A stretch of DNA of 64,000 bases. It comes from Catenuloplanes indicus (GTDB lineage Bacteria; Actinomycetota; Actinomycetes; Mycobacteriales; Micromonosporaceae). The stretch spans positions 2,728,001 through 2,792,000 of the forward strand of contig NZ_JAUSUZ010000001.1 of the NCBI RefSeq assembly GCF_030813715.1. Direction: 5' to 3'. Positions 1 through 64,000 of the stretch are shown piece after piece. The notes below the pieces were generated by a model. That model saw only the letters and a list, made by a program, of their open reading frames with translations, was not told the origin of the DNA and ran no database searches. Position 1 is the stretch's first letter. Every line of letters starts with the position of its first letter. A program made the translations under genes and the position numbers.

Positions 1-1020
1 GTACCAGGCCGACGTGATCGACGAGCCCGGCGCGAAGATGTCCAGGCAGGTGCCGTAGTTGGAGTAGGACGCGCGGGCGTCCGTGCTCGTGGTGGCGCCG
101 ACCGTGATGGCGGCGGCGACCCGGGCCGGCGAGGAGTTGCATGCGTTCGCGTTGCTGTTGCCGGCCGCGAGGCTGAACGTGATGCCGGCCGAGATCGCCG
201 AGTTGACCGCGTTGTCCAGCGTGGTGCTGGCGCCGCCGCCGAGGCTCATGTTCGCCACCGCGGGCTTGACCGCGTTGGTCCGCACCCAGTTGATGCCGTT
301 GACCACGCCGGTGGTGGAGCCGCTGCCGGCGCAGTCCAGCACGCGCACCGCGACCAGCTGCACGCCCTTGGCCACGCCATAGGTCGAGCCGCCGATCGTG
401 CCGGCGACGTGCGTGCCGTGGCCGTTGCAGTCGGTGGCGTTGCTGTCGTTGCTGACGAAGTCGTAGCCGCTGACCGCGCGCCCGCCGAACTGCGAGTGCG
501 TGGTCAGGATGCCGGTGTCCAGGACGTACGCGCGCACGTTGCCGGCCGTGTTCGGGTAGGTGTACGTGGTCGACAGCGGCCGCGCGCGCTGGTCGATCCG
601 GTCGATGCCCCAGGTGGCGTTGGTCTGCGTGGCGTCGATCGAGAGCCGCTGGTCCTGCTCGACGTAGGCGACCGCCGGGTTCGCCGCGAGCCGCTGCGCC
701 TCGACCGCGGACATGCCGGCGTGGAAGCCGCTGACCGCACCGGACCAGGTCTGCCTGACGTCCGCGCCGTACGCCGCGGCCAGGCTCTTCGCGGTGCCGG
801 GCACGCCGGCCCGGGCCTTCGCGGTGCCGGGCGCGCCGGCCGCGGCGTCCTTGAACACCACCAGGTAGCTGCCGTCGATCGCGGCTTCGGCACCGGCGTA
901 CCGGACCTCGCCCTTCGGGGCCGCGCTGGCCGGGCTGCCCGCGGTCAGCGAGACGGCCGCGACCGCGGCGAACAGACCCAGAGCCGCGAGGGTACGGCCG
1001 GGGGTGCGGGGGGTCGTCAT
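1..1020 (-). CDS. Secreted S8 (subtilisin/proteinase K-like) serine protease, 3' part cut off by the window edge
   Basis: The first 340 residues of a secreted endopeptidase, read on the minus strand from ATG at 1020; the C-terminus lies beyond the left edge. A signal peptide spans about residues 1-34 (hydrophobic core, then an ASAAP cleavage region). An inhibitor-I9-type propeptide follows, about residues 45-125 (YLVVFKD to AYVEQDQ). In the catalytic domain the Asp is D168 (YVLDTGI), the His is H201 (GHGTHVAGT) and the oxyanion Asn is N288 (AAGNSN). The catalytic Ser (GTSMA) would lie just outside the window. A GGGAGG ribosome site precedes the ATG. The propeptide carries a short repeat (GTAKARAGVPGTAKS). 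It probably degrades extracellular protein. The family is certain, the substrate unknown. Confidence 0.93.
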   Translation of the reverse strand, partial: MTTPRTPGRTLAALGLFAAVAAVSLTAGSPASAAPKGEVRYAGAEAAIDGSYLVVFKDAAAGAPGTAKARAGVPGTAKSLAAAYGADVRQTWSGAVSGFHAGMSAVEAQRLAANPAVAYVEQDQRLSIDATQTNATWGIDRIDQRARPLSTTYTYPNTAGNVRAYVLDTGILTTHSQFGGRAVSGYDFVSNDSNATDCNGHGTHVAGTIGGSTYGVAKGVQLVAVRVLDCAGSGSTTGVVNGINWVRTNAVKPAVANMSLGGGASTTLDNAVNSAISAGITFSLAAGNSNANACNSSPARVAAAITVGATTSTDARASYSNYGTCLDIFAPGSSITSAWY

Positions 1021-1038
1021 GTAGTCCTCCCAGAGATC

Positions 1039-1067
1039 CGCACCGATCGGTGATCGGAGTCGGTGCG
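1039..1067. promoter_or_regulatory. Inverted repeat in the protease 5' leader, possible operator
   Basis: CGCACCGA and TCGGTGCG form a perfect 8-bp inverted repeat with a 13-bp spacer, between the protease start and a possible minus-strand -10 hexamer TACGAT at 1071-1076. It could be a repressor site at the transcription start or a hairpin in the leader. No regulator is adjacent. The rest of the 275-bp gap to the acyl-CoA ligase shows no gene. Confidence 0.3.
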
Positions 1068-1295
1068 CAGATCGTAGGGAGCGAATCGGGCACTCCTCCC
1101 ATCTCGCTCCGGTCATATCGTTTGAACTGGGAGTTACCTCGGAGGGTGTCGATGCAGCTCGGCCGTCGCCCCGCACACGGCTTCCAAGCTGTGGCGATTC
1201 GGGTCTCGACGAAACAGCGCCTCGGCAATACCCTTCGGTAACACAGAATTTACGAGACGCCGGTCACATTCGTATACCCACCTGAGGCGGCCCAT

Positions 1296-3122
1296 ATGAC
1301 CCTTGACATTCCTTACCGGTCAATTGCGGACATGTTGCTCCAGCGGGTGGCGAAGACGCCCGACCGGCACGCGTTCGCGTACCCGAGCCCGGACGACTCC
1401 GGCCCGGTCTGGCTGAACTGGGCCCAGGTCGGCGAGCGCGCCTCCGCGATCGCGGCCGGCGTGCGGGAGCTCGGCGTCGGCGGCGAGGACCGGGTCGCGA
1501 TCCTCTCCACCACGCGCCTGGAGTGGGTGCTCGCCGACCTCGGCGTGATGCTCGCCGGCGGCGCCACCACCACGGTCTACCCCACCACCGAGCCGGCCGA
1601 CGCCACGTTCATCATCGGCGACTCCGGCTCCAAGGTGCTGATCGCGGAGAACCCGGACCAGGCCGACAAGATCGTCGGTGCCGACCTGCCCGCGCTCACC
1701 CACGTCGTGCTGATCGACGGCAAGCCCGACCCGGACGCGGCCGTCCCGCAGCTCACGCTCGCCGACCTGGAGGCGAACGGCCGGGCCCTGCTGGCCGCGG
1801 ACCCGTCGCTGATCGAGCGGGTGGTGGCGGACATCGCGCCGGAGCACCTGGCCACGCTGATCTACACGTCCGGCACCACCGGCCGGCCGAAGGGCGTGGA
1901 GCTGCTGCACCGCGGCTGGACCTGGGAGGGGGTGGCACAGGGTCAGCTCGGCCTGCTGCTCGAGACCGACCTGCAGTACCTCTGGCTGCCGCTGTCCCAC
2001 TCGTTCGGCAAGTCGCTGATCTGCGGCATCATCCACGTCGGCGTACCCACCTACGTGGACGGGCGGGTGGACAAGCTGATCGACATGCTCGCGGTGATCC
2101 GCCCGACGCTGATGTGCTCCGCGCCGCGCGTCTACGAGAAGGTCTACAACAAGGCGGTCACCAACGGCACCGGCGCCGGCGGCCTGAAGGCGAAGATCTT
2201 CACCTGGGCCGTGTCGGTCGGCAAGGAGAAGGTGGCGCACGAGCAGACCGGCATGCCGGTGCCGGCCGCGCTGCGCGCCAAGTACGCGGTCGCGGAACGG
2301 CTGGTCTTCAGCAAGCTCCAGGCCCGGCTCGGCGGCCGCATGCGCGCGCTGGTCTCCGGCTCCGCCGCGCTCAGCCCGCAGATCGCCGAGTTCTTCGCGG
2401 CCGCGAACTTGCCGATCCTGGAGGGCTACGGCCTGACCGAGTCCAGCGCCGCGAACTTCGTCAACCGGCCGGACAAGGTCAAGATCGGCACGGTCGGCAA
2501 GGCGCTCGGCGACCTGGAGTGCCGCATCGACGCCGACGGCGAGGTGCTGCTGCGCGGCCAGCCGGTGATGCGCGGTTACCACAACCTGCCGGAGGAGACC
2601 GCCGCCGCGTTCACCGACGACGGCTTCTTCCGTACCGGCGACATCGGCGAACTGGACAGCGACGGCTTCCTGAAGATCACCGACCGCAAGAAGGACCTGG
2701 TCAAGACGTCCGGCGGCAAGTACGTCGCGCCGTCCCACATCGAGGGCCTGTTCAAGGCGATCTGCCCGTACACGTCCCAGGTCGTGGTCATCGGCCAGTC
2801 CCGCAACTTCTGCACCATGCTGATCGCGCTCGACCCCGACGCGCTCACCGCCTGGGCCGCCGGCGGCCCGCACGCCGGCAAGCCGTACGCCGACATCGCC
2901 GCCTCCCCCGAGGTCAAGGCCATGGTCGACGACTACGTCCGGCAGCTGAACGACCAGCTCAACCGCTGGGAGACGATCAAGAAGTACACCATCCTGCACC
3001 GCGACCTGACCATCGAGGACGGCGAGATGACCCCGTCCCTGAAGATCAAGCGCCGCGTCGTCGAGGCCAACTTCTCCGACGAGATCGAAACAATGTACGA
3101 GGGCTCCCTGGCCCACCTCTGA
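1296..3122 (+). CDS. Long-chain fatty-acid--CoA ligase (AMP-forming, FadD15-like)
   Basis: Adenylates a long-chain fatty acid and transfers it to coenzyme A, activating it for beta-oxidation or lipid synthesis in the cytosol. The 608-residue length fits bacterial long-chain acyl-CoA synthetases. The AMP-binding P-loop is at about residues 187-202 (IYTSGTTGRPKG), the adenine motif is GYGLTES near 378, and the hinge and lid follow (GDIGELDSDGFLKITDRKKD). The C-terminal KxKR segment (SLKIKRR) is also typical. A GAGGCGG ribosome site precedes ATG 1296. It is monocistronic and divergent from the protease, and a strong hairpin follows its stop. The family is sure; the chain-length preference cannot be read from sequence. 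Confidence 0.95.
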   Translation: MTLDIPYRSIADMLLQRVAKTPDRHAFAYPSPDDSGPVWLNWAQVGERASAIAAGVRELGVGGEDRVAILSTTRLEWVLADLGVMLAGGATTTVYPTTEPADATFIIGDSGSKVLIAENPDQADKIVGADLPALTHVVLIDGKPDPDAAVPQLTLADLEANGRALLAADPSLIERVVADIAPEHLATLIYTSGTTGRPKGVELLHRGWTWEGVAQGQLGLLLETDLQYLWLPLSHSFGKSLICGIIHVGVPTYVDGRVDKLIDMLAVIRPTLMCSAPRVYEKVYNKAVTNGTGAGGLKAKIFTWAVSVGKEKVAHEQTGMPVPAALRAKYAVAERLVFSKLQARLGGRMRALVSGSAALSPQIAEFFAAANLPILEGYGLTESSAANFVNRPDKVKIGTVGKALGDLECRIDADGEVLLRGQPVMRGYHNLPEETAAAFTDDGFFRTGDIGELDSDGFLKITDRKKDLVKTSGGKYVAPSHIEGLFKAICPYTSQVVVIGQSRNFCTMLIALDPDALTAWAAGGPHAGKPYADIAASPEVKAMVDDYVRQLNDQLNRWETIKKYTILHRDLTIEDGEMTPSLKIKRRVVEANFSDEIETMYEGSLAHL

Positions 3123-3129
3123 CGGCCTT

Positions 3130-3160
3130 TCCGGGGGCCGGCCCACGGCCCGCCCCCGGA
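3130..3160 (+). terminator. Hairpin terminator after the acyl-CoA ligase
   Basis: TCCGGGGGC pairs perfectly with GCCCCCGGA across a 13-nt loop that can itself pair (GGCC with GGCC), starting 8 bp after the stop codon. It has no U-tract, as is common for actinobacterial terminators. Confidence 0.6.
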
Positions 3161-3739
3161 CTCCCCAGCCCACCCCTCACGCCGGCACCCGCCCACCCGG
3201 CTTCCGCGCCCGGTCACCAACACACAGGCCGGCACCAGCGGCCGGCCACGTCTGCGACCGCGCCCATCGTCACCCACCCGGATGACCGGCCCACCGGCGA
3301 GCCAGCGGACTCTCTCGACCTCACCGCCCCGCGTGGCCTACCGCGATCGGGCGCTGCGCGCCCGATATTTCGGCATATGACCGCTGAGGTGCAATCGCTC
3401 GCGACCACTGACCTCGAAGGCGCGGAGCGGGCGGCGATGGCGGCCGCGCGGGCCGACGTGCGGGAATCCCGGGACCGGTGAATCAGCGACTGTCATCGAG
3501 CAGACGGCGGGACCGACCGCCGGCGACGCCGGCCAGGCACCCCCGGGCGACACTGCCGGCCAGAGCCGCTGATCGCTTGACCTATCGGCCGGACCGGAAC
3601 CGCGACAGCGGCGGCCAGCCGAGGACCGGTGAACTTCCGGCGACCGGAGGAACTGCCTACGACCGGGTGACCGGCGGGCCGGACCAGACGGCGGGCCGGC
3701 GCCCAGCGGGGACGGGGCGGCCGGAGGGGCCGGGGTCGG
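3161..3739. other. Long intergenic region between convergent genes
   Basis: No convincing protein gene. It contains a perfect 9-bp hairpin at 3346-3366 (ATCGGGCGC, loop TGC, GCGCCCGAT), abutting a near-palindrome GCCCGATATTTCGGCA at 3360-3375 that recurs near 60.25 kb. A 34-codon reading frame begins at 3377. The rest, about 3482-3739, is GC-rich sequence in which I see nothing. Confidence 0.5.
3377..3481 (+). CDS. Possible 34-residue small protein
   Basis: ATG 3377 opens a 34-residue, Ala/Arg/Glu-rich frame (MTAEVQSLATTDLEGAERAA near the start) with strong third-position GC. No Shine-Dalgarno site is visible. The sequence GATATT lies 7 nt upstream of the ATG, which would suit a leaderless transcript starting at the shared dyad. 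It may equally be chance or the remnant of a longer gene. Function unknown. Confidence 0.22.
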   Translation: MTAEVQSLATTDLEGAERAAMAAARADVRESRDR

Positions 3740-4360
3740 TCAGCCGGGAAGCGGGTGGAATCGGGCTTCGGGCCGGTCGTCGTCGGGAGGGGTGGCTGGG
3801 TGTGGGGTCTGTAAGCCCGCGATGACGGTGTCGATGAGGAAGTGGAAGCTGCGGTCGATGTCGCCCGGGAGGCCGAAGCCGCCGGCGGCCTCGAGGGCGG
3901 TGAAGCCGTGCAGGGCGGAGCGGAACGCGCGCGCTGCGTCGACCGCGTGGGTGCCGTGCAGGTCGAAGCCGGCCAGGACGTCGTAGAGGAGTTGCAGGAG
4001 GTCGTTGGTGACGCGGACGTGTTCCTCGTCGCCGGGGGCGGGGACGCGGTCGCCGGCGGCGTACCGGCCGGGGTGGTCGAGGGCCCAGCGGCGCCAGGCG
4101 TCGGCGAGCGCGCGGCCCGCGTCGGCGCCGGAGCGGCCGGCGGTCGCGCGGGCCAGTGCCTGCGTGAGGTCGGCCTTGGCCTGCACGGAGATGCCGCGGT
4201 GCAGCGACTCCAGGTTCTCGACGTGCTTGTAGAGCGAGGGGGTACGGACGCCGAGCCGCTCGGCCAGCAGACCCATGGTGAGGCCGGCCAGGCCGACCTC
4301 GTCGGCGAGGGCGGCGCCGGCCGCGATGACCGTGGCGCGGTCCAGGCCGGCCCTAGGCAC
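3740..4360 (-). CDS. TetR-family transcriptional regulator (WHG-type C-terminal domain)
   Basis: A 206-residue repressor-like protein. The N-terminal TetR helix-turn-helix spans about residues 10-55 (AALADEVGLAGLTM then LAERLGVRTPSLYKHVEN). The C-terminal ligand and dimer domain resembles the WHG group (ALHGFTALEAAGGFGLPGD near 160). It starts at GTG 4360 and overlaps the stop of the upstream hydrolase gene by 8 bp, so the two are co-transcribed and probably translationally coupled. By analogy with similar pairs it should bind the perfect inverted repeat at 5208-5226 and control its own operon. The ligand is unknown, perhaps a substrate or product of the hydrolase. Confidence 0.92.
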   Translation of the reverse strand: MPRAGLDRATVIAAGAALADEVGLAGLTMGLLAERLGVRTPSLYKHVENLESLHRGISVQAKADLTQALARATAGRSGADAGRALADAWRRWALDHPGRYAAGDRVPAPGDEEHVRVTNDLLQLLYDVLAGFDLHGTHAVDAARAFRSALHGFTALEAAGGFGLPGDIDRSFHFLIDTVIAGLQTPHPATPPDDDRPEARFHPLPG

Positions 4361-5186
4361 GGGCGGCGCTCAGGAACGACAGCATCGTGGTGACCACCTC
4401 TGCGGGGTACTGGACATGCGGGTAGTGGCCCGCGCCCTCGATCATCTCAAGCCGGCCGAGACCGGCGGGGAGCGCGGCCACGATCGCCTCCCCCTCGGCG
4501 CGCGGCGACGCCCAGTCGGGGTCGAGCGTGCCCTGGACGATCAGCACCGGGCAGCGGACGCTGGCCAGCTGGGCGCCGGCGTCCGCAGGCATGGTCCGGC
4601 CCATCTTCTGCAGCGCCGTCATCCGGCCGGGCTCGCACAGCATGGCCTCGATCTCGGTCAGGCGCGCGTCCCAGTCGGCCGGGCGGCGGCCCGGGTAGGC
4701 GATCTCCAGGTACTTCCGCCACTGCCCGACGCTGCCGAGCAGGGCGGTGCCGAGCAGCGCGGTCATGCCGCGGCGGACGCGGGACACGCCCAGGTCGCGG
4801 AGCGCGATCGACTGCGGGCGGGTGAACGGCGTCAGCTCCACCACGGCGGTGACCAGCGATGGGGCGGTGGCGGCCGCGATCGTGGCGGCGCCGCCGGAGA
4901 TCGAGTGGCCGACCAGCACGGCCGGGCCGCCCAGGTGGGTCATCAGCGCGATCAGGTCACCGGCGATGTCGGTGCGCGAGTAGGACGGCCACTGCGCGCT
5001 GGACTCGCCGCTGCCGCGCAAGTCGACGGCGGCGACCCGGTAACCGGCGTCGACCAGGGCCGGCGTGAGAAAACGGTACGCCGCGCGGCTGTCACCCATG
5101 CCGTGCGCCAGCACGATCAGCGGGCCGGCCGTGCCGCTCACCTCGTAGGCCAGCGTGCCGCCGTCGACGGTCAGGAATTCGGTCAT
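4353..5186 (-). CDS. Alpha/beta-fold hydrolase
   Basis: A 277-residue cytosolic hydrolase of the alpha/beta-fold superfamily. The oxyanion loop is HGMGDS (about residue 29), the nucleophile elbow is GHSISG with Ser95, the acid is likely Asp in QGTLDPD (about 221), and the catalytic His is in GAGHYPH (about 252). A cap region lies between the nucleophile and the acid. GGAGGT sits upstream of ATG 5186. It is the first gene of a two-gene operon with the TetR regulator. It may be an esterase, epoxide hydrolase-like or haloperoxidase-like enzyme; the substrate cannot be decided from sequence. Confidence 0.9.
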   Translation of the reverse strand: MTEFLTVDGGTLAYEVSGTAGPLIVLAHGMGDSRAAYRFLTPALVDAGYRVAAVDLRGSGESSAQWPSYSRTDIAGDLIALMTHLGGPAVLVGHSISGGAATIAAATAPSLVTAVVELTPFTRPQSIALRDLGVSRVRRGMTALLGTALLGSVGQWRKYLEIAYPGRRPADWDARLTEIEAMLCEPGRMTALQKMGRTMPADAGAQLASVRCPVLIVQGTLDPDWASPRAEGEAIVAALPAGLGRLEMIEGAGHYPHVQYPAEVVTTMLSFLSAARA

Positions 5187-5207
5187 CTCGACCTCCGGAT
5201 GGAAAGC

Positions 5208-5226
5208 TAGCTAATCACTTTAGCTA
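5208..5226. promoter_or_regulatory. Inverted-repeat operator candidate for the TetR/hydrolase operon
   Basis: TAGCTAA, spacer TCACT, TTAGCTA: a perfect 7-bp inverted repeat of 19 bp in an unusually AT-rich patch, 22-40 bp upstream of the hydrolase ATG. Size and place fit a TetR-family operator over a promoter. The assignment to the adjacent regulator is an inference. Confidence 0.65.
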
Positions 5227-5304
5227 TAAGTTAACGCGATTAGCCGGCCGCGTCCAGCGTCGATCGGCCGGGGTCACGAAAGCCCCAAAATGGACAGTGC
5301 GAGC

Positions 5305-5410
5305 GGGTTTTGTGGTGACCCACGGCGGGTCAGACAGGGAGGAGCGCCAGCGACGACCGGTGCCCGCGGGAGCGTGCGGACAGCGACCACGCCGGAAGCG
5401 GGAACATCGG
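5305..5410 (+). repeat. Dispersed intergenic hairpin repeat, copy A
   Basis: One of four related elements. It carries TTTGTGGTGACC (shared with copy B), GGGAGGAGCGCC..GACGACCGGTGCCCGC (shared with copy C), a hairpin at 5361-5382 (TGCCCGC / GCGGACA, one mismatch) and the universal block CACGCCGGAAGCGGGA at 5388-5403. It lies 3' of the 140-residue hypothetical gene and upstream of the hydrolase promoter. Confidence 0.8.
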
Positions 5411-5451
5411 CTGTGGCAAGCGGCTTCGCCGCGGGTTCCAGAACGGAAAGG

Positions 5452-5874
5452 TCAGCGGCCGCGGGCGGAGAACTCGCGGACCGCGATCGCGTAGTCGCGC
5501 GGCTCGAGCGTCCAGGCGTCCGCGGCGCCGGGCGCGCTGTTGCGGTTGAGCTGGGCCTGGAGCGTGTCGACGGCGGCGGAGAGGCCGCTGAACGGCCGCG
5601 TCCGCCAGAGATGTTCCCCCGCGGGCGCCACCTGGAAGAGGTCGTCCTCGATCAGGACCAGGCCGGCGCCGGAGAGCCGCTGCAACGCGGTCTCGACCTC
5701 GGCGCGCTGCGGGAGGCTGCGGTGCAGGAAGTCGGCGGCGGACAGGACGTCGGCGAGCGTAGCACCGGCCGCGGGCAGGCCGATGGCCGAGGCGCGGTCA
5801 CGTTCGGTGCGGTCGGCGATGACCACCGCAACGAAGATCCACGCGTCGGTCCAGCTCCAGCCAACGTCCCCCAT
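5452..5874 (-). CDS. Hypothetical protein, possible winged-helix fold
   Basis: A 140-residue protein I do not recognise. The first 20 residues are hydrophobic and Trp-rich (WSWTDAWIFVAVVIADRT). The middle segment, about residues 40-90, reads like a compact winged helix: three helices (LADVLSAADFL, RAEVETALQRLSGAGLV), then a strand-turn (IEDDLFQVAPAG). A helix and an Arg-rich end follow. Codon use is typical of a real gene. It is monocistronic, with repeat copy A at its 3' end and a terminator on the other side. It might be a small transcription factor, but no such function is shown. Confidence 0.65.
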   Translation of the reverse strand: MGDVGWSWTDAWIFVAVVIADRTERDRASAIGLPAAGATLADVLSAADFLHRSLPQRAEVETALQRLSGAGLVLIEDDLFQVAPAGEHLWRTRPFSGLSAAVDTLQAQLNRNSAPGAADAWTLEPRDYAIAVREFSARGR

Positions 5875-5964
5875 GACGACATGATGCCTTGATCAACCGA
5901 GACTCGTGAAGGAAGTGTGACTCGGCGATCATCCACATGACGATCCCTTGACGAACCGGTGAAG

Positions 5965-6002
5965 CGCTTCCGGCTGCCTGACCACTCAGGCAGCCGGAAG
6001 CG
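5965..6002 (-). terminator. Strong hairpin terminator downstream of the YczE-like gene
   Basis: A perfect 17-bp stem (CGCTTCCGGCTGCCTGA and its complement) with the 4-nt loop CCAC, 32 bp past the stop of the minus-strand membrane-protein gene. It probably ends that transcript. Confidence 0.75.
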
Positions 6003-6033
6003 GCATCGAGACGACTGGATCATTCCGAATTGA

Positions 6034-6678
6034 TCACTGCACGGCGGGCGTGTCCCGCACCATCAGCCGCGGCAGGAACCACTGGGTGAGCGGGCCGATC
6101 GCGAGCGCGTAGGCGACCGTGCCGAGACCGACCGCGCCGCCGAGCAGCCAGCCGAGCGCGAGGACCGTCACTTCCACCACGGTACGGACGAGCCGGATCG
6201 AGCGGTGCGGGTGGCGTGCCACGTAGCCGGTCATCAGGCCGTCGCGCGGGCCGGGGCCGAGCCGCGCGCCGATGTAGAGGCCGGTGGCGAACGCGTTCAG
6301 CACGATGCCGCCGCCGAGGAACGCGATCCGCGCCCAGAGCGGCGCCGGCGTGGGCAGCAGCGCCAGCGCGAGGTCGACGACCAGGCCGATCACGATCACG
6401 TTGCTGACCGTGCCGATGCCCGGGCGCTGCCGCAGCGGGATCCAGAGCAGCAGCACGATCACGCCGACCACGATCGTGACGGTCCCGAACGACAGACCGG
6501 TGCGCAGCGCCAGGCCCTGGTGGAACACGTCCCACGGGTCCAGTCCGAGGTGGGACTCGATCATCAGGGCCATGCTCACGCCGTACGCGATCAGGCCGGC
6601 CTGGAGCTGGGTGAAACGGCGGCCGAATCGGTCACGGAGCGCGAGGGACGTGCCGAGCGAGTTGCTCACGGTGGTCAT
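6034..6678 (-). CDS. YczE/YitT-like integral membrane protein
   Basis: A 214-residue membrane protein with five to six predicted helices (QAGLIAYGVSMALMI; GTVTIVVGVIVLLLWIPL; VSNVIVIGLVVDLALALL; IAFLGGGIVLNAFATGLYIG; VVEVTVLALGWLLGG). The motifs GLDPWDVFHQGLA and GLGPGPRDGLMTG are hallmarks of the YczE/YyaS/YitT family. ATG 6678 was chosen because it is the first start after the divergent promoter and leaves 60 bp to the MocR-type regulator; longer upstream readings run into that gene. YczE genes are known to sit next to MocR regulators of the YczR group, which fits here. The transported substrate is unknown. Confidence 0.9.
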   Translation of the reverse strand: MTTVSNSLGTSLALRDRFGRRFTQLQAGLIAYGVSMALMIESHLGLDPWDVFHQGLALRTGLSFGTVTIVVGVIVLLLWIPLRQRPGIGTVSNVIVIGLVVDLALALLPTPAPLWARIAFLGGGIVLNAFATGLYIGARLGPGPRDGLMTGYVARHPHRSIRLVRTVVEVTVLALGWLLGGAVGLGTVAYALAIGPLTQWFLPRLMVRDTPAVQ

Positions 6679-6692
6679 GAGTGCCACTCTGG

Positions 6693-6790
6693 TGGCCAAT
6701 ACGTCGCGATCAAAGGTCCAATTTCCCGGAGGTGGCTCATGTCGGTGGTGATCCGGGGAAGCCAATTGGCCCGAATGCTCGGCCAATGGC
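6693..6790. promoter_or_regulatory. Phased CCAAT boxes in the divergent YczE/MocR promoter
   Basis: CCAAT occurs at 6696, 6718, 6762 and 6783, within TGGCCAAT, GGTCCAATT, GCCAATTGGC and GGCCAATGGC. The spacings of 22, 44 and 21 bp put them on one face of the helix. The last two lie in the first codons of the regulator gene. MocR regulators bind spaced repeats; that these are its sites is an inference. Confidence 0.5.
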
Positions 6791-8196
6791 ACCCGTTGCC
6801 CGGCACCCGGCGCAGCCCGGAGTACGCCGCGCTGGCCCAGGCCGTCCGCGGCCTGCTCTCCGACGGGCGGCTCGCGCTCGGTGTCCGGCTGCCGGCCGAG
6901 CGCGAGCTGGCCGAGGCGCTGTCGATCAGCCGCACCACGGTCACCGCGGCCTACCGCGAGCTGCGCGAGACCGGCCATCTGGCCAGCCGCCGCGGCGCCG
7001 GCAGCTGGACCACGCTGCCGTCCGGTCACCGGGTCAGCACCACCGGCCTGTGGACACCGACCGACACCATGGGCATGATCGACCTCGGCTGCGCCGCGCT
7101 GCCGCCGCCACCGCAACTGGTCCCGGCCGCGCGGGCCGCCGCCGAGGCGCTGCCGTGCTACCTGGGCGACGCCGGCTACCACCCGACCGGCATCATCGAG
7201 CTGCGCGAGGCCGTCGCGGAGCGCTTCCGGGCCCGCGGGCTACCCACCAGCCCGGAACAAATCATGATCACCAGCGGTACGCAGCAGGCGCTGGACCTCG
7301 TGCTCCGGCACCACCTCGCGGTCGGTGCCGGCGTGCTGGTGGAGTCGCCCACCTACCCGAACGCGCTGGCCGCGCTGGCCGCCCGCCGCGCCCGGATCGG
7401 CACGCACGGCCTCGACCCCGCCGCCGGCTGGGACTCCGAGCTGCTGTTCAGCACGCTCCGGCAAACCCGGCCCAAGCTCGCCTACCTGATTCCCGAGTTC
7501 CAGAACCCGACCGGCCGGCTGATGCCCCTGGAGCTGCGTGAACGCCTCGCCTCCGTGGCACACGCGACCGGCACGGACGTGGTCTCGGACGAGTCCTTCG
7601 TGGAACTCCCGCTGGACGGCACGCCGATGCCGCCGCCGGTCGCCGCGTTCGACCGGCACTCCCGGGTGCTGACCATCGGCGGGATGAGCAAGCCGTACTG
7701 GGGCGGCCTGCGGATCGGCTGGGTGCGCGCCTCCGCCCCGGTGGTCCAGCGGCTGGCCGCGGCCCGGGTGGGCGTGGACATGGGCAGTCCGGTGATCGAC
7801 CAGCTGGTCGCGGTGCAGTTGCTCCGGCAGAGCGACGAGATCGTCGGCGCCCGCCGCCGCCAGCTCGCGGAGCAGCGTGACGCGCTGGTCGCCGCGGTCC
7901 GCGCGACGTTCCCGGAGTGGCGCGTGGTGGTGCCGTCCGGCGGGGTGTCACTGTGGGCGGAGCTGGACGGGCCGGTGTCGAGCGCGCTGTCGCACGCGGC
8001 CGAGGACGTCGGCGTGCGGCTGGCCCCGGGGCCCCGGTTCGGGCTGGACGGGACGCTGGAGCGGTATCTGCGGCTGCCGTTCGCGCTGCCGGCCGAGGAC
8101 CTGGTCGAGGCGGTCCGCCGGATAGCGGAGATCCGCTACGACCTGGACCGCATCCGCACCGGGTCCCGCTGGCGCACACCGGAGGTCATCACCTGA
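6739..8196 (+). CDS. MocR-family regulator: GntR HTH fused to a fold-type-I aminotransferase domain (YczR-like)
   Basis: A 485-residue transcription factor. The N-terminal GntR winged helix is at about residues 30-95 (PAERELAEALSISRTTVTAAYREL), joined by a linker to an aminotransferase-like PLP domain at about 115-460 (MITSGTQQALDLV; PEFQNPTG). The PLP lysine is likely in GGMSKPYWGGLRIGW. Such proteins sense PLP or amino-containing effectors. GGAGGTGG lies 5 nt before ATG 6739; in-frame starts further upstream would overlap the divergent gene. The neighbouring yczE-like gene is its probable target. The effector is unknown. Confidence 0.92.
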   Translation: MSVVIRGSQLARMLGQWHPLPGTRRSPEYAALAQAVRGLLSDGRLALGVRLPAERELAEALSISRTTVTAAYRELRETGHLASRRGAGSWTTLPSGHRVSTTGLWTPTDTMGMIDLGCAALPPPPQLVPAARAAAEALPCYLGDAGYHPTGIIELREAVAERFRARGLPTSPEQIMITSGTQQALDLVLRHHLAVGAGVLVESPTYPNALAALAARRARIGTHGLDPAAGWDSELLFSTLRQTRPKLAYLIPEFQNPTGRLMPLELRERLASVAHATGTDVVSDESFVELPLDGTPMPPPVAAFDRHSRVLTIGGMSKPYWGGLRIGWVRASAPVVQRLAAARVGVDMGSPVIDQLVAVQLLRQSDEIVGARRRQLAEQRDALVAAVRATFPEWRVVVPSGGVSLWAELDGPVSSALSHAAEDVGVRLAPGPRFGLDGTLERYLRLPFALPAEDLVEAVRRIAEIRYDLDRIRTGSRWRTPEVIT

Positions 8197-8248
8197 CCGA
8201 CCGTGTCGCTGGTTCCCCCGGACGGTCCTCATTGGGCACCATGAGCGG

Positions 8249-11200
8249 ATGGACGTTTCCGGGTCGCAGGGGTTCCAGATCGGCTCGGGCAACAACCAGA
8301 CCAACAACCACTATTACGGCACCGGCGGCCCACCGCACTCCGCCTACCTCGACCTGGTCAGGCACATCGCGCCGCGGCAACTGCTGAACCGGGACGCCGA
8401 GCTCGCGCAGATGGCGAGCTTCTGCCTCGATCCGGAGCGTGAGCCGTACCTGTGGTGGCGTGCTCGCGCCTGGTCGGGCAAGACCGCTCTCCTCGCCTGG
8501 TTCGTGCTGCACCCGCCACCCGGTGTGCAAGTGGTCTCGTTCTTCATCGCGGGCCGGGTGGCGCACCAAGCGACCCAGGCGGCCTTCGCCCAGCTGGTCC
8601 TGGAACAGCTGGCCGCGCTGCTCAACCAACCGCTGCCGGCCGGACTGACCCCGGTCAACCGGCCGGGCCTGCTCATGCGCATGCTCGCCGACGCCGCCGC
8701 GCACTGCCGCGGGCGCAACGAGCGACTGGTGCTCGTGGTCGACGGGCTGGACGAGGATCTGGGCAACGATGCCGCGGGCGAGCCGACCATCGCCGATCTG
8801 CTGCCCGCGACGCCGGCCGACGGGCTGCGGATTATCGTCTCCAGTCGCCCCAATCCCCCGGTCGACCAGCTCGTCTCCCGTCGTCACCCGCTGAACTCCC
8901 CCGGCGTGGTGCGGGAGCTCGCCCAGTCACCGCACGCGGAGGACATCGAACGGGTCGCGGTACGAGAACTGAACCGGATCGCGTGCGGCGAGCCGCCCGG
9001 AGCCGGGATCCTGAGCCTGATAACGGCCGCGCTGGGCGGGCTGGACCCGGACGACCTGGCCGACCTGGCCCAGGTCTCCCGCGCCGAGATCACCACGTTC
9101 CTCGACAGCGTGCGCGGACGCACCTTCCTGAGCCGGCCGAGCGTCTGGTTCGCCGGGACCCGTCCCGGCTCCTACGTGCTCGGTCACCAGGAGTTGCAGC
9201 GCATGGCGGAGAGACAGCTTCGCGACCGGTTGCCGGGCGACCGCCGCCGGTTGCACGACTGGTTCGACCGCTACCAGGCCCTGGGCTGGCCGGCGGAGAC
9301 GCCCGAATACCTGCTGCGCGGCTACTTCCAGATGACCAGAGCCGTCGGCGATCACGCGCGGATGCTCGCGTGCGCGATCGATCCGGTGCGCCACGACCGG
9401 ATGGACAGCGTCAGCGGCGGCGACACGGCCGCGCTGGGCGAGATCGCGGCGGCGCAGGCAGTGCTGCTCGGCCGGCCGGTGCCCGACCTGGCCGCGCTGG
9501 TCCGGCTGTCCATCGCCCGCGAGCGCCTGACCAGCCGGAACACCGGCACCCCGACAAAGCTACCGGTGGCCTGGGCGAAAGCCGGGGAGCTGGGTCGGGC
9601 GGAGTCGCTCGCCTACGCGATCACCGACGTGGAGGATCGCGCGCAGGCACTGGCTGAACTGGCGGCGCATGCGGAGTCGGTCGGCGACCGGATCCGTGCG
9701 GCGCGCATGGGCGGCGAGGCGATCCGGCTGGCAGCCGTACTACCGGCGGGCCGGCTTGCGACGCTGGCCGTGCAAGCGGACACGGCCGGGCTTCTCGACT
9801 ATGCCGACGCTCTGACCCGGGCCATCGGCAGCGCGCGAGAACGCATTGAGGTCCTGGAAAGGCTGGCACTCAACGGCGCCGAACGGAGCGACGTCAATCG
9901 GCACCGCACGCTGATCCTCCAGGCGGTAGCGGCCACCGAGGACGTTGCGCAGGTGCACCCGCGCAGCACCCTGACGCGCAGGCTGGTCCTGGCGGCCGGT
10001 CTCGGCTCGAATGACTCTCTGGCAGCGGATGTCAGCCAGCGGATCACCGACCCGGCCGCTCGCGCCGAAGTTCTCGCCGAGCTGGCGGGCACCCTCCACC
10101 AAAGTGGGCACACGGACCGTGCCCTCGCCATCGCGTCGGCGCTGGAGCCGGGCTCGCACCAGTCCGATCTCCTGTCCACCATCGCCGAGACCATGGATGA
10201 ATCCGGTAAGCACGACGACGCGATCAGGACAGCAGAGATGATCGTTGATCCGGAAGGACGGGAGGGTGCCATCGCCAACCTAGCCGAACTGGCTCTCAAG
10301 CACGGGGATCGGGTACGCGCGATCGATCTCATCGCCAGGGTCGTCGATCCGGAGCGGCAGGAGCGTGCCGTCCGCCGGATGATGTCTAAGGCCATCAAGC
10401 GCCGCACCTTCAACTACGCGCGAAAGTTGGCCCTCGCCGTCTCCGACGCCGACCGTCGCGACGACGCCCTGGCGAGGCTGGTCGAGGAGATGGAGGAACA
10501 CGGTTGGGTAGAGGAAGCGCTACAGATCGCGTTGACGATCCCCGGTCCGAAAGCTCAGGCCCGCGCGCTTGAGCATCTGATCGACGCCATGCAGCGGGAC
10601 GGCCACGATGTTGAGGCCGTCGAGCTGGCCGATCGGATCCGCGATGTGAACCTCCGCGCCGACCAGTTGACCAATCTCGCTACGTCGATCGGGTCCCGTG
10701 GTGACTACGAACGTGCGCTCGAGATCGTGAACCGGGTCCGCAGCGACGACCATTCGACGCATGCCCTGTCGCAGCTCGCCAGAATCGCGGCAGCCGCACG
10801 GGACCATGACCAGGCGATCAGATTCACCGGCGCCATCATAGATGAGGCAACCAGGTCCGAGGCCCTGGCCCGGCTGGTGAGTGCAGAGATCATCCGCCAC
10901 GACCAAGATCAGGCTCTGGTCTACGCCACGATGATCGACGACGAGTACACCCGCACCGGCGCAATCATCGAGGTGGTCACCGCGCTGGTCCAAGCGGGCG
11001 AGTTGGCTCGGGCCGCCACGCTGGCGGGCGGCCTTCCGGCGGGACTGTCGAAGGCGAATGCCTTGGCCATGATCGCAGCGGACCCGGCCGTCGATCCGGA
11101 GCTCCGCACAGTCCTTGCCCAAGAGTCCGAAGAATTGGCACGGCTGACGGCACTGCCTTATGCGAACCGCACCGTATTGGCGGCCATGGCGTCGGTGGCG

Positions 11201-12661
11201 GCGTCACGCGGTGAACGAGAGCGGGCAGCCAGCCTTGTCGCACAGGCCCGGGAGACTCTTGAGCTGGTGGCGGACGTGACAGAACGGGTGGAGACGTTGG
11301 AACGGCTCGCTCGTGCCGCCCGCGAGATCCACGACGCGCAACTGGCCGCTGCACTGGTGGCCGAAGCGGAAACCACCGCCCGGAACGCCACAACGCCGGC
11401 GGAGCGCCGCGACGCCCTCGTCCATCTCGCCCTCACCGCGTGGGCCGACGGCGAGTGGGAGCGTGCCGGGAAGCTGGTCCAGGCCGTTGATCGGGACTGG
11501 CGGGACTTCGCGCTCGATCGGCTGTTCGAGCTGGTTCTGGGCGCGCAGAACGAGGAACGCGCGACCGAGATCGCCAGGTCCATGTCCGATCCGTTTCGAC
11601 GTGCCGCTGCTTTGAGCCTTCTGGCGAAGACCTCGGTCGACCGCGGCGATGTCGACCATGCCAGAAAGCTGCTGTTCGAGATCGACGCCGAGCGGCGTGA
11701 CCGCGAGGTCACCGACCTAGCAGAGGCCGTCCTCGATGCCGGCGACGAGGCATCCGCGGCCGCACTGACCAGCCTGATCGAGGACGGGGAGGACCGGGAT
11801 CGGGCGCTGGACCTGCTCGTCGAACGGGCGATCCGTATTGGTGACTACCGGCGTGCCGACCTGCGTGCGCGAGACATGACCCTCGGCTGGACACGGTCGT
11901 CCGCCCGTACGAAGATCGTCAAGGCCGCGATCCGGGCCGTACAGCCCGACATCGCAGCCGAGATCGTCCTCGACCTCTCGCCCGCTGAACGGGAGTTCGA
12001 GTTGGACGAGATCGCGGAGCTCGCCGTAGATCATCATCAGACCGCGCTCGCCCAGGCATGCATCGACATGGGCGACTCGAACTACTGGACCACAGCACTG
12101 CTCATCAGGCTGAGTCGCGAGGCGGTCGAGGCCGGTGACATCAGGGGGGCGGTCGGCTTCGCGGCGCAGATCACCGACTGGCGGCAGTCGGACGCGCTGA
12201 AGGAGGCCGCCGACGCTGCCGTCCACGCCGGCCAGTTCGCGATCGCGATCGAGGCAGCCGAGGCCGTCGACGACGAGTCCGACCGGAACGCCCTGACGCT
12301 CAGGCTCGTGCAGGCCGCCGTTGGAGCGGGCCGGGCCGACGAGGTCACCACGTCGGCCGGCTCCCTCTCTGACCCGGAGGAACAGGCTGTGGCCGTCATG
12401 CACCTGGTCCGCGCGCTGTCCGAGGCCGGTGAACCGGCCCGCGCGACCGACATGGTCGCGCAGATCCTGGACCCGGCGGAGCAGGCGAAGGCCTACGCAT
12501 TCCTGGCCGAGAACGCCGGGGATCGCGCCGAGGCGGACCGGCTGCTCGCGCGAGCGCTGGCCGTCGCTCCCTGGACGCTCTGCCTCGACACGCTGACCAG
12601 GCTGCGCCCGGACGTGCTGCTGGACGTCTCGGACGACTACCTGGCGTTCGGCAAAGGCTGA
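8249..12661 (+). CDS. STAND-like P-loop NTPase with RHIM-like N-terminal motif and long helical-repeat C-terminus
   Basis: 1470 residues. Residues 1-24 carry an amyloid-signalling-like motif (FQIG at 9-12 within GFQIGSGNNQTNNHYYG), echoing the RHIM core [IV]Q[IV]G. The NTPase follows. Walker A is ARAWSGKT at 72-79, with Ala where the first Gly is usual; Walker B is LVLVVDGLDED at 160-170; an Arg sensor is in IIVSSRP (Arg200). From about residue 430 to the end run some 30 degenerate 30-35-residue helical hairpins (pattern ALAELA..GD..RAL..A..I.DP..R), a TPR-like superhelix suited to sensing a ligand. Family knowledge: STAND proteins oligomerise on binding a trigger, often in phage defence. No effector gene is adjacent. 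The central part looks less GC-extreme than its neighbours, possibly a sign of transfer. Confidence 0.88.
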   Translation: MDVSGSQGFQIGSGNNQTNNHYYGTGGPPHSAYLDLVRHIAPRQLLNRDAELAQMASFCLDPEREPYLWWRARAWSGKTALLAWFVLHPPPGVQVVSFFIAGRVAHQATQAAFAQLVLEQLAALLNQPLPAGLTPVNRPGLLMRMLADAAAHCRGRNERLVLVVDGLDEDLGNDAAGEPTIADLLPATPADGLRIIVSSRPNPPVDQLVSRRHPLNSPGVVRELAQSPHAEDIERVAVRELNRIACGEPPGAGILSLITAALGGLDPDDLADLAQVSRAEITTFLDSVRGRTFLSRPSVWFAGTRPGSYVLGHQELQRMAERQLRDRLPGDRRRLHDWFDRYQALGWPAETPEYLLRGYFQMTRAVGDHARMLACAIDPVRHDRMDSVSGGDTAALGEIAAAQAVLLGRPVPDLAALVRLSIARERLTSRNTGTPTKLPVAWAKAGELGRAESLAYAITDVEDRAQALAELAAHAESVGDRIRAARMGGEAIRLAAVLPAGRLATLAVQADTAGLLDYADALTRAIGSARERIEVLERLALNGAERSDVNRHRTLILQAVAATEDVAQVHPRSTLTRRLVLAAGLGSNDSLAADVSQRITDPAARAEVLAELAGTLHQSGHTDRALAIASALEPGSHQSDLLSTIAETMDESGKHDDAIRTAEMIVDPEGREGAIANLAELALKHGDRVRAIDLIARVVDPERQERAVRRMMSKAIKRRTFNYARKLALAVSDADRRDDALARLVEEMEEHGWVEEALQIALTIPGPKAQARALEHLIDAMQRDGHDVEAVELADRIRDVNLRADQLTNLATSIGSRGDYERALEIVNRVRSDDHSTHALSQLARIAAAARDHDQAIRFTGAIIDEATRSEALARLVSAEIIRHDQDQALVYATMIDDEYTRTGAIIEVVTALVQAGELARAATLAGGLPAGLSKANALAMIAADPAVDPELRTVLAQESEELARLTALPYANRTVLAAMASVAASRGERERAASLVAQARETLELVADVTERVETLERLARAAREIHDAQLAAALVAEAETTARNATTPAERRDALVHLALTAWADGEWERAGKLVQAVDRDWRDFALDRLFELVLGAQNEERATEIARSMSDPFRRAAALSLLAKTSVDRGDVDHARKLLFEIDAERRDREVTDLAEAVLDAGDEASAAALTSLIEDGEDRDRALDLLVERAIRIGDYRRADLRARDMTLGWTRSSARTKIVKAAIRAVQPDIAAEIVLDLSPAEREFELDEIAELAVDHHQTALAQACIDMGDSNYWTTALLIRLSREAVEAGDIRGAVGFAAQITDWRQSDALKEAADAAVHAGQFAIAIEAAEAVDDESDRNALTLRLVQAAVGAGRADEVTTSAGSLSDPEEQAVAVMHLVRALSEAGEPARATDMVAQILDPAEQAKAYAFLAENAGDRAEADRLLARALAVAPWTLCLDTLTRLRPDVLLDVSDDYLAFGKG

Positions 12662-12717
12662 GGGCGGCGCTCCCCACCCGTACCCCCGGAAGGGTTTGAT
12701 CTGGGAGCACCGCCCTC
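12660..12717. terminator. Bidirectional hairpin between the STAND gene and sdhB
   Basis: GAGGGCGGCGCTCCC pairs with GGGAGCACCGCCCTC (14 of 15 bp) around an inner loop that can pair further. It starts within the TGA of the NTPase gene and lies 20 bp from the end of the convergent sdhB, so it can serve both. Confidence 0.65.
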
Positions 12718-12736
12718 GGCGGCGGTCGGAGCGAGG

Positions 12737-13479
12737 TCAGCGGCCGGAGACGGCCTTCAGGTAGTCGGCGTTGAGGCGGCCGATCAGGTTGAGCGGGATG
12801 CCCTTCGGGCAGACCGTGGTGCACTCGCCGGCGTTGGTGCAGCCGCCGAAGCCGGCCTCGTCCTGGGCCTCGATCATGCTGACCACGCGGGAGGAGCGCT
12901 CCGGCTGGCCCTGCGGGAGCAGGCCCAGGTGGGCGACCTTGGCCGCGGTGAACAGCATGGACGAGCCGTTCGGGCAGGCGGCGACGCAGGCGCCGCAGCC
13001 GATGCAGGTGGCGGCCTCGAACGCGGCGTCCGCGTCCGCCTTCGGGACCGGCGTGGCGTGTGCGTCCGGCGCGGTGCCGGTCGGCGCGGTGATGTAGCCA
13101 CCGGCCTGGATGATCGTGTCCAGCGCGCCGCGGTTGACCACCAGGTCCTTGATCACCGGGAACGGTGCGGCCCGCCACGGCTCGATGGTGATCGAGTCAC
13201 CGTCGTTGAAGTGGCGCATGTGCAGCTGGCAGGTGGTAGTGGCCCGCTCCGGGCCGTGCGCCACGCCGTTGATCATCATGCCGCACATGCCGCAGATGCC
13301 CTCGCGGCAGTCGTGGTCGAACGCGATCGGGTCGTCGCCCTCGAGAATCAGGCGCTCGTTGAGGACGTCGAGCATCTCCAGGAAGGAGGCGTCCGGGGAG
13401 ATGTCGGTGACCTCGTACGTCACCATCCGGCCCTTGTCCTCCGGGCCCTTCTGACGCCAGACGCGCAGCTTGAGGTTCA

Positions 13480-13480
<1 letters not shown>
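12737..13480 (-). CDS. sdhB: Succinate dehydrogenase iron-sulfur subunit
   Basis: A 247-residue electron-transfer subunit of complex II, at the membrane face. The plant-type ferredoxin domain binds a 2Fe-2S cluster ([10 protein letters not shown], later Cys in TTTCQLH). The C-terminal domain has [14 protein letters not shown] and [15 protein letters not shown] for the other two clusters. Its ATG shares a base with the sdhA stop (TAATG), so it is the last gene of sdhCAB and is translationally coupled. Length and motifs match the non-classical two-gene-anchor-free type found in actinobacteria. Confidence 0.96.
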
Positions 13481-15416
<1,936 letters not shown>

Positions 15417-15417
<1 letters not shown>

Positions 15418-16181
15418 CAGCCCACCAGCCCGGTCGTCACGGCGAAGGGTACGGAGAGGAAGCCGGCGGTCAGCACCAGCGCGACCACCAGCGCGACGGC
15501 CCGGGCGACACGCTGCCCGCGCGCGGACTGCTGGCCCAGCGTACGGACCGCGCTCCAGATGCCGTGCCGCAGGTGGAAGCCGACCGCGATCACCGAGACC
15601 ACGTAGAACAGCGTCACGTACCACCGCTCCGGCGCGAAGTCGGCGACCACGTTGTTGTAGACCTCGCCCTCGGCGAAGTCCGGGTGCACCGTGCCGGTGG
15701 TCAGGTCCAGGATGTGATAGATCACGAAGAGCAGGATGATCACGCCGCCCCAGCGCATCGTGCGCGCGGCGTAGCTGCCCTGCACCTTGGGCCGGTGCGC
15801 GTACTTGACCGGGCGTGCCTTACGGGCCCGGATCGTCAGCAGCGTCGCGGAGACGATGTGCGCGATCACCGCGACCGTCAGGCCGATCCGCACCATCCAC
15901 AGACCCCACTGGTGGGGCAGCACCGGCGCACCGAGCTCGCGCAGCCAGTGCGCGTAGTGGTCGAAGTCCGCCGCACCCACGAAGATCTTGAGGTTGCCGA
16001 CCATGTGCGCGAAGAGGTAAAGGACCAGGACGGCACCGCTGACCGCCATGATGATCTTCAACGCCACAGTGGAGCGGGCGCGCGAGCGCCCGGCTGCCGG
16101 CTTGCGGGCGCCTGCGGGGCGCCCGGGGCCGGCCTTCTGCCCCGTGGCCTTCTTGGCCGGGGCTGAGGTATCTACCGCCAC
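15417..16181 (-). CDS. sdhC: Succinate dehydrogenase cytochrome b subunit
   Basis: The single-chain membrane anchor binding haem and passing electrons to menaquinone. Five helices are visible ([89 protein letters not shown]). His residues in LFAHMVG, AHIVS, IYHIL and GFHLRHG are haem-ligand candidates. I chose GTG 16181 because TTGGAC-N18-TACGGT ends 7 nt before it, a leaderless geometry. ATG 16223 or ATG 16247 in frame lack ribosome sites, and the latter is only 11 bp from the divergent LysR gene. The cytosolic head of about 35 residues is Lys/Ala/Gly-rich. Confidence 0.9.
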
Positions 16182-16188
16182 AAACTCG

Positions 16189-16258
16189 ACCGTAGGAACG
16201 GCGTCGGAATTCGTCCAATGCATGGGAACGATCAACTCGATAGACATAGGCTATTCGA
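16189..16258. promoter_or_regulatory. Divergent leaderless promoters for sdhCAB and the LysR gene, with a dyad
   Basis: Minus strand: TTGGAC (16213-16218) and TACGGT (16189-16194) precede the sdhC GTG. Plus strand: TAGGCT (16247-16252) lies 6 nt before the LysR GTG. A dyad TCGATAG (16237-16243) / CTATTCGA (16251-16258) covers the LysR -10 box, as expected for an autoregulatory LysR site. Assignments are from spacing only. Confidence 0.5.
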
Positions 16259-17203
16259 GTGCAGCTACAGCAGCTCCGATACTTCGTCGCAGTGGCAGAA
16301 CTCCGACATTTCACCCATGCGGCTGATCAGTTGGGCGTTTCACAGCCAACGCTCAGTAAGCAGATTCACACGTTGGAAATAGCACTCGGCGCACCGTTGT
16401 TCGACCGCCACCCGGGCAACGTCCGCCTCACCACGGTCGGCGAGACGCTGCTGCCGCTGGCTCGCCGCATCGTCACGGACGCGGACGCGGCCCGGCACGC
16501 GGTCCAGGAGATCGTCGGCCTGCGGCGCGGCCGGGTCCGGCTCGGCGCCACCCCCAGCCTGTGCACGTCGCTCGTCCCCGGCGTGCTCCGGAACTTCCGG
16601 GAGCACCACCCCGAGGTGGAGCTGCACGTCGACGAGGGCGGCTCACAGGACCTGGTCGTCGACCTGATCGCGCACTCGCTGGACCTGGCCCTGATCGTGC
16701 TGCCCGACCAGGGCAGCGACCCGGCGCTGCACACCGAGCAGATCCTGCGCGAGTCGCTGGTCGTCGCGTCCGTCGCCAGCGGCCCGCCGCCCACGCTCTC
16801 CGGCCGGCTCGCGCTCGCTGAGCTGCGCGACACCCCGCTGGTCATGTTCCGCGTCGGCTACGACCTGCGCACCGCCACCATCGAGGCATGCCGCCGGGCC
16901 GGTTTCACCCCCCGCTACGCGGTCGAGGGCGGCGAGATGGACGCGGTGCTCGCGTTCGTCGAGGCCGGCCTCGGCGTCGCCCTGGTCCCCGGCATGGTGC
17001 TGGCCAACCGCCCGCTGCTGCGCGCCACGCCGCTGGCCGCGCCGGGCGTGCACCGCACGATCGCGCTCGCCCGCCGCCGCGAGTCGGTCCTCCCGCACGC
17101 GGCCACCGCGCTCCGCGAGACGCTGCTCGACTTCATCGCGGCCGGTCCGCTCCCGGCGGGGGTCACGGTCATCCAGTCGCCGCCTGCGGCGCCGAATCCC
17201 TGA
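16259..17203 (+). CDS. LysR-family transcriptional regulator divergent from sdhCAB
   Basis: A 314-residue LysR protein. The N-terminal winged HTH is at residues 1-60 (LQQLRYFVAVAELRHFTHAA, LGVSQPTLSKQIHTLE), followed by the periplasmic-binding-like effector domain from about 90. The start is GTG 16259, with no ribosome site but a -10 box 6 nt upstream, so the mRNA is probably leaderless. Divergence from sdhC and the shared short promoter suggest control of succinate dehydrogenase, an arrangement seen in other actinobacteria. The effector is unknown. Confidence 0.92.
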   Translation: MQLQQLRYFVAVAELRHFTHAADQLGVSQPTLSKQIHTLEIALGAPLFDRHPGNVRLTTVGETLLPLARRIVTDADAARHAVQEIVGLRRGRVRLGATPSLCTSLVPGVLRNFREHHPEVELHVDEGGSQDLVVDLIAHSLDLALIVLPDQGSDPALHTEQILRESLVVASVASGPPPTLSGRLALAELRDTPLVMFRVGYDLRTATIEACRRAGFTPRYAVEGGEMDAVLAFVEAGLGVALVPGMVLANRPLLRATPLAAPGVHRTIALARRRESVLPHAATALRETLLDFIAAGPLPAGVTVIQSPPAAPNP

Positions 17204-17208
17204 CTCGT

Positions 17209-17282
17209 CGTCCCGCTTCCGGCGTGGCCGGAGCCCGCATGCTCCCGCGGGCTCCAGCCTCCGTGTGGTCACCACGAACCCC
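17209..17282 (-). repeat. Dispersed intergenic hairpin repeat, copy B
   Basis: On the minus strand it has the universal block CACGCCGGAAGCGGGA (17211-17226) and a perfect 8-bp hairpin at 17231-17254 (GAGCCCGC / GCGGGCTC, loop of 8). It also has GTGGTGACC, shared with copy A. It fills the gap between the convergent LysR and methyltransferase genes and may act as their common terminator. Confidence 0.8.
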
Positions 17283-17289
17283 GGGCCCG

Positions 17290-18096
17290 TCAGCGGCGGC
17301 CCCACAGCAAGCGGCAGGTGATCGGAATCCGGTAGCCGCCGTCCGGTTCCGCGTGCACGGCGGCGCGGGCGGTGACGCGGTCCTCCACCGCGGCCCGGTC
17401 CGCCGCGCCGAGCGTGCCGACGAAGGGCCCGTACGGACTGGTGTGCAGCACGTCGAGCAGCGCCGCCCGGCCGGCGATCCGGTAGTCGAAGGTGAACGCG
17501 GCCTCCTCGACCACCGCGAACCCGGCCTCGCGCAGCAGCCGGGCCCGACGGCCCGGCGTCGCGAGCACGTCGTACGCGAACGGGTCCGGCAGCGCCGCCG
17601 CACCCGCCAGGTCACCGACCGCGCCGTGCAGCAGCGCGATCAGTGTGTTCAGCTCGGCCCGGTCCCACACCGCCAGCGAGAACGCGCCGCCGGGCCGCAG
17701 CACCCGGGCCGCCTCGGCCAGCGACGGCCGGACGTCCCGGTGCTCCTCGTAGAGGAGCGCGAAGCGGGAGACGAGCACGTCGACGGACGCCGGCCCGGCC
17801 CCGGTGTCGCTCATCGGCCGCGTCTCGAAGGAGACGTCGCCGAGCCGCCGGGCCTTCGACCGGGCGAGTGCGATCATCGGCTCGGAGATGTCGACGCCCA
17901 GCAGCCGGGACGCCGGATACCGCGCCTTCACCGTGAGGCCGGGCTCGCCGGTGCCGCACCCCATGTCCAGCACCAGCGCGCCGTCCGGTATCCCCGGCAG
18001 CCGCTCCATGATCGCCCCGGTCACCGGTTCGCGGAGATACTCGCGGTCGTCCCACTTCCGCGCGATGGTGTCGTAGTCAGGCCGTTCCACCGTCAT
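17290..18096 (-). CDS. Class I SAM-dependent methyltransferase
   Basis: A 268-residue methyltransferase of the UbiE/Methyltransf_11 type. Motif I is VLDMGCGTGEPGL (about residue 43), the acidic end of strand 2 is LGVDISEPM, motif post-I is VDVLVSRFAL, and RVLRPGGAFSLAVW follows. A C-terminal substrate domain carries a GR(R)ARLLREAGFAVVEE segment. GGAAGG precedes ATG 18096; longer upstream frames lack a ribosome site. It is monocistronic between repeat copy B and the AraC gene. The acceptor substrate is unknown. Confidence 0.88.
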   Translation of the reverse strand: MTVERPDYDTIARKWDDREYLREPVTGAIMERLPGIPDGALVLDMGCGTGEPGLTVKARYPASRLLGVDISEPMIALARSKARRLGDVSFETRPMSDTGAGPASVDVLVSRFALLYEEHRDVRPSLAEAARVLRPGGAFSLAVWDRAELNTLIALLHGAVGDLAGAAALPDPFAYDVLATPGRRARLLREAGFAVVEEAAFTFDYRIAGRAALLDVLHTSPYGPFVGTLGAADRAAVEDRVTARAAVHAEPDGGYRIPITCRLLWGRR

Positions 18097-18190
18097 TGCC
18101 GTGTCCTTCCGGAGGGGTCGCGTTGCACCCCCAACCCTTCCGCCGCCCGCGGCGCACGACCATGCCGGATCGGTACGGGAACATACGCGA

Positions 18191-19090
18191 TCAGCCGGGC
18201 CGGCCGGCCGCGTTCTGCCGGTACCGCCCCGGCGCGATCCCGAACCGCCGCCGGAACGCGGCGGCGAACGCGAACTCACCGGCGTAGCCGACCTGCCGGG
18301 CGATGACCGCGAGCGGTTCCCCGGTCGTGCGCAGCAGACCGGCCGCGTGCCCCAGCCGCTGATGGATCACCCAGGTCATCGGCGGCTCCCCCACCAGTTC
18401 GGCGAACCGCCTGGCGAACGCGGCCCGGGGCAGACCCGCGACGGCGCTGAGCCGCCCGACCGTCCACGGCCGGTCCAGCCCTGCCCGCACCGCGCGCAGC
18501 ACGGCCGCGATCGCCGCGTCCGTGACCGCCGGCACCTCGGGCCGGGCCAGCCGCTCCCGGACCCACTCCAGGCCGTGCACGAGCAACAGGTCGACGACCG
18601 CGGGCAGGACCACGGCGGCGGCCCGCCGGTCCCGATGCACGTCCGTACCCACCAGGTCCACCAGCGCGCGCAGCGCCGGATCCCGGTGCAGCTCCGGGGA
18701 CGACATCACCACGACCTCGGGCAGCGTGCGCAGGTAGGGGTGCACCCGGCCACGGTTCAGCAGGTAGCCGCCGCAGACGAGCTCGACGTCGGCCGGACCG
18801 GGCTCACCGGGCTCGTTCGGGTCGGCGACCGGCAGCGAGCCGACCGGCCGCGGCGTGTCGGAGAACCCGTGCTCCGCGCCGTACGGGGAGAAGACGACGT
18901 CGCCGGGTCCCACCGGCACCGGGCGCCGGTCCGCCGCGACCAGCCAGCCGGTGCCGTGCCGGACCACGTGGAAGCCGGCGCCGTCGACGGCCGGGAACCG
19001 CAGGCCCCACGGTCCCGAACGGCGGAACAGGTGCCCACCGGCGGCGCCGCTCGCCCGCATGGTGCCGACGATGTCGGTGATCACGTCCAC
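18191..19090 (-). CDS. AraC-family transcriptional regulator with cupin-type sensor
   Basis: 299 residues from GTG 19090. The N-terminal half is a cupin-like AraC ligand domain (FHVVRHGTGWLVAADRR, VGPGDVVFSPYGAEHGF) of the cupin_6 type. The C-terminal 100 residues hold two HTHs (WTVGRLSAVAGLPRAAFARRF; PLAVIARQVGYAGEFAFAAAFRRRFG). It begins 17 bp after the hisF stop on the same strand, so it may be read through from hisF, although nothing links it to histidine. Similar proteins regulate oxidoreductases or efflux. The target is unknown. Confidence 0.88.
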   Translation of the reverse strand: MDVITDIVGTMRASGAAGGHLFRRSGPWGLRFPAVDGAGFHVVRHGTGWLVAADRRPVPVGPGDVVFSPYGAEHGFSDTPRPVGSLPVADPNEPGEPGPADVELVCGGYLLNRGRVHPYLRTLPEVVVMSSPELHRDPALRALVDLVGTDVHRDRRAAAVVLPAVVDLLLVHGLEWVRERLARPEVPAVTDAAIAAVLRAVRAGLDRPWTVGRLSAVAGLPRAAFARRFAELVGEPPMTWVIHQRLGHAAGLLRTTGEPLAVIARQVGYAGEFAFAAAFRRRFGIAPGRYRQNAAGRPG

Positions 19091-19107
19091 CGGTCGTGGG
19101 TCCCTGG

Positions 19108-19863
19108 CTATCGGACCGGGTGGCCGGCCTCGCGGAGCGCGGTCTTGACCTCGGGGATGGAGAGCTCGCCGAAGTGGAAGACGCTGGCGGCGAGCACCGC
19201 GTCCGCACCGGCCTCGACCGCGGGCGGGAAGTGGGCCACCGCACCGGCGCCGCCGCTGGCGATCACCGGGATGTCCACCACCTCGCGGACCCGGCCGATC
19301 AGCTCCAGGTCGAAGCCGGCCTTCGTACCGTCCGCGTCCATCGAGTTCAGCAGGATCTCGCCGGCGCCCAGCTCGGCCACCCGGCGTGCCCACTCGACCG
19401 CGTCCAGGCCGGTGCCGCGGCGGCCGCCGTGCGTGGTCACCTCGAAGCCGAGTTCGGGACTGCGGCGCACGTCCAGCGAGAGCACCAGGACCTGGTTGCC
19501 GAAGCGGTGCGCGATCTCGGAGATCAGCTCGGGGCGGGCGATCGCGGCGGTGTTCACGCCGACCTTGTCCGCACCGGCCCGGAGCAGCGTGTCCACGTTC
19601 TCCACCGAGCGCACGCCGCCGCCGACGGTCAGCGGGATGAAGACCGATTCGGCGGTCCGGCGCACCACGTCCAGCATCGTGCCGCGGTCGTCGGAGCTGG
19701 CCGTCACGTCCAGGAACGTCAGCTCGTCCGCACCGGCCGCGTCGTAGGCGGCGGCCAGCTCGACCGGGTCGCCCGCGTCCCGCAGGTCGGCGAAGTTCAC
19801 ACCCTTGACCACCCGCCCGGCGTCCACGTCCAGACACGGGATCACGCGCACCGCCACAGTCAT
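19108..19863 (-). CDS. hisF: Imidazole glycerol phosphate synthase cyclase subunit
   Basis: A 251-residue (beta/alpha)8 barrel joining PRFAR with ammonia from HisH to give imidazole glycerol phosphate and AICAR. The catalytic Asp is in [13 protein letters not shown] (Asp12 here) and the second in [10 protein letters not shown]. Phosphate loops are [10 protein letters not shown] and [11 protein letters not shown] 19863 overlaps the stop of the EamA transporter gene by ATGA. It is unusual in lying about 6 kb from hisH and priA, its normal partners, which sit upstream in the same orientation. Confidence 0.96.
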
Positions 19864-20756
19864 GCCGACGAGCCTATCGGGGCCGCGGCGACCGTCTTCG
19901 CGCGAGGCGTGACCAGGAACGGCAGCAGCACGCCGCCGATCACCAGCAGCCCGCCGAGCACGTCCGCCGGGTGCACCGGCTCGCCGAGGAAGAGCGCGGC
20001 CGACCCCATCCCGAAGAACGGCACCAGCATGGAGAACGGCGCGACCGTGGACGCGCCGTACCGCTTGATCAGCGAGCCCCACGCGCCGAAGCCGCCGAGC
20101 GTGGCGACGAACGCGATGAACAGCACCGCGCCGATCGCGGGCAGGTCAGCGTCGCGCAGCGCCGCCAGGTCCGCGGCCGGGCCGTCGGCGATCAGCGACA
20201 GCGCGAACAGCGGCACCGCGCCGAGCGCGCTCACCCAGACCATGAACCGCAGGCTGTCCGGCGGCGACGCCTTCCGGGTCGCCACGTTGGACAGGCCCCA
20301 CGCCACGGCCGCGCCGATGACCAGCGCGAACGCGGCCGGTGGCCGGTCCGGGCCGATCCGGGCGGCGACCACCGCGAGCCCGGCCGCCGCGACCGCCAGC
20401 CCGGCCAGTTGCACGCCGCGCGGGCGCTCGCGCAGCAGCAGCACCGCGAACAGCGTGGTGAACACGGCCTGGCTCTGCAGCACCAGCGAGGACAGCCCGG
20501 CCGGCATGCCCGCCTCGATGCCGAAGAACAGCAGCGAGAACTTGGTGACCGCGAGCGCCAGCGCGACCGCGATCACCCACCGCCACGGCACCCGCGGACG
20601 ACCCACGAAGAACAGCGCGGGTACGGCCGCGAGCCCGAACCGCAACGCGGAGAAGAGCAGCGGCGGGAAGTGGTCGAGGCCGACCGCGATGACGACGAAG
20701 TTGACGCCCCATACCGCGGCCACGGCTACGGCCAGCGCGATGTCGCGAGGTCTCAT
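19860..20756 (-). CDS. EamA/DMT-family transporter
   Basis: A 298-residue membrane protein with ten predicted helices in two EamA repeats (first begins [20 protein letters not shown]; second [19 protein letters not shown]). It is a likely exporter of amino acids or metabolites in the drug/metabolite transporter superfamily. Its stop overlaps the hisF start (ATGA), making a coupled pair. It is divergent from a LysR gene, a typical arrangement for a regulated exporter. The substrate is unknown. Confidence 0.9.
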
Positions 20757-20828
20757 GCTCCTCATCGTGTGCGGCTCGACGCTTAAGCAACAGCGAATTG
20801 TGCTGCATCGACGATGTACCGTCACTTC

Positions 20829-21734
20829 ATGATGGATCTGGGCCGTCTCCGCGCGCTGCACGCCCTGGCCAGCTACGGCAGCGTGCTGGCCGCCAGTTCC
20901 GCGCTGCACTGCACGCCGTCCGCGGTCTCCCAGCAGATCGGCAAGCTGGAGCGGGAGACCGGGACCACACTCGTGGAGAAGGACGGCCGCGGCGTGCGGC
21001 TCACCGAGGCCGGTCACGTGCTGGCCCGGCACGCCGAGTCGGTGCTGTCCGCGGTCGACGAGGCCGAGGCCGCGCTCGCCGCCCACCGGGACACCGTCAC
21101 CGGCCGGCTGACCGTGGCATCGTTCGCGACCGCGGCCCGCGCGCTGCTCCCGCACGCGCTGCACCGGCTCGCGGCCGACCACCCCGGCCTGGCCACCGGC
21201 ATCGTCGAGGGCAACCCGCACGAGGGCCTGGACGCACTGCAACGCGGCCACGTCGACCTGTGCGTGCTGGACGACTGGCCGGAGGTCGCGCTCCGCTACC
21301 CGCCCGGCGTCGCGCACCTGGAGCTGGGCCTGGACGTCGCGGACCTGATCGTGCCGAGCGGGCACCGGCTGGCCGGCCGCTCCCGGGTGCGGCTCGCGCA
21401 GACCCGCGACGAGCGGTGGATCTCCGCGCCGGCCGGCGCGATCTGCCACCAGTGGCTGCTCCGCGTGCTGCCCGGCGTCCGGCCGGACTTCCTGGTGGGC
21501 GAGTTCGAGACGCAGCTGACGCTGGTCGCCGCGGGCCTCGGCGTCGCCATGGTGCCGCGCCTGGCCCGCACCGCACTGCCGGCCGGCGTGCGCGTGGTGA
21601 CCGTGACGCCGCCGCCGACCCGCCGCGTGGTGCTGGCCTGGCGCGAGGCCTCCGCGGCCCGCCCGGCGATCGGCGCGGCCGTCACGGCGCTGCGCGAGGC
21701 CTGGGCCGGGTACGCGTCCCGCACCCCGGCCTGA
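20829..21734 (+). CDS. LysR-family transcriptional regulator divergent from the EamA transporter
   Basis: About 301 residues. The N-terminal HTH starts MMDLGRLRALHALASYGSV with TPSAVSQQIGKLERETGT, and the effector domain runs from about 90. I chose ATG 20829 because TACCGT (20817-20822) lies 6 nt upstream, a leaderless arrangement; ATG 20814 would place the -10 box inside the gene. A dyad CAGC-N7-GCTG at 20791-20805 in the shared 72-bp promoter is a possible T-N11-A LysR site. It probably regulates the exporter. Confidence 0.9.
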   Translation: MMDLGRLRALHALASYGSVLAASSALHCTPSAVSQQIGKLERETGTTLVEKDGRGVRLTEAGHVLARHAESVLSAVDEAEAALAAHRDTVTGRLTVASFATAARALLPHALHRLAADHPGLATGIVEGNPHEGLDALQRGHVDLCVLDDWPEVALRYPPGVAHLELGLDVADLIVPSGHRLAGRSRVRLAQTRDERWISAPAGAICHQWLLRVLPGVRPDFLVGEFETQLTLVAAGLGVAMVPRLARTALPAGVRVVTVTPPPTRRVVLAWREASAARPAIGAAVTALREAWAGYASRTPA

Positions 21735-21745
21735 TCGGCCCGGCG

Positions 21746-22549
21746 TCAGGCGCAAGGGCTGGAGGCGGCGCCGGGGGCGGTGCCGAGGATCAGCGGGTCG
21801 CCGGTCAGCCGGAAGTCGAGACGCCAGTTCGTGCAGGTCTCGCCGGGCCGCTCGGGCGGGCCGAAGCCGGGCGCCTGGCTGCTGGTGAACGACACGGTCG
21901 CCACGTCACCGTCCACGGCCAGCAGCCACACGTCGAAGTCCTGCGTGGTGGCGGTGTCCGCGTTGAACGTCGCGACGTGGCCGGCGTCGCCCGGGTCGAC
22001 CACGCCGCCGGGCGCGAAGACCCGGGTGGCGACCGTCGGGTCGTGCGTGTTGATACCGGTGAAGTACGTGTCGAACAGCGTGGCGATCTCCACCACCCGC
22101 GCGTCGCCGGCGGCCGCGGGCGCGATCGAGACGAGACCGATCCGGCCGGGCGCCGGCTCCGGGAGCCCTTCGTCGAACGGCACCGGCTCCGCCACCGCGG
22201 ACGGCTCCGCCACGGAGAACGACTCCGGCTGATGGGAGATCTCCGGCTCGCCGAAGGGCTCGGTGGAGACGGCCTCCGGCGAACTCGTCGTCCCGGCGGC
22301 GGGCTCCGCGCCGGTGTCCACCAGCAGGTAGCCGGCTCCGAGCAGCCCGGCCAGCACCACCAGCGCGATCGCGGCCACTCGCCACCGCCCGGCCGGTGCC
22401 GCGGCCCGGCGGCGGCGTCCGCCCGGCACGAACGTCAGCACGGCCGGGGCGCTCTCCGCCGTCGCGGGCGCGGCGCCGTCGCAGACCAGGCAGCGCGGCG
22501 CGGACGCGTCATTCGCCGTACCGCATTCGGGGCATTGCCATTCGATCAT
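21746..22549 (-). CDS. Membrane-anchored protein with RanBP2-type zinc finger and extracellular domain
   Basis: 267 residues. The N-terminus (WQCPECGTANDASAPRCLVC) fits W-x-C-x2-C-x3-N-x6-C-x2-C, the RanBP2-type zinc finger signature. Arg-rich sequence and one helix follow (VAAIALVVLAGLLGAGYLLV, about 59-78), then a Ser/Glu/Pro linker. The C-terminal extracytoplasmic domain of about 110 residues (EIATLFDTYFTGINTHDP, then FTSSQAPGFG) is NTF2/SnoaL-like in feel. The start was chosen by GGAGG 8 nt before ATG 22549. It is divergent from the paired-motif cassette. The function is unknown; a zinc-ribbon cytosolic sensor with an outside domain is a guess. Confidence 0.78.
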   Translation of the reverse strand: MIEWQCPECGTANDASAPRCLVCDGAAPATAESAPAVLTFVPGGRRRRAAAPAGRWRVAAIALVVLAGLLGAGYLLVDTGAEPAAGTTSSPEAVSTEPFGEPEISHQPESFSVAEPSAVAEPVPFDEGLPEPAPGRIGLVSIAPAAAGDARVVEIATLFDTYFTGINTHDPTVATRVFAPGGVVDPGDAGHVATFNADTATTQDFDVWLLAVDGDVATVSFTSSQAPGFGPPERPGETCTNWRLDFRLTGDPLILGTAPGAASSPCA

Positions 22550-22808
22550 CAATTGCCTCCGGGGACGCGCACTTTTCCCGACCATTTACCAACGCAGTGA
22601 ATAGCGTGGTGAGGCCGCCGGGCAACGCATTACCCAGCGATTCACCGGACCCGGTACCGAATAGGCCCGGACCGACGGCGACGCGCACCGGTCGCCGCTC
22701 CACCCGGGCCGAAGGAACACCCCGGCAAGACGAAAAGCCCATGCCACACCGGGTGCCGCCGCCGTACCGTCGGGCTCCATAAACCACTGTCGGCACTGGT
22801 GGGAGCGT

Positions 22809-24518
22809 ATGTACGTCGAGGAAGCCAGCACCGTCACGGCCTCGGTCCCGGCCGCGCGGTTCCATCACGGCGAGCCGGGGGCGGCGGCGCACCGGGGCCC
22901 GTTGTCCGCGATCACCCGATGCCTGAGCGGCGCGGTCTATACCGTTCCCGGATTCGCCGACCGGGTGATCACGGAATTGCTCAAGGATCGACATCGCGCT
23001 GTTTCTCCGGCCGTCGACTACGACGTGGAACCGGTGCTGCGGCACGCGTTCCGGGCACGCCGGCTGTGGCTCACCCAGCACGCCGCGGTGTGCGCGGTCC
23101 TGCTGCTCGCGTTCATCATCGCGCCCGGCCCGGTGCTCGGGCTGGTCTGCTTCGGCCTGCTGCTGACCGGTGCCGCGCGGTGGATCGGCGGCAAGCGCCC
23201 GAAGGCCTGGCAGCTGGTGCTGGCCGGCCTGGTCGCGCTGCCGCTGGTCTACGCGGTCATCGGGCCGACGCTCCTCGGCCCGACGGGATACGCGGAGCCG
23301 GAGGACGACGGCTCGCCGTACCTGATGATGCTGTTGACCGGTGGTGCGGTTCTGATCGTCACGGTAGCGGTGCGGCACACGATCCTGCGCGCGCTCACGG
23401 TCGAGCTGAGTCCCGGCCACGCGGACCGGGGCGCGATCGTGCCGAGCCCGCGGGTGGAGGACCGGATCGCGCGGCTGTCACTGGCCCAGCGCGGCAACAT
23501 CCTGCTGCACTCCGGCGACAACCCGTTCCTCGGCGCGGGCGGTGTGCTGCGCGCCTGGTCGATGGCGATGGAGCTGAAGCCGGACGGGGACGGGGACGGG
23601 GACCGGCCGGTCGCGGTGGACCCGGTCGCGCTGAACCGGTACGTCAAGCGGCGGCTGGCCGCGTTGCGCGCCGGTGACCTGCGCGAGGCGGAACGGATGT
23701 CCGGGCTGACGCTGCGCGACCAGATCGTCTCCGCGGGCGTCGGCGGCGAGGGCTGGCCGCTGGTCGACACGGACGCGTTGGTGCCGTACTCGCACGCGAC
23801 ACCGGCCGCGATGGAGTCGGTGATCCGGCATCCGCAGGCCAGCGTGCGGCACTTCCTGCGGGCCACGGTCGGCGCGAACGTGACGCCGGTGCACTCCGCG
23901 GACGGGCGCATGCTGATCCCGGGCGAGCACCACAGCATCGCGGTCTCCACGTTCACGCACATCGCGGTGGAGGGCGGCATGCTCTACGTGGAGACGGTGT
24001 CGACCGTGCTCGGCCCGCTGGGTCACCGCTACCGCCGGATCGACGGCTACCCGGCCGGTGGCGGTGTCGGCGGACGGGCGGCGCTGGAGAGCCTGCGCGA
24101 CTTCGGCGAGAACCTCGCGGTGGCACCGTTGCGGATGGCGGTCACGCTCTACCGGATGGCCGTGCTGGCCCGCGGGATGCGCCGGGCGGAGACCGAGGTG
24201 ACCGAGGAGGAGCTCGGCGATTTCGGCGCGCGGTTCGACCTGCGGCAGGCGACGTCCGCGGCCCACCCGGTCACCTACCTGCAGCGGCTGGACGCGGAGA
24301 AGTACACGAAGCTGATCGAGCGCCGGATCAGCGAGGCGGTGATCGGATATCTGCGCGACGCCGGCATCGACACGTCCGAGTACGAGCGGCGGATGAACGT
24401 CTACAACAACAGCAGCGTCTTCATCAGCGGCGACAACTACGGTGCCGCGGCCGCCGGCGCGGAGGCACAGGCCACGAAGCACGACGGGGACGGGGCGAAG
24501 AAGGGGAAGGACGACTGA
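22809..24518 (+). CDS. Hypothetical multi-pass membrane protein with C-terminal GDNYGAAAAG motif (cassette gene 1)
   Basis: 569 residues, not recognised. After an N-terminal cytosolic stretch (about 1-90) come three or four helices (AAVCAVLLLAFIIAPG; LGLVCFGLLLTGAARWI; WQLVLAGLVALPLVYAVIG; YLMMLLTGGAVLIVTVAV; about 93-190). A soluble region of about 370 residues follows, including YRRIDGYPAGGG and a helical stretch ending RISEAVIGYLRDAGIDTSEY. The tail is VFISGDNYGAAAAG followed by a Lys/Asp-rich end. GGTGGGAG precedes ATG 22809. Its TGA overlaps the next ATG (TGATG). The C-terminal motif nearly repeats at the N-terminus of the next protein, which suggests the two interact. Confidence 0.72.
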   Translation: MYVEEASTVTASVPAARFHHGEPGAAAHRGPLSAITRCLSGAVYTVPGFADRVITELLKDRHRAVSPAVDYDVEPVLRHAFRARRLWLTQHAAVCAVLLLAFIIAPGPVLGLVCFGLLLTGAARWIGGKRPKAWQLVLAGLVALPLVYAVIGPTLLGPTGYAEPEDDGSPYLMMLLTGGAVLIVTVAVRHTILRALTVELSPGHADRGAIVPSPRVEDRIARLSLAQRGNILLHSGDNPFLGAGGVLRAWSMAMELKPDGDGDGDRPVAVDPVALNRYVKRRLAALRAGDLREAERMSGLTLRDQIVSAGVGGEGWPLVDTDALVPYSHATPAAMESVIRHPQASVRHFLRATVGANVTPVHSADGRMLIPGEHHSIAVSTFTHIAVEGGMLYVETVSTVLGPLGHRYRRIDGYPAGGGVGGRAALESLRDFGENLAVAPLRMAVTLYRMAVLARGMRRAETEVTEEELGDFGARFDLRQATSAAHPVTYLQRLDAEKYTKLIERRISEAVIGYLRDAGIDTSEYERRMNVYNNSSVFISGDNYGAAAAGAEAQATKHDGDGAKKGKDD

Positions 24519-24850
24519 TGGGCGGCGTGCACATCCACGGCGACAATCACGGTGCCGCCGCGGCCGGTGATCACGCGCGGGCGATCGTCGGCCGGTACCG
24601 GCCGGACCCGCTCGCGCCGGTGCTGTCCGCGGCCCGCCGGCTGCACGCCGCGATCGACGCGGTCCCGGAGGCGCTGCCCGACCCGGACGCGGCGCTGCGC
24701 GACGTGAACGCGATCGCGGCCGCGACGCAGACCGAGCCACCGGACACCGCGGCCGCGATGGCCGCGGCCCACCGGCTGCTGGACCGGGTCACCGAGGCGG
24801 GCGCGTTCGTCACCGCCACCGAGAAGCTGCGCGCCGCGCTGCGGTCCTGA
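24518..24850 (+). CDS. Small hypothetical protein with N-terminal GDNHGAAAAG motif (cassette gene 2)
   Basis: 110 residues, not recognised. Residues 4-17 (VHIHGDNHGAAAAG) match the C-terminal tail of the upstream membrane protein at 11 of 14 positions. The rest, about 35-110, is predicted alpha-helical and Ala-rich (APVLSAARRLHAAIDAVPEA; AAAMAAAHRLLDRVTEAGAF), like a small helical bundle. It is translationally coupled to gene 1 (TGATG). There is no catalytic motif. It could be an adaptor or effector recruited by motif pairing. Confidence 0.72.
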   Translation: MGGVHIHGDNHGAAAAGDHARAIVGRYRPDPLAPVLSAARRLHAAIDAVPEALPDPDAALRDVNAIAAATQTEPPDTAAAMAAAHRLLDRVTEAGAFVTATEKLRAALRS

Positions 24851-24870
24851 CTCGACCACGGCGAAACGCG

Positions 24871-24940
24871 CAGGGAGGAGCGCCGGCGACGACCGGTGCC
24901 CGCTCCGAACATGCGGGCAGCACCACGCCGGAAGCAGGAA
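24871..24940 (+). repeat. Dispersed intergenic hairpin repeat, copy C
   Basis: Shares CAGGGAGGAGCGCC and GACGACCGGTGCCCGC with copy A. It carries a perfect 7-bp hairpin at 24897-24919 (TGCCCGC / GCGGGCA, loop of 9) and CACGCCGGAAGCAGGA at 24924-24939. It lies just after the cassette, in a convergent gap. Confidence 0.8.
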
Positions 24941-24978
24941 AGACCAAGATCTGGATCTTCTTGCCGGTACGGCAACGC

Positions 24979-25013
24979 GACGGCCCCGAGAGTGGCAACT
25001 CTCCGGGGCCGTC
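24979..25013. terminator. Bidirectional terminator hairpin
   Basis: GACGGCCCCGAGAGT pairs with ACTCTCCGGGGCCGTC (15 bp, one bulged base) around a GGCA loop. It lies between the convergent cassette and the DoxX gene. A smaller hairpin (TTGCCG, loop GTA, CGGCAA) at 24961-24975 is adjacent. Confidence 0.8.
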
Positions 25014-25024
25014 GATCGGTGACG

Positions 25025-25561
25025 TCACTTGAGCCAGGGGGCTTTGCCGACCAGCGGGACCTTGGCCCAGGTGGCGGCCAGGCTGTAGCGGAGGCCGGCG
25101 CCGGTGGCCGCGAGGCCCGCGATGACCAGCGCGTAGATCAGGTGATCGTCGAGGAACGGGTTGGTCGCGATCGGCAGGCTGGCCGCCCACATCAGCACCA
25201 TCATCAGCACACCGGAGACCGCGGCGATCCGCATCCCGATGCCGAGGATCAACGCGACACCGATGCCGGCCAGGCCGGCCATGAACAGCCAGTCGAGCAG
25301 CACGTTCCCGGACATCGCGTTGAAGACACCGGCGAACGGCCCCTCGACACCGGCCAGGAAGCCCTTGGTCGGCTGACCACCGTTCAGCCACGCCTTCTCG
25401 GCCGGCGTCGACTTGCCGAGGCCGAACAGCTTGTCCAGGAACGCCCACAGGAAGACGAAACCCAGCCCGACGCGGGTGACGGCCCAGGTGACCTCGCCGA
25501 ACGCGTGGTCGGTGACGGTCTTCGAAGCAACGGCGGTCCTGGTGTGCGCAACGGTCACCAC
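25025..25561 (-). CDS. DoxX-family membrane protein
   Basis: 178 residues with four helices (VTRVGLGFVFLWAFLDKLFG; WLFMAGLAGIGVALILGIGM; AVSGVLMMVLMWAASLP; HLIYALVIAGLAATGAGL) and the early Arg/Asp pattern of DoxX/DoxD proteins, which sit in the membrane and act in thiol or quinone redox steps. The start is GTG 25561, with GGGAGGGG 6 nt upstream. It lies downstream of priA with a 135-bp gap and probably has its own promoter. The exact redox partner is unknown. Confidence 0.82.
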   Translation of the reverse strand: MVTVAHTRTAVASKTVTDHAFGEVTWAVTRVGLGFVFLWAFLDKLFGLGKSTPAEKAWLNGGQPTKGFLAGVEGPFAGVFNAMSGNVLLDWLFMAGLAGIGVALILGIGMRIAAVSGVLMMVLMWAASLPIATNPFLDDHLIYALVIAGLAATGAGLRYSLAATWAKVPLVGKAPWLK

Positions 25562-25696
25562 GGTGATCCCCTCCCGGATCAGCTGACGACCGGCGGAACT
25601 CCCTCGGCGTTCCCATCCCCTGTCGTCACATTCATGCTCGCCGCCGGGAGGGGGTGCGCAGCAGGGCCGATGGTCCCAAGACCATCGGGTCCCCGG

Positions 25697-26422
25697 TCAG
25701 CTCTCGAACAGGACCCGCAGTGCCTCGGACACCGTGAACGCACCCGCGTAGAGCGCCTTACCGGCGATGACGCCCTCGACGCCGACCGACTCCAGCGTGG
25801 CCAGCGCGCGCAGGTCGTCCAGCGTGGACACGCCACCGCTGGCGATCACCGGCGCGGACGTGGCGGCGCAGACCTCGCGGAGCAGGTCCAGGTTCGGCCC
25901 GCGCATGGTGCCGTCCTTGGTGATGTCCGTGACGACGTAGCGCGCCGCACCGGCCTTGTCCAGACGGGCCAGCACCTCGTAGAGGTCGCCGCCGTTCCGG
26001 GTCCAGCCGCGCGCGGACAGCGTGCGGCCGCGCACGTCCAGACCGATCGCGACGCGGTCGCCGTACTCCGCGGCGACCCGGTCGCACCACTCCGGGTTCT
26101 CCAGCGCGGCCGTGCCGATGTTGACCCGGGTGGCGCCGGTGGCCAGCGCGCGCTCCAGCGACTCGTCGTCCCGGATGCCGCCGGACAGCTCCACGTTGAC
26201 GTCGAGCCGGCCGACCACCTCGGCGAGCAGCTCCGCGTTCGAGCCACGGCCGAACGCGGCGTCCAGATCGACCAGGTGAATCCAGGTGGCGCCGTCGGTC
26301 TGCCAGGCCAGCGCGGCCTCGAGCGGGTCGCCGTACGCGGTCTCGCTGCCGGCCGCGCCCTGCACCAGGCGGACGGCCTGACCGTCGGCGACGTCGACGG
26401 CGGGAAGCAGTTCGAGGGTCAC
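25697..26422 (-). CDS. priA: Bifunctional phosphoribosyl isomerase A (HisA/TrpF)
   Basis: A 241-residue (beta/alpha)8 barrel that isomerises ProFAR to PRFAR (histidine) and, in actinobacteria, phosphoribosyl anthranilate (tryptophan). The catalytic Asp is in [17 protein letters not shown] and the second in [13 protein letters not shown]. Phosphate loops are SGGIRDD and ASGGVST. The PriA-type loop ([18 protein letters not shown]) supports dual function. AAGGAG precedes GTG 26422. It is the last recognised gene of the hisDCB-H run; hisF, normally next, is missing here. Confidence 0.95.
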
Positions 26423-26435
26423 GGATTCTCCTTGA

Positions 26436-26765
26436 TCATGAGTTTCTTCGGCCCAGCGCGATCACGATCAGCGCTGGTAGGGCGAGGATCAGCACCAGAA
26501 CGATGATCAGGCGCATCACCAGGTCGTCCACCAGGTACCAGGTCACCATCACGGCGAGCAAGCTGAGCATCACGATCGCGGCACGCTGGGTCGCGGTGCG
26601 CCGCGGCTGGAGCCGGCCGGTGCGCCGGTCCGGCAGCTTCGGCACGATCCTGTCCGTGATGTCCTTGCGCCGCTGGCGGCGGGACGCCACGGCCGCGCGG
26701 GCGGCGCGTTTCTGCTCCGCCTCCAGCAGCCGGGCGGCCCGCCGGATGGCCCGGTCCTTGCTCAC
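26436..26765 (-). CDS. Small Arg-rich membrane protein between hisH and priA
   Basis: 109 residues from GTG 26765, overlapping the hisH stop by GTGA, so it is part of the histidine operon. The first 65 residues are very basic ([22 protein letters not shown]). Two adjacent helices follow ([38 protein letters not shown]), ending GRRNS. Similar small proteins are found in actinobacterial his operons, but the function is unknown. Confidence 0.78.
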
Positions 26766-27379
26766 AGCCCGTCGATCCAGTTCCGGAGCAGGCGCGCGCC
26801 GGTGTCGCCGGACTTCTCCGGGTGGAACTGCGCGACGGACAACGGGCCGTGCTCGACCACGGCCGCGAACGGCTCGTCGTGCGCGGCCGTGGTCACCACC
26901 GCGTCCCGCAGCGCGTCCAGGCCGCTGGCACCGTAGGAGTGCACGAAGTAGAACCGGGCGTCGTCCGGCATGCCGTCCATCAGGCGGCTCTCCGGCGGCG
27001 CGGTCACCGTGTTCCACCCCATGTGCGGGATGCGCTCGGCCGTGAGCCGGGTCACGCCGCCGGGCAGCAGGCCGAGGCCCTTGGTGACGGTGCCGTGCTC
27101 GTCACCGTACTCGAAGAAGATCTGCATGCCGACGCAGATGCCGAGCACCGGCCGGCCGGCCGCAACCCGCTCCGCGATCATCGGGCCGGCGTCGATCGCC
27201 TCCACCCCGGCCATGCACGCGGCGAACGCGCCGACGCCCGGCACCACCAGGCCGTCCGCGTCCGCGGCCGCGGTCAGGTCCGGCGTGACGGTCACGTCCG
27301 CACCGGCCCGCTCCAGCGCGCGCTCGGCGGAGCGCAGGTTGCCGGAGCCGTAGTCCAGGATCACCACACGCTTTGTCAT
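26762..27379 (-). CDS. hisH: Imidazole glycerol phosphate synthase glutaminase subunit
   Basis: A 205-residue class I glutamine amidotransferase that supplies ammonia to HisF. The nucleophile Cys is in LGICVGMQ (about residue 82), with the His/Glu pair in AQFHPEKSG (about 186-188). The oxyanion strand is PGVGAF and the N-terminus is VVILDYGSGN. It lies 11 bp after the 51-residue ORF and overlaps the next ORF by GTGA. Its partner hisF lies about 7 kb further downstream on the same strand. Confidence 0.96.
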   Translation of the reverse strand: MTKRVVILDYGSGNLRSAERALERAGADVTVTPDLTAAADADGLVVPGVGAFAACMAGVEAIDAGPMIAERVAAGRPVLGICVGMQIFFEYGDEHGTVTKGLGLLPGGVTRLTAERIPHMGWNTVTAPPESRLMDGMPDDARFYFVHSYGASGLDALRDAVVTTAAHDEPFAAVVEHGPLSVAQFHPEKSGDTGARLLRNWIDGL

Positions 27380-27390
27380 TGATCGCTCCC

Positions 27391-27546
27391 CTATTCCGGG
27401 ATGAGCCAGAGGATGCCGCCCGCCGCGGCCAGCGCGGCGAGGAGCCCGGTGACGGCTATCGAGAACGTGCTCGCCTCCTGCCGGTGGAGCGAGAACGCCC
27501 CACCGGCCAGCACGCCCGCGAGAGCCAGCAGCAGGATCGAAATCAC
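27391..27546 (-). CDS. 51-residue membrane protein in the his operon
   Basis: Starts at GTG 27546, overlapping the hisB stop by GTGA, and ends 11 bp before hisH. Two helices ([41 protein letters not shown]) are linked by a short polar loop HRQEAST. The position and tight overlap on both sides argue for a real gene. The function is unknown. Confidence 0.72.
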   Translation of the reverse strand: MISILLLALAGVLAGGAFSLHRQEASTFSIAVTGLLAALAAAGGILWLIPE

Positions 27547-28154
27547 AGGGTGCCCTTGGTGGACGGGATCGCGCCCGCGTTCCGCGGGTCGATCTCCACC
27601 GCCTCGCGCAGCGCCCGGGACACGGCCTTGAACTGCGCCTCCACCACGTGGTGCGCGTCCGGGTGGCCGCCCTCGCGCGCGCCGCGCAGCACCGAGACGT
27701 GCAGCGTCATCTTCGCGGTCTGCGCGAACGACTCCCAGATGTGCCGGGTCATGCTGGTCGGGTAGACCGGCCCGATGTACGGCGTGAGCAGTGGCTCGTC
27801 GTGCACCATGTACGGCCGGCCGGACAGGTCGAGCGCGGCCCGGACCAGCACCTCGTCCATCGGGATGGTGGCCGAACCGTACCGCCGGATGCCCGCCTTG
27901 TCGCCGAGCGCCTCCGCGAACGCGGTGCCCAGCGCGAGCGCGGTGTCCTCCATCGTGTGGTGCGCGTCGATCTCCAGGTCGCCCTCGGTGTGCACGGTCA
28001 GGTCGAAGCCGCCGTGCTTGGCGATCTGGTTGAGCATGTGGTCGAAGAAGCCCACGCCGGTGTTGATGTCGCCCTTGCCGGTCCCGTCCAGGTCCAGCTC
28101 GATGCGCACCTTGGTCTCGTTCGTGGTGCGGTCGATCCGCGCCCGTCGGCTCAT
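27543..28154 (-). CDS. hisB: Imidazoleglycerol-phosphate dehydratase
   Basis: A 203-residue monofunctional enzyme (no phosphatase domain) removing water from IGP to give imidazole acetol phosphate. The manganese-binding His/Glu motifs are [12 protein letters not shown] (about residue 66) and [12 protein letters not shown] (about 166), with [17 protein letters not shown] near the start. It overlaps hisC (ATGA) and the small membrane ORF (GTGA). Confidence 0.96.
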
Positions 28155-29218
28155 CGGTCAAGCTCCTTCATCGCGTTCAGGAAAGCGTCGGTCTCGTCGG
28201 GGGTGCCGGCCGTCACGCGCAGCCAGCCGGGCAGTCCGACGTCCCGGACGAGGACACCACGGTCGAGCAGCGCGCGCCAGGCGGTCTTCTGGTCGCCGCC
28301 CACCTCGAAGAGCACGAAGTTGGCGTCGCTGTCGGCGACCGTGAGACCGGCGCCGCGCAGCGTCGACACGATCCGGTCCCGCTCGGTCTTGATCGCCTCG
28401 ACCGTGCTCAGCAGCGCGGCCCGGTGCGACAGCGCGGCCCGCGCCGCGGCCTGGGTGAGCGCGGACAGGTGGTACGGCAACCGGACCAGCTGCACCGCGT
28501 CCACCACGGCCGGGTGCGCGGCCAGGTAGCCCAGGCGGCCACCGGCGAACCCGAACGCCTTGCTCATCGTGCGCGTCACCACCAGCCGCGGGTGGCCGGG
28601 CAGCACCTCCAGCGCGCTCGGCGTGCCGGGCCGGGCGAACTCCGCGTACGCCTCGTCCACGATCACCATGCCGGGCGCGGCGTCCAGCACGGCCGCGATC
28701 ACGGCCGGGTCCAGCGCGGTGCCGGTCGGGTTGTTCGGCGAGCAGAGGAAGACCAGGTCCGGCTGATGCTCCCGGACCTGCGCGACCGCGTGCTCCGCGT
28801 CGAGCCCGAAGTCCTCGCCGCGCCGGCCGTCCACCCAGCGGGTGCCGGTACCGACCGCGAGCAGCGGGTGCATCGAGTAGGCCGGGGTGAAGCCGAGCGC
28901 GGTCCGCCCCGGGCCCGCGAACACCTGGAGCAACTGCTGCTGGACCTCGTTCGACCCGTTCGCCGCCCAGACGTGCGCGACGGTCAGGCCGTGCCCGAGG
29001 TAGTCGGCGAGCGCGGAGCGCAGCGCCACCGCGTCCCGGTCCGGGTACCGGTTGAGGTCGCGCAGCTCGGCCTGGAGCGCCTTGCCGATCGCCTCGACGA
29101 CCTCGTCCGGCACCGGGTACGAGTTCTCGTTCGTGTTCAGCCGGACCGGCACGTCCAGCTGGGGTGCGCCGTACGGGCTCAGGCCGCGCAGGTCGTCCCG
29201 GATCGGAAGGTCGATCAC
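28151..29218 (-). CDS. hisC: Histidinol-phosphate aminotransferase
   Basis: A 355-residue PLP enzyme transferring the amino group to imidazole acetol phosphate. It shows [11 protein letters not shown] at the N-terminus, [19 protein letters not shown] and the Schiff-base Lys in [17 protein letters not shown], with the phosphate-binding Arg near the C-terminus ([11 protein letters not shown]). It overlaps hisD by 4 bp and hisB by 4 bp. Confidence 0.96.
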
Positions 29219-30540
29219 GCCAGGCCCCCCGGGAAACGCGCGGACACGGCCTCGCCGTGCGCGGGCAGGTCCTCCGCCGTGGCGAGCGCGACCACGTGCG
29301 CCGCGACCTCGCGCAGCGCGGGCTCGTCGTACTCCACGATGTGCACGTTCTTCAGGAACGACTGCACGGACAGGCCGGACTGGTGCCGGGCGCAGCCGCC
29401 GGTCGGCAGCACGTGGTTGGAACCGGCGCAGTAGTCGCCCAGCGACACCGGCGCGAACGCGCCCACGAAGATCGCACCGGCGTTGCGCACCCGCATCGCC
29501 CAGCTCCGCGCATCCCGCGTCTGGATCTCCAAGTGCTCGGCCGCGTACGCGTCGACCACGCGCAGGCCCTGCTCCAGGTCCTTGACCAGCACGATGCCGG
29601 ACTGCTCACCGGTCAGCGACGTGCTGACCCGCTCGGAGTGCTTGGTGGCCGTCACCATCCGGGCCAGCGCGTCCTCGACCGCGTCCGCCAGCTTCTCGGA
29701 GGGCGTGACCAGCACGCTCGCGGCCAGCGGGTCGTGCTCGGCCTGGCTGATCAGGTCGGCCGCGACGTGCACCGGGTCGGCGGTGTCATCGGCCAGGATC
29801 GCAATCTCGGTCGGCCCGGCCTCCGCGTCGATGCCGACCACGCCGCGCAGCAGCCGCTTCGCCGCGGTCACCCAGATGTTGCCCGGGCCGGTGATCACGT
29901 CGACCGGCGCGCAGCCGTCGCCGTCGACCGCGCCGGTCGATCCGTAGCCCAGCATCGCGATCGCCTGTGCCCCGCCTGCGGCGTAGACCTCGTCCACCCC
30001 GAGCAGCGCGCACGCGGCGAGAACCCGCGCGTCCGGCAGGCCGCCGTTCTCCTTCTGCGGCGGGCTGGCCACGACCAGCGCGTCCACGCCGGCGATCTGC
30101 GCGGGCACCACATTCATCACCACGGTCGACGGGTACACCGCCAGGCCGCCGGGCACGTAGAGACCCACCCGGGACACCGGCAGCCAGCGCTCGGTGACCG
30201 TGCCGCCGGCCGTGACCTGCGTGGTCACGTCCCGCCGGCGCTGGTCGGCGTGCACCTTGCGGGTGCGGGCGATCGCCTCCTCCAGCGCGGCACGCACCTC
30301 CGGCTCCAGCGCGGACAGCGACGCCGCGATCGCCTCGGCCGGCACCCGCAGCCGCTCCAGACGCACGCCGTCGAACCGCTCGGTCGCCTCGCGGATGGCC
30401 GGGAACCCATGCTCCCGGACCGCCTCCACGAGCGGGCGGATGGTCTCGGTCGCGACCGAGACGTCGAGCTGGGCACGGGGCAGCAGGCCACGCGGCACCG
30501 CGGCGTCCGCCGCGCTCCGCAGGTCGATCCGGTTCAACAC
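29215..30540 (-). CDS. hisD: Histidinol dehydrogenase
   Basis: A 441-residue zinc enzyme that makes two NAD-dependent oxidations of histidinol to histidine. Signature regions are [38 protein letters not shown], the catalytic Glu/His segment [11 protein letters not shown] and [10 protein letters not shown]. The start is GTG 30540. TAGACT (30548-30553) lies 7 nt upstream and there is no ribosome site, so this first gene of the operon is probably read from a leaderless mRNA. Confidence 0.95.
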
Positions 30541-30547
30541 CCTTGGG

Positions 30548-30553
30548 AGTCTA
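30548..30553 (-). promoter_or_regulatory. -10 box of a leaderless hisD promoter
   Basis: TAGACT on the minus strand, followed by 7 nt and the GTG of hisD. A matching -35 box is not obvious. Confidence 0.45.
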
Positions 30554-30704
30554 TTCGGCCCGCTCCGGGCGGGCAGGGGCCAGTCCGGCTGCCGGGACGA
30601 TAACGCAGCGGAACCGGCCCCCGGTGCGCCACGATGACGGGGTGGCCGATGATCGGAAGAGGCGCGGGGCTCACGGGCCAGGGCGGTTCCGCTACGCTCG
30701 TGGC

Positions 30705-31406
30705 GTGGTGACGCGGTTGCCGGTGTTCCCGTTGGGGACGGTGCTCTTCCCCGGCCTGGTGATGCCGCTGCACATCTTCGAGGAGCGCTATCGCGAGCTG
30801 GTCCGGGACCTGGTCGCCCGCCCCGAGGAGACGCCGCGCGAGTTCGGCGTCGTCGCGATCCGCAGCGGCTGGGAGGTGCTGCCCGCCGGACCGGGCGGTC
30901 CCGACTCCGCCGCCGCCCGGGTCACGCTGCACGAGATCGGCTGCACCGCCGAGGTGCGCCAGGTCACCGAGCTGCCCGACGGGCAGTACGATCTGCTCAC
31001 CGTCGGCCGCCGCCGCTTCCGGATCACCGAGGTTATGCCGGACCCGGCGCCGTACCTGGTCGCCCAGGTCGAGTGGCTCCCGGAGCCGTCCGGCGCCGAG
31101 GACGTGGCCGACCTGCTGGCCCCGCGGGTGCTCGCGACGTTCCGCGAGTACCTACAGCTGATGCGCCCCGAGTCGCCGGATACGCCGGAACAGCTCCCGG
31201 ACGACCCGACCACGCTCTCCCACCTGGTCGCGGCCACCGGCGCGTTCACGGTCGAGGACCGCCAGGCGCTGCTCGCCGCGACCGACACCGCGGCCCGCCT
31301 CCGCGCCGAACTCAAGCTGCTCACCCGCGAGGCCGCACTGTTCCGCACGGTCCGCGCGGTGCCGGTCCCGCTCTCCGAATACGCCACGCCGTCCAGCCAG
31401 AACTAG
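30705..31406 (+). CDS. LON-substrate-binding-domain (ATP-independent, S16-like) protein
   Basis: About 233 residues. It begins [30 protein letters not shown] (split here: [13 protein letters not shown], then LHIFEERY), the classic N-terminal Lon domain, and lacks the AAA and protease domains. [16 protein letters not shown] and RFRI are further conserved strands. The start is GTG 30705 or GTG 30708; TACGCT (30693-30698) lies 6 nt upstream of the first, so it is probably leaderless. Related stand-alone LON proteins have no established enzymatic role. It is divergent from hisD. Confidence 0.88.
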
Positions 31407-31430
31407 ACTTTCGCGCCTGCGGGAATTCAT

Positions 31431-31502
31431 GGTCCCGCTTCCGGCGTGGGCACGTTCCGAGTGCTCCGGCGAGCACCGGTCGGCCGCCGGCGGCCTCCCT
31501 GC
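31431..31502 (-). repeat. Dispersed intergenic hairpin repeat, copy D
   Basis: On the minus strand it has CACGCCGGAAGCGGGA (31433-31448), a perfect 6-bp hairpin GTGCTC-CGGC-GAGCAC (31461-31476) in the position of the other copies' hairpins, GACCGGTGCTCG, and a GGGAGG end. It lies 25 bp after the LON gene, in a convergent gap. Confidence 0.78.
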
Positions 31503-31611
31503 CGGTCCCGCCGCGGTCCCGCAACCCGCCCGCGCCCCGTCGATGCAGCCCGCGAGCTCCTGAGCGATCAAGGGCTTGTGACGCTCCCGCCCCGCCGGGC
31601 GGAGCCGTCGG

Positions 31612-32412
31612 CTACCTGCCGGCTTCCGGTGGGCCCTCGGTCCCGGTCTCCTCCACGTACGCCGGCCCGGCCGGCAACGGCGTGCCGGCGCCGGACGGAG
31701 GAGGGGTGAGGGCGGGGTCGTCCGGCGGATAGGTGGGCAGCGGCTCGGGGCGCAGCGACGGCCACGGGGACCAGCCGGCCAGCAGCGTGTAGGTGGCGGC
31801 GGCGGCCAGCGGGCCGGCCAGCAGGTCGCCGCGGATGCCGGGCAGGAAGCCGAGGAACAGGTGCACCTCGCCGGCGCGCAGCTCGGCGGGCTTGGTGAAG
31901 TGCTCACCGACTGCCGCGGTGGCCTTGAGCCGCTCGTACTCGCTCAGCCCGACCCGGCTGCCCACCCAGGATGCGAGCAGCGCCGCGCCGATCGTGCCCA
32001 GCGTCACCGCGGTCAGCACGATCGCGCCCCGGTAGCGGCGCAGCACGTACCAGGCCGCCACCGTGATCAGGATGCCGAACGCGATGCCCAGAAACGTGAA
32101 CCACCCGTCAGCGGCCACGAACTGCTCCGGCTGCGCGGACGTGAGCAGCGGCCCGTTCTCACCCTGCACGACCGGCACGTCCGGGGCCAGCACGGCCCAC
32201 AGCAGCCCGAGCGGGACGCCGAGCGCCGCGATCACCAGCGCCGCACCGGTGGACCAGGCGATCTCCCGGCCGAGCGGCGGACCTGGTGTACCGAGCCGAC
32301 CCGGCGGATCCTCGGGGGCCGGCAGCTCCGGTACGGACACCGGCGACGGCTCCGGGCCTTGATCCTCGGACGGGACACCGCTGACACCGGGCTGCCGACT
32401 GGACGCGCTCAC
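31612..32412 (-). CDS. Hypothetical four-helix membrane protein
   Basis: 266 residues with a Pro-rich cytosolic N-terminus of about 48. The helices are ALVIAALGVPLGLLWAVLAP, GWFTFLGIAFGILITVAAWYV, IVLTAVTLGTIGAALLASWV and GPLAAAATYTLLAGW. An outside loop carries an ENGPLLTSAQPEQFVAADG segment, and the C-terminus is a Pro-rich tail. Proteins of this layout (DUF2567-like) sit near hisD in actinobacteria, but I cannot assign the family firmly. Confidence 0.75.
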   Translation of the reverse strand: MSASSRQPGVSGVPSEDQGPEPSPVSVPELPAPEDPPGRLGTPGPPLGREIAWSTGAALVIAALGVPLGLLWAVLAPDVPVVQGENGPLLTSAQPEQFVAADGWFTFLGIAFGILITVAAWYVLRRYRGAIVLTAVTLGTIGAALLASWVGSRVGLSEYERLKATAAVGEHFTKPAELRAGEVHLFLGFLPGIRGDLLAGPLAAAATYTLLAGWSPWPSLRPEPLPTYPPDDPALTPPPSGAGTPLPAGPAYVEETGTEGPPEAGR

Positions 32413-32459
32413 GCCCCGATCCTCTCAGGCGCCGTACGGGCGTGCCGCCGGGACCCGGA

Positions 32460-34235
32460 TCAGCGGGCGAACGGCTCCAGCATCATCGACGTCGCGCGCA
32501 GCCACGCGTTCCGCGTCTCCGGCTGGAGCTGGTGGTACTCGATGGACGCCCCGGTCTCCAGGGCCGGGTCGTACGGCACGATCGCGACCGCGCGGGTACG
32601 CGTCTTGAAGTGCTTCTCCAGGTCGTCGAGCAGCGGCGACTTGCCCGGCGTGGGACAGGAGATGAGCGTCACCGCGTTCGACACCAGGTCGCCCATGCCG
32701 ACGTCGTCGAGCAGGTCGAGCATCCAGTCCGCGGTGAACGCGGCGTCCTCCCGCGGGACCGTGGTGACCACCAGCTGGTCCGCGGCCTGCAGTACGGTCT
32801 GCCAGTTCACGCTCTCCACGTTGTTGCCGGTGTCCACGCAGATCACGTCGTGGGTACGCCGCAGCAGCTCCAGCACGCGGCGGACCGTGTGCTGGTCGAG
32901 ACGCTGGGCGAAGCGCGGGTTCTCCTCACCGGCGAGCACGTCGTACGACCCGTCGGAGGCGTGCCGGAGGAAGTCGTCGAGCCGGTCGAGCAGCTCGGCA
33001 CCGTGCGCGATCTCGATCTGGGCCAGCTCCGCGATCAGATGCCGGACCGTGCGCGCGTGCCGGGCGCTGCCGGCCCGCAGGCCGAGCGTGCCGCGCAGCT
33101 CGTTGTCGTCCCAGGCGAGCACGCCCTTGCCGCGCACGCTGCCGACCGCGGCCGAGGCGAGCACGGTCGCGGTGGTCTTGTGCACGCCGCCCTTGGGGTT
33201 GGCGAACGCCATCACGCGCGGGCCGCCGAGGTCGCGCTTGAGCACGCTGATCGCGCGCTCGGTCTCCACGTCCGCCGCGGGGCGGGCCGCGGCCTCGGGC
33301 GCGGCGTTGCCGAGGAAGCCGACGTTCTTCGACTGGAACCGGCCCGGCGCGGCCTGCGGCGCGGGTGGTTCGGGCGTGGGCGGCGGGGGCGGCGGCACGT
33401 ACCCGGGCGGGGACAGGATCGAGTAGCGCGACGGCTGCGGGTAGTCGCGCTCGGGCGCGGCGTAGGCCTGCGGCACGCCACCGTAGGCACCGGCCGAGGG
33501 CGCCGGAGCGGACGCGGGCGGTACCGGCGGGGCCTGCGGGACCGGTGGCGCCGGCGCGGCGGCCTGCGGCACCGGTGGGGGCGCCGGAGCGGCCGCCGGT
33601 GGCGTCGACGGGCCGGACGGGTAGCGACCGGGCTGGACCGGCGAGTAGCGCGGGTCCAGCGCGGCGTAGCGGGACTCGAAGGCGCCCTCGTCCGGCGCGA
33701 CCGGTGGCGGCTGCACGGACTGCCCGCCGTAGGCACCGGCGGACGGCGGGTACGGCTGGCGGCGGCCCATGCCGGGACCGTCCGGACCGGGCCGCATCGG
33801 CGGCTGCTGCGCCGGTGGCGGCTGCACCGGGTCCGGGCGCCCGTTCACGGCCGCGCCGTAGGACGGGGACGCGGGGGTGCGTTGCGGCCGGCGCGGGAGC
33901 GGGCTGTCCGGCGGCGGCACGGGGCCGTCGAACGGGTTGCCGCCGGGCGGTGCGGACTCGAGGTAGCCACGGCGGGACGACTCCGCCTCGTACCGGTTTC
34001 CGCCCTCGGGGTAGCCGTTCGACTCGGGGTAGCCGTTCGACTCGGGATAGCCGTTCGCACCGGGATGACCGTTATGCCCGTTCGCCGGGTAGCCGGGCTC
34101 ACCGCGGCCCGCCCGGTCCGCGTTCACCTGGGCATGCTCCCCGGTCCGGCCACCGAGCAGGGCACGGTCAAGAAGCGCGCGCCATCGCGGCGGCGGTTCC
34201 TGCGCCCGACCCCAGTCGGTCTCGGTGCCCTCCAC
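32460..34235 (-). CDS. ParA/MinD-like ATPase with long disordered N-terminus
   Basis: 591 residues. The first about 310 are Pro/Gly/Tyr/Asn-rich and disordered, including three 6-residue repeats (SNGYPE) and PPAPPVPQ-type tracts. The C-terminal 270 residues are a ParA/MinD ATPase. The deviant Walker A is ANPKGGVHKTTAT (His where Gly is usual, a variant seen in actinobacterial members), Walker B is DVICVDTGNN, and VTTVPREDAAF follows. Such proteins position cargo or associate with type VII secretion and cell poles. It ends 48 bp after the neighbouring membrane-protein start and is probably monocistronic. The cargo is unknown. Confidence 0.85.
   Translation of the reverse strand: MEGTETDWGRAQEPPPRWRALLDRALLGGRTGEHAQVNADRAGRGEPGYPANGHNGHPGANGYPESNGYPESNGYPEGGNRYEAESSRRGYLESAPPGGNPFDGPVPPPDSPLPRRPQRTPASPSYGAAVNGRPDPVQPPPAQQPPMRPGPDGPGMGRRQPYPPSAGAYGGQSVQPPPVAPDEGAFESRYAALDPRYSPVQPGRYPSGPSTPPAAAPAPPPVPQAAAPAPPVPQAPPVPPASAPAPSAGAYGGVPQAYAAPERDYPQPSRYSILSPPGYVPPPPPPTPEPPAPQAAPGRFQSKNVGFLGNAAPEAAARPAADVETERAISVLKRDLGGPRVMAFANPKGGVHKTTATVLASAAVGSVRGKGVLAWDDNELRGTLGLRAGSARHARTVRHLIAELAQIEIAHGAELLDRLDDFLRHASDGSYDVLAGEENPRFAQRLDQHTVRRVLELLRRTHDVICVDTGNNVESVNWQTVLQAADQLVVTTVPREDAAFTADWMLDLLDDVGMGDLVSNAVTLISCPTPGKSPLLDDLEKHFKTRTRAVAIVPYDPALETGASIEYHQLQPETRNAWLRATSMMLEPFAR
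34008..34061. repeat. 18-bp tandem repeat, three units, in the ParA-like gene
   Basis: GGGGTAGCCGTTCGACTC at 34008 and 34026 is identical; the third unit at 34044 is diverged. It encodes the NGYPES repeats of the disordered head and is a likely site of length variation between strains. Confidence 0.85.
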
Positions 34236-34481
34236 GGATGCATCCTCCCAGCGCCAATGGTCTGCCTGACAGGCTACGAAGGAAACCCGCTTCAGGCCAC
34301 ACCCGCATCCTCATCCCAATCGTCCGGCCGTCTACCCGAAACCGGACTCCGCAGACCCTAACGATGCGTGCCTGATCGTGCGGCCACCGCCCCGATCGCC
34401 GAACCTGACCGTCGGTACGGGGCTGCCGCGCTGCCGGATGGTTCAACGCGTGGGGCCGCGCCGGGATGCTGCCATTCTCCC

Positions 34482-35327
34482 CTATCGGCCGCCCGGCGTC
34501 ACGGGTGTGCCGTTCGGAGCCATGGATTCTGTGAGACCGTCCACAGGTGGTTTGACCACGTCGTCCTGTTCCGGCAGCGGCGGCAGGAGCACGGCCCGGT
34601 CGAGGCGGGACAGCTCGCGGGCCGGATCGACGACGCGCACCTCGGGCCGTCCGGCGAGCGCGGACAGCTCCGCCGGCGTGGCCCGAATCACGGCCGCGTA
34701 GAGACACGAACACCCGTCGCGGTACGCGGTCGCCTCCGCCGCGGCGACCGTGGCACCGCTGTCGTACACGGTCCGCAACTCCGACTCCGGCGCCGAGTCA
34801 CCGGTCAGCTTCGCGCTCAGCCGGCGGTAGTCCGCCGCCTCCCGGTCCTTGCGCTCGGCGATCACGCGCATGCCGCCGATCAGGTCGGCCGGCAGCCGCT
34901 GCACCGCGATCCGGACGATCTCGGTCTGCGTGCCGGGCAGCGGCACCCGGCCGACCACCACCGCGACGGCACGGCCGTCCAGCGCGGCGGCCAGCCGGTC
35001 CGGCGCGAGATACTCGGTGAACGTGACCAGCGCGAACGCGCTGTCGGTGCCGCCGAGCGCGGCCAGCTCGGCGTCGGACTCCGCCGCGTACCCCGGGATC
35101 GAACCACCCTCGGCCACGCCGACGCGCACCACGTCACCCACGGTGTCGTCGCCGGCCGGCGGTGGCCGGTCCGCGGCCCAGACCGCGGTCAGCAGCACCG
35201 CGGTGGAGGCGGCCACGGCCGCGCCGGTCAGGAACCGCAACCGGCCGGGGGTACGGCCGGCGCGCGCGAGACCCCGGCCGAGCGGCGGCAGCACCCGCTG
35301 GTCCAGCCGGCGCAGCAGTCCGGTCAA
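34482..35327 (-). CDS. Hypothetical single-pass membrane protein with extracellular domain
   Basis: About 281 residues from a TTG at 35327, which overlaps the rluD stop (TTGA). Longer readings run into rluD. One helix near residues 30-55 ([20 protein letters not shown]), then an outside domain with Wzz-like spacing ([42 protein letters not shown]) and a possible Cys-rich turn (DGCSCLY). It ends in a Pro-rich tail. The function is unknown. Confidence 0.68.
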
Positions 35328-36265
35328 CTCGCGGCGCGCAGCACGTCGAGGGCGTGCTGCAGGTCGTCCGGGTAGGGGCTGACGAACCGCACCTCCTCGT
35401 ACGTACCCGGGTGCGTGAAGCTCAGCTCGCGCGCGTGCAGCCACTGCCGGTGCAGGCCGGCCCGCTGCGCGAGCGTCGGGTCGGCGCCGTAGGTGAGGTC
35501 ACCCACGCACGGGTGCCGCATCGCGGACATGTGCACCCGGATCTGGTGGGTGCGCCCGGTCTCCAGCCGGATGTCGACCAGGCTGGCCGAGCGGAACGCC
35601 TCGATCGTGTCGTAGTGCGTGACGCTCGGCTTGCCGCCGGTCATCACCGCCCACTTCCAGTCCGAGGACGGGTGCCGGTCGATCGGCGCGTCGATCGTGC
35701 CGCGCAGCGGGTCGAGATGCCCCTGCACGACCGCGTGATAGCGCTTCTCCACCTCGCGCTCCTTGAACGCGCGCTTGAGCACCGTGTACGCGTGCTCACT
35801 CTTCGCCACCACCATGAGCCCGGTGGTACCCACGTCGAGCCGGTGCACAACCCCCTGACGCTCGGCGGCGCCGCTGGTCGCGATGGTGTGGCCGAGCCCG
35901 GCGAGCCCGCCGATCACGGTCGGGCCGGTCCAGCCCGGGCTCGGGTGGGCCGCGACGCCGACCGGCTTGTCGACCACCACGATGTCGTCGTCGGAGTGAA
36001 CGACCCGCAGGCCCTCCACCGTCTCCGCGACCACGGTGGGCGGCGCGGCCGGTGCGGGCAGCGTCACCTCCAGCCAGGCGCCGCCGGAGACCTTGTCGGA
36101 CTTGCCGCGGCGGACGCCGTCGACGTACGCGTCACCGGCCTCGACGATCGAGGCGGCCGCGGTGCGGGAGAGCCCGAACAGGCGGGAGACGGCGGCGTCG
36201 AGACGCAGGCCGTCCAGGCCGTCGGGTACGGGGAGGGATCGGGTGTCACCGGGGGGTTGCGTCAC
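35324..36265 (-). CDS. rluD: Ribosomal large-subunit pseudouridine synthase, RluA/RluD family
   Basis: 313 residues. An S4 RNA-binding domain spans about 15-70 ([20 protein letters not shown]). The catalytic domain has the active-site Asp in [13 protein letters not shown] (about 143), with KRYHAVVQG and [12 protein letters not shown]. It converts specific 23S rRNA uridines to pseudouridine. It overlaps lspA by 4 bp, a conserved lspA-rluD pair. The exact target uridines are inferred from the family. Confidence 0.93.
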
Positions 36266-36876
36266 GCGCTCGTGCTGTCCTTCTCGTCACTGCTGCCGGG
36301 GGCGGGCTTCTTGCCGCCGTCCGAGGATATCCGGGAGCCGTCGCGCTGCCGGCCGGTCAGCTCCAGCAGCACCGCCAGCACCACGCCGATGCTGAGCGAG
36401 CTGTCCGCCCAGTTGAAGATCGGAAACGCACCGCCGCCGGGCTGGAACACGCTGACGAAGTCCACCACGTGCCCCTGGAACGGGGACGGCTCGCGGAAGA
36501 CCCGGTCGATCAGGTTGCCGACCGCGCCGCCCAGCACCAGGCCCAGCGAGATCGCCCACGGGATCGACCGCAGCGACCGCGCCATCCAGCCGATCCAGCC
36601 GGCCACCAGGATCGCGACGATCGGGAAGATCCAGGTGTAGTCCTCGCCGAGGCTGAACGCGGCGCCGCTGTTCCGGATCAGGCTCCAGTAGAGCACGCCC
36701 GGGATCACCGTCACGTCGTCGCGGTAGTTCAGCGTCGCGAGCGCGATCTCCTTGGTCGCGAAGTCCGCCGCGACCATCACCGACGCGACCGCACCGAGGA
36801 CGGTGACCGCCCGCCGGACACTGCCGGGCCTGCTCGCCCCAGCTTCTGCGGGCGGCTGCTGCGCCTCCACCGTCAC
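36262..36876 (-). CDS. lspA: Lipoprotein signal peptidase (signal peptidase II)
   Basis: A 204-residue membrane aspartyl protease removing signal peptides from diacylated prolipoproteins. Four helices are predicted; the catalytic Asp residues are in GNLIDR (about 125) and [12 protein letters not shown] (about 158), and [10 protein letters not shown] is conserved. The start is GTG 36876, with GGGAGGAC upstream. The charged C-terminal tail of about 30 residues is longer than usual. Confidence 0.95.
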
Positions 36877-36904
36877 CGGTCCGTCCTCCCCGGCGGCGCG
36901 GAAG

Positions 36905-38437
36905 TCAGCGCCGCTCCTCCAGTTGCTTGCACTTCACACACCGGGTGGCGGACGGGAACGCGGCCAGCCGCTCGACCGGGATCGGGTTCCCGCACCGCTC
37001 GCACCACCCGTAGTGTCCTTCGTCCAGCCGCTCCAGCGCACGCTCGACCTGGTTGATCCGCTCCAGGAGGTTGTTCGCGAGCGTGATCTCCTGCTCGCGC
37101 TCGAACGTCTTGGTGCCGGTGTCCGCCTGGTCGTCGCCCGCCGAGTCCCCCAGCCTCTCGCGCTGCAGGCCGGCGATCTCGATCAGGGTCTGATCGTACT
37201 CGTGGCGCAGTTCGTCCCGGCGGCCCGCGAGGGCGGCCCGGATCTTCTCGGTCTCGGCCGCGCTGCGGGCGCCCTTCGCGGGCGCGGTCTTGCGGGTCGG
37301 CGTGCTGGTCTCGGCTGCCTTCGCCATGGTCGTCGCTCCCTCGGCCGCGCTCGTCGCGGCGGTCGGCGGTGCTGTGTCTGCCCGCGTCGTGTCGATCCGT
37401 GCCGCCCGGGTGGCGGTGGTGCCGGCCCGGTTCGTCGTCGTGTTCCCGGCCGGGGCGGCGCTTCTCCCCGGGGTGGTCTTCGTGGCTTTCCCGGCTCCGG
37501 CCCGTACCGTTTCGGTGGCCTTCGCCGTTTTTTCAGCTGGTGCCGTGATCGCGTGCTTCCCGGCCGGCGCGGTTGTGGCCGCGGTCTTCACCGGCGCGGC
37601 CTTGGCCGCGGCCCGCCCCGGTGCGGCCTTGGCCGTGGTCTTCACCGGCCCTGCCTTGGCCGCCGTTCGGACCGATGTCGTCCTGCCCGCCGCCGCCCTG
37701 GCCGGCGTCACCCTGGCTGCCGCGGCTCTGGCCGCCGCGACCCCGGTCTCCGCCGCACCGGCCACTGCCGTCCCGCCGGGTGCGGTGCCGGCCGACGGCC
37801 CGGCCTTGGCCCGCACGGCCGCGGTCCCGGTCGCCGCTGTCCCGGCCGAAGCGGTCCGGGCCGAAGCTACCTTGACCGGCGCTGCCTCGGCCTGGGTGAC
37901 CTTGGCCGGGCCGGCCTTGACGGAATCCACCTTCGCCGCGTTCACCTTCGCCGTGTCGCCCTTGGCCCGGGTCACCTTGGCTGGAGTGACCTTGGCTTTG
38001 ACGATCTCGGCCGATGCGGTTCCGGCCGGGGCGGCTTTCGCCGCACCCGCGCGGGTGACGGGCGTCGTCGCGGCGCCGGTGGATCGGCCCGTCGTGCCGG
38101 ACCGGCCCGTCGTGCCGGATAGGGACGCCGCGCCGGCCGTTGTGCCCGTCGCGGACTTCCCACCGGACGCACCGGTCCCGCCGGTCGTCTTCTTCGCTGT
38201 GCTGTTCTTCGGCGCCGCGGGGGTGCTCGACCTCGCCCCGGCCCGGCCGGCGGCCGGACCACGGTTCGGCGAGCTGACCGCCCCCGTCGCGGCGGGTCCG
38301 GCCGGTTTCGCCGCGGTACCGGCGCGTCCCCGGTTTCCCGGTTTGGCGGCCGTCGCCGTGGTCGCGGCCGTGCCGGCCCGTCCCGACACCTTACGGCCAG
38401 TGCCCTCCTGGTCGCCAGTAGTAACTTTCTTAGCCAT
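36905..38437 (-). CDS. DksA/TraR-type C4 zinc-finger protein with histone-H1-like extension
   Basis: 510 residues. The last about 120 are a DksA/TraR fold: a coiled coil (TEKIRAALAGRRDELRHEYD; FEREQEITLANNLLERI) and a zinc finger (CERCGNPIPVERLAAFPSATRC.KC, four Cys). The first about 370 residues are Ala/Lys/Thr/Gly/Pro repeats such as AKVTPAKVTRAKG and TGRSGTTGRS, like histone H1-type nucleoid proteins. Normal family members are about 120-150 residues. An internal ATG at 37327, with GGGAG 8 nt upstream, would give a standard 140-residue form. It may both bind DNA and modulate RNA polymerase; that is inferred. Confidence 0.85.
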   Translation of the reverse strand: MAKKVTTGDQEGTGRKVSGRAGTAATTATAAKPGNRGRAGTAAKPAGPAATGAVSSPNRGPAAGRAGARSSTPAAPKNSTAKKTTGGTGASGGKSATGTTAGAASLSGTTGRSGTTGRSTGAATTPVTRAGAAKAAPAGTASAEIVKAKVTPAKVTRAKGDTAKVNAAKVDSVKAGPAKVTQAEAAPVKVASARTASAGTAATGTAAVRAKAGPSAGTAPGGTAVAGAAETGVAAARAAAARVTPARAAAGRTTSVRTAAKAGPVKTTAKAAPGRAAAKAAPVKTAATTAPAGKHAITAPAEKTAKATETVRAGAGKATKTTPGRSAAPAGNTTTNRAGTTATRAARIDTTRADTAPPTAATSAAEGATTMAKAAETSTPTRKTAPAKGARSAAETEKIRAALAGRRDELRHEYDQTLIEIAGLQRERLGDSAGDDQADTGTKTFEREQEITLANNLLERINQVERALERLDEGHYGWCERCGNPIPVERLAAFPSATRCVKCKQLEERR

Positions 38438-38640
38438 GTCCGCCCCGCCTGACCATGGCGCCCCCCACGTGCAAAAAACGGGCGCACGGCGGACGCCGTG
38501 CACTCCGGAGGTTCGCAAGAATACGGACCGTGAGCGAATCCGACAACAGGGCGCACCGTGGTGAACCATTTTCACCACATCTGTCCGGGTAATTTATCGC
38601 AAATCCGACACAGCCCTCCTAAGATCGATCAGAGCCTGTA

Positions 38641-40182
38641 TCACCGGTCCGGAGCCCCGCCGTCCGCGCCGTACTCGTTGAACCAGCGCGCCAGCCGACC
38701 GCGCCGGCTCACCGCGCGCAACCGCCGCTCCGCGACCTCACGGACCTCCGCGGTCGCCACGATGAGCAGACTGTCGCCGGACCGCAGCCGGGTGTCCGGC
38801 GCCGGCACGAAACCGGAGCCGTCGCGCACCACCAGCGTCACCGACGCACCGACCGGCAGCCGCAACTCGTCCACGTGCACGCCGCCCAGCCGGGACCCGG
38901 CCGGGATCGCCAGCGTCAGCAGGTCCGCGCCCATCCGGTCCAGCGGCGCGGTCTCCACCGACAGTTCGGTGGGCTCCGCGTCGGCCACCACGCCGAGGCG
39001 GCGGGCCAGCGGCGCCAGCGTGCCGCCCTGCACCAGCGTGAAGATCACCACGAGCACGAAGACCACGTCGAAGAGCCGCCGCGCACCGGGTACGGACTCG
39101 GAGAGCGGGATCGTGGCCAGCACGATCGGCACCGCGCCGCGCAGCCCGGCCCACGACAGGAACGTCTGTTCCCGCCAGCCCAGCCGGATCCGCCGGCGCA
39201 ACGGCCGGAGCAGCGTGTACGGCAGCGCGGACACCAGCACCGACAGCGGGCGTGCCAGCAGCACCAGCGCGAGACCGGCGACCAGCGCCTCGTCGATCGC
39301 GCCCGGCAGCCGGTCCGGCGCCGCTAGCAGGCCGAGCAGCACGAACAGGCCGATCTGCGCGGTCCAGGCCAGCCCGTCCGCGAAGCCGAGGATCGCGGCC
39401 CGGTGCGGCAGCCGCGCGTTGCCGAGCAGCACACCGGCGACGTAGACCGCGAGAAAGCCCGACGCGTGCGCGACCGCACCGGCCGCGTACGCCAGCACGG
39501 TCAGCGCCACCGCCGCGATCGGGTACAGCCCGGCGGACGGCAGCGCGGCGTGCCGGAGCAGCCAGCGGCCGGAGACGCCCACGGCCCAGCCGATCGCGGC
39601 GCCGGCCACCAGCTCGTACCCGACGATCAGCAGCTCGTACCACCAGGGATGGGCGCCGAAGCCGGTGGTGGAGAGCAGCACCACGACTATCACCACCGGT
39701 GCGTCGTTCATGCCGGACTCGGCCTCCAGCGTGGCGACCAGCCGCGATGGCAGCCGCAGGCGGCGCAGTGTGGCGAAGACCGCCGCCGCGTCCGTGGAGG
39801 AGAGCACCGCGCCGTAGAGCAGTGCGAGCCGCCAGTCCAGGCCGAGCAGCAGGTGCACGACCACGCCGACGGTGACGATGCTGACCGCGACGCCGGCCGT
39901 GGAGAGCAGCGCGGCCAGGCCGAGCACCGGGCGCAGCGTGCTGGCCCGCGCGGTCAGGCCGCCCTCCGCGATGATCACGATGAGCGCGCAGAAGCCGAGC
40001 ACCCGGGTCAGCTCCGCGTCGTCGAACCGGATGCCCAAGCCGTCCTCACCGATCAGCAGACCGATGCCGAGGTAGATCAGCAGGCTGGGGAAGCCGAAGC
40101 GGGTGGAGATGCGGACCGCGGCGACCGCGATCAGCACGACGGCGGCGCCGAGCAGCAGTGCCAGGTCTATGTCGCCGCTCAC
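38641..40182 (-). CDS. Potassium/sodium-proton antiporter with RCK-C domain (NhaP2/CvrA-like)
   Basis: 513 residues. About twelve helices form the CPA antiporter domain (GIGLLIGEDGLG; SSTDAAAVFATLR; LEAESGMNDAPVV, with the ND that marks the ion site; SWAGLRGAVPIVLAT). A TrkA-C/RCK-C regulatory domain follows at about 400-490 (AIPAGSRLGGVHVDELRLP; TRLRSGDSLLIVA). It exchanges K+ or Na+ for protons. GTG 40182 overlaps the DUF167 stop by GTGA. The ion preference is not readable from sequence. Confidence 0.9.
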   Translation of the reverse strand: MSGDIDLALLLGAAVVLIAVAAVRISTRFGFPSLLIYLGIGLLIGEDGLGIRFDDAELTRVLGFCALIVIIAEGGLTARASTLRPVLGLAALLSTAGVAVSIVTVGVVVHLLLGLDWRLALLYGAVLSSTDAAAVFATLRRLRLPSRLVATLEAESGMNDAPVVIVVVLLSTTGFGAHPWWYELLIVGYELVAGAAIGWAVGVSGRWLLRHAALPSAGLYPIAAVALTVLAYAAGAVAHASGFLAVYVAGVLLGNARLPHRAAILGFADGLAWTAQIGLFVLLGLLAAPDRLPGAIDEALVAGLALVLLARPLSVLVSALPYTLLRPLRRRIRLGWREQTFLSWAGLRGAVPIVLATIPLSESVPGARRLFDVVFVLVVIFTLVQGGTLAPLARRLGVVADAEPTELSVETAPLDRMGADLLTLAIPAGSRLGGVHVDELRLPVGASVTLVVRDGSGFVPAPDTRLRSGDSLLIVATAEVREVAERRLRAVSRRGRLARWFNEYGADGGAPDR

Positions 40183-40475
40183 CCGCCGTCCCGCAGCTCG
40201 GTCACGGCCGCGGCCAGCGCCTCGGGCGCGTCCGCGACCAGGAAGACCTTGTCGCGGCTGGCGGCGCCGAGCCTGAGCGTGACGGACGCGGGCCGCACGC
40301 CGAGCGCGGTCGCGAGGGCCCGGCGCGCGGCCTCGGTGGCGCGGCCGTCGACCGGCGGCGCGTTCACGGCGACGACCAGCGCCGGGCCGTGCGGCCCGTC
40401 GTGCCGGCCACCGACCCGCGCGCGCGATGCACCGGGCTTGACCCGGACGGGCACGGAAACGTCCATGCCCCTCAT
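40179..40475 (-). CDS. DUF167 (YggU) family protein
   Basis: 98 residues with the family core VRVKPGASRARVGG and VVAVNAPPVDGRATEAARRAL, then LRLGAASRDKVF. The fold is small alpha/beta; the cellular role is unknown. The start is ATG 40475 or the ATG three codons later. It is coupled to the antiporter gene (GTGA). Confidence 0.88.
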   Translation of the reverse strand: MRGMDVSVPVRVKPGASRARVGGRHDGPHGPALVVAVNAPPVDGRATEAARRALATALGVRPASVTLRLGAASRDKVFLVADAPEALAAAVTELRDGG

Positions 40476-40520
40476 TCTGTCGAACGCAGCTGCGGGGGCC
40501 CGGTTACGCGACTGTGAAGA

Positions 40521-41177
40521 TCACACTCGACGAGCGTCGGCGAGCAGCGCGCTGTCCGGCTCGCACAGGCCGCAGGGGGTGAAGCCGAGTTCGGCCGCCT
40601 CGTTGACCGGGAGCGGCTCCGCCTCCTTGTCCATCAGGTGGACGCAGCCGGCCAGGTGGTATCGCGGACGGCCGTCCACCACGTAGACGTCGGCGGTCAT
40701 CCGGGCGACGCGCGCGGCCTCGGCGGCAGAGACCAGCTGCGGTTCCGGCTCGTCCTCCGGGTCGTCGGCCGGCTCGCGCGGCGGCGGGACGGTGGCCTCG
40801 CGGTAGGCCGGCGCCTCCGGCTCGGCGGCGCCGTACCCCGGGTAGGCCTCGTCCCGGAACTCGGTGGAGGTGACGGTCGACGGGGTGCCCTCCCGTCGCT
40901 GCCGGCGGCCCTCGTAACCGGCGAACTCCTCGTCGAGGTACTCCTCGGCGGGCGCACCGTACTCATCGCTCTTCGAGTCGGCCTCGGCCATCACGTCCGC
41001 GTTGTCGACCATCTCGGCGCGCGCGGCGGCCGCCTGCCGCATGCCGACCACCAGGGTCACGGCAGCGAGCAGACTGCCCACGATCGAGCCGATCAGGAGC
41101 AGGCTGGACGCGCTCATCAACCCGAGCACGAGCAGCGTGATCGCGACGAGGATGAGCAACAGGCTGATGACGATCAT
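40521..41177 (-). CDS. Two-helix membrane protein with C-terminal Ada-like zinc site
   Basis: 218 residues. The N-terminal helices are VISLLLILVAITLLVLGLM and LLLIGSIVGSLLAAVTLVVG. An acidic, disordered middle of about 100 residues follows. The C-terminal module (RYHLAGCVHL, 20-odd residues, GFTPCGLCEPD) has His and three Cys spaced as in the Ada metal-binding fold. It lies beside wag31 and the division cluster, a recurring context in actinobacteria. A role at the pole or septum is possible but unproven. Confidence 0.8.
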   Translation of the reverse strand: MIVISLLLILVAITLLVLGLMSASSLLLIGSIVGSLLAAVTLVVGMRQAAAARAEMVDNADVMAEADSKSDEYGAPAEEYLDEEFAGYEGRRQRREGTPSTVTSTEFRDEAYPGYGAAEPEAPAYREATVPPPREPADDPEDEPEPQLVSAAEAARVARMTADVYVVDGRPRYHLAGCVHLMDKEAEPLPVNEAAELGFTPCGLCEPDSALLADARRV

Positions 41178-41198
41178 GGCTCACCCCCGTCGCGAGGA

Positions 41199-42029
41199 CT
41201 AGCGGCCGGACTCGATCGAGGAGCCGCTGCGACCGCCGCCGTACGACGAGGCGAGACCCGCCGCGGCGAGACCGCCGGACCCGCCCACCGCGCGGTTGCC
41301 CTCGCTGCGGGTCAGCTCCGCCTCGAGCCCCTGGCCACGGCCGTCGAGGTCGCGGAGCTGGCTCTCGAGGTACGCCTTCAGGCGGGTGCGGTACTCCCGC
41401 TCGAACTGCTTGAGCTCCTCGATGTGCTTCTGCAGCGCCGACCGCTTCGCGTCCAGGCCGCCCATGGCCTCCTGGTGACGCTGGCGGGCGTCGCGCTCCA
41501 GCGCGTCCGCCTTGGCCCGCGCCTCGCGGGTGACCTCCTCCGCCTTGGTGCGGGCGTCGGTCAGCAGCTTGTCGGCCTCGCGGCGCGCGTCGGCGACGTG
41601 GTCGTCGGCGGTGCGCTGGGCCATCATCAGGACGCGGAGCGCCTGCTGCTCACCGTCCGGGTTGGCACCGGGGCCACCCAGGCCACCGGCCGGGCCACCC
41701 TGCGCGCGCACCTGGTCGAGCTCGGCCTGCATGGCGCGAGCGGCCTGGTCGGCGGCGGCCTTGTCCCGCTGGACACGGTCGAGCTGCGCCTTGAGGTCGT
41801 TGAGCTCGGCGGCCATCCGCGGGTCGGCGCCCGGACCGGCCGGGGCGACGGGGCGACCGCCACCACGCTCGACCTGAGCGCGGAGCTCGTTGTTCTCTTC
41901 GATCAGACGGGCGAGCTCGCGCTCGACCTCGTCAAGGAAGGCGTCGACCTCCTCCTCGTCGTACCCCCGCTTGCCGATGGGGGGTTTTTTGAAGGCGACG
42001 TTGTGGACGTCGGCCGGGGTCAGCGGCAT
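41199..42029 (-). CDS. wag31: DivIVA/Wag31 polar growth protein
   Basis: 276 residues. The DivIVA N-terminus (PLTPADVHNVAFKKPPIGKRG, then YDEEEVDAFLDEVERELARL) binds curved membrane. Coiled coils follow at about 60-110 and 140-240 (AQRTADDHVADARREADKLL; RQRHQEAMGGLDAKRSALQK), joined by a Gly/Pro linker. It recruits tip-growth machinery in actinobacteria. GAGGAG precedes ATG 42029. Essential in relatives. Confidence 0.95.
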   Translation of the reverse strand: MPLTPADVHNVAFKKPPIGKRGYDEEEVDAFLDEVERELARLIEENNELRAQVERGGGRPVAPAGPGADPRMAAELNDLKAQLDRVQRDKAAADQAARAMQAELDQVRAQGGPAGGLGGPGANPDGEQQALRVLMMAQRTADDHVADARREADKLLTDARTKAEEVTREARAKADALERDARQRHQEAMGGLDAKRSALQKHIEELKQFEREYRTRLKAYLESQLRDLDGRGQGLEAELTRSEGNRAVGGSGGLAAAGLASSYGGGRSGSSIESGR

Positions 42030-42099
42030 CGAAACTCCTCGGGTCAGTTGCGGCCGCGTGGCGCGCTGGTCGTCAGGTTCTCAACCCTTTGCACGTTGT

Positions 42100-42399
42100 T
42101 CACCTGATGATCAACGGCCGTACCACGAGTTCCATCAGCACGATCAGGATAACCAGCAGCACAAGGGAGGCCAGGTCGAAGCTCACGGTACCAATTCGCA
42201 GTGGTGGGATCACACGCCTCAACGCCTTGAGGGGTGGATCAGTGACGCTCCACACCGACTCCAGTGCCGCGGCCGCACCCCGGCTCGGCTGCCATCGCCG
42301 CCCGTACTGCAGCACCGCGCCCAGCACGAATCGTGCCAGCAGTGTCAGGAAGAACACGTACAGCAGCAGGTAGAGGACTTGCAACACGATCGACAGCAC
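42100..42399 (-). CDS. YggT-family membrane protein
   Basis: 99 residues from GTG 42399. Two hydrophobic segments (LQVLYLLLYVFFLTLLARFVL; SFDLASLVLLVILIVLMELV) flank the conserved polar part (WSVTDPPLKALRRVIPPLRIG). It sits between sepF and wag31 as in most actinobacteria. The precise role is unknown. Confidence 0.88.
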   Translation of the reverse strand: MLSIVLQVLYLLLYVFFLTLLARFVLGAVLQYGRRWQPSRGAAAALESVWSVTDPPLKALRRVIPPLRIGTVSFDLASLVLLVILIVLMELVVRPLIIR

Positions 42400-42441
42400 G
42401 GCGAGCGGGGCCCCTAGTAGCTCAGGTAGGACAGCGTCGGG

Positions 42442-43197
42442 TCAGGTCTGACTGAAAAACCCGCCCTCGGCGATCTTGGCCTTGTCCTCCGCGGTGACCT
42501 GAACGTTGGCCGGCGAGAGCAGGAAAACCCGGTTGGTCACTCGCTCGATCGTACCCCGAAGACCGAACGCCAGTCCGGCCGCGAAGTCGACGAGACGGCG
42601 GGCGTCACCCTCATCCATCTCGGTGAGATTGATGATCACGGGTACGCCGTCCCGGAAGTGCTCGCCGATCGTCCGCGCCTCCCGGTACGTCGTCGGGTGC
42701 AGCGTGGTGATCTGGTAGCGCTGCTCCTCCTCCGGCACCGTGACCCGGCTCGGGGTGGGCAGCGGCGGCGCCAGCGCCAGACTCTCCTGCGTGGGGTAGG
42801 TGAGCGCGCCGGACACCCCGCCACCCGTTCGGGTGATCGGCCGTACCGTCGCGGTCTGCTGCTCCTGCTGCTCCCGCTCGCGCTCGGCGCGCTCGGCCTC
42901 GATGCGCTCCATCTCCTCGCGCACCGAGGAGCGGGACGGCCGCTCGTGCCGCTCCCGGTCGATGCGCGAGGTCCGGTCGCGGAGGTCGGACCGGCCGCGG
43001 GTGCGGGGCACCGCGGGCGGCTCGTCGATCTCCTCGTCCTCGTCCTCGAAGTCCTCGGTGTACCGCCGGCGGTCGTGGTCACGCCCGCGGTAGCTGGACC
43101 GGTAGCCGTCGTCGCTGTAGCGCGAGTCGTCGTAGCGGGGGTCGTCGTCCTCCTCGACGAGACCGAGCCAGACACCCGCTCGGCGCAGGGCGCTCAT
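42442..43197 (-). CDS. sepF: Cell division protein SepF
   Basis: 251 residues. The amphipathic N-terminal membrane anchor ([17 protein letters not shown]) is followed by a disordered Arg/Asp/Glu-rich linker of about 130 residues. The SepF fold runs about 165-250 ([56 protein letters not shown]). It tethers FtsZ to the membrane in place of FtsA, which actinobacteria lack. The 288-bp gap to yggS holds no gene that I can see. Confidence 0.94.
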
Positions 43198-43486
43198 CCG
43201 ATCACCTCCGCGCCACGGAGGCGGACAGCGTGACGCAGCACCGCGAGCCCCTCCCGCGTCCGCCGAGCGTGCTCGCCGAACCCCGTACCGTTACGCCCTC
43301 TCATGCCTGCCCCCACCTCGCCTCCGCCGTGACGGCACCGCCCCCTGCCGTGCCGCTGCCCTGCGGTGGAACCTCGACATCAGTCCCTCCCCGGACCGGC
43401 GAGGGCCGGTTGATACCCCCGCTGGACCTTCGTGAATCCCCCATCGCGGTTGAATCACACTCATGTAGTTCGGTTCCGCGGTCAGG

Positions 43487-44185
43487 CTACCGCAGCGGTG
43501 CGCGCAAGCCGAGCAACGCGCCGCCCACCCTCACGTGTGTCGCGCCGTGCGCGATCGCGGCCTCCAGATCGCCGCTCATGCCCGCGGAGACGAGCTCCGC
43601 GCCCGGGTGCGCGGCCCGCACGCGCGCCGCCACCGCGGCCAGCCGGGCGAACGCGGCGGCCGGTTCCCAGTCCTGCGGCGCCACCGCCATCACACCGCGC
43701 AGCGTCAGCTCCGGGCGGGCCGCGATCGCGTCCGCGACCCGCTCGACGTCGTCGTCCACGGCGCCGCCGCGGTGCGCTTCGCCGTCCAGGTTGACCTGGA
43801 CCAGCGCCTCGATCGGGGTGTCCCGCTGCCGGGCGGCCGCGGTGGCCAGCGCCTCGGCGAGCCGCTCGCTGTCCACCGAGTGCACGACGTCCGCGTACCG
43901 GGCGACCGAGCGGGCCTTGTTGCGCTGCAACTGCCCGATGTAGTGCCAGCGGACCGGCGCGGTGACCGCCGCCGCCTTCGGGGCGGCCTCCTGGTCCCGG
44001 TTCTCTCCCACGTCCGTGACGCCGAGCGCAGCGAGGTGCTCGACGTCCGACGCCGGGTAGGTCTTGGTCACCGCGATCAGCGTCACGCCGGCCGGGTCCC
44101 GCCCGGCCGCCGCGCACGCCGCGTCGATGCGGGCGCGCACCACGGCAAGGTTGCCGGCGATCTCGTCCCGCCGCGCGTCACTCAC
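43487..44185 (-). CDS. YggS-family pyridoxal-phosphate homeostasis protein
   Basis: 232 residues, a PLP-binding TIM barrel without known catalysis (PLPBP/YggS). The PLP Lys is in LIAVTKTYPASDV (about residue 41), with GENRDQEAAPK, WHYIGQLQRNK and SAGMSGDLEAAIAHGATHVRVG for phosphate binding. It regulates free PLP levels. It follows ftsZ directly, with a perfect hairpin between; the usual LACC1/PgeF gene is not there. Confidence 0.93.
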   Translation of the reverse strand: MSDARRDEIAGNLAVVRARIDAACAAAGRDPAGVTLIAVTKTYPASDVEHLAALGVTDVGENRDQEAAPKAAAVTAPVRWHYIGQLQRNKARSVARYADVVHSVDSERLAEALATAAARQRDTPIEALVQVNLDGEAHRGGAVDDDVERVADAIAARPELTLRGVMAVAPQDWEPAAAFARLAAVAARVRAAHPGAELVSAGMSGDLEAAIAHGATHVRVGGALLGLRAPLR

Positions 44186-44204
44186 TATTGTCCTCCGGAG
44201 ACGA

Positions 44205-44231
44205 ACCGGCCCGGGGAGTCCCCGGGCCGGT
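44205..44231 (-). terminator. Perfect hairpin between ftsZ and yggS
   Basis: ACCGGCCCGGGG / CCCCGGGCCGGT, a 12-bp perfect stem with the 3-nt loop AGT, 13 bp after the ftsZ stop. It probably ends or attenuates ftsZ transcription. Confidence 0.7.
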
Positions 44232-44243
44232 CAATGGCACTGC

Positions 44244-45344
44244 TCAGGAGCCGTTCTTCAGGAAGTCCGGCACGTCGACGTCGTCGAAGAGCACCTTGCG
44301 GCGCTCCTGCGGCGGCGGCGGGAGCGGGTTGGCCGGTGCGGTCGGCAGCGGCGCCGGCTGCGGCTTGCGCACCGACTCCACCGGCTTGTACGCCGGAGCG
44401 CCGCCGTCGAAGCCGGCCGCGATCACGGTCACCCGGACCTCGTCGCCGAGCGCGTCGTCGATCACCGCGCCGAAGATGATGTTGGCGTCCGGGTGGGCCG
44501 CGTCCGTGACCAGCTGCGCCGCGTCGTTGATCTCGAACAGGCCCAGGTCGGAACCGCCGGCGATGGAGAGCAGCACGCCGCGGGCGCCGTCCATGCTCTG
44601 CTCCAGCAGCGGGCTGGAGATCGCCGCCTCGGCCGCCTCGACCGCGCGGTTGTCACCGCGGGCGCTGCCGATGCCCATCAGCGCGCTGCCCGCGCCGGAC
44701 ATGACGCTCTTCACGTCCGCGAAGTCGAGGTTGATCAGACCCGGCGTGGTGATCAGGTCGGTGATGCCCTGGACACCGGAGAGCAGGACCTGGTCGGCCT
44801 GGCGGAACGCGTCCATCATGCTTATTCCGCGGTCACCGAGCGCGAGCAGCCGGTCGTTCGGGATCACGATCAGCGTGTCGCATTGGTTGCGCAGCTCGTC
44901 GATGCCGGACTCGGCCTGCACCTGGCGGCGCTTGCCCTCGAACGAGAACGGCCGGGTCACCACGCCGATGGTGAGCGCGCCGAGCTTGCGCGCGATGTTC
45001 GCCACGACGGGCGCGCCACCGGTGCCGGTGCCGCCGCCCTCGCCACAGGTCACGAACACCATGTCCGCGCCCTTGAGGACCTCTTCGATCTCGTCGCGGT
45101 GGTCCTCGGCCGCGTTCTTGCCGACGTCGGGATTCGCACCCGCGCCAAGACCGCGGGTCAGCTCGCGCCCCACGTCCAGCTTCACGTCGGCGTCACTCAT
45201 CAACAGCGCCTGCGCGTCGGTATTGATCGCGATGAACTCGACACCCTTGAGCCCAACCTCGATCATCCGGTTGACGGCGTTGACGCCGCCGCCACCGATA
45301 CCGACGACCTTGATAACCGCCAGGTAGTTGTGCGGAGGAGTCAT
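44244..45344 (-). CDS. ftsZ: Cell division protein FtsZ
   Basis: A 366-residue tubulin-like GTPase that forms the division ring. The nucleotide motifs are [13 protein letters not shown] and the tubulin signature [12 protein letters not shown] (about 105). The T7 region near [11 protein letters not shown] completes the site of the neighbouring subunit. A Pro-rich linker leads to the C-terminal peptide [13 protein letters not shown], which binds SepF and FtsW. AAGGCAG precedes ATG 45344. It has its own promoter in a 344-bp leader region. Confidence 0.97.
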
Positions 45345-45450
45345 CGGTCTGCCTTCCCTTCCCCGAGGTTGACGGGCATCGGCGACAAAGGCCCGGTCAG
45401 GCCGTGTCGACTTATGCGCCGGAACGTTGAGGTTGAGGCGGAACCCTCAC

Positions 45451-45479
45451 CCTCTACTAGAGGTCGAGAGTTATGTCAA
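45451..45479 (-). promoter_or_regulatory. ftsZ promoter
   Basis: TTGACA (45474-45479), a 17-bp spacer and TAGAGG (45451-45456) on the minus strand. The predicted start is about 100 nt upstream of the ftsZ ATG. The -10 region is inside a 13-bp palindrome CCTCTA-C-TAGAGG (45451-45463), a possible operator. TTGAGGTTGAGG direct repeats lie just downstream. A dedicated ftsZ promoter is expected in sporulating actinobacteria. Confidence 0.75.
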
Positions 45480-45593
45480 CCACGCAACCTCTCCGGCAAC
45501 GTATGCGGACGTGAGGCCTCAACCAAGAACCGACACGGCGTGTCGTGTTTCTGGTCGTCGCTCCGCTCCTCCGGCTCGGCGCCTCAGATCCGG

Positions 45594-45651
45594 CCTGTAG
45601 TGGAACATTTGGGGCAAAAGAAGACTGCTTTGTCCCAAATGTTCACTACGG
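45594..45651. repeat. Long AT-rich foldback between ftsQ and ftsZ
   Basis: TAGTGGAACATTTGGGGCAAA pairs with TTTGTCCCAAATGTTCACTA (20 pairs, one bulge, one G-U) around a 10-nt loop; a few more pairs extend the base. It is strikingly AT-rich for this genome. A smaller hairpin (CGACAC-GGC-GTGTCG, 45531-45545) lies nearby. It may terminate ftsQ or be a relic of a miniature mobile element; no coding sequence is present. Confidence 0.7.
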
Positions 45652-45688
45652 TCGGCGGCGCCTCACACCGCGTGTGTCGAAAGTCGCC

Positions 45689-46459
45689 CTATCTGAGCGA
45701 CACGACCTCGGGCGCGCTGACGTCGATCGTCTTCTCCTCGCGGCCCAGCAACGCCGTGGCCACGGAAGACTTGACCGGATTCTGCGAGGAGTCGCCCCAG
45801 ATGATGGTGCGCTCGTCCGCCAGGTTGAGCCGGATCCGGGCCGGCGCCTCCACCGTGACGGAGATCAACTTTGCCTTCAGCTCGGCACTGAGTGCGGCCA
45901 GCACCTCCAGCCCGGCGCGCGTGTTGACGTCGTCGGGGCCGGGCTTCGCGACCTCCAGGCGGGGCAGCTCGGCCGGGCGCTCCGGCAGCGTCCGGAACGC
46001 CACGCCCTCGTCGTCCACGACCGCGAAGGCGTCGCCATGCGGCACCGCGGCCACGCCGGTGCGCTCGATCACCTCGATCAGCAGCGTGCCGGGCCAGCGG
46101 CGGGAGACCACCGCGCGGTCCACCGGCGCCAGCGCCTCCACCCGGGCCGCGACCGCGCCGGTGTCCACCCGGGCCAGCGGCGTCAGGTCGGCCACCGCGG
46201 CTGCGTCGCGCACCCGCGGTGGGTCGAGCAGCACCGCGCCGGTCACCTCGACCCGGCGCACGCCGAGCACGCTGGTGCCGTAGATCATCCAGCCGATGCC
46301 GGACGCGACCGCGAGGATCGCCACCGCGACCGCCCAGGGCAGCGCCGCGCGGATCCGGCGCTGGCGGGCCCGGCGCATGAAGCGCCGCACGGACGGCGGG
46401 ACCGCGTCCCGGTCCGCCCGCACCAGCCGCCAGCGCCGCACACCGCCCTGATCGCTCAT
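45689..46459 (-). CDS. ftsQ: Cell division protein FtsQ
   Basis: 256 residues. The cytosolic basic N-terminus (RRFMRRARQRRIR) leads into one helix (AALPWAVAVAILAVASGIGWMI, about 38-59). The POTRA domain (VLGVRRVEVTGAVLLDPPRV) and beta domain (RWPGTLLIEVIERTGVAAVP; FAVVDDEGVAF) follow. It scaffolds FtsL/FtsB-type proteins and FtsI in the divisome. It overlaps murC by ATGA. Confidence 0.94.
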   Translation of the reverse strand: MSDQGGVRRWRLVRADRDAVPPSVRRFMRRARQRRIRAALPWAVAVAILAVASGIGWMIYGTSVLGVRRVEVTGAVLLDPPRVRDAAAVADLTPLARVDTGAVAARVEALAPVDRAVVSRRWPGTLLIEVIERTGVAAVPHGDAFAVVDDEGVAFRTLPERPAELPRLEVAKPGPDDVNTRAGLEVLAALSAELKAKLISVTVEAPARIRLNLADERTIIWGDSSQNPVKSSVATALLGREEKTIDVSAPEVVSLR

Positions 46460-47880
46460 TCCGCCGCGGCTCCGAGCGCCGCGATCAGCTCGTCGCCCAG
46501 CATCGAACTCGGCGGCGCGCCCATGGTCACCACCACGTCGCCCGGCCGGGCCCGGCGGACCACCTCGGCGGCCACGCCGTCCCAGTCCGGCACGAACACC
46601 TTGCGCTCGGCCGGCAGGTCGATCGCGGCGGTCAGCGACACGCCGCCCTCGCCCGGCAGCCTGGTCTCGCCGGGGCCGAAGACCTCCATCACCACGGCCT
46701 CGTCGGCCAGCGACAACGCCTCGGCCAGCTCGGTCTGGAAGTCGCGGGTGCGGTAGACCCGGTAGGGCTGGAACACGACGATCAGCCGGCCGGTGCCGGC
46801 CACCTCGCGCAGCGTCTCGATCGCGGCCTTGACCGGCACCGGGTGGTACGCGTACTCGTCGTACACCATGATGCCGTTGACCACGCCCTTGCGCTCGAAC
46901 CGGCGGCGCACCCCCGGGAACGAGGCCAGCGCCTCGACCACCTTCTCGATCGGCAGGCCGAGGCGCAGCGCGGTGAGCACCGCGGCGGAGCTGTTCAGCC
47001 CGAGCAGCCGGCCGGGCGTGGGGAGCAGGATCTCGCCGAGCGCGAGCCCGTCCAGTTCGGCGCGGTAGCGCACACCGGCCGCGGACGAGCGGATGTCGAA
47101 GATGCGCAGGTCCGCGTCGTCGGCCTCGCCGTACGTGTAGACCGTGTGCCCCTCCGCGCGGAGCTGCGCGGCCATCCGGCGGGTGCCCTCGTTGTCCGCG
47201 CAGGCCACCACGAAGCCGTCGCCCCGCCCGTTGACCGGCGAGTCGGCCAGCCGGGCGAACTCGCCGAACGCGGCCTCCAGCCCGGCCAGGTCGCCGTACG
47301 TGTTGAGGTGGTCCTCGTCGATGTTGGTGATCAGCGCGACGTGCGGCCGGTAGCGCAGGAACGACCGGTCGCTCTCGTCCGCCTCGACCACGAAGTACGG
47401 CCCGGAGCCGTGGTGCGCGTTCGACCCCACCTCGGAGATCTCGCCGCCGATCACGAACGACGGGTCCTCGCCCGCGTGCTGCAGGATCAGCGTGATCATC
47501 GACGTGGTAGTGGTCTTGCCGTGCGTGCCGGCCACCGCGATCGCCTGCCGGCCGGTCATCGCGGCGGCCAGCGCCTCGGACCGGTGCAGCACGCGCAGCC
47601 CGCGCTTGCGCGCCTCCACCATCTCCAGGTGGTCCTGCGGGATCGCGGTGGAGTAGACGACCGTGTCGACGCCGTCGAGGTTCGACTCGGTGTGCGTCAT
47701 GTGGATCGTGCCGCCGAGCGCGCGGAGCGCCGCCAGGTACGGCCACTCGCGCAGCTCGCTGCCGCTGGTCTTGATGCCGCGGGTGAGCAGCAGGCGGGCC
47801 AGGCCGCTCATGCCGACGCCGCCGACCCCGATCAGGTGGACCGAGCCCAGCTGCTCGGCAGTGAGCTCCGCGGTGTTCAT
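46456..47880 (-). CDS. murC: UDP-N-acetylmuramate--L-alanine ligase
   Basis: 474 residues. It adds L-Ala to UDP-MurNAc, the first peptide step of peptidoglycan. It shows the UDP-binding start HLIGVGGVGMSGLARLL, the P-loop AVAGTHGKTTTTSM (about 113), ADESDRSFL and LITNIDEDHLNTYG. The start is ATG 47880. It lies 48 bp after ftsW; the murG gene usually found between them is absent. Confidence 0.96.
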   Translation of the reverse strand: MNTAELTAEQLGSVHLIGVGGVGMSGLARLLLTRGIKTSGSELREWPYLAALRALGGTIHMTHTESNLDGVDTVVYSTAIPQDHLEMVEARKRGLRVLHRSEALAAAMTGRQAIAVAGTHGKTTTTSMITLILQHAGEDPSFVIGGEISEVGSNAHHGSGPYFVVEADESDRSFLRYRPHVALITNIDEDHLNTYGDLAGLEAAFGEFARLADSPVNGRGDGFVVACADNEGTRRMAAQLRAEGHTVYTYGEADDADLRIFDIRSSAAGVRYRAELDGLALGEILLPTPGRLLGLNSSAAVLTALRLGLPIEKVVEALASFPGVRRRFERKGVVNGIMVYDEYAYHPVPVKAAIETLREVAGTGRLIVVFQPYRVYRTRDFQTELAEALSLADEAVVMEVFGPGETRLPGEGGVSLTAAIDLPAERKVFVPDWDGVAAEVVRRARPGDVVVTMGAPPSSMLGDELIAALGAAAE

Positions 47881-47928
47881 ATCTCGATCAACCCTCTCGC
47901 GCGCAGCCATGGTCGTCAGGCAGCCTCA

Positions 47929-49404
47929 TCATCCTCTGCGCTCCGGCCCTCCACGCAGCCGGGTGACCCGGTCCCGGGTCGCGGCCCGGGCCAGTCGCGC
48001 GGCCTGTCGTTCCTGGCCGGCCGGCACCCTGGTGGTGGCACGCCGGGCGACCGGCGCCTCCGGTTCCCGGGCCGCCGGCGGCAGCGGGGGCAGCGGCGCC
48101 CAGAGCAGCCGCACCCAGCGGGCCGGTGGGCGGGCGTTGAGCGCGCGGGCCGCGTCCGGCTCGGCGCGGGCGAACGAGGCCAGCACTCCTATCGCGGCCA
48201 GCGTCACCACCAGCGCGGAGCCGCCGTCGGAGATGAACGGCAGCGGCAGGCCGGTGATCGGCAGGAGGCCGACCACGCCGCCCACGTTGACGATGGTCTG
48301 GATGACCAGCCAGGTGGTGATGGACGCGGCCGCCAGCCGGCGGAACGGGTCCTGCACGCGGCGGGCGATCCGGTAGCCGGTGTAGGCCAGCACGGCGAAC
48401 AGCGCCAGCACCACGGCACAGCCGACCACGCCCAGCTCCTCCGCGATGACCGCGAAGATGAAGTCGTTGTGCTCGGACGGCAGCCAGCCCCACTTGAGGC
48501 TGCTCTTGCCGAGCCCGGTGCCGAACCAGCCGCCGTCCGCGATCGCGTACCGGGCCTGCATCATCTGGTAGCAGCCGGCCTGCGCGCACTCCTCCGGCGA
48601 GGCCAGGAACGAGGTGATCCGGTCCAGCCGGTAGTTGGGCGCACCCGCCTCGCCGGAGCCGGCACCCTGCGACGCGGCCGCGATCAGCAGGCCGATGCCG
48701 CCCAGCCCGACCAGGGACAGCGCGGCGAAGACGCGCAGCCGCACGCCGGCCGTCCAGAGCAGGCCGACCACGATGCCGAGCAGCGGCAGCATGGTGCCGG
48801 TGTCGTTGTAGCCGACCAGCACGAAGAGCAGGCCGACCGCGGGGCCGAGCGGCATGGACAGCTCGCGCCACCAGCCCATCGCCGCGCCCTTCCGGGCGAT
48901 CATGTCGGCGCCCCACAGCACCAGGCCGAACTTGGCCAGCTCGGACGGCTGGAACTGGACCGGCCCGATGTACAGCCAGAGCAGGTTCGCGGAGACCGGG
49001 CCGATCTTCGGGGACGCGATCACGCCGAAGCCGTCCAGCACCACCAGCAGGTCCAGGATCGCGAGCAGGATCAGCGAGACCACCATCACCGGGAATCCCA
49101 CCTGGCGCAGGGTGGTGGCCGGCAGGCGCTGCACGGCCCAGAACGCGATCAGGCCGATCAGTGCGAACAGCGCCTGCTTGCTGATCATCGCGAACGCGTT
49201 GCCGTTCTCCGCGTAGGCCCGCACGCTGGTCGCCGAGAACACCATGGTCAAGCCGATCACCAGCAGCAGACCGGAGCTGGCCAGCAGCAGGTAGTAGGAG
49301 GCCAGCGGCCGGGCCAGCAGCCCGCGCAGCGCGGCCAGCCCGCCGCCGAGGTCCACGCCCGCCCGCGGCGCCGCCGCCTTCGCCTCGCTCACGCCGTCCG
49401 CCAT
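47929..49404 (-). CDS. ftsW: Peptidoglycan glycosyltransferase FtsW (SEDS family)
   Basis: 491 residues with ten helices. It polymerises lipid II for septal wall with FtsI. SEDS motifs are visible: FSATSVRAY, FQPSELAKFGLVLW, YNDTGTMLPLLGI, RYAIADGGWFGTGLGKS, PSEHNDFIFAVIAEELG and LPFISDGGSALV. The C-terminal tail is Arg/Ala-rich. I chose ATG 49404; a longer frame would run back toward the terminator at 49483-49519. In most actinobacteria murD precedes it, which is not the case here. Confidence 0.94.
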   Translation of the reverse strand: MADGVSEAKAAAPRAGVDLGGGLAALRGLLARPLASYYLLLASSGLLLVIGLTMVFSATSVRAYAENGNAFAMISKQALFALIGLIAFWAVQRLPATTLRQVGFPVMVVSLILLAILDLLVVLDGFGVIASPKIGPVSANLLWLYIGPVQFQPSELAKFGLVLWGADMIARKGAAMGWWRELSMPLGPAVGLLFVLVGYNDTGTMLPLLGIVVGLLWTAGVRLRVFAALSLVGLGGIGLLIAAASQGAGSGEAGAPNYRLDRITSFLASPEECAQAGCYQMMQARYAIADGGWFGTGLGKSSLKWGWLPSEHNDFIFAVIAEELGVVGCAVVLALFAVLAYTGYRIARRVQDPFRRLAAASITTWLVIQTIVNVGGVVGLLPITGLPLPFISDGGSALVVTLAAIGVLASFARAEPDAARALNARPPARWVRLLWAPLPPLPPAAREPEAPVARRATTRVPAGQERQAARLARAATRDRVTRLRGGPERRG

Positions 49405-49482
49405 GGCCCCATCATGTGCGCCCGGCACGCCGTGGACACGCTGCCCGCCGGGCGTGTCGAGCAGAGAAAAGCTCACAAAAAA

Positions 49483-49519
49483 CATCCGGGGGTACGGGAT
49501 CAACCCGTACCCCCGGATG
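49483..49519 (-). terminator. Intrinsic terminator between mraY and ftsW
   Basis: CATCCGGGGGTACGGG and its exact complement form a 16-bp stem with a 5-nt loop. On the minus strand it is followed by TTTTTTG, a true U-tract, which is rare in this genome. It lies 15 bp after the mraY stop and splits the division cluster into two transcription units. Confidence 0.9.
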
Positions 49520-49533
49520 GGGTTCAGCAGTTT

Positions 49534-50658
49534 CTACGACGTGGCCGCGAGGAACTCGCTGTAGAAGATACCCAGGCCGATGGCGACGCCGATGCCCGCG
49601 ACGATCCAGAAGCGGACCACGATGTTGACCTCGGACCAGCCGGCCAGCTCGAAGTGGTGCTGCAACGGCGACATCCGGAACACGCGCTTACCGGTGGTCT
49701 TGAACGAGATGATCTGGATGACGACCGACATGGTGATGATCAGGAACAGGCCGCCCAGGATCAGCACCAGCAGCATGGTCCGGCTCGCCATGGCCAGGCC
49801 GCCGATCAGGCCGCCGAGGCCGAGCGCGCCGGTGTCGCCCATGAAGATCCGGGCCGGTGAGGTGTTCCACCACAGGAATCCCACACAGGCCCCGGCGGCG
49901 GCTCCGGCGATCATCGAGATCTCCAGTGGGTCGCGCACCGAGTAGCAGTAGTCCATGGTGTAGTTCGGGTCCGCGCACCAGTGCCGGTACTGCCAGAAGC
50001 CGATGATCGAGTACGCGCCGAGCACCATCACGGACGCGCCGGTGGCCAGGCCGTCGAGGCCGTCCGTCAGGTTCACCGCGTTCGACATCGACATGATCAC
50101 GAAGATGAATATGATCACCGAGCCGGCCTTGCCGACCTGCGCCCACTCGATGTCCCGGATGAACGAGATCGTCTCGCTGCCGACCGTCTCGTCGCTGATC
50201 CGCTGCCCCTCCAGGCCGACCATCGTGCTCGGGAAGTAGAGCGCGATCACGCCGAAGATGCCGCCGACCAGCATCTGGCCGATCAGCTTGCCGCGGGCGG
50301 AGAGGCCGCCGCTGTTGCGCTTGCGGACCTTGATGAAGTCGTCCAGGAAGCCGACCGCGCCGCAGAACACGAACAGGCCGAGCAGCACCAGCGCGGTGAT
50401 GGTCGGCCGGTCCTGCGCGATCTGCTGGGACGGCAGCGTGGTCAGCACGGCGTGCCCGGCCACGTAGGCGATCACGGTGGCGATGATGAAGACCACGCCG
50501 CCCATGGTCGGCGTGCCCTTCTTGCCCAGGTGCGTCTGCGGGCCGATGGTCCGGATCGGCTGCCCGGCCTTCAGCGCCGTGAAGACGCGGATGCCGACCG
50601 GCGTGAGGAAGAGCGAGACCAGGAACGCGACGCCGATCGCGACGATGACTGCCCTCAT
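49534..50658 (-). CDS. mraY: Phospho-N-acetylmuramoyl-pentapeptide transferase
   Basis: 374 residues with ten helices. It makes lipid I from UDP-MurNAc-pentapeptide and undecaprenyl phosphate. The signature regions are [13 protein letters not shown], the acidic pair in [31 protein letters not shown], and [13 protein letters not shown] plus the HHFEL near the end. It overlaps murF by ATGA. Confidence 0.96.
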
Positions 50659-52088
50659 GCGCCGGCATCCCCCATGGTCAACGGCACGCCGTCAGCGTCC
50701 GCCGCGCGCAATGCGTCGGCCACCTTCCACGTCCGGTAGCGGGACGCCTTGACGAGCACCACGTCGCCGGGACGGAGATCGTCCCGCAGCGCCGCGATGG
50801 CCGCCGACTGGTCGGCTAGGAGCACCGACTCTCCCTTCCACATCTGTTCGGATCGGGCGCCGTCAGCGATCGGCGCGGCTTCGGGGTCGACGACGAGCAG
50901 CCGGTCCACGCCCAGCTCGGCCGCGATCCGGCCGACCTCGGCGTGCGCGTCGCGGGAGTGCTCGCCGAGCTCCCGCATCTGGCCGAGCACCGCGATCGAC
51001 CGGCGGCGGCCGTCACCGGCCAGCGTGGCCAGCGCGCGCAGCGCCGCGGCGGTCGACGACGGGTTCGCGTTGTACGAGTCGTCGATCACGGTCACGCCGT
51101 CCGCGCGATCGAAGACGTCCATCCGCCGGGTGGAGACCGTGCGCATCGCGCCGAGCGCCTCGGCCAGCGCGGTGCCGGTCAGGCCCAGCTCGCGCGCGAC
51201 CGCGGCGGCGGCCAGCGAGTTGGACACCATGTGCCGGCCGGTCATGCCGAGCGACACCGGCACCCGGCCGTCCGGCGTGACCAGCGTGTACGACGCGCGG
51301 CCGCGCTCGTCCAGCGACACGTCCTCGGCGCGCACCTCGGCACGGTCGCCCTCGCCGAAGAACACCACGCGCGCCTTGGTCCGGGACGCCATCGCGGCCA
51401 CCCGGGGGTCGTCCGCGTTCAGCACCGCCACGCCACCGGCCGGGAGATCCTCGACCATCTCGCCCTTGGCCTGCGCGATGCCGTCCACCGAGTCGTACCC
51501 GCCGAGGTGCGACATGCTGACGTTGAGCACGACGCCGATCCGCGGCTGCACGATCTCGTTCAGGTACCGGATGTGGCCGTGACCGCTCGCGCCCATCTCC
51601 AGCACCAGGTACTTCGTCTCCGCGGTGGCGCGCAGCGCGGTCACCGGGAAGCCCAGCTCGTTGTTGAGCGAGCCGGCCGTGGCCACGGTGGGGCCGAGCG
51701 CCGCGGCCAGCTGCGCCACCATGTCCTTGGTGGTGGTCTTGCCGGACGAGCCGGTCAGCCCCACCACGGTCAGCCCGGCCTCGATCAGCCGGCGCCCGAC
51801 CAGGCGGGCCAGCGGCGCGAGCGCGTCCTGCGCGTCGTCCACCAGGATCGCCGGTACGTCCGGGCCCATGTCCCGGGTCGCCAGCACCGCGGCCGCGCCG
51901 GACGCCACCGCGCGCGCGCCGAAGTCGTGGCCGTCCACGTGCTCGCCAGGGAACGCCACGAAGAGTCCACCCGCCACGATCTCGCGGGAGTCGTACTCGG
52001 CCGGGCCGGTCACCTGCGCGGCCGGGTCGGCGTGCATCAGCCGCCCGCCCACCGCCTCGGCGATCTCGGCCAGGGTGAGCGGGATCAT
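50655..52088 (-). CDS. murF: UDP-MurNAc-tripeptide--D-Ala-D-Ala ligase
   Basis: 477 residues. The ATP P-loop is [13 protein letters not shown] (about 112). It also has [31 protein letters not shown] and [10 protein letters not shown] for substrate. It adds D-Ala-D-Ala to the muropeptide. It overlaps murE at ATG 52088 and mraY at its end. Longer upstream frames would fall within murE. Confidence 0.96.
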
Positions 52089-53653
52089 GCGGCCGCCACC
52101 TTTCGCAGCGCGTCGGCCAGCTCGACCCGATCGTCGAACGGCAACACCTCGCCGTTCACCTCCTGACCACGTTCGTGTCCCTTGCCGAGCACCGCGACCA
52201 CGTCGCCCGGGACGGCCCGCCGGACCGCCTCGTCGATCGCGGCACGCCGCCCGGCCACCTCGATGATCTCCACACCGGCGGCGCCCGCCGCGCACGCCCC
52301 GTCCCGGACGTGCGCGCGGATCACCGCCGGATCCTCGCTGCGTGGATTGTCGTCCGTCACCACCACCAGGTCCGCGCCGCGGGCCGCGGCCGCACCCATC
52401 AGTGGCCGCTTGCCACGGTCCCGGTCGCCACCGGCACCGAGCACGCAGATCAACCGGCCACCCTGTTCCTCGCTCAGCTCACGCAGCGCGTCCAGCGCCG
52501 CCACGATCGCGTCCGTCTTGTGGGCGTAGTCGACCACACCGACGATGCCGCACGGCGCGTCCACCCGCTCCAGCCGGCCGGGCACGCCCGTGCAGGACGC
52601 GATGCCGGCCGCCGCTTCCTTCACGTCCACCCCGGCGCCGGCCAGCGCCGCGATCGCGAGCAGCGCGTTCGCCACGTTGTGCCGGCCGGGCAGCGCCACC
52701 GTCATCTCGACCGGGCCGCCCGGCCCGACCGCGGTGAAGGACTGCCGGTAGCCGGCCGCGCGCACGCCGTCGGCACGCCAGGTGGCGACCGGGTCGCCGG
52801 CCGCGGAGAAGGTCACGGTGGCATCGTGGCGCAGCGGCGCCAGCGCCGGGTCGTCGTGGTTGAGCACGTCGACCGCGCAGCGCCCGTCGAACAGCCGCGC
52901 CTTGGCCGCGAAGTAGTCCGCCGCGGTGTCGTGGAAGTCCAGGTGATCGCGGCCGAAGTTGGTGAAGCCACCGGCCGCGAACCGCACGCCGCCGACCCGG
53001 CCCAGCGACAGCGCGTGGCTGGACACCTCCATCACCACCGCGGTCACGCCGCGCTCCCGCGCCACGGCCAGTATCGCGTGCAGGTCGGTCGCCTCCGGCG
53101 TGGTCCGGGTGCTCGGCAGGGTGAGGTCGCCGAGCCGGGTCTCCACGGTGCCGAACAGCGCGGTGGTGTGCCCGGCGGCCCGCAGCCCGGCCTCGGCCAG
53201 GTACGCCGTGGAGGTCTTCCCGGCCGTGCCGGTGATGCCGATGACCAGCATGGCGGCGGACGGGTGCCCGTAGATCGCGGAGGCCAGCGTGCCGAGCACC
53301 GCGCGCGGGTCGTCGACGACCAGCGCGGGCAGCCCGGCCTCGGCCACGGCGGCGGCACCGGCCGGGTCGGTCAGCGCGGCGGACGCGCCGGCCGCGGCCG
53401 CGCGCGCCGCGAACTCGGCGCCGTGCCGGGCCGCGCCGGGCAGCGCCGCGAAGAGATCACCCGGGTACAGCGCGGAGCTGTCGTGGGTGATCCCGGTGAG
53501 AATCGGATCGGACGTGGCACCGGACTGCCGCACCTCGGTCCGCAGCACCGCGGCCAGCGAGGACAGCGTTCGTCCGGTCGGCACGACGGGCCGCGGCGGC
53601 GAGGTCGGCGGGGACGTTTTGCCGGGCACGGCGTCAGACCCTACCCGGTCCAC
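52085..53653 (-). CDS. murE: UDP-MurNAc-L-Ala-D-Glu--2,6-diaminopimelate ligase
   Basis: 522 residues. The P-loop is GITGTAGKTSTAYL (about 142) and the central part has TNFGRDHLDFH. The DNPR motif (TDDNPRSEDP, about 435) marks meso-diaminopimelate rather than lysine addition, consistent with DAP-type actinobacterial wall. The start is GTG 53653; GTG starts a few codons later are possible, and the first 30 residues are Pro/Ser-rich and disordered. Confidence 0.95.
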   Translation of the reverse strand: MDRVGSDAVPGKTSPPTSPPRPVVPTGRTLSSLAAVLRTEVRQSGATSDPILTGITHDSSALYPGDLFAALPGAARHGAEFAARAAAAGASAALTDPAGAAAVAEAGLPALVVDDPRAVLGTLASAIYGHPSAAMLVIGITGTAGKTSTAYLAEAGLRAAGHTTALFGTVETRLGDLTLPSTRTTPEATDLHAILAVARERGVTAVVMEVSSHALSLGRVGGVRFAAGGFTNFGRDHLDFHDTAADYFAAKARLFDGRCAVDVLNHDDPALAPLRHDATVTFSAAGDPVATWRADGVRAAGYRQSFTAVGPGGPVEMTVALPGRHNVANALLAIAALAGAGVDVKEAAAGIASCTGVPGRLERVDAPCGIVGVVDYAHKTDAIVAALDALRELSEEQGGRLICVLGAGGDRDRGKRPLMGAAAARGADLVVVTDDNPRSEDPAVIRAHVRDGACAAGAAGVEIIEVAGRRAAIDEAVRRAVPGDVVAVLGKGHERGQEVNGEVLPFDDRVELADALRKVAAA

Positions 53654-53746
53654 GGGACCCGTTTACATCGGCCACAAGATTCACTAATGCCATGACAGCG
53701 CGCACACCAGTCATAACTGAAGTGCGGCCATTCGGTGGTCCGCACA

Positions 53747-55984
53747 CTACGGAAAGACCTTGAACTCCGGCGGTTCGGTACTGCTCGGCGGGACCTTGAA
53801 GTGCCGCAGCGCGAAGCCCATGATCTCCTTGAAGGCCGGCCCGGCCACGGCGCCGCCGCCGCCCTTCGGCGTGTGCGCGAAGACCGCCACCACGAACCGC
53901 GGGTTCTCCGCCGGCGCCATGCCGATGAACGACGCCACCTCACCGGGCAGGTAGGCGCCCTCCGCGAGCCGGCTGGACGTGCCGGTCTTGCCGGCCACCC
54001 GGTAGCCATTGACCCGCGCGTCCTTGCCGCTGCCGTCCGGGATCACCATCACGGACTCCAGCAGCGTACGCAGTTCCCGCGCGCTCTTCGCGCTGATCAC
54101 CTGGTGCGTCTTCACGTCCGTGTTCGGCGTGACCGTGCCGTCCGGCGCGATCGTGTCCTTGATCAGGTGCGGCTGCACGTAGACGCCGTCGTTCGCGATC
54201 GCGCCGTACGCGGCCGCCATCTGCAGCAGCGTGGCGTCGACGCTGTGACCGATCGGGACCGAGCCGTAGCCGGACCCGCTCCACTCGCCCGCCTCCAGCA
54301 CCTTGCCGGACGCCTCACCGGCCACGCCCTCGTTCACCGACTGCCCGAGACCGAACCGCTTCTGGTACTCCACCACCTTCTCCGGCCCGAGCTGGTCCGC
54401 GACCTGGATCGCGGCCACGTTGGACGAGTACGCCAGCGCGCCCGCCATGGTGATCCGCGTACCCTCCGGGTGCGGGTGGGTGTCCCGGAACGTGACACCA
54501 CCCTTTCGGATGGTGGGCCCCACCTGAAGGATGGTGTCCGGCGTGATCACGCCCTCCTCCAGCGCGGCACCGTAGATCAGCGCCTTGTGCACCGAGCCGG
54601 GGTCGACCACCACCGCGGACGCCACGTCCTGCCGGTCCTCCGGGTCCGCCTTGGCGAACTCCACCGGGTCGTACGTCGGATAGCTGACCTGCGCGTACAC
54701 CTCACCGGTCCGCGCGTCCAGGACGACCGCGGCGCCGATGCTGGCGTCCACCTTCGCCATCTGCTCGCCGATTATGCGCTGCGCCTCGTACTGCATGTCG
54801 CGGTCGATGGTCAGCGTCAAAGAGCTGCCGTCCTTGGCCGGGGTCTGCTGCGAGTACCCGCCGGGGATCTCCTTGGCCAGGTCCGTGCCGTCCACGTACT
54901 TGCCGACCTCGAACCGGCGCTCGCCGTTGACGCCGCGGAGCAGCTCGTCGTACCGAGCCTCGATGCCCTCCAGGCCGTTCATCTCGTTGCCGGTGAAGCC
55001 GATCAGGTTCGCGGCCAGGTCGCGGCCCGGCCACTCGCGCTTCTCGTCCCGGCCGATCACGATCTCCGGCAGTTCCAGCGCCTCGACCTTCTTCGCGTCG
55101 CTGGTGCTGACCGCGCGGGCCAGCCACTCGAACCGGGACGGCCGCCCGTCCGGCCGGATCCGCTTCTGCATACGGTCCAGCAGCTCGGACTTGGACAGGC
55201 CGAGGATCGGGGCGAGCAACGACGCGGTCTGGTTCGCGTCCTTCACCACCTCCGGGTCGACCGCGATGTACCGGGCCTCCACACTGTGCGCCAGCACCGC
55301 GCCGTTCTGGTCGTAGATCGCGCCCCGGGCCGCGGGCAGCGTGACCACCTGCAGCCGGTCGTTCAGGCCCTTCCGGGCCCACTCCGGCGTGTCGCCGAAC
55401 TGCAGCACCACCAGCCGTACGCCGACCGTGGCCAGCATGACCATGGCCAGCAGCGACGCCACCCGCAGCCGCCGGCCCGGATCGCCGAGCTTCGGCGGCC
55501 GGCGCGGGTGCCGCGGCTTGCGGATCGGCGCCGGCCGGCTCCGGGCCGCCGCGGTGTTCCGGGCCGCCTTCCGGCGCGGCGCGGGCACGGTGTCCCGCGC
55601 GTCGTCCCGGTCCCGCTCGCGCGCGCCGGTCCCGCGCCCCCGGCCCGAGCCGCGCCGCTCGTCCTGGCGGCCGCCGTCGAGCACGCGCAGCGCGGGCCGG
55701 TCACCCCTCGATGCGGATCCGGACCCCGCGGGGGTACGCCGTGGGCGCGGCTCGTCGGCCGGACGCTGCGGGCGCGGCATGCCCTCGCGGACCGTGCGCC
55801 CGCGCGGCGTGTAGGCCCGCGCCTCGGACATCTTGCTGTGCGCACGCGACGAGGGGGACGACGGCTGCCCGTCGTCCCCCGTGTCCCGCGTCTGACGCCG
55901 GTCCCGCGCGCCGCCGCGGCCGGAGTCGCGGTCGTCCCGCGCACCCCGGCCGCGGCGGGCGGAAGGCTGATCCCGTGGCGGCAC
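53747..55984 (-). CDS. ftsI: Septal penicillin-binding protein FtsI (PbpB), transpeptidase
   Basis: 745 residues. The very basic, Arg/Asp/Gly-rich cytosolic head (about 1-175) leads into one helix (LLAMVMLATVGVRLVVLQF). The dimerisation domain follows, then the transpeptidase with SxxK in DPGSVHKALIYG, SxN in AYSSNVAAI, and KTG in VAGKTGTSS. It cross-links septal peptidoglycan with FtsW. The start is GTG 55984, three bases after the FtsL-like stop. The head is much longer than in most FtsI proteins. Confidence 0.95.
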   Translation of the reverse strand: MPPRDQPSARRGRGARDDRDSGRGGARDRRQTRDTGDDGQPSSPSSRAHSKMSEARAYTPRGRTVREGMPRPQRPADEPRPRRTPAGSGSASRGDRPALRVLDGGRQDERRGSGRGRGTGARERDRDDARDTVPAPRRKAARNTAAARSRPAPIRKPRHPRRPPKLGDPGRRLRVASLLAMVMLATVGVRLVVLQFGDTPEWARKGLNDRLQVVTLPAARGAIYDQNGAVLAHSVEARYIAVDPEVVKDANQTASLLAPILGLSKSELLDRMQKRIRPDGRPSRFEWLARAVSTSDAKKVEALELPEIVIGRDEKREWPGRDLAANLIGFTGNEMNGLEGIEARYDELLRGVNGERRFEVGKYVDGTDLAKEIPGGYSQQTPAKDGSSLTLTIDRDMQYEAQRIIGEQMAKVDASIGAAVVLDARTGEVYAQVSYPTYDPVEFAKADPEDRQDVASAVVVDPGSVHKALIYGAALEEGVITPDTILQVGPTIRKGGVTFRDTHPHPEGTRITMAGALAYSSNVAAIQVADQLGPEKVVEYQKRFGLGQSVNEGVAGEASGKVLEAGEWSGSGYGSVPIGHSVDATLLQMAAAYGAIANDGVYVQPHLIKDTIAPDGTVTPNTDVKTHQVISAKSARELRTLLESVMVIPDGSGKDARVNGYRVAGKTGTSSRLAEGAYLPGEVASFIGMAPAENPRFVVAVFAHTPKGGGGAVAGPAFKEIMGFALRHFKVPPSSTEPPEFKVFP

Positions 55985-55987
55985 CGC

Positions 55988-57142
55988 TTACCGTCCGCTC
56001 TCCTGGCTGGTGATCGCGGGCTCGCCGCCGGCCGGCTTCGGCACTCCGATGATCTTGCCGTTCGGCAGCTCGATGAAGGCCGGTTCCTCCGCCTGGACCA
56101 GGCCCAGCTTCTTCGCGTGGGCGATCAGGTAGTTCGGGGACTCGTACTCCTCGATCTGCTTCTCCAGCTCCTGCTGCTGCACGTCCAGCGCGGCCTGCTG
56201 CTTCTGCAGCTCGTCCAGCCGGAACGCGTTCTGGTTCGTCTGCGTGTTGATCAGAAGGATGCCCACCACGCCGGCCACCACCGTGACCAGGATCCCGGCG
56301 ATGAACGGCGCGCGCGGCACCGCCACCGGCCGGGGCGGCGTGACGCGCAGCCGGGGCGCCGGCGGCTCCTCGTGCACCGGCTCGGCCGGCTCCACCAGGA
56401 CGTGGATCTCCTCGGGCTGCAGCGCGGCACTGCCCTCGGTCTCGAACCGGCGGCCCCGCGCCGCCGACAGGTCGACCGGCTCGGACGACGACGTCGCACC
56501 GGCGCTCCGGGCCGGCGGACCGGCCTGGACGCGCGGCGACTGACCGCGCGTGGACTGACCGCGCGCACCGGACGTGCGCGGACCGGTGCCACGTGCACCG
56601 GCGGCGCGGGAGCCACCCGCGTCCCGGCTCGTGGCCCGCTCTCCACGCGGCTCACGTGCTGCCCGCTCACCCCGTGCGTCACGCTCCGCCCGCTCGTCAC
56701 GCTCCGCCCGCTCGTCACGCGCCGGACGCTCGCCCCGTGCGGGACGCTCCGCCCGCAGGTCGCGCGCTGCCCGCTCGTCGCGGGCCCGGCGTGCCGGATG
56801 GTCGATCGTGGACGGCGCGGCCGCTTCCGCCGCGGCGGCCCGCTCGCGCCGCTCGATGCGCTCCAGTGAGCTCAGACGCTCGATGCGCCGCGGACCCCCC
56901 TGGTCCACGGCGTCCCGGTCCGGAACGGACGGTGCGGCGGCCCCCCGGCCGCGTGCCCCGTTGAGGCGCTCCGCGCGTCGCCCGGCCCCGATGCCGCGCA
57001 CGATCGCCTCCTGGCCGCCGGATCGCGGCGCGCTCTCCGCCGGTGCCCACTGCGCCGCGGTCCGGCCCCCCGACCGCGGTGCGCGCTGCACCGTCTCGCG
57101 CCCGGTGCCGAGGTCGCCCCGGTCGCGCTTGTTGACGTTCAT
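55988..57142 (-). CDS. FtsL/FtsB-like septum protein with long charged head
   Basis: 384 residues. The C-terminal about 110 are FtsL-like: one helix (APFIAGILVTVVAGVVGILLI, about 282-302), a coiled coil (RLDELQKQQAALDVQQQELE) and PNYLIAHAKKLGLVQ. The first about 280 residues are Arg/Glu/Ala/Gly repeats (ERPARGERPARDERAERDER), partly from an 18-bp tandem near 56680-56720. Typical FtsL proteins are 100-200 residues. Its place between rsmH and ftsI makes the family clear. The head could drive condensation or bind nucleic acid. Confidence 0.85.
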   Translation of the reverse strand: MNVNKRDRGDLGTGRETVQRAPRSGGRTAAQWAPAESAPRSGGQEAIVRGIGAGRRAERLNGARGRGAAAPSVPDRDAVDQGGPRRIERLSSLERIERRERAAAAEAAAPSTIDHPARRARDERAARDLRAERPARGERPARDERAERDERAERDARGERAAREPRGERATSRDAGGSRAAGARGTGPRTSGARGQSTRGQSPRVQAGPPARSAGATSSSEPVDLSAARGRRFETEGSAALQPEEIHVLVEPAEPVHEEPPAPRLRVTPPRPVAVPRAPFIAGILVTVVAGVVGILLINTQTNQNAFRLDELQKQQAALDVQQQELEKQIEEYESPNYLIAHAKKLGLVQAEEPAFIELPNGKIIGVPKPAGGEPAITSQESGR

Positions 57143-57223
57143 GTCCCTCCCCCTTGATGTCTTCGTCCCGTCGTTCCCCTGCGACGGCGGGGGCCCTGCC
57201 CGGTCCCCGCCGCCTCCGCCGTC

Positions 57224-58288
57224 CTAGGACGACTCCGGCGCCCCCGCGCCGGGCCGGCGTGACCTCCTGGACCGTTCGCGGACGGTCCCGGTGTCCCCAC
57301 CGGCGATGCGTTCCGCGGCGCGGAGCTTGACCGAGGCGGCCCGCGGGTTCTCCGCGACCTCGTCCTCGGTGGGCGGCTCCGCACCCCGGGTGATCAGTCG
57401 CAGCGTGGGCCCGGTGCCGGGCAGCTCGACCGGGAGGTCGATCGGTCCGGTGCTCCGGGCTCGCGCCGCGAACGCCTGCTTGACGATGCGGTCCTCGAGC
57501 GACTGGTAGGACATGACGACCACGCGTCCGCCCGGTGCCAGCGCGTCGAGAGCCGCCGGTAACGCCGCTTCGAGGGCGGCGAGTTCGCCATTTACCTCGA
57601 TACGCAGTGCTTGAAACGTTCTTTTGGCTGGGTTTCCGCCGGTTCGTCGGGCTGGTGCCGGAATCGAGTCCCGGACCAGCTCGGCGAGCCGGGCCGTGGA
57701 CGTGATCCGGGAGCGCCCCCGCTCCCGGACGATCGCGGAGACGATGCGAGTGGCGAACTTCTCCTCGCCGTACACCCGCAGCACCCGTACCAGCGCGCCC
57801 GGTTCGTAGTCGTTGACCACGTCCTCCGCGGTGATGCCACGGTCCTGGTCCATCCGCATGTCCAGCGGAGCGTCCTGGGCGTAGGCGAACCCGCGATCGG
57901 GCGCGTCGAGCTGCAACGAGGAGACGCCGAGATCGAACAGAGCGCCGTCGATCTGCTCGTATCCGAGCCGCTCGAGCACGTCGGGCAGCTCGCTGGAGAC
58001 CGCGTGCACCAGGTGGGTGCGATCGGCGAACCGGTCCAGCCGGCGGCGCGAGTGCTCCAGCGCCTCCGTGTCCCGGTCCAGGCCGATCAGCGTCAGCCGT
58101 GGGTTCGCGGTCAGGATCGCCTCGGCGTGCCCGCCGAGACCCAGGGTCGTGTCCACATAGACCGGCGCGTCGCCGGTCAGCGCGGGGGCGAGCAGTGCCA
58201 GGCACCGCTCCAGCAGCACGGGCACATGTGTGCCCCGTGCCTGCCACTCGCGACCCTCGGCCACGAGCTCCGGCTCGGGCACCCCCAT
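57224..58288 (-). CDS. rsmH: 16S rRNA m4C1402 methyltransferase RsmH (MraW)
   Basis: About 354 residues. It methylates N4 of C1402 in 16S rRNA using SAM. SAM-binding is at [14 protein letters not shown] and [12 protein letters not shown], with [19 protein letters not shown] and the RNA-binding [21 protein letters not shown] chose ATG 58288 (GGGGGT 5 nt upstream); ATG 58300 in frame is possible. It follows mraZ in the conserved dcw order. Confidence 0.94.
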
Positions 58289-58469
58289 GTCGACCCCCAT
58301 CACCTGGTGACGATTCGTTTCACGCAATGCCCGCCAGCAGTGCGACGAAGACCGTACCGCCAGATCCCCATCCGCCCTCCTGGCGTCACCACCGTCGCGC
58401 CTGACACCGGGGAAGGGGTGCCAGGAGCGCCGAGCGGCTGGAGATCTCGCAGTACGGGTTTCCCGTCGA

Positions 58470-58901
58470 CTACAGCCCGCCGGGCAGCACCCCCTCCCCG
58501 ATGTCGGCGAAGTCGTCCTCGCTCTCCGCGAGATACGTCTCCCAGGCCTGCTTGTCCCAGATCTCCACCCGGGTGCTGGCGCCGATCACGACGAGCTCCC
58601 GGTCGAGCTGCGCGTACTCTCGCAGGAGCACCGGGATGGTGACCCGGCCCTGCCGGTCCGGCACCTCGTCGTGCGCGCTGGCGAAGAAGACCCGGCTGTA
58701 GGCCCGCGCCGCCTTGTGCGTCATCGGTGCGGCCCGCAGCTCCTCCGAGATCCGCTGGAACTCGGGCATCGGGAAGACGTAGAGGCAGCGCTCCTGCCCT
58801 TTGGTGATCACGACACCTCCCGCCAGCTCGTCCCGGAACTTGGCCGGGAGGATCAGCCGGCCCTTGTCGTCCAGGCGCGGGGTGTGCGTGCCGAGGAACA
58901 T
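58470..58901 (-). CDS. mraZ: Transcriptional regulator MraZ
   Basis: 143 residues with two SpoVT/AbrB-like repeats ([47 protein letters not shown]). It forms rings and controls the division cluster, and binds repeated GTGG boxes upstream of its own gene, which are visible here at 58991-59016. AGGGGGTG precedes ATG 58901. It is first gene of the dcw cluster. Confidence 0.96.
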
Positions 58902-58990
58902 CGCGGCGTCACCCCCTCGCCCTTGCCGGCGGCATTCGCGGTGCCGCTGATCACTCGGGCCGGCGGGCTCTCCACGACCCCGCCATGTGG

Positions 58991-59016
58991 CCCCACTTTA
59001 CTCCACTTCCCTCCAC
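58991..59016 (-). promoter_or_regulatory. MraZ boxes upstream of mraZ
   Basis: On the minus strand GTGGAG, GTGGAG and GTGGGG repeat with an exact 10-bp period, about 90-115 bp upstream of mraZ. This is the known layout of MraZ binding sites in other bacteria. Confidence 0.85.
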
Positions 59017-59215
59017 CCGCAACCGGAAACGGCGCCTAGTCAAGGGGTACGGGAGTGCAAAACAGCACGTCACAGACGGTTGCGCGAGGTGGAGGGCTTT
59101 GGCCCCGACGGGCCGTCTTCTTTCCGACATCCGTTCGGATCGACACGCATCCCGCACGTTTTATCCGGACATTTCGGGTGGTTTTTCCGGGGTGTGCAGG
59201 CGTCTGGACGATTGC

Positions 59216-59231
59216 GTGGAGGGAAGTGGAG
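59216..59231 (+). promoter_or_regulatory. Second, inverted MraZ-box pair
   Basis: GTGGAGGGAAGTGGAG, identical over 16 bp to the boxes at 59001-59016 but on the opposite strand. No gene follows on the plus strand before the hairpin at 59314. The region 59040-59215 between the two box sets shows no convincing gene. Confidence 0.55.
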
Positions 59232-59313
59232 GGATTGGACGCACACATGCGGTCGCCAAACGATCTCCTGCCGTCAGCGCTGTGCGACGGCTGCGAGTGC
59301 GCTGCGAAAGCGC

Positions 59314-59348
59314 GAAAGGGCCCCGCCGGACATCGGCGGGGCCCTTTC
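59314..59348. terminator. Perfect hairpin terminator after the NlpC/P60 gene
   Basis: GAAAGGGCCCCGCCG and its exact complement form a 15-bp stem with the loop GACAT, 10 bp past the stop of the minus-strand NlpC/P60 gene. The A/T pairs at the base give partial U-tracts on both strands. Confidence 0.85.
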
Positions 59349-59358
59349 CGGCGGAGCG

Positions 59359-59901
59359 TCAGACGACCCGGCGCACCACATAGGCACGGGACCAGATCTT
59401 GTGCTTGCCCACCCGCACGCCGGGACGCGGCGCGTCGTACATGTAGCCGCCGCCCGCGTAGATCGCCGCGTGATAGCCGTGCGCGCCCTTCCGGAAGATC
59501 AGCAGATCGCCCGGGCGGGCCTGGGCCTTGGACACGGCCACCCCGGCGCGCTGCTGGCGGTTCGCGTTGTGCGGCAGCTTCTTCCCGGCCGCGGTCCGGT
59601 AGACGTACATGGTGAAGCCGGAGCAGTCGAAGCCGCCGCCCGGGCTCGCACCGCCGGCCCGGTAGCGCTTGCCGGACAGGCTCTTGGCGAGCGCGACGAC
59701 CGCGGCGGCCTTGCCCGGCGCCGGCGCGGCGCCGGCGGGTGCCGGGGTGGCCAGCTGACCGGCGGCGACGCAGATGCCGATCAGGGCGGCCAGGATCGAG
59801 GCGCGCGCGGGCAGAGTGGAACGCCTGGCCCGGAGCCGGAGCGTGCTGCCCGGTCTCGGCATCGCGTTCCGGACGTCCGGGTTCTGGCTGAGGTGCTGCA
59901 C
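59359..59901 (-). CDS. Secreted NlpC/P60 peptidoglycan hydrolase
   Basis: 180 residues. The signal peptide has a long basic n-region and the hydrophobic core SILAALIGICVAAGQLA, cleaved near PAGAAPAP. The NlpC/P60 domain has the catalytic Cys93 (FDCSGF), His144 (GYHAAIYAG) and a polar third site near DAPRPG. It cleaves gamma-D-glutamyl-diaminopimelate links. The start is GTG 59901 after AAGGAC. It is controlled by the c-di-AMP riboswitch immediately upstream, as for other actinobacterial wall hydrolases. Confidence 0.93.
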   Translation of the reverse strand: MQHLSQNPDVRNAMPRPGSTLRLRARRSTLPARASILAALIGICVAAGQLATPAPAGAAPAPGKAAAVVALAKSLSGKRYRAGGASPGGGFDCSGFTMYVYRTAAGKKLPHNANRQQRAGVAVSKAQARPGDLLIFRKGAHGYHAAIYAGGGYMYDAPRPGVRVGKHKIWSRAYVVRRVV

Positions 59902-59916
59902 GAAAGGTGTCCTTCC

Positions 59917-60106
59917 GGCACGCCTGCGGGGTTAGCTGTCGGGTTCGGGCGCCGAGGATGCCCGGCCCGGCACACTGCCGGGCTTCACCCCAAGGCCCGC
60001 GAGCGAGCCGTCGTGCGGATTGCGAGTGGTTCCCCCGCCCCTGCCCTCGATTGCCATGTGCTGGGTGGAATGTCGCGTCGCCCGGGACGGGCAGGGTTCG
60101 GCGTGT
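59917..60106 (-). ncRNA. c-di-AMP riboswitch (ydaO-yuaA type)
   Basis: Minus-strand leader of the NlpC/P60 gene with the family's conserved blocks in order: CGCCGAACCCTGCC, GGGGGAACCA, TTGGGGTGAAGCC, then CGACAGCTAACCCCGCAGGC. The ends pair as stem P1 (CACGCC at 60100-60105 with GGCGTG at 59919-59924). In this family c-di-AMP binding turns expression off. The mechanism here (terminator or hidden ribosome site) is not obvious; P1 ends only 5 bp before the AAGGAC site. Confidence 0.95.
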
Positions 60107-60241
60107 CCCGTGGCCGGCGCGACCGGCGGGCGGATCGCGCACCGGCTCATCGTTTGTAGCGGACCTCGGGAGCACGCCCGCGCCATCGATCGGTCACTCT
60201 CCGAGGTTGGCATGCCCGGCCCTCGCCCCCGACGTGTCGGG

Positions 60242-60258
60242 TGCCCGATATTCCGGCA
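60242..60258. promoter_or_regulatory. Near-palindromic 17-bp motif, second copy
   Basis: TGCCCGATATTCCGGCA, an imperfect dyad in the divergent region between the riboswitch gene and murT. It matches the motif at 3360-3375, and both copies are preceded by TCGGG, which can pair with the CCCGA at the motif's start. The rest of 60107-60430 holds no gene that I can see. Confidence 0.4.
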
Positions 60259-60430
60259 CGGCACGGCCCCGCGCACTCACTCTCCGTATATCGAACCCGG
60301 TGAAGCTTCCCACACGGGCCGGCGTCACACCGCGGATAAGACCAGCGTGATCAACACGTACTCCCGGGCAGGCCGCAAGGGGCCGAACGAGCCGATGGTG
60401 AAGCGGTACCGGTCCGGTAACCTCGCTCGG

Positions 60431-61666
60431 GTGACGCAAGGCAACATGCCCCTCCGCGCCAAGGTCGCGACCCAGGTCTCCCGCACCGCCGCCGCGCTCT
60501 CCCGCGCGGCTGGGCGGGGCGACGGGTCCGTGATCGGTGGCTGGATCGGTCTCAAGATCGATCCTGACCTGCTCGAGCACCTCGCCGCCGGCCGCGCCAT
60601 CGCGCTGGTCTCCGGCACCAACGGCAAGACCACGACCACCCGGCTGACCGCGGCCGCGCTGGGCGTGCTCGGCCCGGTGGCGACCAACTCCTTCGGTGCC
60701 AACATGCCCACCGGGCACACCTCCGCACTGGCCAAGGCCGGTGACACGCCGTACGCGGTGCTGGAGGTGGACGAGCACTACCTGCCTCAGGTGATCGAGG
60801 AGACCCGCCCCCGGGTCATCGCGCTGCTCAACCTCTCCCGGGACCAGCTGGACCGGGCCAAGGAGGTGGCGATGATGGCCCAGCTCTGGCGCACCACGCT
60901 GGCCAAGCACCCCGAGGTCGCGATCGTCGGCAACGCGGACGACCCGATGATCGTCTGGGCGGCCGGCAACTCCCCCACGGTCTCCTGGTTCAGCGCCGGT
61001 CAGCGCTGGCAGGACGACTCCTGGGTGTGCCCGGAGTGCGGCTCCACCATCGAGCGGCAGGACGGCCAGTGGTGGTGCACCGGCTGCCCGCTGCGCCGCC
61101 CCGCGCCGCAGTGGGTGGTCGAGGACGACGGCGTGCTGGATCCGTCCGGCGCCTGGCACCTGATCCGGCTCCAGCTGCCCGGCCGGGTCAACCTGGGCAA
61201 CGCGGCCACCGCGCTCGCGGTCGCGGCCGCGTTCGGCATCCGCCCGCTGCAGGCCGTGCCGACGCTCTCCTCAGTGGCGTCGGTGGCCGGCCGCTACGCG
61301 CAGGTCGACCGGGACGGGCGCAACATCCGGCTGCTCCTGGCGAAGAACCCGGCCAGCTGGCTGGAGGCGTTCGACATGGCGGACAACGCGCCCACGCTGC
61401 TCTCGATCAACGCGCGTGACCCCGACGGGCTGGACACGTCCTGGCTCTTCGACGTCGACTTCTCGCCGCTGCGCGGGCGCCAGGTGCTGATCACCGGCGA
61501 CCGGGCGTACGACCTCGCGGTCCGGCTCGACGTGAACGACGTGCCGTTCCGGCACGTACAGACCTTCGGGGAGGCGATCGCGAGCGTGCCGCCGGGACGC
61601 CTGGAGGTCATCGCGAACTACACCGCCTTCCAAGACATCCGAGCGGAGCTTGACCGTGTCAATTAA
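60431..61666 (+). CDS. murT: Lipid II isoglutaminyl synthase, MurT subunit
   Basis: About 411 residues. The Mur-ligase-like partner of GatD, which amidates the D-Glu of lipid II. The P-loop is SGTNGKTTTTRL (about 63). A Cys4 zinc ribbon is inserted in the central domain (CPECGSTIER..WWCTGCP, about 203-222), a MurT hallmark. GTG 60431 was chosen because TAACCT lies 7 nt upstream (leaderless); ATG 60446 with AAGG is the alternative. It overlaps gatD. Confidence 0.94.
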   Translation: MTQGNMPLRAKVATQVSRTAAALSRAAGRGDGSVIGGWIGLKIDPDLLEHLAAGRAIALVSGTNGKTTTTRLTAAALGVLGPVATNSFGANMPTGHTSALAKAGDTPYAVLEVDEHYLPQVIEETRPRVIALLNLSRDQLDRAKEVAMMAQLWRTTLAKHPEVAIVGNADDPMIVWAAGNSPTVSWFSAGQRWQDDSWVCPECGSTIERQDGQWWCTGCPLRRPAPQWVVEDDGVLDPSGAWHLIRLQLPGRVNLGNAATALAVAAAFGIRPLQAVPTLSSVASVAGRYAQVDRDGRNIRLLLAKNPASWLEAFDMADNAPTLLSINARDPDGLDTSWLFDVDFSPLRGRQVLITGDRAYDLAVRLDVNDVPFRHVQTFGEAIASVPPGRLEVIANYTAFQDIRAELDRVN

Positions 61667-62636
61667 CCCGGAGTGGAGCCAGCAGCCTCCGGCCTACGGA
61701 CAACCCCAGCAGCCGGGGTACGGGCAGCAGCCGCCCGCGTACGGCCAGCCCCAGCAGCCGCCGGTCTACGGGCAGCCGCAGCCCGGCTACGGCCAGCCCC
61801 AGCAGCCGGGGTACGGTCAGCAGGCGCCGGTCTACGGGCAGCCGCAGCCCACGGCGTACCCGCAGCAGGGTCCCGGGGGTTTCGCGCCGGGCGGGCAGCC
61901 GGCGCCGCAGGCCGCGGGCGGCGACAGCGTGGTGCGCGTGGTGTGGGTCTACCCGGACCTGCTCTCCACCTACGGCGACCGCGGCAACATGCTGATCCTG
62001 GCCAAGCGGGCCCAGCAGCGCGGCATCCCGGTCGAGACCATCGAGGTCCGCTCCGACCAGCCGCTGCCCACGCACGCGGACATCTACCTGATCGGCGGCG
62101 GTGAGGACGGCCCGCAGGCGCTCGCGGCCCAGCGGCTGAACACCGACGGCGGCCTGCACCGCGCGGTCAACCAGGGCGCCGCGGTCTTCGCGGTCTGCGC
62201 CGGTTACCAATTGCTCGGCACGTCGTTCTTCGCCAAGGGTGCGAAGTGCCAGGGGCTGGAGCTGATCGACATCTACTCGGACCGGGGCGAGAGCCGCGCG
62301 GTCGGCGAGCTCGCCGGCGACGTGGACCCGCGCCTCGGCCTGCCGCGCCTGACCGGCTTCGAGAACCACGGCGGCCGCACCCACCTCGGCCCCACCGTCT
62401 CGCCGCTGGCCCGGGTCAGCGTCGGCATCGGCAACGACGGCCAGACCGAGGGCGCGTGGCGCGGCAAGATCCTCGGTACCTACTCGCACGGCCCGGCGCT
62501 GGCCCGCAACCCGGCCATCGCCGACCTGCTGTTGCGGTGGGCCACCGGTTACGACTCGCTGCCGCCGGTCGACGACAGCTGGCACGACAACCTGCGCAAC
62601 GAGCGGTTCGCCGCCGCCCGGCCGAACCCGCAGTGA
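61656..62636 (+). CDS. gatD: Lipid II isoglutaminyl synthase, GatD glutaminase subunit, with PQ/GY-rich head
   Basis: 326 residues. The C-terminal about 235 are the class I-like glutaminase: RVVWVYPDLLSTYGDRGNML, the nucleophile Cys in VFAVCAGYQLLG, and the His in GTYSHGPALARNP. The first about 85 residues are Gln/Pro/Gly/Tyr repeats (YGQPQQPGYGQQ), absent from typical GatD. GTG 61656 has GGAG 7 nt upstream; it overlaps murT by 11 bp. A strong terminator follows. Confidence 0.93.
   Translation: MSINPEWSQQPPAYGQPQQPGYGQQPPAYGQPQQPPVYGQPQPGYGQPQQPGYGQQAPVYGQPQPTAYPQQGPGGFAPGGQPAPQAAGGDSVVRVVWVYPDLLSTYGDRGNMLILAKRAQQRGIPVETIEVRSDQPLPTHADIYLIGGGEDGPQALAAQRLNTDGGLHRAVNQGAAVFAVCAGYQLLGTSFFAKGAKCQGLELIDIYSDRGESRAVGELAGDVDPRLGLPRLTGFENHGGRTHLGPTVSPLARVSVGIGNDGQTEGAWRGKILGTYSHGPALARNPAIADLLLRWATGYDSLPPVDDSWHDNLRNERFAAARPNPQ
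61690..61860 (+). repeat. Imperfect tandem repeats encoding the GatD YGQPQQP head
   Basis: Repeated units such as TACGGCCAGCCCCAGCAGCC with small variants encode YGQPQQP and YGQPQPG modules. This is a likely length-variable tract. Confidence 0.75.
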
Positions 62637-62642
62637 CGTGCC

Positions 62643-62685
62643 GTCCGCCGGTCGCGGTTCCGCTCAGGTACCGCGACCGGCGGAC
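62643..62685 (+). terminator. Terminator after murT-gatD
   Basis: GTCCGCCGGTCGCGGT and its exact complement form a 16-bp stem with an 11-nt loop, starting 6 bp after the gatD stop. No U-tract. Confidence 0.8.
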
Positions 62686-62748
62686 GATGGGTCTGCTTTC
62701 CGGCCCCGACGCCCAGCCCAGCCCCCGGATCCACCGATCGGAGACTGC

Positions 62749-63558
62749 ATGACGGACGCCGCCGCTCCACTGCTGATCTGCCCGCAGACCGGCCGACGCC
62801 TCACCATGCCGCTCCAGTCCGCCCGCTCACTCCCGGGCGTACCGTCCGGTCCCGCGGCCGGGCACGCGGATGCGCCGGCGTTCGACGCCGGGGTGCCGGT
62901 CGCGCCGCGGCGCAGCCGGAAGGCACGCCTCCTGCGAGTGGCCGCGCTGGTCACCGCGGTCGCCGCGCTCGGCACCGCGGCCGCCACGCTGCCGCTGCAC
63001 GAGATCCAGGACGCCGCGCGCTCGCTCGGCTGGGCCGCCGCGTTGGTGATGGCCGGCGTCGGCGCGCTGCTGCTGGCCGTGCTGGTCCCGCGTACCGCGA
63101 TCTCGCTGGCCTGCGGCGCGCTCCTCGGCCCCGCGCTCGGCTTCACCGCCGCGATCACCGCCGCGATGCTCGCCGCCACCATCACCTACTTCGCCGGCCG
63201 CTGGGCCGGTCACGGCCTCCTCGCCGCCCGCGTCGGCGGCCGCCTGCACCGCCTGGACGGCTGGCTCAGCCAGCGCGGCTTCTCCGCGGTCCTGCTGGTC
63301 CGGCTGCTGCCGCTCGCCCCGTTCGGCCTGATGGGCTACGCCTACGGCACCACGTCGGTGCGCCGCCACCACTACCTGCTCGGCACGCTGGTCGCCTCGA
63401 CCCCGTCCGCCTTCAGCTACTCGATCCTCGGCGCGGCCGTGATGACCCCGGGCGACGTCAACCCGATCACGTTCATCCCCGCGGTCTGCGGCGTGGTCCT
63501 CACCTCCACGATCGTCTACCGCTGGCGCCGCGCCTCGCGCCGCACCGCGGCCGACTGA
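62749..63558 (+). CDS. TVP38/TMEM64 (DedA/VTT-like) membrane protein
   Basis: 269 residues. A cytosolic head of about 55 is followed by five or six helices (LLRVAALVTAVAALGTAAATL; AAALVMAGVGALLLAVLVP; LACGALLGPALGFTAAITAAML). The family core is FAGRWAGHGL, LSQRGFSAVLLVRLLPLAPFGLMGYAYG. SNARE-associated/VTT proteins are linked to lipid scrambling; the role here is not known. GGAG lies 6 nt before ATG 62749. A following stretch (63559-63803) has no clear gene; a short frame ending 63798 (VAMLVLVRLRDRRR) may be the remnant of a transporter's C-terminus. Confidence 0.85.
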   Translation: MTDAAAPLLICPQTGRRLTMPLQSARSLPGVPSGPAAGHADAPAFDAGVPVAPRRSRKARLLRVAALVTAVAALGTAAATLPLHEIQDAARSLGWAAALVMAGVGALLLAVLVPRTAISLACGALLGPALGFTAAITAAMLAATITYFAGRWAGHGLLAARVGGRLHRLDGWLSQRGFSAVLLVRLLPLAPFGLMGYAYGTTSVRRHHYLLGTLVASTPSAFSYSILGAAVMTPGDVNPITFIPAVCGVVLTSTIVYRWRRASRRTAAD

Positions 63559-63803
63559 CGCGCGGTCCCGCCCGGCCGGAACCCGGCCTCGGCGACTTGA
63601 CCGTGCTCCAAGGACACGGTTTCCACTCGGAACAGCCCTGCCGATCCGAGCCCTGAGGAACCTCTCGATGGACGCACCACGCCCCGCCACGACCTCACCA
63701 CCGGCCGTCGACGCCGCCCGGCCGTTCGGCGCGCATCAACGTCGCCATGCTGGTGCTCGTCCGGCTCCGTGACCGCCGGCGCTCCGCCGCGCGCTGACCA
63801 ACT

Positions 63804-63849
63804 GCACAAGAGTTATTGCGCAATGACTATTGCACAATAACTCTTGTGC
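63804..63849. promoter_or_regulatory. Long palindromic operator before the ArsR-like gene
   Basis: GCACAAGAGTTATTG and its exact complement (15 bp each) flank a 16-bp centre. Within it TATTGCGCAATGAC and TATTGCACAATAAC form a direct repeat (12 of 14). It is AT-rich against the surroundings and ends 15 bp before the ATG, ideal for autoregulation. Confidence 0.75.
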
Positions 63850-63864
63850 GTGTCACGGTGGGAA

Positions 63865-64000
63865 CATGACGATCGATGGCGTACGGAGGATCGACGACCC
63901 ACGGGTCCTCGCCGCGCTCTCCCATCCGCTGCGGCGGCGGCTGATGGACGTGCTGAAGGTGGACGGGCCGGCGACCGCGAGCGTCCTCGCGAGCGCGACG
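63865..64000 (+). CDS. ArsR-like winged-helix regulator, cut by the right edge
   Basis: The first 45 residues only: a start VRRIDDPRVLAALSHPLRRR, then LMDVLKVDGPATASVLASAT, which is the N-terminal part of an ArsR/HTH_20 winged helix (helix 1 and the start of the recognition region). GGTGGG precedes ATG 63865. The large palindrome just upstream is its likely operator. The sensor residues and ligand are outside the window. Confidence 0.78.

Follow-up and report, generated by a model that had tools for sequence, protein, structure and literature searches.

A membrane protein and exchangeable partners with co-varying terminal motifs: a candidate NLR-free amyloid-type signalling cassette

Among described systems, those closest to the locus reported here are the bacterial amyloid signalling pairs BASS1-10, in which, as set out in the published accounts, an NLR carries an N-terminal motif and a Bell-domain protein a C-terminal one (PMC7889193, PMC8086366). 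In the fungal PUASM pairs of NLR and PNP_UDP proteins, as they are described, a phosphorylase-superfamily effector is joined to a short Gly-rich motif (PMC9815663). A third group, the EAD and Death-like conflict systems of multicellular bacteria, including actinobacteria, is described as joining its parts through folded adaptor domains, with NTPases proposed to drive assembly (PMC8195603, PMC7159879).

Here we describe a two-gene cassette in a 64,000-nucleotide stretch of DNA (the window, by which we mean the whole stretch analysed). In the list of open reading frames, gene 1 (positions 22809-24518, forward strand) encodes a 569-residue membrane protein, the constant partner or 'hub', and gene 2 (24518-24850, forward strand) encodes a partner of 110 residues. 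The genes overlap as TGATG, with one base common to the gene 1 stop codon TGA (24516-24518) and the gene 2 start codon ATG (24518-24520). Near its end gene 1 carries the motif VFISGDNYGAAAAG (24417-24458, forward strand), with a charged tail behind it, and the head of gene 2 carries VHIHGDNHGAAAAG (24527-24568, forward strand); AF2 predicts both to be disordered. The two share 11 of 14 residues and 32 of 42 bases, and they use different codons at five of the 11 shared residues. Thus the matching motifs at facing protein ends, the gene overlap (confirmed from the reading-frame coordinates) and the synonymous differences between the motif DNAs are all as the original prediction had claimed. A supposed third copy inside gene 1, HSGDNPFLGAGG, was rejected, as it is the conserved body motif GNVVxYxGxxPFxGxG of the gene-1 family. 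No effector gene was seen adjoining the cassette in the window.

Like the BASS pairs as described, the cassette comes from filamentous bacteria and has genes that adjoin or overlap, a C-terminal motif on one protein matched by an N-terminal motif on the other, many motif versions, and the occasional involvement of CHAT (PMC7889193, PMC8086366). Unlike them, it bears the N-terminal motif not on an NLR but, in the window, on the 110-residue gene 2 product, and across loci on a short helical, phosphorylase-family, CHAT or EAD1 protein. Its constant partner, too, is different: a four-helix membrane protein without a Pfam family, whose size greatly exceeds that of the Bell domain, a small one as it is described (PMC7889193). 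We read the locus as an NLR-free, amyloid-type signalling cassette of two genes (three in one clade), in which the tail of the membrane hub would activate a motif-matched partner, and we give this reading a probability of roughly 0.7.

Homologues of gene 1 were found in 70 of 200 genomes of the bacterial family to which the window belongs, Micromonosporaceae, and in 50 of 296 genomes of the class, the genome of the window being counted in each. From these searches we fetched 80 regions of the family, omitting a few weak or fragmentary places, and 60, not all, of the class; the 140 regions and the window locus together gave 142 gene-1 homologues from 105 genomes. A known family for gene 1 was rejected, since searches of Pfam, NCBIfam, PADLOC and PDB sequences returned no convincing match. 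Window gene 1 had no significant match in the first three, and its PDB matches were receptors, designed proteins and other chains, mostly over the membrane part. When 76 homologues were searched, Pfam gave weak matches to three membrane-protein models, each in a single homologue, and PADLOC gave none. Most homologues are 550-600 residues long and are conserved as far as DFLxxxGVDTxEF. Behind this body, 128 of the 142 have a tail of at least 30 residues that is Gly/Asn-rich and highly diverse, for example GDNYGAAAAG, TFHGGQQNFG, GGTFNGPVAAG or NAGAIHTGTGNITIDGPGVGNQ.

The AF2 model of gene 1 (mean pLDDT 87.7) contains four long helices, predicted to be transmembrane, within residues 73-199 (23025-23405, forward strand), and a hydropathy scan gave three peaks; the earlier description of a three- or four-helix membrane protein is in line with both. 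Over the 76 homologues, the TM2-TM3 loop holds 3.9 K/R to 1.2 D/E and the TM3-TM4 loop 0.7 to 3.3, a distribution that would place both ends of the protein in the cytosol. A predicted soluble alpha/beta domain spans residues 231-521 (23499-24371, forward strand; pLDDT mostly above 90), and the chain is modelled as disordered from about residue 538, with mean pLDDT of 41-45 per block over residues 541-569. Foldseek found no match to the soluble domain at E 0.001 or better. VIA-align gave weak likenesses to two KA1-type chains (Z 7.8-8.2) and to many helix-grip (START/Bet v 1-like) chains (Z up to 7.3), and these weak matches to a predicted fold support no function.

Tail and head co-vary across loci. 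We took as head the downstream reading frame that best fitted the tail, and gave the same freedom to non-cognate tails. Over 122 non-redundant loci (an 85% set in which the window locus, L003, is represented by L059), the mean score of tails on their own heads was 71.7, against 29.5 for non-cognate combinations. Permutation gave a mean of 29.9 (SD 0.9) and a maximum of 34.5 in 20,000 rounds, placing the own mean 46 SD above. Compared with heads from loci of less than 40% body identity, own scores exceeded 99% of these heads at 94 of the 122 loci and 95% at 105. Relatedness does not explain the match: placed on the head of a relative, a tail scored 48.9 at 50-60% body identity and 64.6 at 60-70%, and came level with its own score only at 70-85% (73.6). 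At 40-50% identity the cross score was 39.3 against the own 71.7, from which it follows that tail and head have changed together. With body identity removed, a partial Mantel test on the 107 of 122 loci with an own score of at least 40 gave r 0.47, and 0 of 999 permutations were as high. The same holds within the 24 genomes that contain several cassettes, where the own head won 67 of 68 ordered comparisons without restriction, the single failure being the L095 tandem duplicate, which lacks a downstream partner, and 54 of 54 when only pairs scoring at least 40 were counted. Co-variation had been put forward as a check on the original prediction, and the prediction passes it strongly.

A downstream start scoring at least 40 was present at 112 of the 128 tail-bearing loci. 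The 16 loci below this score are of several kinds: six find their match upstream, in another gene (L072, L095 twice, L100, L104, L128); at L131 and L172 the partner is helical and its head matches weakly; and L074, L075, L077, L132 and L199 show a weak tail-head match. At L077 an upstream reading frame also has, at its C-terminus, a stretch resembling the motif (score 40). For the tails of L124, L193 and L209, no matching partner was found in the loci examined. Discrete motif classes were dropped; single linkage, run on first-round scores for which the frame was chosen by fit to its own tail, gave anything from 4 to 29 groups according to threshold, and the motifs therefore look like a continuum.

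Any specific contact between tail and head would fit the co-variation, including a non-amyloid docking in which a single pairing of two short strands (beta-augmentation) holds the gene 1 and gene 2 proteins in a stable complex with no templating. Translational coupling, to be expected of a stoichiometric complex, would suit this too: the intergenic gap is -4 or -1 in 57 of the 112 pairs. However, docking needs complementary surfaces, and the motifs are near-identical. Their composition also differs from that of the gene-1 bodies, with Asn up 6.8-fold, Gly up 2.5-fold, and Arg, Leu, Trp and Cys depleted, and a Gly/Asn-rich, charge-poor stretch is better fitted to stacking in many copies. Because the motifs are alike and not complementary, short, predicted disordered, and of this composition, homotypic cross-beta stacking appears the likeliest contact.

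A chance match, or a linker common to unrelated proteins, was rejected by a scan of 200 family genomes with the motif model A4, a 20-residue model for which 13 of the tails and heads supplied the sequences and which these match by construction. With at most 45 first-look candidates scored per genome, there were at least 17 full-length matches at E below 1e-8, in nine genomes, and all were cassette tails or heads; the next-best match among those scored had E 0.0015 and covered half of the motif. When the model was applied to five genomes of the genus, the only scored candidates to rise above chance were the ten tails and heads; in the window genome, where 150 of 253 candidates were scored, these were the cassette's own tail and head. 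The objection that the motif might be a common linker is thus not borne out among the candidates scored.

No NB-ARC protein was found near the cassette among the candidates scored. A genome-wide search, with 150 of 219 candidates scored, gave at least 27 NB-ARC matches, the nearest among these about 112 kb away and none of them in the window, and no NB-ARC protein carrying the motif was found among the candidates scored in the A4 scan. The absence of an NLR, claimed at the outset, is supported by this NB-ARC search, and since a defining feature of the BASS pairs, the NLR, was looked for in this way and not found, we do not file the cassette as a BASS signalosome. Over 127 loci, a Walker A motif occurred in 14 reading frames of at least 250 residues, most of them transporter, helicase or other ATPase-like; those at L108 and L205 look NB-ARC-like by eye. 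In the open-access literature that we searched, preprints excluded, we recognised no description of NLR-free bacterial pairs of this kind.

The gene 2 product is modelled as a four-helix domain (residues 33-109; 24614-24844, forward strand) preceded by a head with pLDDT below 50 over residues 1-28. At 16.4 bits against Pfam DUF5955, below the cut-off of 27.1, it is a distant relative of that family and not a member; 29 of 82 short partners match DUF5955 at E 0.01 or better. The earlier statement that neither protein belongs to a known family thus holds for gene 1 and needs amending for gene 2. Window gene 2 has no EAD1, NB-ARC or NACHT match in Pfam and no recognised effector domain; EAD1 is matched by 3 of the 82 short partners. 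Structural matches were generic helical bundles only (best Z 8.6), and a fold identity for gene 2 was rejected. Two PADLOC models of PDC-M14B weakly matched gene-2 relatives, one in 14 of 82 (best 1.1e-4) and the other in 11 of 82 (best 2.6e-7). Helix hydropathy exceeds 1.6 in 25 of 83 relatives and is modest in the window protein (0.59), which does not favour pore formation by the latter, though such a role is conceivable for relatives. By analogy with the loci at which EAD1 holds the same slot, window gene 2 may be an adaptor.

Other partners are enzymes. All 31 long partners that were aligned match PNP_UDP_1. Three positions, which we take to be catalytic from their roles in the MTA/SAH nucleosidase family, are occupied by Glu, Glu and Asp in all 31. 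The partner at L111 is a phosphorylase with an added bDLD3 Death-like domain, and that at L074 is a CHAT protein. On the gene-1 tree, a quick search with long branches and indicative support, the partner label changes at least 15 times; the labels are helical, phosphorylase, CHAT, EAD1, upstream phosphorylase, upstream cyclase-like and none, with L077, L199 and L209 counted as helical by default (no helical profile match in those loci) and L075 as CHAT, being near-identical to L074. Partners are thus exchanged beside a constant gene 1. This pattern, read from sequence, supports the view that gene 1 is the unchanging sensor or hub in the membrane, with gene 2 as its partner, much as the original prediction had it with a membrane sensor or effector and a helical partner.

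The domains in the partner slot resemble parts of bacterial conflict systems as these are described (PMC8195603, PMC7159879). With the EAD and Death-like systems of those accounts, the cassette has in common EAD1, bDLD3, phosphorylase and caspase-like parts and multicellular hosts, actinobacteria among them; in place of their folded adaptor domains it has a short motif predicted to be disordered, and, unlike them, its two genes encode no recognised NTPase (PMC8195603, PMC7159879). As in PUASM, a phosphorylase-superfamily effector goes with a short Gly-rich motif; but in the published description those pairs are fungal, with an NLR on the receptor side, where here there is a membrane protein, and with the motif C-terminal on the phosphorylase, where in our 31 downstream phosphorylases it is N-terminal (PMC9815663).

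The roles could also be reversed, with gene 2 an inhibitor or antitoxin-like cap whose head motif would sit on the gene 1 tail and hold in check a membrane-active gene 1, the executor. The overlap of the genes would suit such an arrangement, as would a C-terminal motif on a membrane protein, which recalls the executors of known NLR pairs as described (PMC7889193). Many of the partners, however, are enzymes in which candidate catalytic residues are conserved, or have known effector or adaptor domains, and both features point to an activated arm; we regard a capping role as quite unlikely. In the reading that we prefer, the signal likely passes from hub to partner, since the enzymes sit on the partner side.

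In one clade the motif extends to a third protein. At 13 loci a phosphorylase is encoded upstream on the same strand, and in all 13 it has a motif-like stretch behind the enzyme domain, C-terminal as in PUASM as that system is described (PMC9815663). In 11 of the 13 this stretch scores at least 44 on the gene-1 tail, and the enzyme domain itself 22-32; the exceptions are L115 (38 on the tail, 60 on the head) and L125 (23 and 37). The motif thus occurs on three proteins of one locus, which fits stacking in many copies better than a single pairing of strands, and together with the likeness and composition of the motifs it leads us to think one-to-one docking unlikely. At L128 a single protein joins a phosphorylase and the motif to a helical domain resembling DUF5955, and at L072 an upstream protein without a Pfam match, resembling a nucleotidyl cyclase by eye, ends in the motif.

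Tail and partner are also absent together. With tails of fewer than 30 residues taken as no motif tail, 14 of the 142 homologues (13 of 135 non-redundant) are tail-less and did not enter the pair counts; nine of the 14, in one clade, have a conserved end of the type ...VQDxxPxKADxYDA, and the other five are truncated. In the DNA around these 14 loci, no reading frame matched a helical or phosphorylase partner profile. On the quick tree, the truncated homologues fall within clades with phosphorylase partners (L129, L133, L134) or helical partners (L091, L094), and this placement suggests that tail and partner were probably lost together. Loci with the motif on one gene only had been named as evidence that would count against the prediction. 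The tail-less loci speak for it, as they lack the partner as well; the three loci with a tail alone (L124, L193 and L209), and several with a weak match, do not.

The motifs might instead be alike through copying at the DNA level, by duplication or gene conversion, with no shared function. The copies in the window lie only about 110 bases apart, and over 111 pairs the same codon is used at 62.2% of shared residues against 54.4% expected, about 7 SD above, an excess that may reflect a degree of copying at the DNA level or a recent common origin. Yet codons differ at 38% of the 1717 shared residues, as they do at 5 of 11 in the window, which argues for selection on the protein rather than freshly copied DNA; recent duplication was rejected as the sole cause on these grounds. 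Upstream genes from other families carry motif-like stretches too, at a distance of about 1.7-2.1 kb from where gene 1 ends, and the joint absence of tail and partner is likewise hard to square with copying. Largely refuted by the synonymous divergence, this explanation is highly improbable.

Under the signalling model that we favour, the constant component is gene 1, whose product would act as a membrane hub of four helices, with a domain in the cytosol and, at the C-terminus, a flexible motif. A trigger would cause the hub to cluster, allowing its tail motifs to stack into a small cross-beta seed, onto which the N-terminal motif of the partner would be recruited by templating. The partner domain would thereby be concentrated and switched on at the membrane. 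Where the partner is a phosphorylase/nucleosidase-family enzyme or a CHAT protease it would be the effector, and otherwise a small helical adaptor (in the window; EAD1 at other loci) relaying the signal, while different motif versions would form separate channels. The output may lie in defence or regulated cell death.

We also see a somewhat better than even chance that the cassettes make up a widespread NLR-free branch of amyloid signalling, with a membrane receptor or hub, hypervariable prion-type tails, exchangeable effectors (phosphorylases that degrade nucleotides, CHAT proteases, EAD and helical adaptors), several channels insulated from each other within one cytoplasm and, in several clades, input of an outside signal through a single-pass zinc-ribbon protein. 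The cassette is a genome-level candidate for a 'yes' to a question posed in a 2021 review, and the more than 100 natural pairs, the natural losses and the multi-cassette genomes make that question directly testable. If the model is true, the motifs would amount to a large collection of natural, mutually orthogonal tags that self-assemble, and phosphorylase-family enzymes and Death-like and EAD parts would stand under a membrane hub instead of an NLR.

The zinc ribbon belongs to a divergent neighbour in the window (21746-22585, reverse strand; Zn_ribbon_RanBP, 7.2e-7), whose product combines the ribbon with a linker of low complexity, a single hydrophobic segment and another domain at the C-terminus. 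By association, this neighbour is a possible third component, acting as a receptor of outside signals for the hub. A related divergent gene is present at 10 loci of the window clade, five of which are near-identical Catenuloplanes loci. Two other clades have neighbours of similar layout with unrelated C-terminal domains, in a cluster that covers 14 loci in one and 13 in the other, as judged from three members of each cluster.

Adjoining the window's cassette is a gene on the minus strand (21746-22585) for a zinc-ribbon-type protein, and neighbours of similar layout recur beside cassettes whose partner slot holds a small helical protein, in clusters of 10, 14 and 13 loci. These neighbours carry either a zinc ribbon or a short W-containing motif at the N-terminus, together with a low-complexity linker, a single hydrophobic segment and a C-terminal domain, the last of which is clade-specific. 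We regard them as candidate sensors. Judged by eye, the window's cassette sits in an ordinary chromosomal setting with no evident mobile island, since it is followed (25025-30540, minus strand) by a gene resembling DoxX and a cluster for histidine biosynthesis, both also assigned by eye.

When the 82 aligned short relatives of gene 2, the partner, were compared with PADLOC, two models of the phage-defence candidate PDC-M14B gave weak matches, one in 14 of the 82 (best 1.1e-4) and the second in 11 (best 2.6e-7).

At nine loci (L213, L214 and L221-L227), a paralogue of gene 1, the four-helix membrane protein, lacks both the motif tail and a partner, and instead has a conserved end of the type VQDxxPxKADxYDA. 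The flanking genes are also conserved, one of them appearing by eye to encode a LepA-type elongation factor. This paralogue may reveal an ancestral or housekeeping role of the gene-1 body, its conserved part.

Genes resembling NUDIX hydrolases (by eye) recur near cassettes in a cluster of 27 loci (for example, L069, L093 and L095), 13 of which hold phosphorylase cassettes, with a PNP_UDP_1-family enzyme as partner. Macro-domain (ADP-ribose-binding)-like genes, likewise recognized by eye, lie close to phosphorylase cassettes at L116, L130, L132 and L135, which hints at NAD or nucleotide metabolism.

Nucleotidyl cyclase-like genes (by eye) lie upstream at L072, L122, L137 and L210. At L072 the cassette's motif forms the end of the cyclase-like product, and at L122 that product ends in a motif-like sequence (score 30).
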